Assembly (NCBI GenBank): GCA_002688775.1
Contig: NZDH01000009.1
Span: 1 to 40,629 of the forward strand
DNA length: 40,629 nt
Source of the DNA: Candidatus Woesearchaeota archaeon
Lineage (GTDB): Archaea; Nanobdellota; Nanobdellia; Woesearchaeales; GW2011-AR4
Reading direction: 5' to 3'
This document shows positions 1 to 40,629 of this stretch, one piece after another (position 1 is the first letter of the stretch; every line of letters starts with the position of its first letter). The notes below the pieces were generated by a model. That model was not told the origin of the DNA and did not search any database. It saw only the letters and a program-made list of their open reading frames with translations. The position numbers and the translations under genes are program-made.

Positions 1-1
1 T

Positions 2-148
2 GTAACAGGCAAGCTTGCAAAAAACGTTTTCTACGGCGTACCTCAGGCTGTCTATGGTCTTGGTAGTTCTATCTCTGATTATTTCAAAAGGAAACCAAGA
101 GAACCAACTCCAACATCACCAACACCTGAACCAGCTCCAGCAACTTAA
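2..148 (+). CDS. C-terminal end of a hydrophobic protein (truncated by window edge), paralogue of the next large gene
   Basis: The frame is open from the first bases to a TAA at 146-148 and encodes about 48 residues that start VTGKLAKNVFYGVPQAVYG and end in a Pro/Thr-rich tail. It matches the C-terminus of the protein at 317-1108 almost residue for residue (that one reads VTGRLAKNVFYGVPQAAYG and has a similar tail), and the DNA is clearly similar too. So the window opens inside an upstream copy of a tandem-duplicated gene. The function is unknown. The family looks hydrophobic and membrane-associated. The 5' part lies outside the window. Confidence 0.8.
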   Translation, partial: VTGKLAKNVFYGVPQAVYGLGSSISDYFKRKPREPTPTSPTPEPAPAT

Positions 149-153
149 CGAAA

Positions 154-324
154 ATGAAAACAAAACTAAGCATCACAATAGACGAGAAAACAGTTTTGGA
201 TATTTTGAAGACTATTTCTAGCGGAAAGTTCAGGAACAAATCCCACGTTGTTGAATACGCTGTAAAGAAGCTGTTAGAAGAAAACTCGTCAGAAATAAAC
301 GACAAGGAGGAGCAAAATGGCTGA
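154..324 (+). CDS. Small ribbon-helix-helix (RHH) DNA-binding protein
   Basis: This 56-residue protein starts MKTKLSITIDEKTVLDILK and continues with GKFRNKSHVVEYAVKKLLEE. That is the beta-strand, helix, turn, helix layout of MetJ/Arc or CopG-type RHH repressors: a short strand followed by a helix beginning at RNKSHVVEYAV. It starts 5 bases after the stop of the upstream copy and overlaps the next gene by 8 bases (317-324), so the two are probably translationally coupled. The next gene's ribosome site (AGGAGG, 305-310) lies inside this frame. It sits between two paralogues of a hydrophobic protein, so it probably belongs to the duplicated unit. A role as autoregulator or antitoxin-like factor is inference. 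Confidence 0.75.
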   Translation: MKTKLSITIDEKTVLDILKTISSGKFRNKSHVVEYAVKKLLEENSSEINDKEEQNG

Positions 325-1108
325 GCCTTCAGAACTTGAAAATACAGCGAATAGCGCTCCTCCAATTGCAAATGATCAAAACAAAGAGGAGAAAAAGCCT
401 GTTGGTACTCTTGAAAGTGTAGTTAATGAATTAGGTGATTTGTTTAACTTAGGTGTTAGTGTTGCTGCACCAGCAGCAGGTTTTGCTCTTACAGGAAATC
501 CAGGAGTCCCAGTTACATCAGCAGCATATATAGCTGGAACCAAGGGTAGAAAAGACTCAAAAATAATTAGAAATGAATCTTTGAGCGGTGCACTTTTTGG
601 AACTTTTGCTCATTATACCTTACTTCCATTACAGGCCTTAAGCAGCATTGCAAAAGTAGCGTACATGATTCCGTGGGTTTTTGGAGCTAATGCATTTTTT
701 ATGACTGAAGATCATTTAATTAAAAATAAGTCACCAAAAGGTTTATACAAAAAATTTAAGGAAGATTATTTACAATTTAATCGAAGGGCATTCAAATCAT
801 CTGCCCTTATTAACATTGCAGCTTCCTTGTTTGTTCCACAACGATACTTGGTAACTACTGGGGCAGCTGCAAGCTATGTATTTAGAAGATTTGTAGCTGG
901 AGATAAGGGTGAAGAACAAACTGACAAAACTCCTTACTTAGTGGCAGCTTCAAATGTAACAGGCAGACTTGCAAAAAACGTATTCTACGGTGTACCTCAA
1001 GCTGCTTATGGTATTGCTAGTTCTATTGGTGATTATCTCAAAAGGAAACCAAGAGAACCAACTCAAACTAGACCTCCAGCCAGAACTCCAACACCAGAAC
1101 CAGCTTAA
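317..1108 (+). CDS. Conserved hydrophobic protein with several membrane-like segments, tandem paralogue
   Basis: I do not recognise this 263-residue protein. After a charged N-terminus of about 35 residues there are hydrophobic, Gly/Ala-rich stretches at roughly residues 45-75, 90-130 and 160-185. They are followed by a basic linker, the NVFYGVPQAAYG segment and a Pro/Thr tail (PTQTRPPARTPTPEPA). The pattern suggests a membrane-embedded or membrane-associated protein with a disordered tail. An AGGAGG ribosome site lies at 305-310. It follows an RHH gene with an 8-base overlap, and the same tail is encoded upstream at 2-148, so the gene pair appears to be duplicated. Confidence 0.7.
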   Translation: MAEPSELENTANSAPPIANDQNKEEKKPVGTLESVVNELGDLFNLGVSVAAPAAGFALTGNPGVPVTSAAYIAGTKGRKDSKIIRNESLSGALFGTFAHYTLLPLQALSSIAKVAYMIPWVFGANAFFMTEDHLIKNKSPKGLYKKFKEDYLQFNRRAFKSSALINIAASLFVPQRYLVTTGAAASYVFRRFVAGDKGEEQTDKTPYLVAASNVTGRLAKNVFYGVPQAAYGIASSIGDYLKRKPREPTQTRPPARTPTPEPA

Positions 1109-1120
1109 ATGAATTAGAAC

Positions 1121-2056
1121 TCAATGTGTCCAGTCAATGACGGCGCCTTTCCCGCCTGTAAGCCATTTGTAGCATTCAAGTGCAGCTTTTGATCCTTCTC
1201 CTGCTGCAATTACAGTCTGCTTGTACGGAACAGGAGTTATGTCTCCGCAGGAAAAAATGCCTGGATGGGATGTATTACCCCTGTTATCCACAATTATCTC
1301 TTTTTTCTCATTTACTTTTACAAGATGCTGTACAAAAGAAGTATCAACAACATACCCTATTTCTATGAAAACACCATCAACCTTAAAATCTTTTTTTTCT
1401 TTTGTTGGGATATTCTCAACTGTAATGCCTTCGACATTTTTATCGCCATTTATTTTCAGGGAAACGCTGTTAAGAACAGGCTCAATCTTTGGATTTTTGT
1501 TTATTTTCTCAACAGTTATCTCATCAGCCCTGAATTTATCCCTACGATGTATCAGATAAACTTTTTTTGCGATTGTTGCAAGCTCCAAAGCGCCTTCAAC
1601 AGCCGAGTTGCCGCCGCCAATCACAGCAACTTCCCTGTTTTTGAACAGTGGCGCATCGCAAGTTACGCAAGTGCTTACACCTCTCCCCATAAATTTTTCT
1701 TCGCCTTCAATTCCTAAACTTTTAGGAACTTTTCCGTAAGCAAGGATCAGCGCTTTGCATTCATAACTTTCACCGTTTGCCAGTCCTATCTTGAAACCTT
1801 TTTCTGTCTTTTCAGCTTTATTGGCTTTGCCCATTACAAGCTCTGCGCCAAAACCAATCGCTTCATCCTGGAATTTCCGCATTAACTCAACCCCGTGCAT
1901 TGCTCCTGTCCCAGGATAATTCTCAATATGGCTCGTCAGATTAGTCTGCCCGCCAACATCTATGCTGAGTATTAAAGTCTTTAATTTCTTTCTGCAGGTG
2001 TAGATTGCAGCTGTCAAACCAGCAGCACCTGCCCCGATGATGATTACGTCGTGCAT
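1121..2056 (-). CDS. trxB: Thioredoxin-disulfide reductase
   Basis: This 311-residue FAD/NADPH flavoprotein reduces thioredoxin with NADPH in the cytoplasm. The FAD-binding GAGAAG is at residues 8-13. The redox pair C130-VT-C133 lies in STCVTCDAP. The NADPH-binding GGGNSA is near residue 149, followed by HRRDKFRA. A C-terminal FAD motif (FSCGD) follows. Length is normal for bacterial/archaeal low-molecular-weight TrxB. A TATA-like TTTATAAAAT on the minus strand at about 2079-2088 lies 23-32 bases before the ATG, which suggests a short leader or none. A plausible client in this window is the long ribonucleotide reductase, which needs dithiol reduction (inference). Confidence 0.95.
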   Translation of the reverse strand: MHDVIIIGAGAAGLTAAIYTCRKKLKTLILSIDVGGQTNLTSHIENYPGTGAMHGVELMRKFQDEAIGFGAELVMGKANKAEKTEKGFKIGLANGESYECKALILAYGKVPKSLGIEGEEKFMGRGVSTCVTCDAPLFKNREVAVIGGGNSAVEGALELATIAKKVYLIHRRDKFRADEITVEKINKNPKIEPVLNSVSLKINGDKNVEGITVENIPTKEKKDFKVDGVFIEIGYVVDTSFVQHLVKVNEKKEIIVDNRGNTSHPGIFSCGDITPVPYKQTVIAAGEGSKAALECYKWLTGGKGAVIDWTH

Positions 2057-2105
2057 TGTTAAAAGAGAAAAATAGGTATTTTATAAACGTTGTGCTAAAA
2101 TAATT

Positions 2106-3041
2106 CTAAATTGTCGTAACAGGCCTTGCCTGAAGAATATATAACTTATCTTTAATGGCCCATTCTATATCCATGGGTTTTTTGTAATATTTTTCGATTT
2201 TAATTGACTCATTAGCTATTTCCTTTAATTCTTTTGAGTTTAGGGTTTTACTATTAGCTTTCTTAGAACTCAACTTTACATTTTTATTTTTACCTTTTTC
2301 CATAATTATGGCAGTTTTCTTTTCATTTATTGTTTCTTCCTTAATAGAAATTGTTTTTTTGTCAACAACAAAATGATCCGGAGTGACCATTCCGGATACA
2401 ATCGATTCTCCAAGTCCAAAAACAGCTTCAATAATCAACTCATTTTTATTCTTAGTTACTGGATTGATTGTAAATGTAACACCTGATTTTTCAGCATTTA
2501 CCATTTGCTGAACAACAACAGCCATTTTGGGTTCATGACTAAAGTGTTTTGTTTCTCGGTAAGTTATAGCTCTTGCAGAATAATAAGATGCCCAGCATTC
2601 TTTGACAGATTTGATTAAATCTTTCCCAGTAACGTTTAGAAAAGTAGCTTGCTGCCCTGCAAACGAAGCTTCTTCCAGATCTTCAGCTGTTGCAGAGCTT
2701 CTGACAGCGACAAAACCTTTTACTTTTTCATAGTTTTTGACAATTTCAGCTTCAATTTCTTTTGGTATTTTTGATTTAGTTATTAATTTTGATATATTTT
2801 TAGAAATTGATTGGATTTTCCCGGATTTATTGACGTCAATCTTTTTTAATAATGCACTTATTTTGCCATAAATACTAACTTCTTCTAAAAATGTTTCAAA
2901 TGCCCTAACATTAATGCAAAATCCATCAGGAATCGGAAATTTAGAATATAATTCTCCTAAATTTGCTGCTTTTCCTCCTACAGAGCTAATATCTTTTTTT
3001 CTGATGTCCTTTAGCCATGAAATATGGGGATTTTTGCTCAT
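2106..3041 (-). CDS. Stand-alone PEP synthase/PPDK-type ATP-binding (ATP-grasp) subunit
   Basis: The 311 residues correspond to the N-terminal nucleotide-binding domain of PEP synthase and pyruvate phosphate dikinase. Family hallmarks visible are SVGGKAANLGEL near the N-terminus, VAVRSSATAEDLEEASFAG in the middle and DIEWAIKDKLYILQARPVT at the C-terminus. Nothing follows it, so the swivelling phosphohistidine domain and the PEP/pyruvate barrel are missing from this chain. The upstream gene supplies a phosphohistidine domain and overlaps it by 4 bases (ATGA at 3038-3041). The pair therefore looks like a split dikinase-type phosphotransferase. The substrate is unknown. Confidence 0.85.
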   Translation of the reverse strand: MSKNPHISWLKDIRKKDISSVGGKAANLGELYSKFPIPDGFCINVRAFETFLEEVSIYGKISALLKKIDVNKSGKIQSISKNISKLITKSKIPKEIEAEIVKNYEKVKGFVAVRSSATAEDLEEASFAGQQATFLNVTGKDLIKSVKECWASYYSARAITYRETKHFSHEPKMAVVVQQMVNAEKSGVTFTINPVTKNKNELIIEAVFGLGESIVSGMVTPDHFVVDKKTISIKEETINEKKTAIIMEKGKNKNVKLSSKKANSKTLNSKELKEIANESIKIEKYYKKPMDIEWAIKDKLYILQARPVTTI

Positions 3042-5038
3042 TTTAGAATCTTAACAGTACCATGAGTTCCATCCACTTTAATAACATTGCCACTTTTTAA
3101 TAGATGAGTTGCTACTTTTGTACCAACAACACACGGTACATCAAATTCTCTGGAAACTATTGCAGCGTGACTTGTAACTCCTCCCTCATCTGTGACAATG
3201 GCTATCGCTTTCTGCATTGCAGGCACATAATCAGGGTGTGTTGTAACTGCAACTAAAATATCACCTTGATTTACCTTTGGCAAGTCTTTAACTCCTTTTA
3301 CAATAACTACTCTGCCAACTGCTTCACCATTTGATGCAGGAGTGCCTTTAATGTTCTGGGCATTTACTTTCAATGATACTAAGCCAAGATTACTCATGGA
3401 CTGCTGGATCCCTTCTCCGCTAATGCATTGCACTTCTTTGTTATTGTTATAATAAATAACAAATCCCTTTTTACGTTGAGATATCAAACTCTTATCAATT
3501 TTTGAATTACTTACCAACGCATCAATTATTTCCTGCTCTTTAAAATAGGATATCTCCTGCAAACTCAACTTTAGTCTTTTGGCAATCTCTTCGAATAAAG
3601 AAGATATTATGTAGAAAATGCCTTCCCTTCTAAAATCATCCCTGAGGTCCTTAATGTAAGAAAATTCTTTGGAAATTTCAAGTATATTCCTGTCTTTACT
3701 GCTTATCTTAAGATTTTTAACCATGGAATCATAAGGCATTCCTTTATCCTGTTTTTTTCTCTTAAATTCACTTAGATGTTTTTTAAAATCACCAAATGTC
3801 CACGCTGGATTATGGATATCTAAGCAGGGAATCCATTTAAATCTTGCATAAAGTTGCTTAATACTTTCTTTTGTGAGATTCCCGGTGGAAACCCTGTGCG
3901 TCAGCTCAAGAATAGCTGCCCTTTTATTCGGTGTAAACACAGCTTCATAGTATTGATGAGGATCTTCATTTTCCTTCAATTTACTATGGATGATCTCTTT
4001 GGCTTTCTCTGAATAAAATTCATTAAGAAAAAATGTTGTCCAAATGAATGAAGTATAATGTATGACTCTTTTCTGGTATTCCCTGTATAATCTCACTAAT
4101 TGCTGATTTGTCAGGGACTTGATGTTCATCTTTGAGACTTTCTTGCAATAGCTTACATACTGGTTTCCTGTTTTCATGAATACATTCCTAAATTTCCTGA
4201 AATCTTTTGGACCCCATGCTTTGTACATAGATTTAAGGAATTTATTCCAGTTAGCTTCGTCAACATAACAAACTTGGTTAGAATTTTCCGGAACATAGAT
4301 CTGCTCAAAGAAAGTAAAAGGCAAGATATCCTTCACTTCAGGACTTAAGGATCTTAAGGATGCCTCTGTATATTGCACAGCATATTCTCTTGAAAACAAT
4401 TTCTTCCACTTGGCTTTTTGATTGAATGGAATTGATGAGCTCATTTTAGCTTTCTTTTCTAAATCTTTAATGATTTTCATATACTCCTTAACAGATCTCA
4501 TGCCCATTTCTTTTCTTAACTTATTAATTCTTTTGAAATACTCAATTGCAACCTTTGGAGATTTGTTGTATATGTAATAGTCTTCAACATTATCATATAA
4601 AAAACAATCTAAAGTATCTGCATCTTTTGCTAATTCAACATATGGATTGTCTGTGTAAACATGTTTTTCACTGTGGCAGTATATTGCTTCTGAAATCAAT
4701 TTTATTTCTTTTTCTGTAAATTTCTTGGTGCCTCTAAGAATTTTTTCCGCAATTGGGGCTCCTAAGTGAGCGTGGTTTTTGTATTTGCCCTTTACAATGA
4801 CATAAATGTCGTGCAACACACAAATCAATTCAGCATATTCCTTGCTTAAGCCTCTTTTTTCAGCCAAGATACGCCCAACTTGAGTGCAACCGCTTGAATG
4901 CTTTAATTCGAATACCTTAGAGCTTTCTCTTTCTTTATCAGTTAATCTGCTATTAAGTATTAACTCTATTACTTTCCTCTGCACAAACTCTGACCTGTTA
5001 AGTTTGTTGCCCTTGAAATGATGATAACTCTTTGACAT
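3038..5038 (-). CDS. HD-domain protein fused to a PEP-utiliser phosphohistidine (swivelling) domain
   Basis: Of 666 residues, roughly 1-190 look like an HD hydrolase: KHSSGCTQVGRILAEK, then LHDIY carrying the HD pair, NHAHLGAPIAEKIL, CHSEKH and KDADTLD. Residues about 200-550 are a helical region I do not recognise. The last 110 residues are a PEP-utiliser mobile domain with DEGGVTSHAAIVSREF, whose His in TSHAA is the phosphorylated one in PEP synthase and rifampin phosphotransferase. No PEP-binding TIM barrel follows. It is the first gene of an operon with the ATP-binding subunit (4-base overlap). A TATA-like element at about 5063-5072 precedes the ATG. The layout recalls rifampin phosphotransferase (ATP, substrate and His domains) with an added HD domain. 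The substrate cannot be read from sequence. Confidence 0.8.
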   Translation of the reverse strand: MSKSYHHFKGNKLNRSEFVQRKVIELILNSRLTDKERESSKVFELKHSSGCTQVGRILAEKRGLSKEYAELICVLHDIYVIVKGKYKNHAHLGAPIAEKILRGTKKFTEKEIKLISEAIYCHSEKHVYTDNPYVELAKDADTLDCFLYDNVEDYYIYNKSPKVAIEYFKRINKLRKEMGMRSVKEYMKIIKDLEKKAKMSSSIPFNQKAKWKKLFSREYAVQYTEASLRSLSPEVKDILPFTFFEQIYVPENSNQVCYVDEANWNKFLKSMYKAWGPKDFRKFRNVFMKTGNQYVSYCKKVSKMNIKSLTNQQLVRLYREYQKRVIHYTSFIWTTFFLNEFYSEKAKEIIHSKLKENEDPHQYYEAVFTPNKRAAILELTHRVSTGNLTKESIKQLYARFKWIPCLDIHNPAWTFGDFKKHLSEFKRKKQDKGMPYDSMVKNLKISSKDRNILEISKEFSYIKDLRDDFRREGIFYIISSLFEEIAKRLKLSLQEISYFKEQEIIDALVSNSKIDKSLISQRKKGFVIYYNNNKEVQCISGEGIQQSMSNLGLVSLKVNAQNIKGTPASNGEAVGRVVIVKGVKDLPKVNQGDILVAVTTHPDYVPAMQKAIAIVTDEGGVTSHAAIVSREFDVPCVVGTKVATHLLKSGNVIKVDGTHGTVKILK

Positions 5039-5137
5039 TTTACAATAGCATTTGGGGCCAGATATATAAATATTACTACCCTACTAAGGGGGTATAAAAT
5101 AGAAGAATTTATATATGTGGGTTGAATAAATACAACC
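5039..5137. promoter_or_regulatory. Divergent promoter region with palindrome, between HD/phosphohistidine operon and TrmB gene
   Basis: This 99-base spacer carries two outward-facing TATA-like elements. One at about 5063-5072 serves the minus-strand operon. One at about 5108-5116 (TTTATATAT) serves the plus-strand gene, 22-30 bases before its ATG. Between them TACCC at 5077-5081 and GGGTA at 5090-5094 form an inverted repeat around TACTAAGG. Its position between both TATA boxes suits an operator for the adjacent TrmB-family regulator. Operator assignment is inference. Confidence 0.55.
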
Positions 5138-5890
5138 ATGGAATTAAAAATACTTAAGGATATAGGCCTTACAGAAGGCGAAATCAAAGTTTATGTTGCT
5201 TTGCTTGAATTGGGAAAATCAACAGTAGGCAAGATAATAGATCAGTCAGGAATATCCCAATCCAAAGTTTATGATGTTCTAAAGAGATTGACCGGAAAAG
5301 GATTGGTCAGTTACATTGTAGAAGGTAAAATAAAGCATTACAAAGCAGCACAGCCAAAGCAGATTCTAGATTTCATCGATAAAAAAGAAGAAAACCTCAG
5401 ACAGAATAAACATGAATTCAGAAAAATCCTTCCAGATCTTGAATCAAGGCAAAAAACAGGAGATAAGAAATTCAGTGCAGAGGTTTTTGAGGGCAACAGG
5501 GGTTTAATCACTGTTTTTGACATGTCTTTTGATGAAAGCAGGAAAGGTGATACAGTTTATGCTTTGGGTTATCCGCCTTATGCCAGTAAATTATTCGATG
5601 AATATTGGAGAGGATACTATAAAAAATGTGATAAAAAAGGCATAATAAGGAAAGTCATTTATGATTATGAAACGTGGTTCTTAAAAAAAAGGACAGGAAG
5701 AAAATTATCCTTCTACAAATATATGCCGAAAGGCGTCTATACCCCTCCCTGGATATTCATATTCAATGATAAAGTTGCAATTATGAACGTAACACCAGAG
5801 CAAAAAGTATGTTTTTTAATACAGAATAAGGAAGTTGCTGAAAGTTATATACAATATTTCAATCTGGTTTGGAAGAATGCGTTATCTTAA
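5138..5890 (+). CDS. TrmB-family transcriptional regulator
   Basis: The 250 residues begin with the TrmB-type winged helix: LKDIGLTEGEIKVYVALLELG, then QSGISQSKVYDVLKRLTGKGLV, with the recognition helix in SQSKVYDVLKRL and the wing around YIVEGKIKHYKA. A coiled linker (about 75-110) leads to a C-terminal effector-sensing domain of about 140 residues. It is transcribed divergently from the HD/phosphohistidine operon across 99 bases, the usual position of a local regulator. The effector is unknown. Its stop codon is shared with that of the convergent aminopeptidase gene in a TTAA palindrome (5887-5890). Confidence 0.9.
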   Translation: MELKILKDIGLTEGEIKVYVALLELGKSTVGKIIDQSGISQSKVYDVLKRLTGKGLVSYIVEGKIKHYKAAQPKQILDFIDKKEENLRQNKHEFRKILPDLESRQKTGDKKFSAEVFEGNRGLITVFDMSFDESRKGDTVYALGYPPYASKLFDEYWRGYYKKCDKKGIIRKVIYDYETWFLKKRTGRKLSFYKYMPKGVYTPPWIFIFNDKVAIMNVTPEQKVCFLIQNKEVAESYIQYFNLVWKNALS

Positions 5891-7371
5891 GATTTCCACT
5901 CCCTCAGCATCTCAACCATCAGCCTGACAGAAGCACCAGTCGCGCCTTTTATGATGATTCCTTTCTCAGCCTTTGCAAATACTGTTTCACCTATATCAAT
6001 ATGAGCCCAAGGTAGATCATCAACAAAATGCTTCAGGAACATACCGCCGATTATAGTTCCTGCATCTCCATTGTTGCCGATATTCTTGATGTCTGCTATA
6101 TCTCCCTTTATGTCTTCATCATATTCTTCCCACAAAGGCAATTCCCAGATTTTCTCAAGGCTTCTGTCAGATGCTTTCTTTAATCTATCAGAAAGTTTTG
6201 GATCGTTGCTCATGAATGGAGACCCGACATTTCCAAGGACAATCCTGGCAGCCCCAGTAAGCGAGGCTATATCGAAAATTGCCTGAGGTTTTTGTTCAGC
6301 AGCATAAGCCAATCCATCAGCCAATACCAGCCTTCCTTCTGCATCTGTATTTTTGATCTCAACAGTGACTTTGTTATATGCAGTCAGGACATCATCAGGC
6401 CTGTAAGCTGTTGAATCAATCATATTTTCTGCAAGAGGCGTTACAACCATGATATTGATCGGAAGTTTTAGTTTAGAACAGGCCTCGATAATATGAATTG
6501 CAGCAACTGCACCACCTTTGTCATCTTTCATATTGATTATGTAAGGGTGAGGCTTGACATTTATTCCGCCAGTATCAAATGTAATCCCTTTGCCGACAAT
6601 TGCAACAGGCTTTTTATCACCGCCTCCATTATATTCAAGAATCGCCAGCCTTGGCTTGTTGACGCTGCCCTTGCCAACAGAATAAAGGCATTCCATCTTC
6701 ATCTTTTCAATCTGCTTTTCATCAAATACAGTGCATTTCAGGTTTGATTTTTTTGCAAGTTCTTTAGCATAAGATGCGACATAATCTGGAGTTGCGACAT
6801 TTGGAGGGCTGTTTATCAAGTCCCTTGTCTTATTGACAGCATCAGCCACAATAGTAGAATATTTAATTTCATCATCAAAATTTCCATTGCTTAGAAGAGT
6901 TATTTGGTTTATTTTTTTTCCATTATCATCTTTTGTTTTGTACTTTGTGAATTTGTACAAGGCCATCAATGAGCATAAAGTTATTTTCTCAACGACATCT
7001 TCATTCTTGATTTTGCCATTGTTGAATGAATTTAAAAAAACACTAAAGCTTTTATTGCCACTATCCCTTAATTTTTTAGAGATTTCCGCTATAACCGATG
7101 ATAAAACATCAAGATTGAACTTATCTTTTTCCCCTAATCCAACTAGAGCAATATTTTTTATCTTCTTGTTTATGTAAACACTCTTTACTTCTCCTTTCTC
7201 AGCCTTAAAATTGTTATCCTTGATAAAAGAACTTATGGTATTATCACTGTCAAATTTTTTCAGCTCATCAGACAAGTCAGGATTTTCCTTGAAAAATCCC
7301 ACCAGCAATGAATTATCTTCTACTTCGCCTAATCCTTTTTTTGATAATGCTACAGAAGTTGTTTCTTCCAT
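5887..7371 (-). CDS. pepA: Leucyl aminopeptidase, M17 family
   Basis: This cytosolic metallo-aminopeptidase releases N-terminal residues in peptide turnover. The M17 signature NTDAEGRLVLADGLAYA is present, with upstream metal ligands in VGKGITFDTGGINVKP and KDDKGGA. I place the start at the ATG at 7371 (494 residues, MEETTSVALSKKG), not at the upstream TTG at 7446. The longer frame would overlap the DUF3096 gene ending at 7424, and a TATA-like TTAATAAA about 27 bases before the 7371 ATG fits a leaderless transcript. The gene is convergent with the TrmB gene. Confidence 0.93.
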   Translation of the reverse strand: MEETTSVALSKKGLGEVEDNSLLVGFFKENPDLSDELKKFDSDNTISSFIKDNNFKAEKGEVKSVYINKKIKNIALVGLGEKDKFNLDVLSSVIAEISKKLRDSGNKSFSVFLNSFNNGKIKNEDVVEKITLCSLMALYKFTKYKTKDDNGKKINQITLLSNGNFDDEIKYSTIVADAVNKTRDLINSPPNVATPDYVASYAKELAKKSNLKCTVFDEKQIEKMKMECLYSVGKGSVNKPRLAILEYNGGGDKKPVAIVGKGITFDTGGINVKPHPYIINMKDDKGGAVAAIHIIEACSKLKLPINIMVVTPLAENMIDSTAYRPDDVLTAYNKVTVEIKNTDAEGRLVLADGLAYAAEQKPQAIFDIASLTGAARIVLGNVGSPFMSNDPKLSDRLKKASDRSLEKIWELPLWEEYDEDIKGDIADIKNIGNNGDAGTIIGGMFLKHFVDDLPWAHIDIGETVFAKAEKGIIIKGATGASVRLMVEMLREWKS

Positions 7372-7423
7372 TTGTAGCGAAAATATTAATTCATTTATTA
7401 AGTTATTGCAATGATTTCCACTA

Positions 7424-7570
7424 TTACAGTGTTCCGATAATTCCAAGTATCCCGATTACAATCAGATACCCGCCTATCAAATAATTCAAAATTCTTGGGA
7501 AAACAAGAACCAATATCCCAAAAATAAGGGAAACTACCGGACTTAATATTCCATTACCTAAAATTGCCAT
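7424..7570 (-). CDS. DUF3096-type small membrane protein
   Basis: This 48-residue reading frame starts MAILGNGILSPVVSLIFGIL. It consists of two hydrophobic segments separated by VFPRILNYLIGGY and ends VIGILGIIGTL. The two-helix hairpin with a central F-P-R-x-L-N-Y resembles the DUF3096 family, which is very short and of unknown function. It lies 52 bases upstream of the chosen pepA start on the same strand. Confidence 0.75.
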   Translation of the reverse strand: MAILGNGILSPVVSLIFGILVLVFPRILNYLIGGYLIVIGILGIIGTL

Positions 7571-7618
7571 AAAAATCACCCATTCTTTTGGTTTTTTTAT
7601 TCTATTTAAAATTATTTA

Positions 7619-8257
7619 TTAACGACTTCTTTTAACGCCAACTCTAGGGCAATATTTCCTTATAATACATTTAGAGCAAAAAGGACTTATAGGCACACAA
7701 ACATTTTGTCCATGAGAAACCAACAGATTATTCAAATCATGCCAGTATTTTTTTGGTATAATTTTTACTAACTCCTGCTCAGTTTTTTCTGGTGTTTTTG
7801 TCTTGACCCAGCCAAGCCTGTTTGAGATTTTATTTAGATGTGTGTCCACTGGTATCGATACAGTTAAATTATGTCCATAAATTAATGTTATGCCTCCACA
7901 CTTTCTCCCAATACCAGGAATTGTTAATAATTCTTCCATTGTTTTTGGAACTTTGCCATTAAAATCCTTAATTATTTTTTTGCAAGCTTTTTTGATATAT
8001 CTGGCTTTTGTCGGATAAAAACCAACAGGAAAAATAGCTTTTTCTATCTGCTTTTTAGAAAGCTTCAGCATATCTCTTGGGTTATCTGCCAGATCAAATA
8101 ATCTCTTGGAGGCAGGCCCTGTTGTCGTGTCTTTTGTCCTTAAGCTTAAAATGCAAGAAATCAAAACTAAAAACGGATCTTGTGTTTTTTCTCCTATTTC
8201 TGTTGCAATAGGATTTTCAAATTGCTTGATTTCTTTTTTTAATAAAGAAACAATCAT
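7619..8257 (-). CDS. nth: Endonuclease III-type DNA glycosylase/AP lyase
   Basis: This base-excision-repair enzyme removes oxidised pyrimidines and nicks abasic sites. The helix-hairpin-helix LLTIPGIGRKCGG carries the catalytic Lys. The catalytic Asp is in VDTHLNKISNRLG. The C-terminal iron-sulfur loop is complete, with spacing C-x6-C-x2-C-x5-C (CVPISPFCSKC then C). I chose the ATG at 8257 (212 residues): it lies one base after the upstream stop, and the distance to LSLRTKD matches that to LSAQATD in E. coli Nth. An in-frame ATG at 8284 would add nine residues and overlap the upstream gene. Confidence 0.93.
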   Translation of the reverse strand: MIVSLLKKEIKQFENPIATEIGEKTQDPFLVLISCILSLRTKDTTTGPASKRLFDLADNPRDMLKLSKKQIEKAIFPVGFYPTKARYIKKACKKIIKDFNGKVPKTMEELLTIPGIGRKCGGITLIYGHNLTVSIPVDTHLNKISNRLGWVKTKTPEKTEQELVKIIPKKYWHDLNNLLVSHGQNVCVPISPFCSKCIIRKYCPRVGVKRSR

Positions 8258-8258
8258 G

Positions 8259-8879
8259 TCAAGATGCTTTGGCCGGCCTGTCATTCTTTTCACTATAATA
8301 GATATAGGTGGATGCAACCAATGCGCCAATCAAGTTAAAGACAGAATCAAGTGATGTGTTTATGTAACCTCCAACTCCTGTTTCAGGGACAAGAACAGTA
8401 GCTCCGAACTCAATTATCTCGTTTAATGCCCCTAATCCAAGGCCGGCCATCGAAATTACAATCAATATCCTTGTCCAGCTGTATTTATGGTTGAGTATCG
8501 GCTTGATCACATGGAACATTACCAGCGTTGCAACACCAAACCCATAGACATGTACGATCTGGTCATACTTCAGGATGCTGTATGGTTCGCCGATGAATTC
8601 ATAAATCATTTTTGCATACAAAACATCATCCCCGATTTTTATGCCTCCGCCCGCCATATGCAATATTGACCAGATTGTAAGCGCCCATAGAACGTTGCTG
8701 GGATACCTCACTCTTTTGTTGGTATAGATGAAAAGCCACATGAAGAAGATTATGACAACAATGTATATCATGAACTCAAAATTCCTGTTTTTTGCGAAGA
8801 ACACAGAGAAAACAGCGATTGCAATGATATTTACCCACACGATGGGAATTTGATTTTTTTGCATGTATTTTTCAAGCAT
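8259..8879 (-). CDS. Polytopic membrane protein resembling DUF2238/YjdF
   Basis: The 206 residues show about six hydrophobic segments, with conserved-looking polar motifs HMAGGG, KYDQIVHVYGFG and ALNEIIEFGATVL in or next to membrane segments. This set (a His-Gly-Gly, an Asp/His pair, then a Glu-rich helix) is what I recall of the DUF2238/YjdF family, whose function is unknown. It is transcribed just ahead of nth (one base between stop and start), so the two are probably one operon. Confidence 0.7.
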   Translation of the reverse strand: MLEKYMQKNQIPIVWVNIIAIAVFSVFFAKNRNFEFMIYIVVIIFFMWLFIYTNKRVRYPSNVLWALTIWSILHMAGGGIKIGDDVLYAKMIYEFIGEPYSILKYDQIVHVYGFGVATLVMFHVIKPILNHKYSWTRILIVISMAGLGLGALNEIIEFGATVLVPETGVGGYINTSLDSVFNLIGALVASTYIYYSEKNDRPAKAS

Positions 8880-8897
8880 CTTGAATCAATTCGCAGT

Positions 8898-9587
8898 TTA
8901 CTTTAAAATCCTTCCGTTCTTTCTGCTCCACAGCAATAAATCAAGCTCATCGACATCAATGCTATTCTCTTTTGCAAAATCTATGAACTTCTGCTCTATT
9001 TTAAGGTATTCATCCCTGTTTTTAGGCCTTTCGTTTGTTTCCAGAATTCCAAACTCATGCAGCGAATTTATTATGTGCTTGTCTAAGATAGCATAGCCCT
9101 TAAATCCAATATTTCTCAGGAAATGTGATGCTTCTTTCATTCCAAGCCCTTTTATGTCTTTGTTTAATGCAAAAAAATCTCTTAATTCGTTTTTATCCTT
9201 AAAAGATTTAATTTTATCCTTCAGTTTGAAATTAAACTTATTCTTTAAGTAAGTTCTTGTATGGACAATGTGAGCTGGCCTTAGGTTATTAAATCTATAA
9301 ATTCCTTCCAGCCTTCTTGTCATATCAGTTGGAGTTCCGCTAATCAATACATTCCTTACAGCATCCACTGCTTTCATCCCCATCTCTGCGCTTGTGTTTG
9401 CTGTGAATATGCAAAATGCCAATTCCTCAAATATTCTTGGGTCATCATTTGCATCAGAAGGCAATAGTTTCATCTCCCCTGTAGAATAATTCCATGAATA
9501 AGGCTCATCAAAGAATTTCTGAAATTGGTCCAGTCTTTCTCTTATTTTGTCTTTTTTATTGTTATAATCAGATTTCAAATTGCCCAT
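8898..9587 (-). CDS. 8-oxoguanine DNA glycosylase/AP lyase, Ogg2 family
   Basis: This 229-residue HhH-GPD glycosylase probably excises 8-oxoguanine. Hallmarks of archaeal Ogg2 are EELAFCIFTANTSAEMG, the helix-hairpin-helix IKGLGMKEASHFLRNIG (catalytic Lys in GMKEASH), AILDKHI with the catalytic Asp, and a C-terminus ELDLLLWSRKNGRILK close to the family's conserved end. No iron-sulfur loop is present, as expected. It is upstream of the DUF2238 and nth genes on the same strand. A TATA-like element is seen near 9604-9618. Confidence 0.88.
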   Translation of the reverse strand: MGNLKSDYNNKKDKIRERLDQFQKFFDEPYSWNYSTGEMKLLPSDANDDPRIFEELAFCIFTANTSAEMGMKAVDAVRNVLISGTPTDMTRRLEGIYRFNNLRPAHIVHTRTYLKNKFNFKLKDKIKSFKDKNELRDFFALNKDIKGLGMKEASHFLRNIGFKGYAILDKHIINSLHEFGILETNERPKNRDEYLKIEQKFIDFAKENSIDVDELDLLLWSRKNGRILK

Positions 9588-9677
9588 AGGATAAGGATTA
9601 TTTGTTATTTTTTAAACTTTGTTGTGCGTTCTCAGACTAAACTCAACACCAGCAACTGCAAAATCGGTTGACACTTT

Positions 9678-9707
9678 GTGGTATCTTCGCCTATGGCTCG
9701 ATACCAC
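9678..9707. terminator. Hairpin between O-methyltransferase and Ogg2 genes
   Basis: GTGGTATC (9678-9685) and GATACCAC (9700-9707) pair perfectly across a 14-base loop, which can itself fold GCC-TAT-GGC. It lies just downstream of the methyltransferase stop (9718), whose gene reads leftward. It could be a 3'-end structure for that transcript or a remnant repeat. Otherwise 9588-9717 holds no gene that I can see. Confidence 0.45.
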
Positions 9708-9717
9708 TTATCGTTAT

Positions 9718-10275
9718 TTATCTTAATTTTAAACTAAACTCCACTCCTGTACCTATAGGAACCAAAACACTCTTCAAATCCTTAGAATTTCTGACATGAT
9801 CAAGGTATTCCTTCATTTTTTCTGCAAATATTATTGCGTTGTCAGCGACAATCACAGCATTTTCTGTTAATTTTGGATAAGCCAGCTTGAAATAATTGAT
9901 ATAATCTTTTTTAATGGCATCCAAGAACAAAAAGTCAAACTTTTCATCTAATTTCTGTATTTCTTTCAAAGCATCTCCATGGATAAGATTGATATTGTCT
10001 AATCTAGCTCTTTTAAAATTTTCCAAAGCCATCTTCATTTTATGTTCTGAAATCTCAATTGTCGTAACTTTCCCATTATTCTGCTTTACAGCCTCTGCAA
10101 GCCATATTGTTGAATACCCATTGGATGTTCCAACCTCAAGAATATGCTTTGCCTTGGAAATCAGAACCAGCATATGGAAGAATTGGCCTGTATCAGGAGG
10201 AATGTTAGAATAACCTGCATTTTTCTGCCCAAACGTTTCAAGCTCATCCAGCAGTCTTTTTGTTGATGGGTTCAT
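9718..10275 (-). CDS. SAM-dependent O-methyltransferase (catechol/caffeoyl-CoA type)
   Basis: The 185 residues form a class I Rossmann methyltransferase. Motif I is VGTSNGYSTIWLAEA and the acidic ribose-binding residue follows in TTIEIS. FDFLFLDAIKKDYINYF contains the Asp-Ala-x-Lys typical of the metal-dependent family 3 O-methyltransferases, and IVADNAI supplies the later metal-site Asp/Asn pair. The substrate is unknown. It is the last gene of a five-gene operon and overlaps the preceding hydrolase by 4 bases (10272-10275). Confidence 0.85.
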   Translation of the reverse strand: MNPSTKRLLDELETFGQKNAGYSNIPPDTGQFFHMLVLISKAKHILEVGTSNGYSTIWLAEAVKQNNGKVTTIEISEHKMKMALENFKRARLDNINLIHGDALKEIQKLDEKFDFLFLDAIKKDYINYFKLAYPKLTENAVIVADNAIIFAEKMKEYLDHVRNSKDLKSVLVPIGTGVEFSLKLR

Positions 10276-10832
10276 TTTATGCTTAACATTGCATTTATCA
10301 GTTCAAGTATCTTTGGAAATTCAGTAAACCCTGCCTTTTTGTTCAGATGCCCTCCATTATGTATTATTGTAATATCTGAATCTAGTATTTTAGCCAATTC
10401 CTGATTAATCTCTAAAGAAATGTATGGGTCGTTATCGGATGCAACAACATAAAATTTTCCGCAATTAGACTTTATTTTTTCCCAGTCGAATTCTTTTCCT
10501 ACAAAAGTTTTGTTTAATTCCTTGAATTCATTTTCAATCATTTTATGGTAACCTGCAACAAGGAATGCAGAATTTATTTTTTTATTTGATTGCTCTAAGT
10601 AATTTATAATGAATGGAACGCCAAGGCTGTGGCCAATCATGACTGTCTGCTCGTTTATCTTATCATCGTATTTTGATATAATGCGAAGCCAACTCTCCAA
10701 AGTCTGATCAAGCGGAGTAGGAAACTTAGGAACAATGACTTCAAATCCTTTTTTCTCCAGTTCGTTCTTAAGCCATGGAAACCAGTTCTCTCCAGGATGT
10801 CCATATATTCCATGAATAATGAAGAAGTTCAT
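10272..10832 (-). CDS. RBBP9/YdeN-type alpha/beta hydrolase
   Basis: A 186-residue small serine hydrolase. The nucleophile elbow is GHSLGVPF, the acid lies in ASDNDPYISL and the catalytic His is in NGGHLNKKAG, all standard for RBBP9/YdeN. The N-terminal IIHGIYGHPGENW is the usual oxyanion-region motif. I start at the ATG at 10832 (MNFFIIHG), one base after the RNR stop; an upstream alternative adds seven residues and overlaps that gene. Substrate unknown. Confidence 0.87.
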   Translation of the reverse strand: MNFFIIHGIYGHPGENWFPWLKNELEKKGFEVIVPKFPTPLDQTLESWLRIISKYDDKINEQTVMIGHSLGVPFIINYLEQSNKKINSAFLVAGYHKMIENEFKELNKTFVGKEFDWEKIKSNCGKFYVVASDNDPYISLEINQELAKILDSDITIIHNGGHLNKKAGFTEFPKILELINAMLSIK

Positions 10833-10833
10833 T

Positions 10834-12597
10834 TTATTTTCTAACCCAATCACCTAAAGTTATCTGCTCATCTCTTATCGAGCTTAAGTAGATCACTTGT
10901 CCCTGTCTGCTTCCAAGCCTGTAGATGGAGATGCCTTTGCATCCCAATTCATAAGCTAAAAGAAATATTTTCTCAACATCTTCCACGCTTGCATCTTTTG
11001 GCAAAGTTACAGTTTTTGAAATTCCATTGTCAACATATTTTTGGAAAGAAGCCTGCATCCTGACATGCCATTCTGGTGCAATATCGCTTCCAACAACAAA
11101 AACTTCCCTTATTTTCCTGGGTATTTCATCAATATTTTTGATTGTGCCATCTTTGTTGATTCTTTCAATAATCTCATCCTTATACAATCTATTTTTCTTC
11201 AGGACTTTCTTCAGTTCTTCATTGAAATGCATCAGATCATTTCCTTCAGCAGTCCTTCTTACATAGCTCAAGGCAAACAACGGCTCAATGCCGCTTGAAA
11301 CATCAGCGATGATACTTATAGTTCCTGTCGGAGCGATTGTTGTTCTTGTCGCATTCCTCAACAGCATATGGCAGCCTTTGTAATATTTGCTTTTTTTATT
11401 GAATACACTATCTTCCCAGCTCGGAAATTTGCCCCTGTCAATAGCAAGTCCTTTAGAAGCAATGCTCGCTTCTTTGGAAATGAATTTCATGATCTGCTCT
11501 GCTGTTTTTATTCCTTTGTCAGAATCATAAGCAATTCCTAATTTGACAAGCATGTCTGAAAAACCCATCACGCCTAAACCTATTTTTCTGTTCTGCTCAA
11601 CAATTTCCCTATTCTCATCTAAAGGATAATCACAGACATCAATCACATTGTCAAGAAAATGGATTGCTGAATGGACTATTTTTTTTAGTTTTGTCAGACT
11701 GATCCTTTTATTGACAACAATATTTGACAGGTTAATGCTTCCTAAATTGCAGGATTCATAAGGCAATAGTGGCTGTTCACCGCAGCTGTCAGTTGATTCA
11801 ATTCTTCCAAGCTTTGGAGTCGGATTAAACTCATTGATACTGTCCATGAACAATACTCCAGGCTCGCCATTCAGCCATGCCTGTCCTGAAATCAGCCTGA
11901 AAATTCGCTTTGAGCTTTCTTCCCTGACAACTTTTCCTGTTCTTGGATTGATTAAATCATAATCCTTGTTTTTCTTTACATCTTTGATGAATTTGTCAGT
12001 GATTGCGATTGAAATATTGAAATTCGTCAGCACATTCTGCTTGCTTTTTACAGTTATCAGTTCTTCCACATCAGGATAATCAACATTTAAAATTCCCATG
12101 TTTGCTCCTCTTAAAGTGCCGCCTAGCTTGATCTGCTCTGTAGCTGCATCATAGATTTTCATGAATGAAACAGGACCGGAAGTATAGCCAGCGCTTTCTA
12201 TCACATCGCCTTTTGACCTCAGCTTTGAGAAATTAAACCCTGTTCCAGCACCTGTCTTGTGTATCAATGCTGTATCATGCAAGGTTTTGAAGATTGAGCT
12301 TATATCATCATTGATAGGGAGGACAAAACAAGCAGCTAACTGCTGCAATTTTCTTCCGGCGTTCAGTAAAGTAGGCGAATTAGGCAAGAAATCCAATGAA
12401 GTCATCAGATTGTAGAATTCTTTTTCTGTTTTCCTTATATTTTTGCTTCCATATTTTTCATCAGCTGCTGCAATATTTCTAGCAACTCTCCTAAACATAT
12501 CTTCTGGTTTTTCAATTATCCTGCCTGCATCATCCTTGACTAAATAACGCTGTTCCAGTATAGTCAATGCGTTTTTTGATAAGTTAATCTTTGGCAT
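10834..12597 (-). CDS. nrdJ: Short class II (adenosylcobalamin-dependent) ribonucleotide reductase paralogue
   Basis: The 587 residues cover the catalytic ten-stranded barrel of class II RNR: LDFLPNSPTLLNAG, QLAACFVLP (first redox Cys), [21 protein letters not shown], the CGEQPLLPYESCNLGSIN loop with radical Cys and second redox Cys, and ATRTTIAPTGTISIIA. Compared with the 847-residue paralogue at 14697-17240, it lacks the N-terminal ATP-cone and the Cys-rich C-terminal tail that re-reduces the active site. The usual Asn of N-x-C-G-E is Asp (DSCGE). It lies in an operon, overlapping Tag by 14 bases. It may be specialised or depend on the long RNR for reduction (inference). Confidence 0.88.
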   Translation of the reverse strand: MPKINLSKNALTILEQRYLVKDDAGRIIEKPEDMFRRVARNIAAADEKYGSKNIRKTEKEFYNLMTSLDFLPNSPTLLNAGRKLQQLAACFVLPINDDISSIFKTLHDTALIHKTGAGTGFNFSKLRSKGDVIESAGYTSGPVSFMKIYDAATEQIKLGGTLRGANMGILNVDYPDVEELITVKSKQNVLTNFNISIAITDKFIKDVKKNKDYDLINPRTGKVVREESSKRIFRLISGQAWLNGEPGVLFMDSINEFNPTPKLGRIESTDSCGEQPLLPYESCNLGSINLSNIVVNKRISLTKLKKIVHSAIHFLDNVIDVCDYPLDENREIVEQNRKIGLGVMGFSDMLVKLGIAYDSDKGIKTAEQIMKFISKEASIASKGLAIDRGKFPSWEDSVFNKKSKYYKGCHMLLRNATRTTIAPTGTISIIADVSSGIEPLFALSYVRRTAEGNDLMHFNEELKKVLKKNRLYKDEIIERINKDGTIKNIDEIPRKIREVFVVGSDIAPEWHVRMQASFQKYVDNGISKTVTLPKDASVEDVEKIFLLAYELGCKGISIYRLGSRQGQVIYLSSIRDEQITLGDWVRK

Positions 12598-13147
12598 TTT
12601 TGAAACAATTCACCATATGGTCATTAACCATGCCAACTGCCTGCATAAATGCATAGCAGATGGTTGGCCCTACGAACTTGAAACCCCTTTTAAGCAGATC
12701 CTTGCTCATAGCTTCTGCCTCTTTTGTATTAGCAGGTATATCCGATAAAGATTTAAATCTATTTCTTATTGGCTTATGATTGACAAACTGCCATATATAC
12801 CTGTCAAATGACCCGAATTCCTTCTTTACCTTCAGGAATTGACTCGCATTGATGATTGTAGCCCCTATCTTTAGCCTGTTTCGTACAATACCTTCATCTT
12901 TAAGCAGATTTTGGACCTTACTTTGATTATATCTTGATATTTTGGTTGCATCAAAATTATCAAAAGCTTTTCTGTAGTTCTCACGCTTGTTCAGTATGGT
13001 CTGCCAGCTTAAGCCAGCCTGCGCACCTTCTAAAATCAGAAATTCAAACAATTTCCTGTCATCATGGACTTCAGTACCCCACTCTTTGTCATGATATTCT
13101 GCCATCAGTGGGTTATTATCTGCCCAGGAGCATCTTTGTATAGCCAT
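12584..13147 (-). CDS. tag: DNA-3-methyladenine glycosylase I
   Basis: A 187-residue HhH-superfamily glycosylase for alkylated adenine, the same length as E. coli Tag. Visible family motifs are RCSWADNNPLMAEYHDKEWG, LILEGAQAGLSWQTIL, FKFVGPTICYAFMQAVGMVNDH and a conserved C-terminal His/Cys region that with Cys6 and His19 forms Tag's structural zinc site. The gene overlaps the downstream short RNR by 14 bases and follows the DUF427 gene after 6 bases. Confidence 0.95.
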   Translation of the reverse strand: MAIQRCSWADNNPLMAEYHDKEWGTEVHDDRKLFEFLILEGAQAGLSWQTILNKRENYRKAFDNFDATKISRYNQSKVQNLLKDEGIVRNRLKIGATIINASQFLKVKKEFGSFDRYIWQFVNHKPIRNRFKSLSDIPANTKEAEAMSKDLLKRGFKFVGPTICYAFMQAVGMVNDHMVNCFKNAKD

Positions 13148-13153
13148 GCCAAA

Positions 13154-13438
13154 TTATTCCTCTATTTCCACACCATTCCAGAATGCAACATAGTTTTTAA
13201 TATTATTTGCTGCTGATTTTGGATTTGGATAGTACCATGCAGCATTTTCATTGACTTTACCATCAACTTCAACATTGTAATAGCTTGCCTCACCTTTCCA
13301 GGGGCATGTTGTATGGTAATCACTTTCCTTGAAATTTTCTTTTCTGATAGAGTCTGGAGGAAAATAATAATTTCCTTCGACTTCCTCGCACTTGTCACTT
13401 TCAGCAATCACTTTTCCATTGAATTTTGCTTTTACCAT
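13154..13438 (-). CDS. DUF427 family protein
   Basis: This 94-residue protein has the DUF427 signature order: KVIAESDKCEEVEGNYYFPP, then HTTCPWKGEASYYNVEVDG, then AAWYYPNPKSAANNIKNYVAFW. The conserved C-P-W-K-G and A-W-Y-Y-P blocks are intact. The function is unknown in general. It is the first gene of the operon DUF427-tag-nrdJ-hydrolase-methyltransferase. A TATA-like ATTTTATATA on the minus strand at 13464-13473 precedes it. Confidence 0.9.
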   Translation of the reverse strand: MVKAKFNGKVIAESDKCEEVEGNYYFPPDSIRKENFKESDYHTTCPWKGEASYYNVEVDGKVNENAAWYYPNPKSAANNIKNYVAFWNGVEIEE

Positions 13439-13521
13439 CTCATACTTAATGAATGGTTCAATGTATATAAAATTTATGTTAAAGGATATAAATTTATAAA
13501 AAACAGAGTATTTGCAGTAAT
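13439..13521. promoter_or_regulatory. Divergent promoter region, DUF427 operon and pterin dehydratase
   Basis: The 83-base spacer holds a minus-strand TATA at 13464-13473, 26-35 bases before the DUF427 ATG, and a plus-strand TATA (TTTATAAAA, 13493-13501), 21-29 bases before the dehydratase ATG. No NrdR-like site is seen here, unlike in front of the long RNR. Confidence 0.5.
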
Positions 13522-13800
13522 ATGCCTAATTTATCAATAATAGAGATCCAGGAAAAGCTTTCCGGGCTTAAGGACTGGGAGATGATGGATGAAAAGATCT
13601 CAAAGACATTTGAGTTTCCGGGTTTCAAGGAAGCCCTTGCGTTTGTCAACAAAATTGCAGAAGAAGCTGAAAAGCAAAACCATCATCCTGATATTCTGAT
13701 CAAGTATAACAAAGTGATAGTAAACTTAACAACTCACAGCGAAGGCGGTCTGACTGCCAAGGATTTTGAGTTGGCTGGCGTCATTGAGCAATTAGTTTAA
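13522..13800 (+). CDS. Pterin-4a-carbinolamine dehydratase-like protein
   Basis: The 92 residues match the PCD/DCoH fold. The active-site motif is EKQNHHPDILIKYNKVIVNL followed by TTHSEGGLTAKDFELA, giving the [E/D]KxxHHP...TH..GGLT..D pattern. In bacteria and animals it recycles the pterin of aromatic amino acid hydroxylases. No hydroxylase is visible nearby, so its role here is open (pterin recycling or a DCoH-like partner role). Its stop overlaps that of the convergent adenosyltransferase gene in a TTAA (13797-13800). Confidence 0.92.
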   Translation: MPNLSIIEIQEKLSGLKDWEMMDEKISKTFEFPGFKEALAFVNKIAEEAEKQNHHPDILIKYNKVIVNLTTHSEGGLTAKDFELAGVIEQLV

Positions 13801-14405
13801 TACTCAATCCCTTTTCTAGCAACAATCCCTTTCTGCCATGGATGCTTTATCCCTGTCACAACATTGACATAATCAGCAGCGTCCATCAGTTCTTTCGGTG
13901 CGTCCCGTCCTGTAAACACCAATTCAACTTTTCCATGGTTTCTTATGATTTCAAAAACATCCTCAATCGGAATCAAACCCTTGTCTAAAACACAATTTAT
14001 TTCATCCAGAATGACTAAATCATAATCTCCACTGTGGATTATTTTTTTTGCATGCTCAAAGCCTTCCATTGCTGCATCTTTTTCCGCTATATCCGGCTGA
14101 AACACGAATCTGCTTGTCTTGTCCTCAAATTCCTTCAGTTTTTTCTGCTTTTCCTTCAACGCATCAACACCGAACTGCTCAATCTCAAAGCCAAGCTTTT
14201 TCGCGCTGTACAACTCCCCTGTAAAGCCGCTCTTGAGGAACTGAATCATATAAACTTTCAGATTGTTTCCAATCGCCCTTAACGCCAATCCCAATGAAGA
14301 AGTAGTCTTTCCTTTGCCATCTCCTGTAACAACATGGATCATCCCTAGCTTTTCCTTGTCATCATCCCCTTTCACAATAATAGGTTTTTTTATTTTTGTG
14401 AGCAT
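13797..14405 (-). CDS. cobA: Cob(I)yrinic acid a,c-diamide adenosyltransferase (CobA/BtuR type)
   Basis: This enzyme transfers the adenosyl group of ATP to cob(I)alamin, producing adenosylcobalamin. The 202 residues carry the family P-loop GDGKGKTTSSLGLALRA (about 28-44), then VYMIQFLKSG, DLVILDEINCVLDKGL (Walker B) and LVFTGRDAPKELMDAADYV. It is placed between two adenosylcobalamin-dependent RNR genes on the same strand, about 290 bases downstream of the long one, so cofactor supply for deoxynucleotide synthesis is its likely job. Confidence 0.93.
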   Translation of the reverse strand: MLTKIKKPIIVKGDDDKEKLGMIHVVTGDGKGKTTSSLGLALRAIGNNLKVYMIQFLKSGFTGELYSAKKLGFEIEQFGVDALKEKQKKLKEFEDKTSRFVFQPDIAEKDAAMEGFEHAKKIIHSGDYDLVILDEINCVLDKGLIPIEDVFEIIRNHGKVELVFTGRDAPKELMDAADYVNVVTGIKHPWQKGIVARKGIEY

Positions 14406-14440
14406 TTTTGATTGGGATTGTTAAATTGCTTTATAATACT

Positions 14441-14606
14441 TTTTCAATCCGTTCGCGCTATCGCGCTCACAATAGTTAGTGCTCAGGTCTCGCTTTGTTG
14501 CCATTGCGCTCGACCTTCGCCCATTATTGCAATAAATCGAGGCGAATTTTAGTGGTGAAACAAAATTCGCTGAGACTATCTTTTGTTGCCGAAGGCAACG
14601 GATTTA
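14441..14606. repeat. Structured interspersed element, copy A
   Basis: This roughly 166-base noncoding element runs from TTCAATCCG (14443-14451) to CGGATT (14599-14604), an imperfect terminal inverted repeat. Internal stems are GCGAATTTT/AAAATTCGC (14542-14550 with 14562-14570) and GTTGCC-GAA-GGCAAC (14585-14599). It aligns, in reverse complement, with 27848-28077, sharing blocks such as TTAGTGCTC, CATTGCGCTC, ATTGCAATAAAT, AGTGGTG and GAGACTATC. Stem bases change in a compensatory way between the copies. Together with T-rich flanks it fills the 14406-14696 gap, which has no gene. Confidence 0.8.
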
Positions 14607-14696
14607 TTCTTTATTTGTTTAAAATTAACATTTCTTGATACTTACCACTATACCAAATTTCATCTCTTTTTTGGGATTAAAATTAAATAAAAGAAA

Positions 14697-17240
14697 TTAC
14701 ATGCATAGTCCCCAGCCGCATCCTGGGCAATGAAGACAGCCTTCCTTAAGCTCTACCTTAGTTCCGCACTCTGGACAGTTCTTGATTGTTGCTTTAGTCA
14801 TAGATTTGCTGCTTTCTTTTGCAAATACTAGCTTGCTGCCTGATTCTTTTACAGTCTGCTTTATCGGCTGCTTAGCTTCAGCTTTAACTTCTTCATTTTC
14901 TTTTGCTTTTGGAGCAACAAGAACCTGGTCTTTGATGCTTGTATCCCTAAATACAGTGACGTCTTTGCATCCAAGCTTGTAAGCGAGCATGTAGCTTTCC
15001 CTCATGTGCTCAACAGTTGCATCTGCAGGGAAATTATTTGTTTTTGAAATAGACGAGTCAACCCATTTTTGGAAAGCTCCTAAAGCCCTTATATGGTTTT
15101 CCGGTGTTATGTCCATTGCAGTCACCAAAGCCTTCCTTAATTTTTCAGGAATATACTCTATGTTTTGCAAACTTCCCTTGTTCTTGTTTATGTCTTCCAT
15201 TAATTTGTCGTTAAATAAACCTTCTTCCCTCAGCACTTTCTCAGCAGCCGGGTCAATATAATAAAAGCTTCCTACCTTGACATTTTTCTCAAAAGCTATG
15301 GAATAGACAGGCTCCATTCCGGAACTGCATCCTGCAATCATCGAGATGCTTCCTGTCGGGGCGATTATTGTAGTATACCCATTTCTTGTCCCGAGATTTT
15401 TTATGTCCTTGCCGATCTTATCCCAGTTGAAATGAATCTCTTCCTTAAGTTCAGGCCCTCTTATAGGCAGCCTTCCTTCCTTGTAGAAGCTTTTGTCATA
15501 GAATGGCAGCTTTCCTCTTGTCTGTGCAAGCTTTATGCTTTCAACTTTGCTCCAGTAAGCAACAAACTCCATCAATTGTTCCATGAACTTCCTTCCCTCT
15601 TCTGAATTATAAGGCAGCCTCAATTCATAAAGCAGGTTTGCAACTCCCATCACACCTAATCCGATTTTTCTTGTTGCTAAACTCATCTGTTCGATTGATT
15701 TCAATGGGAATTTGTTGACATCAATCACATTGTCAAGAAATCTTGTGCTGTCCATTGTGACTTCTTTCAAGGCATCCCAGTCAACGTATGTTTTTCCATC
15801 TTCATCATGCCTTGCAAACGCCCACACATTGATTGAGCCTAGATTGCAAGGCTCGTTTGGATAAAGAAGAACTTCGCCGCATGGGTTTGTCGTCACAATC
15901 GGCCCCAGATGCTCATAGAATGGGTTGTAATCATTGACTTTGTCAAAGAAAATAACTCCAGGTTCTGCAGATTCCCATGCCTGGTAAACAATCTTGTCAA
16001 ACAACAATCTTGGATCTACTGTTTTTACAACACTCCCATCTTTTGGATTTACTAATGGATAAGGCTCATTGTTTTCATAATGTTTCCAGAAGTCTGACAT
16101 TATGAGGACTGAAATGTTGAAATTCCTCAATGACTTGTTGCCGTCTTTTGCAGTTATGAATTTCTCAATGTCAGGATGGTTGCTGTTTAAGATGCCCATG
16201 TTCGCGCCTCTCCTAATGCCTCCTTGCTTTATGACCTCAGTCATTGTGTCAAACAATCTCATAAAACTTAAAGGACCTGAGGCAACTCCGCCAGTTGTGC
16301 TTACAAAATCTCCTTCCGGCCTTAACTTAGAAAAATTATATCCCATTCCGCCGCCAGCTTTAAAGACAATGGCTGTGTTCTTCAAGGTTTCCATTATCCC
16401 GTCGATAGAATCAGGAACGTCTAAAACAAAACAGGCACTGCCCATTCCCAAAGGATTCCCGAAATTTGCAATTGCCGGTGTGTTTGGCATGAACAATTTG
16501 TATGTCATCAGATTGTAAAGTTCATCTATATTATTTCCATAATCATCAAACTCACCTTTCTTTATCATGCCAATAAATTTACTGAAAGTGACTTTCATCT
16601 GCTTGTTGACATTGAACCGGTCATACATTCTCTTCAATCCTTCCAGATGATAGCGGTTTAGTTTGTAGCTTCCTATAGAAAATTCATCTTCATGCACAGC
16701 AGGCTTGAAATCTTCCACCATATTGACTGGCTGCAGTCCATTGATATCATAAATTCTGGTGTCATACATCAGGTCAGGCAATGCTGCATGGACACCGACT
16801 CTTGTAAACAGCTGTTTTGGCGTTTCGATCAATTTGCCGGTCGCATCTCTTCTCAAGTATCTTGCTTTCAGCACTCTTAATGCATTAACATCAAATCTTT
16901 TGTCAACTTCATCAATATCTTCCTTTTCCAATACAATCTGTTTTTCCTTTCTTATGGCTGCTCTTTGCTGCCTGTAAAGGATGTATGATTTTGCTGTTGC
17001 AGCATGCCCGCTTTCAATCAGCACTTTTTCCACTAGATCCTGGATCTGTTCAACAGAAGGAGTTATTGTTATTTTGGAAAGCTCTTCCACAACCTTTTCG
17101 CTCAGAAGCTTTGCTATTTTCCTGTCTTTTCCGCCAGTTGACTGCGCTGCCTTGAATATGGCACTTGTGATCTTCTTCTGATCAAACACAACAACCGTTC
17201 CGTCCCTTTTCTTTATCCTGGAAACCAATTTCTGCACCAT
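14697..17240 (-). CDS. nrdJ: Full-length class II (adenosylcobalamin-dependent) ribonucleotide reductase
   Basis: This 847-residue enzyme makes deoxynucleotides using adenosylcobalamin to generate the thiyl radical. Residues about 1-100 are an ATP-cone ([19 protein letters not shown] to [13 protein letters not shown]), the allosteric activity site. The catalytic barrel follows with [22 protein letters not shown] (redox Cys), [42 protein letters not shown] (radical Cys in NPCGE, second redox Cys in EPCN) and [11 protein letters not shown]. The C-terminus is a Cys-rich zinc/redox tail ([15 protein letters not shown]). No intein is seen. Two NrdR-box-like sites precede it. The adenosyltransferase gene lies downstream. 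Confidence 0.95.
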
Positions 17241-17279
17241 TTTAAGACCCCTTTACTCAATTTTTACTACTCCATAAAA

Positions 17280-17327
17280 ACACTATAGGTAGTGTGTCAG
17301 ATGCCCTCTACATACTACATCTTGTGT
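17280..17327. promoter_or_regulatory. Two NrdR-box-like palindromes upstream of the long nrdJ
   Basis: Box 1 at 17280-17295 reads ACACTATAGGTAGTGT and agrees with the published NrdR consensus (acaCwAtATaTwGtgt) at 14 of 16 positions. Box 2 at 17312-17327 reads ATACTACATCTTGTGT and agrees at 13 of 16. Their starts are 32 bases apart, the three-turn spacing typical of NrdR box pairs. They lie 40-87 bases before the nrdJ start. A minus-strand TATA (GTTTAAATAT, 17345-17354) places box 2 at the expected transcription start, which suits repression. Confidence 0.7.
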
Positions 17328-17344
17328 ATTTTATGATGCCACCC

Positions 17345-17354
17345 ATATTTAAAC
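17345..17354 (-). promoter_or_regulatory. TATA element of the long nrdJ
   Basis: The minus-strand sequence GTTTAAATAT is the best TATA match in the 257-base gap upstream of nrdJ. A start about 25 bases downstream would fall inside NrdR-like box 2. Flanking ACCCA and TGGGT form a further imperfect inverted repeat around it. Confidence 0.5.
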
Positions 17355-17428
17355 ATTTGGGTATTGTAATATACAAATAAACTCAAACTATTGGGTGTAT
17401 TTTATGCTTTAAATAGTTTAGGCAACCA

Positions 17429-17441
17429 TGTCCAGTGGTCA
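17429..17441 (+). repeat. Copy of the 13-base TGTCCAGTGGTCA motif
   Basis: An exact 13-base match to two motif copies at 23623 and 23694. Here it sits 18 bases upstream of a TATA-like TTTAAATATA (17460-17469) for the DUF5684-like gene. This is the position of an upstream regulatory site. Confidence 0.6.
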
Positions 17442-17497
17442 ATTAGTTACTAGCAAAGGTTTAAATATAATAATGTAAAACTCTGTGGGAGGTATTG

Positions 17498-17929
17498 ATG
17501 AGTTTAGACAATTTAGATGTGTATGGGCCATTATTTGCCATATTTGGAATCTTCTTTCTGTTTCTCATAATCATAGGGATAGCTCTTTACATTTATTTTG
17601 CAATTGCACTGATGACTATTGCAAAAAACACGAAAACCAAGCATGGATGGCTTGCATTCATTCCGATTGCAAACATTTACCTTATGACCCAGATCGGAAA
17701 ATTGCCAGGATGGTACACTTTTGGCATATTGCTCGCATTTATACCGATACTTGGACCTATATTAGTTATCATTCTTGCCGGTTACATCCAGTGGAAGCTT
17801 GCAGAAAGAATCAACAGGCCTGGCTGGTGGGGAATATTATTGCTGATCCCTATAGTGAAGCTTATCATCATCGGAGTGATGGCATGGGGAACTGCCCCTG
17901 CACCTTCAAGACCAAAGAGAAAGAAATAA
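17498..17929 (+). CDS. DUF5684-like membrane protein
   Basis: The 143 residues contain four hydrophobic segments. A long N-terminal helix is followed by ALMTIAKNTKTKHGWLAFIPIANIYLMTQIG, then a hairpin of two helices around PILGPIL, then ERINRPGWWGILLLIPIV and a Pro/basic tail (APAPSRPKRKK). This K-T-x-x-x-W-x-A-x-I-P-I-x-N order and the P-x-W-W block resemble DUF5684; function unknown. I start at the ATG at 17498 rather than the TTG three bases earlier because GGGAGGT (17487-17493) gives better ribosome-site spacing. A TATA is present at 17459-17469. The gene is convergent with the lipoprotein gene, one base apart. Confidence 0.75.
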   Translation: MSLDNLDVYGPLFAIFGIFFLFLIIIGIALYIYFAIALMTIAKNTKTKHGWLAFIPIANIYLMTQIGKLPGWYTFGILLAFIPILGPILVIILAGYIQWKLAERINRPGWWGILLLIPIVKLIIIGVMAWGTAPAPSRPKRKK

Positions 17930-17930
17930 T

Positions 17931-19541
17931 TTATCTTTCATAGATAACAGCATTATTTGTAAATCCTGTAACTTGTGAACCTTTTTTATCCGGGAAGAAT
18001 TCTGCTTTTAATTTTCTGTTTTCTAGTAATTGGAATAATGCAACTCCTCTGATCTCATTTTCATTTTTGACTTCGATTCCTGTTGTAAAATAACTTCTGT
18101 CATATTTTTTGCCATCAACATAAGGGGTTGAAGGGACTAATTCATATTCCACTAATTGCCCTACACTAATATCTGCTGGATCGGGTTCATTGCCTTTTAC
18201 TCCGTATTGAACTTTGTTGCCGCCAAAGTCGCCGATGGAAACTACAACATGATCTGTATCGATTGAATCATACGCTAAGGCTAATTCATTCCTCACATAT
18301 TCATTTTCGCCTTGATATTCAACTGTCTCGGATTTAAACCAGTTTCCGATTAATTTTCCATCAATATCAAAATCTATTTTTCCTCCTAGAGGTTCTGCAG
18401 TCCTCACATTCTTACTTATTAATTGACTTCTGACTGGCTCTTTGTAATAATCAAAAGTATCAACTGTATGGGGCGCCCAGTCATTATATTTGTCCAAATC
18501 CAGGAAGCCTGGCAAAGTAACTCCAGAATCCACCACCGAAAAGTCAAATTTTCCGACTCCAATGCTTCCAAATGCCTCTCCTTCCTCAACTTTGATTCTC
18601 GGCCATACATGAGATGTTATATCTCCATCTTCTGGCTTTATTTGATCCCATATATGATCTTTTATTAAGTCAACGTGTATGAATATTGTGTAAAAATCAC
18701 AAGAATGTTCAATAACAACCCTATGGTCTTTGCCAATCTCAATATTAACAATATATCCGTCAGCAGGCGCTATGATATCAAACCTGTCTAGATTTGTTGT
18801 TTCATCATTTATACCGTCAGATTCTATAGTGTCCCAGTATTGGTGGTCTGTTGGGGTTATATGGGAAGTGGACATTCCGCCCATTGGCCTGATTTTTTGC
18901 AAATTGTCAATATTGATGGGGCTTGCTCCAAGTAAGAAAGATCCATTTCCCTCGCAGCCTCTTGGGCTTAGCAATCCTTGTTTCACTTTAGGAAAATTTT
19001 TTTGCAGTTTGGCTTCGTGCTCTTCAGTCCCAAAAATAGAAATTGAATTCAGTCTTTCCCTATAATCTTCAATGTCCAAACCCTTTTTTTCATATTCATC
19101 CAGCTCGTCAGCTAATTTCTGATATTCTTCTGCACTCATTCCATCATGTTCTGTACTGATTACCCTTATCATCCTTTTAGTTTCTTCGAATCTCTTATCT
19201 AAGTCATCTTGTTCAGGATCTGATTGTTTGATAGGTGGTATATATTCATCATCAGAACCTTGTCTTCCAGCAACATTTAACTTTGATAATTTATTTCTTA
19301 ATTCAGAAACATCTGCCCCATTCTTTTCTAGATTATTAACTGCTGCTTCTAATTCATCATAATGCCTTGAGCCTATAACATTGCCAGCTTCTACAAGAAA
19401 ATCAATGTTTTGTTCTATATTAGCATAATCACTAGGAATCATATGGTCAATTTCTTCCTCAGAAACTTCTTCTTTTGCTATTTGTTCACAGGCAGAAATA
19501 AGCAAAACTATAACTAATAATAATATCACACTCTTTTTCAT
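17931..19541 (-). CDS. Predicted lipoprotein with an M23-like (LytM fold) domain
   Basis: The 536 residues start with a lipoprotein signal (MKKSVILLLVIVLLISACEQ, lipobox Cys at 18). A charged helical region of about 160 residues follows. From about residue 210 to 350 is a segment like M23 peptidases: MGGMSTSHITPTDHQYW, DIIAPADGYIVNI, HRVVIEHSCDFYTIFIHVDL and VEEGEAFGSIGV. In true M23 enzymes the zinc ligands are HxxxD and HxH; here the second is HVD, so catalysis is doubtful. The C-terminal 190 residues are not recognised. It probably faces the cell exterior, anchored by lipid. Confidence 0.65.
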   Translation of the reverse strand: MKKSVILLLVIVLLISACEQIAKEEVSEEEIDHMIPSDYANIEQNIDFLVEAGNVIGSRHYDELEAAVNNLEKNGADVSELRNKLSKLNVAGRQGSDDEYIPPIKQSDPEQDDLDKRFEETKRMIRVISTEHDGMSAEEYQKLADELDEYEKKGLDIEDYRERLNSISIFGTEEHEAKLQKNFPKVKQGLLSPRGCEGNGSFLLGASPINIDNLQKIRPMGGMSTSHITPTDHQYWDTIESDGINDETTNLDRFDIIAPADGYIVNIEIGKDHRVVIEHSCDFYTIFIHVDLIKDHIWDQIKPEDGDITSHVWPRIKVEEGEAFGSIGVGKFDFSVVDSGVTLPGFLDLDKYNDWAPHTVDTFDYYKEPVRSQLISKNVRTAEPLGGKIDFDIDGKLIGNWFKSETVEYQGENEYVRNELALAYDSIDTDHVVVSIGDFGGNKVQYGVKGNEPDPADISVGQLVEYELVPSTPYVDGKKYDRSYFTTGIEVKNENEIRGVALFQLLENRKLKAEFFPDKKGSQVTGFTNNAVIYER

Positions 19542-19603
19542 AATCTATTCATTAAATTTGGATTTTATAAAGTTGTTGGTGTTATACTTCCAGAAAGAAT
19601 ATA

Positions 19604-19831
19604 TTACACTCCCAAGAATTTCAGCAGCTCATACACCAAAAAACCCGGCCAAACCAATGCTTTTAAGACCCCTAATACACCGTTCCAGAATCCTGTTGCC
19701 TGGGAGATATAGTATATTGCTGCTCCAACAAATCCCAGGAAGTAAACACAACCTCCTCCACCTTTACAGCTCCCACTCCAATTGCCGCAACATTTTTCTA
19801 ACTTTTTTTCGATAGATTTCTTTTTTGCCAT
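19604..19831 (-). CDS. Small cysteine- and glycine-containing membrane protein
   Basis: This 75-residue protein has a basic N-terminus (MAKKKSIEKKLEKC), a Cys/Gly stretch (CCGNWSGSCKGGGGCVY) and one or two membrane helices covering FLGFVGAAIYYISQATGFW and LKALVWPGFLVYELLKFL. I recall similar short proteins as conserved hypotheticals in several archaea and bacteria, without a known role. It lies between the lipoprotein and DUF4260 genes on the same strand. Confidence 0.7.
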   Translation of the reverse strand: MAKKKSIEKKLEKCCGNWSGSCKGGGGCVYFLGFVGAAIYYISQATGFWNGVLGVLKALVWPGFLVYELLKFLGV

Positions 19832-19877
19832 TTTTCACCTTATAATATTCATCTTAATAAATCTTCTTATTTTCAAT

Positions 19878-20249
19878 TCATACGCGATTAAAATGAGTAT
19901 CCTTGAATTTAGTCGGGTACTTTAACCCATATCCAAGCGTCCTGTCCATTCCGATATGCGCCAGCCATATCAAGCTTAATTGAATCGATAAAATATTGTT
20001 TGAATAAATTCCTATTAAGGCCAGAATAATTGGCCAGGTGTATGTATGGAATATGTTGTATAATAAACTGCCAAATTTTGCATCCTTTAGATAACCAATC
20101 ATCGAAATATCAGGAGCAAGAAGCAGCACAAAGAAAAATATCCAACTCTTATTGAGACCATTGTAGAGAAATAATGATAATACCAAAACAAATGCACCTT
20201 CAATGCGCAGCAAGAACTTGGGCAAGCTAGTTTTCTTTTTACTTAGCAT
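19878..20249 (-). CDS. DUF4260 family membrane protein
   Basis: The 123 residues match the DUF4260 layout: RIEGAFVLVLSLFLY, LLAPDISMIGYL, GSLLYNIFHTYTWPIIL and IWLAHIGMDRTLGYGLKYP, with four hydrophobic helices and conserved polar residues (Asp, His, Asp-Arg) at their ends. Function unknown. It is separated from the preceding lipoprotein gene by 9 bases and probably co-transcribed. Confidence 0.88.
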   Translation of the reverse strand: MLSKKKTSLPKFLLRIEGAFVLVLSLFLYNGLNKSWIFFFVLLLAPDISMIGYLKDAKFGSLLYNIFHTYTWPIILALIGIYSNNILSIQLSLIWLAHIGMDRTLGYGLKYPTKFKDTHFNRV

Positions 20250-20258
20250 AGAACATAA

Positions 20259-20717
20259 TCAAGAAGAACATACGCCATCTGCACAACTGCCTTCGCATTC
20301 AACTACTACAACTTTCGGCCTGTCACTCTGGCAACTCCATTCAGAAAGCCTGACAACATTATTGCAGAAGTCAGTTCCGCTTATAATCTCTTCTCCGTCT
20401 ATTGTGATAGTTCCCTTCAATCCATAATTGATTCCGTCAGGGAATTCTTCAGTAACATCTGAATCGCTGCATCCTTTTGCCTGCATAACAGTCTCTTCCT
20501 CAACTTCTTCTTCAGCTGGAGCTTCCTCTTCAACAACAGGAGCTTCTTCTTGCGGAGCCTGAGGTTGTGGTGCAGGAGCGCTTGGCTCTGGAGCAGGCTT
20601 TTCCTCTACTACCGGAGGAACTTGCTCAGGTGCTGTACCTGTCTTAGCAGGAATGCACGATACAATAGCTAATGTAAGAATAATAAACAAAGATAACAAT
20701 ATTTTCTTGTACATCAT
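20259..20717 (-). CDS. Small predicted lipoprotein with Pro/Glu-rich stalk
   Basis: The 152 residues begin with a signal ending IVSC (lipobox, Cys near 21). Residues about 25-80 are a Pro/Ala/Glu repeat stalk (APAPQPQAPQEEAP, EEEAPAEEEVEEE). The C-terminal 70 residues carry six Cys (GCSDSD, DFCNN, WSCQSD, VECEGSCADGVCSS), probably a disulfide-stabilised extracellular module. Cys-rich C-terminal modules with a C-x3-C-x3-C ending recur on DPANN surface proteins as far as I recall. Function unknown. Confidence 0.7.
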   Translation of the reverse strand: MMYKKILLSLFIILTLAIVSCIPAKTGTAPEQVPPVVEEKPAPEPSAPAPQPQAPQEEAPVVEEEAPAEEEVEEETVMQAKGCSDSDVTEEFPDGINYGLKGTITIDGEEIISGTDFCNNVVRLSEWSCQSDRPKVVVVECEGSCADGVCSS

Positions 20718-20799
20718 TATGCTGAGATTAACATCTTATTTATAAACTTTTCTTATTTTGTGGTAGGTGTTGATTTTTCCACTTACAAAACTCGCAATC

Positions 20800-21225
20800 T
20801 TAATGTTTAATTGCTTGTTCTAATTTATTAGGTTCATCTGTCCCTATCCTATACAATCTACCATTTTTCATCTTTATCTCAACTGCATCAAAACCAGAAA
20901 CATTGAAGATCCACATTTTTGGCCAGAACCAAAATCTTATCCCCCATCCAAAATACCAATGATTTTTTACGGCTTTTGCTGAGATTATTTCATTAAGCAC
21001 AAACTTTTTCCTGAAAATACCATAACCAAACTTAATCCTTAGATATTTATCATCAATAGTTACAGTAAGATAGAGAAACGATGCAATAACCAATATGATC
21101 AATGATAAAATTGAGATGATCACTTCATCCAAACCAGTTTTTGTCAATATAACTCCAAATAAGGATATCACCATAAATAAAGTGAATATCATCAAGTAAC
21201 CGATTTGCGTGTGTTTGTAGTTCAT
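20800..21225 (-). CDS. Membrane protein with bacterial PH-like domain
   Basis: The 141 residues have two N-terminal helices (LMIFTLFMVISLFGVIL; ISILSLIILVIASFLYL), then a beta-rich segment VTIDDKYLRIKFGYGIFRKKFVLNEI and VEIKMKNGRLYRIGTDEP ending in a short helix (NKLEQAIK). That two-helix plus PH-fold plan is common in bPH-type membrane proteins. Role unknown. It is followed after 32 bases by an upstream nuclease-like gene on the same strand. Confidence 0.65.
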   Translation of the reverse strand: MNYKHTQIGYLMIFTLFMVISLFGVILTKTGLDEVIISILSLIILVIASFLYLTVTIDDKYLRIKFGYGIFRKKFVLNEIISAKAVKNHWYFGWGIRFWFWPKMWIFNVSGFDAVEIKMKNGRLYRIGTDEPNKLEQAIKH

Positions 21226-21257
21226 ATACTAAACTTGATTATGGTTCTATAAAAACC

Positions 21258-21962
21258 TTACTTAGAATTCTCTTTATATCTGCAGAACTCGCAATCTCCT
21301 TTTGGGATTTTGCCTTTTAATGTTTTTATCGCTTTTTTGAATATCTTTTCAGCGTTTTTTACATTTACTTTCATCTTTACCAGTTCAGCATGAAAATCAA
21401 CATCTCCGTTCTCATGCACCTTATTTGGATGATAGAACAATAGGTAAGCGTAATCTTCTGTTTCATAGCTGTTTTTTCTCAATAAAAGGTTGTATATGTC
21501 TAATTGATCCTGATAGTGGTCTGCAGTATCCTCTTTTAACGGAAATCCTCTTGTCTTATAATCTAAAACTATCAGTTTATTGCCTTTTTTCAGGATATTA
21601 TCAACAGCACCTCTGAATAGATTATCATCTTTGTCTTTCCATTGTATTCCTTTTAAGTTGTTTCTCCAAACTTCTAATAGTTCTTTATCATCAAATAATT
21701 TGACATTTCCATCTAATTCTTTCAGTTCCGGAGGCAATTTACCCTTTTCCATGAAAGAATCAAAATGGATTTTTAAGATCTTGTCCATGCCGCTAGGCAA
21801 AGAAGGAAATGGACCATCAGGCCTTTTAATACCTTTATTAAACTTAAGCCAGAAACAGCGAGGGCAGTCTTTGAGTAAAGATAAAGATGAGGGGGATAGG
21901 GTGTATGGGGGCATTTTGTTGATAGTTGTTGTGAAGTTTAAATTGGTTTTGGTAAGTTTCAT
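21258..21962 (-). CDS. PD-(D/E)XK nuclease with four cysteines (Cas4/AddB-like)
   Basis: The 234 residues show the nuclease core FRGAVDNILKKGNKLIVLDY followed by KT, giving the D...D-x-K triad, and HYQDQLDIYNLLL as the following QxxxY helix. C33-PR-C36 near the N-terminus and C-EF-C at about 224-227 frame the domain, as in iron-sulfur nucleases of the Cas4/RecB/AddB group. No CRISPR array or other cas gene is present in the window, so this is probably a stand-alone DNA-processing enzyme. The ATG at 21962 lies 3 bases after the preceding stop. An internal Met17 is an alternative start. Confidence 0.82.
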   Translation of the reverse strand: MKLTKTNLNFTTTINKMPPYTLSPSSLSLLKDCPRCFWLKFNKGIKRPDGPFPSLPSGMDKILKIHFDSFMEKGKLPPELKELDGNVKLFDDKELLEVWRNNLKGIQWKDKDDNLFRGAVDNILKKGNKLIVLDYKTRGFPLKEDTADHYQDQLDIYNLLLRKNSYETEDYAYLLFYHPNKVHENGDVDFHAELVKMKVNVKNAEKIFKKAIKTLKGKIPKGDCEFCRYKENSK

Positions 21963-21965
21963 ATT

Positions 21966-22346
21966 TTAACAAGGTAAGGTCCTAACTAAGGGGTGTGTAT
22001 CCCAAAAATAAAGTTTTGCCCCTGCACATATTTTTTTATATTTGGCCAATCCTAATACATCTGCCAAAATATCTTTCATAAAATTTTCTTGTAGATATTC
22101 ATAAGTCTGAATTTGTAGAGCATCATAATCCTTTTTTAATATATCATGTTCAGTATATAATTGCTGGTAATCTGTATTTAGACTATTGTATTCTTTTTGT
22201 AATTTTGTATAGCTTCGATTTAATTCATGAAAACTGTTGCTCATTTCCATAAATTTTTCTTTTGAAAAATCTTTATTCTCTAACCAAAAATAACCAAAAA
22301 ATAAAACTGCTATAAGTAATCCAAAAATAATATAATCTTTTTCCAT
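21966..22346 (-). CDS. Membrane-anchored coiled-coil protein
   Basis: The 126 residues consist of one N-terminal membrane helix (YIIFGLLIAVLFFGYFWL), a heptad-rich coiled coil over about residues 35-85 (LNRSYTKLQKEYNSLNTDYQQL and onward), and a small C-terminal part with KKICAGAKLYFWDTHPLVRTLPC. I do not recognise a family. It is transcribed directly ahead of the Cas4-like nuclease with a 3-base gap, so the two may act together at the membrane (inference). Confidence 0.65.
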   Translation of the reverse strand: MEKDYIIFGLLIAVLFFGYFWLENKDFSKEKFMEMSNSFHELNRSYTKLQKEYNSLNTDYQQLYTEHDILKKDYDALQIQTYEYLQENFMKDILADVLGLAKYKKICAGAKLYFWDTHPLVRTLPC

Positions 22347-22563
22347 TTAAACCACCTATAATAAGTTTAAGGGACTACTCTATAAAAATTTTGGTTTATA
22401 TTGTTTTGAGGGAAATTTTAAATACATAGTAACTTTAACAGATATTAATATGAGAAGATAAGGAGGACTAGGGGGGCTGTTTTTGTTTCTTTTTCTGAAA
22501 AAGAAATAATTTAAGAGTAACATTTATAAGTATGTGCAAATATTTGCTATTGAGTGGGGTGGA

Positions 22564-22716
22564 ATGACAACTAAAAACATTACATTGAAGGTAAGTTCAG
22601 AACTTTATGATAAATATAGGGAACTATGTAAACATGAGGGCTGGATAGTATCTCGTCAATTTGAAAAATCTATGGAAGCAGAATTAAAAAGAAGGGGGCG
22701 AGAAAATGTCAAGTGA
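22564..22716 (+). CDS. Small RHH-like DNA-binding protein
   Basis: The 50 residues read TTKNITLKVSSELYDKYREL and continue with an HEGWIVSRQFEKSMEAELK helix, consistent with a ribbon-helix-helix fold (strand, helix, turn, helix). I start at the ATG at 22564, after GGGGTGG (22557-22563 region), not ten codons upstream. It overlaps the DUF262 gene by 11 bases, so the two are co-translated. This is the arrangement of an antitoxin or autoregulator before its partner (inference). Confidence 0.65.
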   Translation: MTTKNITLKVSSELYDKYRELCKHEGWIVSRQFEKSMEAELKRRGRENVK

Positions 22717-23305
22717 CTATAATACTGATAATGATGGAGATTCTGAATATGAAAATGGAGAATATGAAATTCCCCTTGCTGAAAGGAAAATAGTGAATCA
22801 ACCATCAGATCCAACTATATCTTCATTATGTGAAAGAATCGATAAAGGAAAGATAGAAGTTAGAGCTGAATTTCAAAGAAAATATGTTTGGGAAAAGAAA
22901 CCAATAATCAAAAGCAGATTAATAGAATCTGCAATTTTGAATGTGCCTATACCTTCTATTTATACTGCCGAAGATGAAACTGTTGGAAAAGAACTAGTGA
23001 TTGATGGGCAACAAAGATTGTTAACTTTTCATGGATTCATAAATAATCAATTTAAATTAAAAGGTTTATCTGTATTGAAAGAATTAAATGGTTATTTCTA
23101 TAAGGATTTGAGCAATTTAAAAGACGAAAATATTAATTTTTTGACTGATAAATTAGGTGATATTCAAGAATTGATTTCTCAGCGACCAATAAGAGTAATA
23201 AAAATATTAAAAGAATCTCATAAACTCAGAAAAGAATCAAAAAAACTTCTTGAAAAAGCAAAAAAGATGGTTGAATATGAGATTGAGAAAGAAGCTAAAA
23301 AATAA
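22706..23305 (+). pseudogene. Truncated DUF262 (GmrSD/ParB-like) protein with a foreign, HsdS-like tail
   Basis: Residues about 35-170 match the DUF262 N-terminus: TISSLCERIDKGKIEVRAEF, QRKYVWEKK, SRLIESAILNVPIPSIYTAE, the nucleotide-site motif VIDGQQRLLTF and RPIRVIKILKESH. Family members then continue with an E-I-F-E-R-L-N segment and a second half. Here the chain changes to KLRKESKKLLEKAKKMVEYE and stops at 199 residues. That tail resembles the C-terminal coiled helix of type I restriction HsdS subunits. An in-frame deletion joining two defence genes would explain it. A short functional protein cannot be excluded. Confidence 0.6.
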
Positions 23306-23329
23306 TTTTCTCACTGTAATTTAGTTAGA

Positions 23330-23572
23330 TTATACAAAAGTTCTTCCAATACCTTTTATCTTCATTAATTCCTGTAAAGATAAAGAATTTAGTTTTTCAA
23401 GGCCAAATGAAGAAATTATCCTATTACTTAATTCAAGAGCATTCTCTCCACGAAAACCAAATTGTACTAGAATAGCAAGTAATTCATAATCACTTAAACT
23501 GTCTGCACTAAGCCTTTTTAGCCTTTCTCTTGGTCTTTGATCTATATTTATCTCTTTTATTAACATTTTCAC
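23330..23572 (-). pseudogene. RadC (UPF0758) N-terminal fragment
   Basis: The 80 residues match the N-terminal helix-hairpin-helix half of RadC: INIDQRPRERLKRLSADSLS, DYELLAILVQFG, then LMKIKGIG. After GIG the sequence ends (RTFV, stop), and the JAB/MPN metalloprotease-like half is absent. The truncation falls 25 bases from the end of the convergent DUF262 remnant, so both genes break at the same place. A deletion or insertion scar is likely. Confidence 0.7.
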
Positions 23573-23622
23573 TAAAACTAAAGAATTAGCAGTATTACTC
23601 CTTTATAAACTTCACGGCCAAA

Positions 23623-23724
23623 TGTCCAGTGGTCAAAAAAATGAATTTTGAGGTTTTAGAGCCTAAAAACCCAGAATTTCAAGGAATAGGGGGTGTCCAG
23701 TGGTCAAAAAAACACCACTGGACA
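23623..23724. repeat. Direct and inverted copies of TGTCCAGTGGTCA upstream of tcmP
   Basis: TGTCCAGTGGTC plus seven A's occurs twice in direct orientation, from 23623 and from 23694, 71 bases apart. The second copy also pairs with an inverted copy: TGTCCAGTGGT (23694-23704) and ACCACTGGACA (23714-23724) form a perfect 11-base-pair hairpin. The inverted copy ends about 12 bases before a TATA-like CATTTATATA (23736-23745) that lies 23-32 bases before the tcmP ATG. A further exact copy is at 17429. Operator or mobile-element recognition site are both possible. 23573-23767 holds no gene. Confidence 0.75.
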
Positions 23725-23767
23725 TGTGCGCGTATCATTTATATAGCAATTCAACTTATAGAATTTA

Positions 23768-24712
23768 ATGCAAAAATTAACAGGGATGGAATGGTTGAAA
23801 AAACATATCAAAGAGCTAGAAGTTACAAACTCTACATTCAAGGCCCAAATTAAACAAATTACTAGAATAAAACCGGAAGTCTATAATGAATTTAAAGAAT
23901 GGACTCCACTTAAATTGATATTATTGAATTATGCACTTAATGTTTGCACTACTATAATCAAAAATACACCTTTATTCAAAAAAAGTTATTATGTTGATTT
24001 ATTTGCAGGCTCTGGAATAAATAAGATCAAAGGGACTGAAGATTTTCTTATTGGATCTCCTTTAATAGCCTCATTAAATCATTCTGGCGCATATGATGCA
24101 ATGATATTCTGTGAAAAAAAGCCATCTTTTTCAGTAGCATTAGATTTAAGATTAAAATTTCTTAAAAAAAATAATTTAAATGTAATGAAAAAAGACTATG
24201 AACTTTGTTTAGGAAGAATTTTGAAAAAAGTAAGTGAAAGGAATACCTATTCATTCTTTTTTATAGATCCTCATTGCATGGAATTCAAATGGAATGATAT
24301 GAAAAAAGTATTAAAAGTAAGAAGTGACATTATTTTTACTTTTATGAGCAGCGAAATATATAGAGCTGTAGGCTTAGCTAGAACACGAATAGGTAAAGGA
24401 GAAAGTTTAACAGAAGTTTTTGGTGACGATTCATGGAAAGCAGCAAATAATTCAGATGATTTAGTTGAAATTTATAATAAGAATATTCTAAAAGCAAGAT
24501 CTGAAGCTCCAATTAGAACAATAAAAATTAAATCTGAACAATTTAACTTTTGTTATCATCTGTTTTTTATCACAAATAAAACAAAAGGAGAGAATAAATG
24601 GTTAAGGGCCATCGATAAAGCTAAAAAAGAAATTGAAAATAATTCAGACAAATCAGTTGAGATGGCCTTGAATATTATTAAAAAAAGACAATCAGAACTT
24701 TCACAATTTTGA
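23768..24712 (+). CDS. tcmP: Three-Cys-motif partner protein (TcmP)
   Basis: The 314 residues carry the TcmP signature: KEWTPLKLILLNYALNV, then YYVDLFAGSGINKIKG with a methyltransferase-like glycine loop, LIGSPLIASLN, a FCEKKPS acidic strand and FFFIDPHCMEFKW. The Rossmann-like core suggests SAM or nucleotide binding. TcmP proteins are typically encoded beside a Gp37/Gp68 three-Cys-motif protein, which is the next gene here. The pair occurs in mobile and defence contexts and its activity is not established to my knowledge. The first ATG at 23768 fits the TATA spacing (leaderless). Confidence 0.85.
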   Translation: MQKLTGMEWLKKHIKELEVTNSTFKAQIKQITRIKPEVYNEFKEWTPLKLILLNYALNVCTTIIKNTPLFKKSYYVDLFAGSGINKIKGTEDFLIGSPLIASLNHSGAYDAMIFCEKKPSFSVALDLRLKFLKKNNLNVMKKDYELCLGRILKKVSERNTYSFFFIDPHCMEFKWNDMKKVLKVRSDIIFTFMSSEIYRAVGLARTRIGKGESLTEVFGDDSWKAANNSDDLVEIYNKNILKARSEAPIRTIKIKSEQFNFCYHLFFITNKTKGENKWLRAIDKAKKEIENNSDKSVEMALNIIKKRQSELSQF

Positions 24713-24750
24713 AGCTATATTTAAATACTTAAAAGATATATTCTGGTCAA

Positions 24751-25497
24751 ATGTCAGAAAAAAGCGGTATTGAGTGGACCGATTCTAGTTGGAATCCGGT
24801 TACTGGTTGTACTAAGGTTAGTGCAGGTTGTGCATTCTGCTATGCTGAGAGACTCTCAAAAAGACTGCAAAAAATGAGTCCAAATGGAAAATATAGAAAT
24901 GCCTTTAAGCTGACTTTGCACCCAAAAGATCTAGAATTGCCTCTTAAATGGAAAGAACCTAAAACAATATTTGTCAATAGTATGTCTGATCTGTTTCATG
25001 AAAAGGTACCTTTTTCTTTCATCAGAGAAGTCTTTAATACCATGGAAAAGGCGAATTGGCATATATTCCAGATTCTGACTAAAAGACCCCATAGGATGAA
25101 TTATTTTACTAATAAACTTTACAACAAAGTTTTACCTAATGTATGGCTTGGCACTTCAATTGAAAATAATAAATTATTAGATAGATTAAAAGAGTTAAAA
25201 AAAGTGAAAGCAAAAATAAGATTCATTAGTTTTGAGCCGTTATTAGGTTCGGTTGGAAAAGTGGATTTAAGAGGAATCCATTGGGCCATTGTTGGGGGGG
25301 AGTCTGGAAGTTACCATAGAGAGATAAAAAGAGAATGGATAATGGAAATTAAAAAACAATGTAGAAAATATAATGTTCCTTTTTTCTTTAAACAATGGGG
25401 AGGTCTAACAGCGAAATCAGGTGGAAGGACTTTAAATGGAAGGACTTATGACGAGTATCCTGAAGATTATTATGAAATGAGTAAAATAAGTAACTAA
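24751..25497 (+). CDS. Phage Gp37/Gp68-family three-Cys-motif protein (DUF5131)
   Basis: The 248 residues open with GIEWTDSSWNPVTGCTKVS and continue AGCAFCYAERL: the three cysteines (C-x6-C-x2-C) form the radical-SAM-like cluster motif of this family. Further family blocks are KTIFVNSMSDLFHE, IFQILTKRPHRM, PNVWLGTSIEN, RFISFEPLLG, WAIVGGESG and PFFFKQWGG. It has its own TATA (24717-24729) although tcmP ends only 38 bases before it. Together the two genes form a TcmP/three-Cys module, probably acquired horizontally. Confidence 0.9.
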   Translation: MSEKSGIEWTDSSWNPVTGCTKVSAGCAFCYAERLSKRLQKMSPNGKYRNAFKLTLHPKDLELPLKWKEPKTIFVNSMSDLFHEKVPFSFIREVFNTMEKANWHIFQILTKRPHRMNYFTNKLYNKVLPNVWLGTSIENNKLLDRLKELKKVKAKIRFISFEPLLGSVGKVDLRGIHWAIVGGESGSYHREIKREWIMEIKKQCRKYNVPFFFKQWGGLTAKSGGRTLNGRTYDEYPEDYYEMSKISN

Positions 25498-25561
25498 ATA
25501 TGCACTACCCATTCACCCAACCCCTTCCCGTCAAAAATCCACTTTTTAAAATACCCATATT

Positions 25562-25601
25562 TATCTCTAAGTTTGGCCTTACTATCATAGATTTAGAGAT
25601 A
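25562..25601. terminator. Inverted repeat between convergent genes
   Basis: TATCTCTAA (25562-25570) and TTAGAGATA (25593-25601) pair perfectly across a 22-base loop. The element lies between the stop of the Gp37/Gp68 gene and the stop of the opposing zinc-ribbon gene, so it may mark transcript ends. Nothing else is seen in 25498-25627. Confidence 0.4.
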
Positions 25602-25627
25602 TAACCATCAACAGAAATTTTAGAATT

Positions 25628-25756
25628 TCACCTCTTCTCAATCTTAAACCCGCACTTAGAACATTTCCATAACTCAAAGACATCTGTTTTGAAAGAAAAA
25701 GGCAAGAGAGTTCCATCTGCGCATTGAGGGCATTTAGGTAATAGTGATTCTGCCAT
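25628..25756 (-). CDS. 42-residue zinc-ribbon protein
   Basis: A short frame encoding MAESLLPKCPQCADGTLLPF, then a 10-residue link, then LWKCSKCGFKIEKR. The two C-P-x-C/C-x-x-C-G knuckles are a complete zinc ribbon. A minus-strand TATA at about 25779-25788 lies 23-32 bases before the ATG, supporting a real, leaderless gene. Function unknown; such small ribbons often bind nucleic acid or partner proteins. Confidence 0.72.
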   Translation of the reverse strand: MAESLLPKCPQCADGTLLPFSFKTDVFELWKCSKCGFKIEKR

Positions 25757-25871
25757 AACAGAGTGCAACAATAACTAGTATTTATAGTATACCTATATAT
25801 TGGCTTTTTGATCAAAAAGAACTGTAAAAAGAGCATAATTTAAAAAGGGCAAAGAATTTCACATGATATAG

Positions 25872-26018
25872 ATGATAGATTATAACATAGTTAAGCATTG
25901 CAGATGGTGCAAGGTCCGATTTGTTGTCAATAAAAAGGAAGCAAAAAAGATTTTCTGCGATAAATGCCAGATAAAAGCCAATAAAGAATATGGTAGTACA
26001 TACGGAGGAAAAAAATGA
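25872..26018 (+). CDS. 48-residue CxxC...CxxC protein upstream of a cold-shock gene
   Basis: The frame encodes MIDYNIVKHCRWCKVRFVVN, followed by KEAKKIFCDKCQIKANKEYG. The two C-x2-C pairs form a treble-clef or zinc-ribbon-like site. Its stop overlaps the cold-shock ATG (ATGA, 26015-26018), and that gene's GGAGG (26004-26008) lies inside this frame, so the two are translationally coupled. TATA-like ATAATTTAAAA (about 25835-25845) precedes the ATG. Confidence 0.72.
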   Translation: MIDYNIVKHCRWCKVRFVVNKKEAKKIFCDKCQIKANKEYGSTYGGKK

Positions 26019-26257
26019 AAGGAACAGTAAAGTTTTTTAATGTGATGAAGGGATTTGGATTCGTTGCTGGAGAGGATGGAAAAGAGTATTTCGTCCATAA
26101 ATCAGCGCTGGGAGAGGGCGTAACCCTAAACGAAAATGACCCAGTTGAATTTGATGTAGAGCAGGGAGACAGGGGTCCAAAGGCAGTTAATGTCAAAAAA
26201 GGAGATGCACCTCAGGAAGCTGCAGAAGAACCAAAAGGCGACGACGCTCCTAAATAA
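26015..26257 (+). CDS. Cold-shock domain protein
   Basis: An 80-residue protein whose first 62 residues are a complete cold-shock domain: GTVKFFNVMKGFGFVAGEDG contains RNP1 (KGFGFV) and EYFVHKSAL is RNP2. An acidic tail (PQEAAEEPKGDDAPK) follows. It binds single-stranded RNA or DNA and may act as an RNA chaperone. GGAGG at 26004-26008 supports the start. It is coupled to the small zinc protein upstream. Confidence 0.95.
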   Translation: MKGTVKFFNVMKGFGFVAGEDGKEYFVHKSALGEGVTLNENDPVEFDVEQGDRGPKAVNVKKGDAPQEAAEEPKGDDAPK

Positions 26258-26275
26258 ATAATTATTTCTTTGTTT

Positions 26276-27787
26276 TTATTTTATTATATCCTTAACCCTA
26301 TTTCTCAACTCAGAAATCTTGACTCTAACTTGTTCAGTCGTATCGCGAGCTCTAATCGTTACAGAATCATCTTTCAAGGAATCAAAATCAACTGTGATGC
26401 AGGCAACAACTCCCATCTCATCTGCTCTTGCGTACCTTCTTCCTATCGAACCGCCAGTGTCAAAAGTTGATGTCCAACAGCATTTAAGCATTTCATGCAC
26501 TTCTCTTGCCTTGTCAACAATCTCTTTTTTGTTCGAAACTAATGGAAACACTCCAAGCTTAACAGGAGCTAGTTTAGGATTCAACTTCAAGACAACATTC
26601 TCTCTTTTCTCGTCGTAATTATAAGCGTCAAACATAAACACCAAAAAAGCCCTTTCAACACCCTGTGAGGGCTCGCAGATGACATGAGGCACAATCTTTT
26701 TCTTGGTTTCTTCATCAAATAAACTTAAATCCTTTTTGGAATGCTGCATATGCTGTTTAAGATCAAAATCTGTCCTGTTGGAAAGCCCTTGAAGTTCTTT
26801 CCATCCAAAAGGAAATTCATATTCCAGATCCCAGGTATCAGCTGCATAGTGCGAAAGTTCATCCTTTACATGCTGCCTTATCCTGAAATGATGCGCTCTT
26901 GCTCCTAGATCAACAAACCATTTGTGCATCTGGGCAAGCCAGTAAGCATGCCATTTTGTCTTTATTATTTTTTTGTCAAGAGCATCTTTTATTGTCATTT
27001 TTTCCATATTTTCCTTCTTAGATTGCATTTCAGCAGAATAAATATTCAGCTCATAATCAAGAACTTCATCAATAAATTCACAATCTTCCTGTTTTTCAGG
27101 ATGGACGAAGTACTCCAGCTCCATCTGCTCAAATTCCCTCATTCTAAAAAGAAAATCTCGTGGAGAGATTTCATTCCTGAAAGCCTTGCCCTGTTGTGCA
27201 ATACCAAAAGGCAGCTTCAGCCTGGCATTTTCAGCAACCAACCTGAAATCAGCAAAGATCAATTGCGCTGTTTCAGGCCTTAGGAATGCTTCAGACTTGT
27301 CTGCCTGCTCAGGTCCTATATTGGTGGTGAACATAAGGTTGAATCTTTTGGGCTCGCCAAGATCATAGCCTTCTTTCTCGAATCTTTCTTTATATTCATC
27401 CAGCACTCTTTTGATATCTTCAAGCTTCATGCCGTGGGTATCTAATTCCAGCACCTCTTCTATCAGCTGGTCTGCCCTGAATTTTTGCTTCCTTTTTTTG
27501 CATTCCACAATAAAATCGTCAAATCCTTTTGCATGCCCGGATGCCCGCCATACCTTTGGGTTGGATATGATGCTGCCGTCAATTCCAACAACGTCATCTC
27601 TTCGCTGGACAAAAGTTTTCCACCATTCTTTCTTGATGTTGTTCTTTAACTCAACACCCAGATGGCCAAAATCATAGAATCCAGCCAATCCTCCATAGAT
27701 CTCGCTGTTTTGATAGACAAAACCTTTCCTTTTGCAGAAAGTAGCCATTTCATCTATTGTTAATTTACCCATTAAAGAATAAGTCAT
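26276..27787 (-). CDS. glyS: Glycyl-tRNA synthetase (homodimeric, archaeal/eukaryotic type)
   Basis: This 503-residue class II synthetase charges tRNA-Gly. Motif 1 is around GLAGFYDFGHLGVELKN; motif 2 around FRNEISPRDFLFRMREFEQMELE; motif 3 is in GGSIGRRYARADEMG. SQGVERAFLVFMFDAY and a C-terminal anticodon-binding domain (KLAPVKLGVFPLV) complete it. It is the alpha2 form found in archaea. A minus-strand TATA (CTATAAAATC, 27811-27820) lies 24-33 bases before the ATG. Convergent with the cold-shock gene. Confidence 0.95.
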   Translation of the reverse strand: MTYSLMGKLTIDEMATFCKRKGFVYQNSEIYGGLAGFYDFGHLGVELKNNIKKEWWKTFVQRRDDVVGIDGSIISNPKVWRASGHAKGFDDFIVECKKRKQKFRADQLIEEVLELDTHGMKLEDIKRVLDEYKERFEKEGYDLGEPKRFNLMFTTNIGPEQADKSEAFLRPETAQLIFADFRLVAENARLKLPFGIAQQGKAFRNEISPRDFLFRMREFEQMELEYFVHPEKQEDCEFIDEVLDYELNIYSAEMQSKKENMEKMTIKDALDKKIIKTKWHAYWLAQMHKWFVDLGARAHHFRIRQHVKDELSHYAADTWDLEYEFPFGWKELQGLSNRTDFDLKQHMQHSKKDLSLFDEETKKKIVPHVICEPSQGVERAFLVFMFDAYNYDEKRENVVLKLNPKLAPVKLGVFPLVSNKKEIVDKAREVHEMLKCCWTSTFDTGGSIGRRYARADEMGVVACITVDFDSLKDDSVTIRARDTTEQVRVKISELRNRVKDIIK

Positions 27788-27847
27788 AATTTAATTTTTA
27801 TAAAGTTATTGATTTTATAGTAAGTTAGATAGGTTTTAGGATGAAAA

Positions 27848-28077
27848 TTCAATCCGTCGCTTCGCGACAATAGATAGTCTCGGCAAAAATTGTCCTATGT
27901 CGAAAACCAACAGACAATTTTGTCCCGGTTTTCGAGCATGATCGGAAATCTTCGATTTCCGACACCACTAATTTTTGCCTCGAATTTATTGCAATGTTAG
28001 ACGAGGCCTGAGCGCAATGGCCACAAAGCGAAGGCCGAGCACTAGATATTGGCTGAGCGTAGCGAAGCCGGATTGAA
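27848..28077. repeat. Structured interspersed element, copy B (composite)
   Basis: This roughly 230-base element is bounded by TTCAATCCG (27848-27856) and CGGATTGAA (28069-28077), a perfect 9-base terminal inverted repeat. It is homologous to 14441-14606 in the opposite orientation. The stem GGCAAAAATT/AATTTTTGCC (27882-27891 with 27970-27979) replaces GCGAATTTT/AAAATTCGC of copy A. The end hairpin GTCGC-TTC-GCGAC (27856-27868) replaces GTTGCC-GAA-GGCAAC. Copy B additionally carries a 66-base module (27898-27963) in the loop of the central stem. It accounts for most of the gene-free gap 27788-28109. Confidence 0.85.
27898..27963 (-). repeat. Nested two-hairpin module inside copy B
   Basis: Read on the minus strand this is nearly identical to 31217-31283: a hairpin TCGGAAATC-GAA-GATTTCCGA, a CATGCTC link, then TCGAAAACC and GGTTTTCGA enclosing GACAA-AA-TTGTC. 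Copy A lacks it at the same point, so it looks inserted into (or lost from) the central loop. Confidence 0.8.
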
Positions 28078-28109
28078 AAATTAAATTCATCAAAAAATAA
28101 TATTTACCA

Positions 28110-29552
28110 TCATTTATCCAGTATCTTCTGCGGCAATAGGAATGCTATAACAACCGGAGCAACAACAGCTCCAACACCAAATATCAACACAGCCCAAAAA
28201 GGATAATTGTTGTAATTCAGAAGAAAATCTGATTTTATTTGGAAAATAATGAGCAAAAACACAATTATCGGTATCACATACCTAATAAAAATTTTCCATA
28301 TATTCCCTATCTTCAATATTGAATTTTTATCAATATGATAAGCTATTCTATCGACATTAAAAAACCACCCTATAGCTAATGTTGCAAGTAAAACAGTAAT
28401 CATGATAGTATAGATGATGAAATGATTGATAATGTCCAGAATAAAAAATCCAGGCTTTATGACAAAAAGCAATCCGAATAAAAAACCACCCCCGACAACA
28501 ATGACTGAAGCATTGAACTGGCTGGTATTGAGCTTGCGCACTAAAACATTTGATATGGAATATGCCAAAGCAGAAATTCCAAGTATGAAAAATAATGATA
28601 AAAATAAAAAAAGTAAAAAACTTAGTATTTCCGGATTATAAATGAAAGGCAAAGCCCGGGTAATAGTCGTAAACAGTGAACCATAATCAGAAAAAGCCAG
28701 GTCATTAAGGCCGAATTCCTGCTTTGCGCTTAAAAAGCCCAGAATTCCAAATAAGATAAAGCCGACAGCGATTGTAATTAAAAGATCAAAGATAGCGACA
28801 AAAGAAGAATTTTCCAATATGAACCCTTTTTCGCTTCTTCTTGCAAAAGCAGACATGACACCAAAAGACAGTCCTAAAGATATTATTGCCAGTGTAAAAG
28901 CAGAAACCCATACTTCAATATTGAGCAAACCTCTTAAGTTCGGCTTTAAGAAAGAATAAATTCCAACCAACGCATTATCAAGAGTGAGAGAATAAAACAA
29001 AAAGAACAGCATCAAGACAACAAAAACCGACAATGTCACTAAAAAATATTTCTTAATGCTTTCAAATCCTTTTCTTATGTAAAAAAATACAACGGCCCAG
29101 ACAATTATCAAAGCAATAAACACAGGCAATGAAAAAGAAGTGAAATTATTGATTCCGTCGGATATTTGAATTACATTATCGAAGAAATATGACCGGTAAT
29201 TATCCTTCCATTGCAATCCAAAGGATACAAAAATATAGATTATATGCCATGAAAGCATAACAGCGTAATAGCTCATCACAATAAAAGCATTGATAATCAT
29301 CAGCCAGCCGATGCTGCTGAACCATTTCCTTACAGATGCAAACAGGTCAACAACATTCTTCTTGAAGTACTGCCCAATTGAAAACTCAAGCATGAGCAAA
29401 GGAATTCCTAAGACAAGTAAGGCAATAAGATAGGGTATAATGAAAAATCCAGTGAACTTGAATGAAAAAAAAGGATAAAGCCATATATTGCCAAGGCCGA
29501 TAGCTGCGCCAACTGATAACAGCACAAAATAGAAGCGTAAATTATTCCCCAT
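28110..29552 (-). CDS. SNF-family sodium-dependent transporter
   Basis: This is a membrane symporter of the neurotransmitter:sodium family, probably for amino acids. The 480 residues contain about 11-12 helices. The hallmark start NNLRFYFVLLSVGAAIGLGN with IWLYPFFSFK matches the sodium-site motif G-x-A-x-G-L-G-N-x-W-x-x-P of TM1. The following LGIPLLMLEFSIGQYF is also characteristic. I start at the ATG at 29552; the longer frame begins at a TTG at 29576 inside a TATA-like TTTAAATT, so the ATG fits a leaderless message better. The substrate is not readable from sequence. Confidence 0.9.
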   Translation of the reverse strand: MGNNLRFYFVLLSVGAAIGLGNIWLYPFFSFKFTGFFIIPYLIALLVLGIPLLMLEFSIGQYFKKNVVDLFASVRKWFSSIGWLMIINAFIVMSYYAVMLSWHIIYIFVSFGLQWKDNYRSYFFDNVIQISDGINNFTSFSLPVFIALIIVWAVVFFYIRKGFESIKKYFLVTLSVFVVLMLFFLFYSLTLDNALVGIYSFLKPNLRGLLNIEVWVSAFTLAIISLGLSFGVMSAFARRSEKGFILENSSFVAIFDLLITIAVGFILFGILGFLSAKQEFGLNDLAFSDYGSLFTTITRALPFIYNPEILSFLLFLFLSLFFILGISALAYSISNVLVRKLNTSQFNASVIVVGGGFLFGLLFVIKPGFFILDIINHFIIYTIMITVLLATLAIGWFFNVDRIAYHIDKNSILKIGNIWKIFIRYVIPIIVFLLIIFQIKSDFLLNYNNYPFWAVLIFGVGAVVAPVVIAFLLPQKILDK

Positions 29553-29630
29553 ACTATGCAGTATCTCTAAACCCAATTTAAACCTTTTGATTGCAGAGTG
29601 GTGACACTATTTTAGAAATTTAATACTTTA

Positions 29631-29877
29631 TTAACCCAACAACAATAATGGCAGGCAAATACGGGTTTTCTTGATGAAAACCCTATTCGCAAAGGAAAAA
29701 TCCGAACTACGTAACGGATTTTTCCTCTGCACTCAATTTGCCGCCATTGTTGTCGGGTTGTTAAGAAAAAATCCAGCCATGGCGAGACGAGGCGGGGGTT
29801 GTCCCTTACGGGGTGCCGAGTAGGTTTTCGAGCAAAGCGAGAAAACCGTCGAAGCCATGGTTGGCTGGATTTTTTCT
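29631..29877. other. Structured noncoding array of nested hairpins between divergent genes
   Basis: Part 1: arms at 29631-29660 and 29736-29765 form a long imperfect stem enclosing two perfect hairpins, GGGTTTTC/GAAAACCC (29663-29683) and GGAAAAATCCG/CGGATTTTTCC (29694-29725), so a cruciform or three-way junction is possible. Part 2: AGAAAAAATCCAGCC (29764-29778) pairs perfectly with GGCTGGATTTTTTCT (29863-29877) and encloses GC-rich stems. The gap 29553-29950 separates divergent promoters, so these cannot be terminators of either neighbour. A noncoding RNA or a mobile element are the main options. No protein frame is evident. Confidence 0.7.
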
Positions 29878-29950
29878 GGAGTAGGTATACTTAACAACTT
29901 TACTTTACAGGAATGAATATCTTATTAAAACCCAAAACCTTACCATAGCT

Positions 29951-31165
29951 ATGCAGCCCCTAACCCATAAATACAAGCCAAAAAACACAAAAGAAGTGCA
30001 TGGCCAGGATAATCCTTTAAAGAAGCTGGAGACTTTCATAACGAATTTCTCAAAAGAAAAAAAGAATGCTGCTTTGATTTATGGTCCTAGCGGTGTTGGA
30101 AAAACATCATCTGTTTATGCGATTGCAGATGAGCTTGGTCATGAAGTTATAGAGGTAAACGCATCTGATTTCCGCAATGCAGACCAGATCAACCTAAAAG
30201 TGGGAGGTGCAGTCAAGCAGCAAAGTCTTTTTGCAAAAGGAAAAATAATTTTAGTCGATGAGGTTGATGGCTTGAGCGGACATAAGGACAGGGGTGGCAT
30301 ACAGGCTATAGTAAAACTGCTGCAGAAATCCACTTACCCCATAATATTGACAGCAACAAACCCATTCGAAAGCAAGTTCAGCTCATTGAGGGGCAAATCA
30401 AGCATGATGGAGTTCAAGCATCTTGATTATCTGGCAATTTTTAAAATTCTGAAAAGGATCTGTGAAAATGAAAAGATAAAATTCGAGGATGATGTCCTGA
30501 AAGCGCTTTCAAGAAGGGCAGGCGGCGATTCACGAGCTGCGATAAACGACTTGCAGATGCTGACCCAGCAAAAAAAGGAATTGTCAAAAGATTCCCTGGA
30601 AGAATTGACTGACAGAAATAAAAAAGACAAGATAATGACAGCACTAAATAAAATATTCAAGACAACTGACTTAAATATTGCAATTTCAGCCTTTAATAAT
30701 GTACAAGAAGACCTGAACCAGCAATTTTTATGGATAGATGAAAACCTCCCTAAAGAATACAAAAGACCTGAAGATCTTGCAAAAGCATATGATATGCTCA
30801 GCAAGGCAGATGTCTTCAACAGGCGCATCCGAAGATGGCAGCATTACAGGTTTTTGGTCTACATAAATGCGTTGATAACTGCAGGTATTGCTTCTGCAAA
30901 AAAAGAGAAGTACAAGCAATTTGTAGAATACAAGCCGACTGGAAGAATCCTGAAACTTTGGTGGGCAAAGCAGAAATCAATGAAAAAGAAAGCAATAGCC
31001 CAGAAGATTGCAGAAAAAACACATTCTTCAAAGAAAGAGATATTAAAGAGCACCATGCCTTACATTCCAGTAATGTTCAGGAACAGGAAAATGCAGGATT
31101 CTATAATCAATGAATTAGATTTGGATAAAGAAGAGGTTGAGTGGATTAAAAAACAGGCTAAGTAA
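29951..31165 (+). CDS. rfcL: Replication factor C large subunit
   Basis: This 404-residue clamp-loader AAA+ ATPase loads PCNA. Walker A GPSGVGKTS is at about residues 45-53 and Walker B ILVDEVD at about 100-106, followed by sensor 1 ILTATNPFESKFSSLRGKSS and sensor 2 RRAGGDSRAAINDLQ. It is shorter than typical archaeal RfcL (around 480), and the C-terminus (DKEEVEWIKKQAK) shows no obvious PIP box, so the tail seems reduced. A TATA-like CTTATTAAAA (29921-29930) lies 21-30 bases before the ATG. No small-subunit gene is nearby. Confidence 0.94.
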   Translation: MQPLTHKYKPKNTKEVHGQDNPLKKLETFITNFSKEKKNAALIYGPSGVGKTSSVYAIADELGHEVIEVNASDFRNADQINLKVGGAVKQQSLFAKGKIILVDEVDGLSGHKDRGGIQAIVKLLQKSTYPIILTATNPFESKFSSLRGKSSMMEFKHLDYLAIFKILKRICENEKIKFEDDVLKALSRRAGGDSRAAINDLQMLTQQKKELSKDSLEELTDRNKKDKIMTALNKIFKTTDLNIAISAFNNVQEDLNQQFLWIDENLPKEYKRPEDLAKAYDMLSKADVFNRRIRRWQHYRFLVYINALITAGIASAKKEKYKQFVEYKPTGRILKLWWAKQKSMKKKAIAQKIAEKTHSSKKEILKSTMPYIPVMFRNRKMQDSIINELDLDKEEVEWIKKQAK

Positions 31166-31172
31166 TGTATTA

Positions 31173-31212
31173 ATATTTTTTTATTTTTTTTAAAATATTA
31201 TTTTTTATTGTT
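31173..31212 (+). terminator. T-rich terminator after rfcL
   Basis: Directly after the rfcL stop comes a run of T tracts (seven and eight T's, then six more), the usual archaeal poly-T termination signal on the plus strand. Confidence 0.5.
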
Positions 31213-31216
31213 ATTA

Positions 31217-31283
31217 TGTCGGAAATCAAAGATTTCCGAGCATGCTCAAAAACCGGGACAAAATTGTCTGTTGGTTTTTGACA
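31217..31283 (+). repeat. Solo copy of the two-hairpin module (copy C)
   Basis: TCGGAAATC-AAA-GATTTCCGA (31219-31239) is a perfect 9-base-pair hairpin. TCAAAAACC (31246-31254) and GGTTTTTGA (31273-31281) enclose GACAA-AA-TTGTC. It matches the module in copy B, with paired changes in the second stem (TCA/TGA here, TCG/CGA there). The remainder of the 295-base gap to the protease gene holds only its promoter, including TTTAAATATT at 31431-31440. Confidence 0.82.
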
Positions 31284-31460
31284 AGAGCCCAGTACAATAC
31301 AGAAGAAATGAGTGCACAAATAATTCATTAATTGGTTGTGAACAAAGTGTTATTGTATATGCGACTAATCCCCAATAACGAAAAACCCATTAAATAAAAA
31401 TTAAAAAATCTAGTTGACAAATAAATAACCTTTAAATATTCAATTTAAATACCTTTTAGA

Positions 31461-34400
31461 ATGAAGTGGCATCTGTGGGTTTTTTTGATGATTATAGCTG
31501 CATTAGCCTATTCTATGTCTGCTAAATCCGATGTAAATTCCGACATGCAGGAATTATTCGGCGATAATGAAGAGATTGAAGTTATTGTAGTTCTCAAGGA
31601 TGATTACAATGTAATCAATGAATACGGCTTTGCAGCATCCAGCTGGGATGACAATGAAAGAAAAAAGATGATGATCAGCCACCAGCAGGAGCATATTCTT
31701 GACGAATTAAATCTAAAAGACAGCGAAGGCTTAGTTTTATCAAACCTCAAGGAAGAATATGATTTCGAATTAACAAATATTTATTCGAATGTAAACGGTT
31801 TTGCAGGAAAATTAAAGAAATCAAGCTATCAGAAATTAAGCAATAATCAAAAAGTCTTAAAGATATACAAGCCCAGGGAAATAAGCATACAGTTGTCTGA
31901 TTCTGTCGGGATAATCAATGCAACAAGTGCATGGAGCTTGGTTTATAACGGAACAAACATCACTGGATTAGGGGAGACTGTTTGTGTTATTGATACAGGT
32001 GTTGATTACACACATCCTGCATTAGGGAACTGCTCCAGCGATGCTTTTACAAATGGCACTTGCCAAAAAGTAATAAGTGGCTATGATTATGTTAATAATG
32101 ACAATGACTCAATTGATGACAATGGCCATGGCACTCACGTTGCTGGAATTGTTGCATCAACAAATGACAGCTTTAGAGGAGTTGCTCCAAACGCAAACAT
32201 AATATCGATGAAAGTCCTGAGTTCCGGCGGCGGAGGAAGCACAGCAAATCTGATCAGCGGCATAGACTGGTGCGTGAATAACGCGTCAATATTCAATATA
32301 TCAGTCATTACAATGAGTCTTGGAACTTCAACACTTTTCACTTCAAGTTGTGATAGTGATGATACGTCATTGACAAGTTCAATAGCAAATGCAATAGAAA
32401 AAAATATAACAGTTGTTGCTGCAACAGGGAATGCCGGCAGTACAACAGGCATTGCAAGTCCAGCCTGCATAACAAATGTCACTTCAGTCGGCGCTGTAAC
32501 TAAGGCAGACTCCATGATTTATAACAGGAACGGCATAACCGATTTGCTTGCTACCGGCGTCAGCATAAAATCAACAGTCCCTGCCGGCAGCTGTGAAAGC
32601 TGTGATCCAACACGCTACAAATCATTATCAGGCACTTCAATGTCAACTCCCCATGTTGCAGGCGCTTTTGCATTGCTGCGCCAATACAGAAGATTAGAGC
32701 AAAACTCTATATTATTACCTTCTCAGATCCAGGATGCATTGAATGACACGGGAAAACAGATAGATGATACTGGGAGCAGCGGATTTTTCTTCTCAAGAAT
32801 AAATGTTTTTCAGGCGATATTATCATTAGATCAAACATCTCTAAACATAAGCTTTGCAGAACCTACTCCTGTAAATAATTCAAATTTCACGATCAATTCA
32901 ACACAAAGTTCTGTTTTTATCAATCTTACCTCGAATGAGGTTTTATCAGGATCAATAATAGAGATCAGCAATGGCTCAAAAATAAACAGCACTATGACAA
33001 TAGATGAGTTGAATACTTTTATTAATCTTACATCATTGAAAGTTGGTGTAAGGACATTCAGGATTTATGCTAATGATTCAGCAGGAAATGTCAGGATTAC
33101 AGAATTAAGGACATTGCAGATTAATAATACAGCTCCAGAAATAATTAATTCTTCCCCAATTAATGAATCTGTAAGCATAGCAGAGCCGAACAACCAGACT
33201 TTTTCAATAAACTTCTCGGACCCCCAAAACGATTCAGTAACATTTTTTTGGTACCTGAACAATTCATTGGAAATTGATGGAATCAATAAAAGTGAATTCA
33301 ATTTTACAGGCAATTTGACAGCATCTGGCTTTTATGTCATTAATGCAACGCTGGATGACGGATCACAGATGATATACAGAAGCTGGAACCTGACAGTGAA
33401 CAACACAAATTTTGCACCGAATGTAACATCTGTCAACCTGACAAACACGGATTTCCTGAACAGGACAAACGGAACATTGACACCATTCTGGAGCTTTAAC
33501 GATACCGATGTAGATTCTATAACAGCAAACGAGACTTTATGGTATATCAACAATTCACTTATAGCAGGACATACAAACAAAACATCCCTTAATTCATCAA
33601 ACACAACAAAACTAGAGAACTGGACTTTCAGCGTAAGAGTTTTTGATGGAGCAAACTGGAGTGATTTCAAGAACAGCTCATTAATTTCAATACTAAATTC
33701 AAACCCGATAATAAATATAAACACAAGTTCAATAGAATTAAGTGAAGTACAGAAAGTAAATATAAGTCTAAGTGCATCTGACTCGGACAATGATGTACTG
33801 AACTATACAATAAATGATTCAAAGTTTATTCGTGAGGGGGCCTCATTTGTCTGGAATACAAATTTGAGTGACGAAGGTGAATACCAAGTAAATGTGACAG
33901 TAAATGATAGTACAAATATTGACTCGTCACTAATTAATATAACCATAAATGATGCCAGGGACATAGACAATGACGGGGATCCTGATTTCAATGACACTGA
34001 TGATGACAACGACGGCTTGAATGACAGTATAGATCGCTTGATAGGAAATTTAAGCTCAATCAACACTACAATACAAAATCTGTCAATTTTGGTTGGCAAC
34101 TCATCAAATTTATCACAGGCATTTAATGGGGCATTCACAATAAATTTTACACAGAACAATACGTTAATAGTATCTTTTGATTTTAATTTTAGCAAAGGCA
34201 ATGATAATGTATCAGACACAATAGTGGAAGGGCAATCTAAATCATTATATGTCAATGGAAAAAATTATTTGGTTACAGTAGCTTTTGTAGACAGCATCCA
34301 AACAAAATTGGTCATAGACTCAGAATCTACAGGATTTCTTAATGAAAACGATTCATACACATTATCTGATGGCGCAATAGTCGGAATACTAGATATCCTG

Positions 34401-35360
34401 TACCAGGATTATGCCGGAGGAATCCACAGCACAGATCTCTATATAGCTTCTTCTGATACTAATTCATTGGATCTCGCAAGTGTGACAATTAACCGAACAA
34501 CAAACGGCAGCAGTGCAGTTTCCATCAGAGGAATAACATTGATTAATTCAACAAAAACAATATTCCTGGAAAAATTAAACTCATCTGTCAATTCAGTATG
34601 CATAAAAGATGCTGATACAAGCTTTGTCTCGATAAGCTCAGCCTGCAATTCAGCTGACGAATTATTGGTTATATGCGATAATGCAAGCAACGGCCAATAC
34701 GCCTGCTTCGATACAGGACTAAGATACAAAGTGACTGGATTGAATCATTCTGCCATAAAGGAACAGTGTACGGATAATGATGGTGATGGTTATGGAACAG
34801 GCTGCACAGCTGGCACTGACTGCGATGATAATGACGCCTCTAAAACAACAGACTGCTCTTCTGGCGGAGGCAGTTCCGGCGGTGGAGGTGGCGGCGGAGG
34901 AGGTGGCGGCGGAGGAGGTGGCGGCGGAGGTGCAGGGCTATTTTATGTCTGCAATATGGATTGGGAATGCGGAGTTTGGTCAGACTGCATCAAAAATAAA
35001 CAGATAAGAGATTGTAATTTTGTCAAAGTTCCACAGCACACCAGCCGTGAACTATGTCCAAAAGAATCAGCAGTTCCTATAATAAGCAGAACTTGTGAAA
35101 TCAAAGAAGAAATTGCAGCTGCACAAGAGCAAGATTTAACAGAAGTTACATCAACATCAAGCGAAACTGAATCAGCCCAGCAATCTCCAATAGGTGAAAC
35201 AACTGTAGCGAAAAAAGGCATAAGCAGCATAATTGAAAGTGCTGTTAAGTTCACAGAACAAACAAACGTCAGGATTGCTTCAGCATTTATTCTTATCTCA
35301 GTGTTGGGAATATTCGTATTCCATTATTATAAGTCAGGAAAATCCAAATCCAATCATTAA
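31461..35360 (+). CDS. Cell-surface subtilisin-like serine protease with calcium-type and TSP1-like modules
   Basis: 1299 residues. A signal peptide (MKWHLWVFLMIIAALAYSMS) and an inhibitor-like propeptide (VIVVLKDDYNV, VNGFAGKLKKSSYQKL) precede the S8 domain. The catalytic triad is Asp178 in VIDTGVDYTHP, His223 in NGHGTHVAG and Ser393 in SGTSMSTPHVAG. Then come several Ig/cadherin-like modules very rich in N-x-S/T sequons, a DxDxDG-type calcium segment (DIDNDGDPDFNDTDDDNDG), a second one (TDNDGDGYGTG), a Gly-rich linker, a six-Cys thrombospondin-1-like module (WECGVWSDC to RTC) and a C-terminal membrane helix (about 1273-1293) with a basic tail. It is probably membrane-anchored and glycosylated outside the cell. 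Confidence 0.93.
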   Translation: MKWHLWVFLMIIAALAYSMSAKSDVNSDMQELFGDNEEIEVIVVLKDDYNVINEYGFAASSWDDNERKKMMISHQQEHILDELNLKDSEGLVLSNLKEEYDFELTNIYSNVNGFAGKLKKSSYQKLSNNQKVLKIYKPREISIQLSDSVGIINATSAWSLVYNGTNITGLGETVCVIDTGVDYTHPALGNCSSDAFTNGTCQKVISGYDYVNNDNDSIDDNGHGTHVAGIVASTNDSFRGVAPNANIISMKVLSSGGGGSTANLISGIDWCVNNASIFNISVITMSLGTSTLFTSSCDSDDTSLTSSIANAIEKNITVVAATGNAGSTTGIASPACITNVTSVGAVTKADSMIYNRNGITDLLATGVSIKSTVPAGSCESCDPTRYKSLSGTSMSTPHVAGAFALLRQYRRLEQNSILLPSQIQDALNDTGKQIDDTGSSGFFFSRINVFQAILSLDQTSLNISFAEPTPVNNSNFTINSTQSSVFINLTSNEVLSGSIIEISNGSKINSTMTIDELNTFINLTSLKVGVRTFRIYANDSAGNVRITELRTLQINNTAPEIINSSPINESVSIAEPNNQTFSINFSDPQNDSVTFFWYLNNSLEIDGINKSEFNFTGNLTASGFYVINATLDDGSQMIYRSWNLTVNNTNFAPNVTSVNLTNTDFLNRTNGTLTPFWSFNDTDVDSITANETLWYINNSLIAGHTNKTSLNSSNTTKLENWTFSVRVFDGANWSDFKNSSLISILNSNPIININTSSIELSEVQKVNISLSASDSDNDVLNYTINDSKFIREGASFVWNTNLSDEGEYQVNVTVNDSTNIDSSLINITINDARDIDNDGDPDFNDTDDDNDGLNDSIDRLIGNLSSINTTIQNLSILVGNSSNLSQAFNGAFTINFTQNNTLIVSFDFNFSKGNDNVSDTIVEGQSKSLYVNGKNYLVTVAFVDSIQTKLVIDSESTGFLNENDSYTLSDGAIVGILDILYQDYAGGIHSTDLYIASSDTNSLDLASVTINRTTNGSSAVSIRGITLINSTKTIFLEKLNSSVNSVCIKDADTSFVSISSACNSADELLVICDNASNGQYACFDTGLRYKVTGLNHSAIKEQCTDNDGDGYGTGCTAGTDCDDNDASKTTDCSSGGGSSGGGGGGGGGGGGGGGGGGAGLFYVCNMDWECGVWSDCIKNKQIRDCNFVKVPQHTSRELCPKESAVPIISRTCEIKEEIAAAQEQDLTEVTSTSSETESAQQSPIGETTVAKKGISSIIESAVKFTEQTNVRIASAFILISVLGIFVFHYYKSGKSKSNH
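34884..34928 (+). repeat. Three perfect 15-base tandem repeats encoding polyglycine
   Basis: GGAGGTGGCGGCGGA is repeated three times head to tail within the protease gene. It encodes most of a polyglycine linker between the calcium-type segment and the thrombospondin-like module. The GC content is far above that of the surrounding gene. The repeat length is a multiple of three, so slippage changes the linker length without breaking the frame. Confidence 0.9.
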
Positions 35361-35395
35361 ACATTTAAATACTAACACCAAAATCTCTGTATAAA

Positions 35396-37813
35396 ATGGA
35401 ATTGCCAAAAAACTACAATCCAAAAGGGTCTGAGCCAAAATGGATTGAATTCTGGGAAAAGGAAAAGATCTATGCTTTTGATCCTAAAAGCAAGGCAGAG
35501 ATCTATTCAGTTGATACTCCCCCTCCAACTTTAAGCGGCAAGATGCACATTGGACATTCATTCTCTTATTCGCAGCAGGATTTCATTGTAAGATTCCAAA
35601 GAATGATCGGCAAAAACATATTCTATCCTTTCGGGACTGATGACAATGGTTTAGCAACAATAAGGATGATTGAAAAGATGAAAAAAGTTAAGGGCGTGAA
35701 AATGGGAAGGAAGGAATTTGTTGATCTATGTCTAAAAACTTTAAAAGAAATAAGGCCGCAAATAGTCTATGACTGGAAAAGGATCGGAGTAAGCGCTGAT
35801 TTTGATGTTTTCTATACGACAATTGACGGGCATTCTCAAAAAATTTCTCAAAAATCCTTTTTGGATTTGCACAAGATGGGAAGAATTTACAGGAAAAAAG
35901 CCCCTTTTGTCTGGTGTCCGGAATGTCAAACAGCAATTGCACAAGTAGAAATGAAAGATTCTGAAAGGGCCAGCAATATGGTTTATATGAAATTTGACAC
36001 AGATGCCGGAAAGCAAATAACAATTGCTACAACAAGACCAGAATTACTGCCGGCATGTGTTGCCATTCACATCCATCCGGATGATAAGCGCTACAACAAC
36101 TTGATAGGGGCCAAAGCAAAAATTCCTTTTTCTGACAGGACAGTTACGATAGAAGCAAACAAAGATGTTGATATGGAATTTGGCTCAGGAATTGTCTACC
36201 ACTGCACTTATGGAGACATGGATGATGTAAAATGGATGGAAGAGTTCAACATAGAACCAATTGAAATTTTAAATAAAAATGGAGTATTAAATGAAAAAGC
36301 TGGCCGCTTTAAGGGATTGCATGTAAAAAAAGCAAGAGCTGCTGTGATAAAAGCATTAGAAGAAGAAGGCAGAATTGAAAAATTAGATCCAATAAAACAT
36401 GTAGTAAATGTTCACGAAAGATGTGAGACGGACATTGAAATCTTAAATACAGAACAATGGTTCATTAAATATCTTGATTTGAAGGGGGATTTCATCAAAT
36501 ACGGTAAAAAGATAAAATGGTATCCTGATCATATGCGTGTCAGGTATGATAACTGGGTCAATGGATTGAAATGGGACTGGAACATTTCAAGACAGAGGGA
36601 TTTTGGAATTCCGATTCCTGTATGGTACTGCAAAAAATGTTCAGAAATTATTGTTGCTGATGAAAAGCAATTGCCAGTAGACCCTATTGTTGATAAGCCA
36701 AATAAGAAATGCAAATGCGGTTCTGATGAATTTATCGGCGAAAAAGATACTTTAGACACCTGGGCAACCTCATCTTTGACTCCTGAAATTGCAATTGAAC
36801 TGTTCAAGGATAAAAAATTACAGAAGAAACTGTTCCCTATGAGCTTAAGGCCGCAGGCTCACGACATAATTACATTCTGGCTTTTTAATACGGTTGTTAA
36901 AAGTTATTTTCACCATAAGAATGTTCCTTGGGATAATGTAATGATTTCTGGATTTGCCTTGGACCCTAAAGGCAAGAAAATGAGCAAGAGCAAGGGAAAT
37001 GTAGTTGATCCTAGGGACATGATCTCAAAATATTCTGCTGACTCATTAAGGTTTTGGGCATCTGGCTCAAGACTTGGAGATGACTTGCCGTTTCTGGAAA
37101 AAGATCTAGTGACCGGAAACAGATTTATTACAAAAATCTGGAATGCCTCAAAATTTGCCTTTATGCATCTTGCCGACTATAAGGGAAAAAAACCAGCAAA
37201 GCTTGAAATGATTGACATGTGGATTTTGTCAAAGCTGAGCAAGGTCGTTAAAAAATCAACTCAAAACTTCACTAATTATGAATATTCCCATACAAAACTT
37301 GATACAGAAACATTCTTCTGGCACACTTTCTGCGACAATTATCTGGAATTGATCAAGGACAGGCTTTACAATCCTGACAAAAGAGGTTCTGAATCGAAAC
37401 TCTCTGCTCAATACGGGCTCTATAATTCCTTATTGACAATATTAAAATTAATAGCGCCTATAATGCCTTTCATAACAGAAGAGCTTTATCAGCTCTATTT
37501 TAAAAAACATGAAAAAGAAAAAAGCATCCACTTGACAAAATGGCCTGAAATAAAACTGATTGATGATCATGCAGAGCATATTGGTGATTTTGTTGTCAAA
37601 GTTGTTGAATTCGTCAGAAAAGAAAAGACAGCAAAGCAGGTGTCACTGAAAGCTCCTGTAAAAAAACTCACAATCAAGGCAAAAATAGAAGAGATCGATT
37701 TTGACAAAGTTGAAGCGGATATAAAAGCAACAACATCAGCAGAGACCATTATTTTTGAGCCAACTCGGGGTACAAAACCCGATACAGACGTCGATATTTC
37801 TATAGAATTTTGA
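35396..37813 (+). CDS. valS: Valyl-tRNA synthetase
   Basis: This 805-residue class I synthetase charges tRNA-Val. It has the HIGH motif as LSGKMHIGHSFSYSQQD, an editing CP1 domain (ITIATTRPELLPACVAIHIH and VDMEFGSGIVYHCTYGD), the KMSKS motif in KGKKMSKSKGNVVDPRDMI and an anticodon-binding helical domain (LSKVVKKSTQNFTNYEYS). A small zinc-binding insert is suggested by CKKCSEIIV and CKCGS. A TATA-like ATTTAAATAC at 35363-35372 precedes the ATG by 24-33 bases, so the transcript is probably leaderless. Confidence 0.95.
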   Translation: MELPKNYNPKGSEPKWIEFWEKEKIYAFDPKSKAEIYSVDTPPPTLSGKMHIGHSFSYSQQDFIVRFQRMIGKNIFYPFGTDDNGLATIRMIEKMKKVKGVKMGRKEFVDLCLKTLKEIRPQIVYDWKRIGVSADFDVFYTTIDGHSQKISQKSFLDLHKMGRIYRKKAPFVWCPECQTAIAQVEMKDSERASNMVYMKFDTDAGKQITIATTRPELLPACVAIHIHPDDKRYNNLIGAKAKIPFSDRTVTIEANKDVDMEFGSGIVYHCTYGDMDDVKWMEEFNIEPIEILNKNGVLNEKAGRFKGLHVKKARAAVIKALEEEGRIEKLDPIKHVVNVHERCETDIEILNTEQWFIKYLDLKGDFIKYGKKIKWYPDHMRVRYDNWVNGLKWDWNISRQRDFGIPIPVWYCKKCSEIIVADEKQLPVDPIVDKPNKKCKCGSDEFIGEKDTLDTWATSSLTPEIAIELFKDKKLQKKLFPMSLRPQAHDIITFWLFNTVVKSYFHHKNVPWDNVMISGFALDPKGKKMSKSKGNVVDPRDMISKYSADSLRFWASGSRLGDDLPFLEKDLVTGNRFITKIWNASKFAFMHLADYKGKKPAKLEMIDMWILSKLSKVVKKSTQNFTNYEYSHTKLDTETFFWHTFCDNYLELIKDRLYNPDKRGSESKLSAQYGLYNSLLTILKLIAPIMPFITEELYQLYFKKHEKEKSIHLTKWPEIKLIDDHAEHIGDFVVKVVEFVRKEKTAKQVSLKAPVKKLTIKAKIEEIDFDKVEADIKATTSAETIIFEPTRGTKPDTDVDISIEF

Positions 37814-37877
37814 AAAGGTTTAAATATAAGTTCTTTCAAGGATATAGATTATATAAAAAGTGGTGGAGGGATTTAGA

Positions 37878-38408
37878 ATGAACGTGGACACTTTAGTATC
37901 GGATTCTACACCTGAGGGTGAGGTAGTACACTCAATTGGAGATTTAGCAGGCAGAAGAAGTAGGAGTAATGGCCATTCTCGTAAAAGATACAATTCCACT
38001 ATTAGAGGAAAGAATGTCCCCTATACTAGAAGAAGCACTGGTAGAATTTATAGCTTAGATATAAATGAAGTATTAACAGGACATCCAATCCATACAAACC
38101 AAACTCTTTCATCTTATGGAATTCCAGATTCTGATGAAAGAGCACAATTACTTTCAACGTTAGGGAGGGGCCAAAAGAAAGAAGGTGCCGAGGTTGTGCG
38201 TCAATCTGAATTAATCGCGAGAGAAACAAGGCTAGCAGACTATTTTGCTACTGGATCTGAGCACGCAAGGGCTGCATTCATGGCTATTACCCGTTATGTA
38301 GCTGAGTTTGGCGTAAATACGACGAGAAGATTTGTAGATTTAGTAGGTATTGAATCAATGGCCACAATAGGATACAATCCTTTGTTTATGGCTGCTGCAT
38401 ATAAGTAA
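37878..38408 (+). CDS. Hypothetical protein, 176 residues
   Basis: I do not recognise this protein. It has an acidic/polar N-terminus (NVDTLVSDSTPEGEVV), a basic Arg/Ser-rich region (GRRSRSNGHSRKRYNSTIRG and TRRSTGRIYS) and a predicted helical C-terminal half (VVRQSELIARETRLADYFAT, then FMAITRYVAEFG). There are no cysteines and no membrane segments. The ATG at 37878 is preceded by GGTGGAGGG (37862-37870), which favours it over the GTG at 37860. A TATA-like TTTAAATATA lies at 37819-37828. The basic region could bind nucleic acid (inference). Confidence 0.6.
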   Translation: MNVDTLVSDSTPEGEVVHSIGDLAGRRSRSNGHSRKRYNSTIRGKNVPYTRRSTGRIYSLDINEVLTGHPIHTNQTLSSYGIPDSDERAQLLSTLGRGQKKEGAEVVRQSELIARETRLADYFATGSEHARAAFMAITRYVAEFGVNTTRRFVDLVGIESMATIGYNPLFMAAAYK

Positions 38409-38443
38409 TAAGCCGATTAAGTTGAATATGATCTCAGATTAAA

Positions 38444-39802
38444 TTAACTTTTCTTCCACCTAACGCCGTCTTTAGTATCCTCAAGAACAATCCCTTTTTC
38501 TTTTAATTCCTCCCTTATCTTGTCTGCTTTGGAGAAATCTTTTTCTTTTCTTGCTTTTTCCCTTTCATTGATTAATTTCTTGATATCAGATTTAAGCTTT
38601 ACATCTTCAGTAGACAAAACATTGAAAACTTTGTCAAACTCTAGCATCAGCTTATGGCTTTTCTTGCCCCCTCCTTTTTTATTCACTTCTTTTACAAAAT
38701 CAAATATTGCTGCTAATGCTTTAGGAGTGTCAAAATCATCGTCCATATGCTTTATGAATTCTTTTTCTGTCTTTTCTATTAATTTAAGATCATCTTTTTC
38801 TTTGCTGTCTTTGACTTTAGCAGTAAAATCATTCAATCTTTCAAGGCTGTTCTTAGCTTGTTCCAATAATTCATCTGAAAAATCAATTGGACTTTTATAA
38901 TGAGCTGAAATATAAAAAAACCTCAGCACTTTTGGATCATATTTCTTTAATGCTTCTTTTATTGTAACAAAATTACCCAATGACTTGGCCATTTTCTGGC
39001 CTTTTACATTCAAGAAACCAGTATGCAGCCAATACTTTACAAAAGGTTTCTTGCCGGAAGAAGCTTCCATCTGGGCAATTTCAGCTTCGTGATGCGGAAA
39101 TATTAAATCTCTAGCACCGCCATGAACATCATACTGGGGACCAAATTCTTTTTCAGTTATTGCAGTATCTTCGATATGCCATCCCGGCCTGCCGCCATTA
39201 AACCAAGGATCATCCCATTTCGGCTCGTTTTTCTTTGATTTCTTCCACAAGCAGAAATCTCCTTTGTTGATTTTCTTTTTGCTGTCATCAATCCTTGAAA
39301 CAGCATCTTCTGCTTCCATTGATTTTCTTCCACTTAATTTTCCATATTCCGGAAATTTGGATAAATCAAAATAAACACCATCATCGTTTATTACGTATGC
39401 AAAGCCCTTGTCCATCAATGTTTTTACCTGTTTTTGTATTTCCTTGATATGATCAGTTGCTCTTGCATATTTATCAACAGAATCAACACCCAATTCTTTT
39501 ATATTCTTGAGAAAATCATTTTCAAATCCTTTTACCAACTTTTTTGTGTCGATATTCTTTTCTTGTGCCCTTTGGATTATTTTATCATCAATGTCAGTTA
39601 TATTCTGTAAATAATTAACTTTAAAACCCCTATATCTTAGATATTTGACAATAATATCAAACTGAACGCATGTTTTAGCATGCCCGATGTGTGCAAAATC
39701 ATAAGGCGTGACGCCACAGACAAAGAATTTTACATTCTTGCCTTTACTTGGTTTAAAGATTTCTTTTTTCTTTGTTAGTGTATTGAATACTTTTAGAGGC
39801 AT
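38444..39802 (-). CDS. cysS: Cysteinyl-tRNA synthetase
   Basis: This 452-residue class I synthetase charges tRNA-Cys. It shows FFVCGVTPYDFAHIGHAKTC with the HIGH motif and the first zinc-ligand Cys, NITDIDDKIIQRAQEK, WHIEDTAI (usually W-H-I-E-C), HHEAEIAQMEAS with zinc-ligand His residues, and the KMSKS-type loop KGQKMAKSLGN. The C-terminal helical and anticodon region is complete. The Cys of the W-H-I-E-C motif is Asp here. Its cognate tRNA-Cys gene lies about 0.6 kb upstream on the same strand. Confidence 0.95.
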   Translation of the reverse strand: MPLKVFNTLTKKKEIFKPSKGKNVKFFVCGVTPYDFAHIGHAKTCVQFDIIVKYLRYRGFKVNYLQNITDIDDKIIQRAQEKNIDTKKLVKGFENDFLKNIKELGVDSVDKYARATDHIKEIQKQVKTLMDKGFAYVINDDGVYFDLSKFPEYGKLSGRKSMEAEDAVSRIDDSKKKINKGDFCLWKKSKKNEPKWDDPWFNGGRPGWHIEDTAITEKEFGPQYDVHGGARDLIFPHHEAEIAQMEASSGKKPFVKYWLHTGFLNVKGQKMAKSLGNFVTIKEALKKYDPKVLRFFYISAHYKSPIDFSDELLEQAKNSLERLNDFTAKVKDSKEKDDLKLIEKTEKEFIKHMDDDFDTPKALAAIFDFVKEVNKKGGGKKSHKLMLEFDKVFNVLSTEDVKLKSDIKKLINEREKARKEKDFSKADKIREELKEKGIVLEDTKDGVRWKKS

Positions 39803-39837
39803 TTGTATTAAATATTCTTACCTATTTTTAATTGTTT

Positions 39838-40224
39838 TTATTCCTTCCTTAAACTTCTCCTTATTGCTCTATTAACTTGGCTTTCACTTAATCCGGGGGT
39901 AGTGGGGACCAATTGGGCAAATCCATCTTCCGGAACACTCCCGATTCTTATGACACTTTTAAGGGAAGCATAGCCGCCTTTTTCAGTATTACCCCTTCCA
40001 ATAAATATACGATACACCTTCCCCTCCAGAAATAGATAATGGATTTGTACATTTGTTGGTCCAACACGTTGCATAGCTAAATGTTCATACGAACTTGGAA
40101 TGATTCTAACATCCCCGGAAGTAGTATCAACTATGCCTTCTAGTTCTCCCTCTTCAGGCCTAAGGAAAAATACTGGAGTACTTCCATCATCTTTCTTAGC
40201 GCTTTCGTAGTAATTTACTTGCAT
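39838..40224 (-). CDS. Hypothetical protein, 128 residues
   Basis: Not recognised. The predicted fold is mostly beta strands (TPVFFLRPEEGELEGIV, VQIHYLFLEGKVYRIFIG) ending in a helix (SESQVNRAIRRSLRKE). No cysteines, signal peptide or membrane segment. A strong ribosome site (GGAGG, then ten bases, then ATG) supports the start. It lies between cysS and the tRNA-Cys gene on the same strand. Confidence 0.6.
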   Translation of the reverse strand: MQVNYYESAKKDDGSTPVFFLRPEEGELEGIVDTTSGDVRIIPSSYEHLAMQRVGPTNVQIHYLFLEGKVYRIFIGRGNTEKGGYASLKSVIRIGSVPEDGFAQLVPTTPGLSESQVNRAIRRSLRKE

Positions 40225-40425
40225 TTTATTCCAACCTCCATAATTGATTATCTTATTAATTTATCTTAATTTTATAAAAAGAAAAATATAGGTTAAACAG
40301 ATATTAAAAAGTCAATGAAATTAGAACTAACAACAGCAAGAAACACATTCAATCAATCTATAATTAATCTTCATTTTGATTATTTTATGAAAATTGCACC
40401 TTATATATAAAATTATGTTTTAATA
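40225..40425. other. AT-rich gap, no gene seen
   Basis: About 200 bases of AT-rich sequence between the tRNA-Cys 3' end and the hypothetical gene on the same strand. It contains TATA-like stretches on the minus strand and the ribosome site of the hypothetical gene, but no credible frame or stable hairpin that I can see. Confidence 0.4.
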
Positions 40426-40589
40426 TGGAGCGAGGGGCCGGACTCGAACCGGCGAATAAGCGGGATTGGCGCAACATGTCATCGCCTTTCGGCTCATTAT
40501 GCTGCTTTGCAGCATCGAGTTCAAGCAATTTTTTGCTCAAAACGCTCGCCTTAGCCGCTTGGCTTTGAGGTTTTTGAAAAAACCCTCGC
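40426..40589 (-). tRNA. tRNA-Cys (GCA) interrupted by three introns
   Basis: On the minus strand the ends pair as GCGAGGG (40583-40589) with CCCTCGC (40430-40436), then T73 and an encoded CCA. The T arm is GCCGG-TTCGAGT-CCGGC (40437-40453). The D arm is GCC-AAGCGGCTAA-GGC (40548-40563). A normal molecule appears only after removing introns at 40565-40581 (17 bases, 8/9), 40514-40542 (29 bases, 30/31) and 40465-40506 (42 bases, 37/38). This leaves U8, A9, the anticodon stem AGCGG/CCGCT and loop CTGCAAC with anticodon GCA. Each junction falls after the second base of a 3-base bulge, as in archaeal bulge-helix-bulge sites. U73, anticodon GCA and the TATTC variable loop fit tRNA-Cys. Confidence 0.85.
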
Positions 40590-40611
40590 AAAGCGAACTT
40601 TGCTCCCTCGC
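40588..40611 (-). other. tRNA leader with duplicated acceptor strand and hairpin
   Basis: Just upstream of the tRNA 5' end the minus strand contains a second GCGAGGG (40605-40611) and a GCAAAG-TTCG-CTTTGC hairpin (40588-40603). Because the second copy is followed by A rather than the conserved U8, I take the downstream copy as the true 5' end. The duplicate could compete for acceptor pairing or reflect a further, unproven intron. Confidence 0.5.
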
Positions 40612-40629
40612 ATTGAATCAATTAATCTC

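Follow-up and report, generated by a model that had tools for sequence, protein, structure and literature searches.

A three-intron tRNA-Cys gene with a leader copy of its acceptor strand in a Candidatus Woesearchaeote

The tRNA-Cys locus and its introns

The window, by which we mean the whole analysed stretch of 40,629 nucleotides, comes from a 48.5-kb contig in the 1.04-Mb, 73%-complete genome of a Candidatus Woesearchaeote. Near the end of the window, its minus strand carries, from G1 at 40589 to U73 at 40429, a tRNA-Cys(GCA) gene interrupted by introns of 17, 29 and 42 nt at positions 8/9, 30/31 and 37/38, respectively (Table 1). The CCA that follows (40428–40426) is not common to relatives and may have arisen by chance. 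Downstream lies a cysteinyl-tRNA synthetase (CysRS) gene, and this linkage is kept in relatives, although it is linkage only and no charging data are available. Consistent with the DPANN context suggested by the initial annotation, the nearest homologous CysRS genes in named records belong to Candidatus Woesearchaeota/Nanoarchaeota assemblies. The CysRS of the window genome is 74–77% identical to those of other genera and only ~50% identical to those of its own genus, whereas its tRNA-Cys is closest to that of its own genus; the existence of two CysRS types, both mostly adjoining tRNA-Cys, suggests replacement by transfer. A 128-aa open reading frame between the two genes (39838–40224) has no Pfam match.

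Table 1 Features of the tRNA-Cys locus, in window coordinates
Feature	Position	Strand	Basis and remarks
Leader copy of the 5' acceptor strand (GCGAGGG)	40605..40611	-	Putative place-holder that would occupy the 3' acceptor strand, to which it is paired in the MFE fold
Leader hairpin GCAAAG-UUCG-CUUU-GC	40588..40603	-	3' strand runs into tRNA G1C2; stem position 4 is A-U, U-A or C-G across genomes
Exon 1, G1-U8 (GCGAGGGT)	40582..40589	-	Spliced alignment and blind search; G1-G7 pairs with 40430-40436
Intron 1, 17 nt, position 8/9	40565..40581	-	Central helix GAGG/CCTC, BHB 4/4; precisely this block missing in G001 and G017, block also missing in G005, G026 and others
Exon 2, A9-G30 (D arm and 5' anticodon stem)	40543..40564	-	Spliced alignment and blind search
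Intron 2, 29 nt, position 30/31	40514..40542	-	Central helix CGAG/CTCG, 9-bp inner helix, BHB 4/4; precisely this block absent in G005 (query 79-107), also absent in G014, G016 and G002
Exon 3, G31-A37 with anticodon GCA	40507..40513	-	Spliced alignment and blind search
Intron 3, 42 nt, canonical position 37/38	40465..40506	-	Relaxed BHB; exact absence in G003, G006 and G026 (query 115-156)
Exon 4, C38-U73 (variable loop, T arm, 3' acceptor strand, discriminator U73)	40429..40464	-	Spliced alignment and blind search
CCA adjoining U73	40426..40428	-	Possibly encoded, possibly chance; missing in relatives
CysRS gene, downstream of tRNA-Cys	38444..39802	-	PF01406, E=6.5e-113

Across the whole window, neither ARAGORN nor Rfam at gathering thresholds gave any match, because the gene is too interrupted. 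The locus was parsed by spliced alignment against the proposed mature tRNA and by a blind, reference-free search that builds the cloverleaf from left to right and skips only segments conforming to a bulge-helix-bulge (BHB), strict or near-strict motifs being allowed anywhere and relaxed ones only at 37/38. The top blind parse had the same three introns as the alignment and scored 50.2, compared with a mean of 20.4 (sd 3.0, maximum 29.5) for 60 dinucleotide shuffles. It yields a mature tRNA-Cys of 73 nt with a complete cloverleaf, anticodon GCA, U8, A14, G18G19, the T-loop TTCRA and discriminator U73. Without the relaxed option at 37/38 the search returned wrong parses, which that rule corrected; comparative data were therefore needed to settle the parse independently. 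The caller has not been benchmarked on genomes with sequenced mature tRNAs.

The strict archaeal BHB (two 3-nt bulges, a 4-bp central helix and a cut after the second bulge base) is found at 8/9 (central helix 4/4, inner 3–4, outer 2) and at 30/31 (central 4/4, inner 9, outer 2). The 37/38 motif is relaxed and falls short of it, with 2/4 central, seven inner and one outer pair. Within the 37/38 intron and its homologues, an invariant GA / (G)ATGA internal loop flanks a covarying apical stem. This motif resembles a box C'/D' or K-turn, and an L7Ae site is possible, on no basis other than conservation and stem covariation.

Intron presence and turnover in relatives

Searching the tRNA-Cys gene against 59 related genomes gave matching pieces that adjoin each other in the relative where an intron is skipped: the 29-nt block in G005 and the 42-nt block in G003, G006 and G026. 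In all, 27 tRNA-Cys genes were parsed. Each of the three introns is exactly absent in some of them (Table 1); G021 has an uninterrupted tRNA-Cys, and G024 a divergent intron-free one. For 16 relatives, the blind search returned an identical or near-identical mature tRNA-Cys with differing, expected intron sets. As far as gene sequences can establish it, the intron edges are proven by relatives that lack each intron exactly while the mature tRNA is unchanged, and the gene qualifies as a multiple-intron tRNA gene, having at least two introns with edges confirmed by intron-free homologues. The initial annotation had proposed these three introns, with their lengths and positions, the mature sequence and a weaker central helix at 37/38; alignment, blind search and relatives bear it out exactly, and the comparison with relatives that it called for went in its favour. 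It had also named a second, uninterrupted tRNA-Cys gene, with the present one untranscribed, as a possible refutation. None was found in the 73%-complete genome: the gene search gave one match, and no other parsed tRNA has a GCA anticodon.

The 27 genes have introns at five positions (8/9, 21/22, 30/31, 37/38 and 59/60), and the same-genus relatives G010 and G007 carry four introns each. Up to three introns per archaeal tRNA gene have been reported (PMC8450103, PMC3218864, PMC4033280). We found no description of four introns in one archaeal pre-tRNA and no paper on tRNA introns in Woesearchaeota, in a literature search that did not cover subscription literature. On the poorly resolved EndA tree, the 8/9, 30/31 and 37/38 introns each require at least six state changes; G003 and G012, although a close pair, have unlike states at three intron positions. 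As read from these genomes, intron turnover is fast and the mature sequence nearly constant. One tRNA-Cys gene (L051, G004) has an 82-nt 37/38 intron in which part of the sequence is tandemly duplicated, a copy of the anticodon arm included (GGGAGCGGCTGCAAAGCAGCC...); this is possibly a snapshot of intron growth.

A full 4/4 central helix was present in 32/34 noncanonical tRNA-Cys introns versus 3/17 at 37/38 (p=5e-8), with the caveat that the edge of some 59/60 introns was picked using the BHB. Across the tRNA genes of the window genome, most noncanonical introns likewise have 4/4 central helices, a result favoured by the caller's thresholds. The blind search confidently parsed 26 tRNA genes there, 20 of them with introns and 28 introns in total; L027 and L029 remained unparsed, and L023 was poorly parsed. 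For comparison, 0.84 introns per tRNA gene are reported for Thermoproteales and 0.21 for archaea overall (PMC8450103). A standard tRNA model detected 16 tRNAs in G009 (99% complete), 11 in G017 (93%) and nine in G023 (96%); it detected 14 in the complete genome G044, from another family, whereas two further families of the order gave 31 and 37. Standard tools, we infer, overlook most tRNAs of these genomes because the genes are so heavily interrupted. Two tRNA regions of the window genome occur identically on two contigs each (L023/L024 on C2/C18 and L025/L026 on C8/C9), one pair near contig ends; these are probably assembly overlaps or duplicated contig ends.

An acceptor-strand copy in the leader

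The interval given by the initial annotation, 40426–40589, stops at G1, although an associated leader element reaches 40611. This element, a copy of the 5' acceptor strand followed by a hairpin, lies beyond that annotation, as do the genome-wide intron richness and the four-intron relatives. An upstream acceptor copy, 14–52 nt before the real strand, was present in 14/14 tRNA-Cys genes with the 8/9 intron and in 0/13 without it, and the duplex energy between leader copy and 3' acceptor strand separated the two groups (p=5e-6). The hairpin between the two copies shows compensatory changes. The MFE fold of the pre-tRNA encoded in the window has the 3' acceptor strand bound by the upstream copy and the real copy paired to the intron. 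The 8/9 central helix had a mean predicted probability of 0.41 when the leader was included and 0.00 when it was left out; for several of the 14 genes, however, ViennaRNA put it below 0.1 even with the leader, and shuffling copy 1 alone had a modest effect. Pairing of the leader with the D-loop was also considered. That correlation is real (p=5e-6), but changes that keep the hairpin break the D-loop pairing, and the hairpin plus acceptor copy explains the data better.

A parallel was found in tRNA-Gln. Among 27 tRNA genes of the window genome, an acceptor copy precedes only tRNA-Cys and tRNA-Gln(CTG), the only two with an intron at or before 10/11, and the 10/11 intron of the latter also uses acceptor nucleotides. 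In relatives, the copy accompanies tRNA-Gln(CTG) in 4/4 genes with the 10/11 intron versus 0/10 without. In tRNA-Gln(TTG), all four genes with the 10/11 intron have a 15–16-bp leader duplex to the T arm and acceptor 3' strand, the acceptor part of which has diverged by C-to-U changes while keeping G-U pairs; without the intron, 1/11 (L246) still has the duplex. From these associations we infer that the leader elements act as place-holders, keeping the 3' acceptor strand occupied while splicing takes place.

Shared ancestry weakens the association statistics, and it leaves some room, though not much, for the leader copy being a functionless remnant left behind when a duplication gave rise to the 8/9 intron. 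Common descent alone could produce the perfect leader–intron linkage in tRNA-Cys, for which only three phylogenetically independent pairs lie on well-supported branches. A relic would not be expected to show the compensatory changes of the leader hairpin or to stay complementary across five genera, as copy 1 does; moreover, the same association recurs in the unrelated tRNA-Gln, in one case with a strand that has diverged but still pairs via G-U.

Less probable still is that the mature tRNA actually begins with the upstream GCGAGGG, so that the stretch between the copies would be a fourth intron in the acceptor stem and the leader would be short. The leader beside copy 1 is indeed homologous to that beside the sole copy in relatives without the 8/9 intron, the GCGAG of copy 1 is conserved in 14/14 genes, and most of the 14 offer a 4/4 central helix at offset 5. 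That helix, however, is mostly UGCG self-complementarity, in most genes has an inner helix of just 0–1 pairs, and is at odds with the covarying hairpin; no consistent BHB was found. U8 follows copy 2 only. In addition, copy 1 is degenerate in places where copy 2 is not (L043 and L053; in tRNA-Gln, U1 in L235/L236 and AGUCUC in the TTG genes), which fits a pairing leader rather than an exon.

Splicing enzymes

The window genome has one splicing endonuclease (EndA) gene, encoding 190 aa with both EndA domains (PF02778 and PF01974). Its nearest solved relatives are the EndA alpha subunit of Nanoarchaeum equitans (3iey_A, the closest), Methanopyrus EndA and M. jannaschii EndA. Across 43 genomes of the order, the catalytic Tyr/His/Lys are kept, as is, with a few substitutions, the acidic L10 segment. 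The CSL/ASL, a loop of ~11–18 residues that lies between YG and LSL and bears a conserved Lys, is missing: in the window genome and its relatives the segment is short and uniform, with a 10-residue gap against 2cv8 in the window genome's enzyme. A second EndA subunit was sought in ten genomes at E<=10, with no hit besides one contig-edge duplicate and one chance hit; the latter, a weak match in G017, was rejected as a short, unrelated-looking open reading frame. The gene thus has the features of the alpha4 type, namely a single subunit of the ~180-aa class, the catalytic Tyr/His/Lys with L10 and no second subunit gene found. From this gene content we infer an alpha4-like homotetramer, although a very diverged beta subunit could escape detection.

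Such a beta subunit, if structural and undetected, would confer broad specificity of the (alpha-beta)2 type, and no strict-BHB rule would then apply. That the closest solved homologue, 3iey_A, is the catalytic subunit of the N. equitans heterotetramer speaks for this possibility, which we nonetheless regard as improbable: the query that finds no credible second EndA in ten genomes does retrieve the beta subunit of N. equitans from the PDB (3e-14), and the acidic L10 self-assembly loop is kept. Alpha4 enzymes are described as narrow, requiring a canonical BHB, and the alpha'2 enzyme can take relaxed 37/38 introns in full-length pre-tRNA (reviewed in PMC6379350 and PMC4033280). Strict BHBs at noncanonical sites combined with relaxed ones at 37/38 fit the rule of a loop-less, alpha4-like enzyme.

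RNase P RNA and RtcB are both present. In three same-genus relatives, rtcB itself (L226 in G010, L227 in G001 and L228 in G017) contains short inserts with in-frame stops or frameshifts, of 30, 33, 12, 33 and 32 nt. Best restoration of the protein and best BHB call for the same excision at all five sites, with 4/4 central pairs in four of them and 3/4 in the fifth. These appear, by sequence, to be BHB introns in the pre-mRNA of the tRNA ligase. The RtcB of the window genome (L229, C18:40122-42944) is a 992-aa open reading frame with an intein (PF14890 and a LAGLIDADG domain), whose insertion site (FDIN|C) roughly matches that of one putative rtcB mRNA intron in G017.

A proposed splicing pathway

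We propose, with a probability of roughly 0.8, that the locus is a functional, single-copy tRNA-Cys(GCA) gene with three protein-spliced BHB introns, processed as follows. In the primary transcript, the upstream acceptor copy would pair with the 3' acceptor strand. The real 5' strand would thereby be free for its GAGG to pair with CCTC of the 8/9 intron, so that the strict BHB could form. The EndA homotetramer would cut this BHB and, independently, the strict one at 30/31. Removal of the 30/31 intron would complete the anticodon stem, the putative outer helix for the relaxed 37/38 BHB. RtcB would join the exons, the real 5' strand would displace the leader copy, and RNase P would trim the leader. 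Because the 8/9 BHB and the acceptor stem are mutually exclusive, splicing at 8/9 should precede final acceptor pairing and 5' trimming; because the outer helix of the 37/38 BHB is the anticodon stem, complete only without the 30/31 intron, 37/38 should be spliced after 30/31. Predicted folds agree with the latter order. Sequence alone establishes the gene, its introns and their edges, the leader–intron association and the enzyme genes; without RNA data, cleavage, order and strand exchange are inferred.

That the locus is instead a decayed or mis-assembled gene with unspliced inserts is barely credible: standard tools see no tRNA and the genome is a 73%-complete, multi-contig assembly, but more than 20 independent genomes share identical or near-identical exons in spite of varying introns, the BHBs are kept and the neighbour is CysRS.

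On present evidence the chances are about even that 5'-proximal tRNA introns in this clade depend on a cis-encoded place-holder in the leader, either a copy of the 5' acceptor strand or a G-U-tolerant mimic of it, so that a strict, loop-less alpha4 EndA could support up to four introns.

Discussion

Multi-intron tRNAs, BHB introns and their turnover are already known. New here is a member of the multi-intron class that combines a loop-less, alpha4-like enzyme, four-intron relatives and leader place-holders, the last as inferred above. Thermoproteales (Pyrobaculum and relatives) similarly have canonical and scattered BHB introns, two or three per gene, with high turnover (PMC8450103, PMC3218864, PMC4033280). 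The present case differs in belonging to another phylum, the DPANN Woesearchaeota, in its two four-intron relatives, in a single alpha4-like EndA without the Crenarchaea-specific loop and in its leader acceptor copies. ARMAN-2 (Micrarchaeum) is likewise a small-genome archaeon with multiple noncanonical tRNA introns, but it has a three-unit epsilon2 enzyme with an ASL and relaxed BHBs (PMC6379350, PMC12397907), whereas here a 190-aa enzyme without an ASL goes with strict BHBs away from 37/38.

The split tRNAs of N. equitans, whose EndA is the nearest solved one by sequence (3iey_A), provide a likeness for the leader, since there too leader base-pairing lets a BHB form. In that organism, however, two transcripts are joined in trans by an (alpha-beta)2 enzyme; here there is one transcript, the leader is predicted to pair with the 3' acceptor strand and not with intron sequence, and RNase P RNA is present. 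An algal tRNA-Cys(GCA) is also reported to have three introns, with noncanonical positions (cited in PMC4090602); it is encoded in a eukaryotic genome, its introns are extremely short and how they are spliced is given there as unknown.

In the accepted picture, scattered tRNA introns are tied to broad-specificity endonucleases with an extra loop, the CSL or ASL. The clade described here is rich in introns and has a loop-less, single-subunit enzyme; the price is a need for strict BHBs and, apparently, for helper strands in the leader. Its four-intron members go beyond the three introns per archaeal tRNA gene given in the papers cited above, and its tRNA-Cys genes, which differ in the introns they carry, offer a natural series in which to study how introns are gained and lost.
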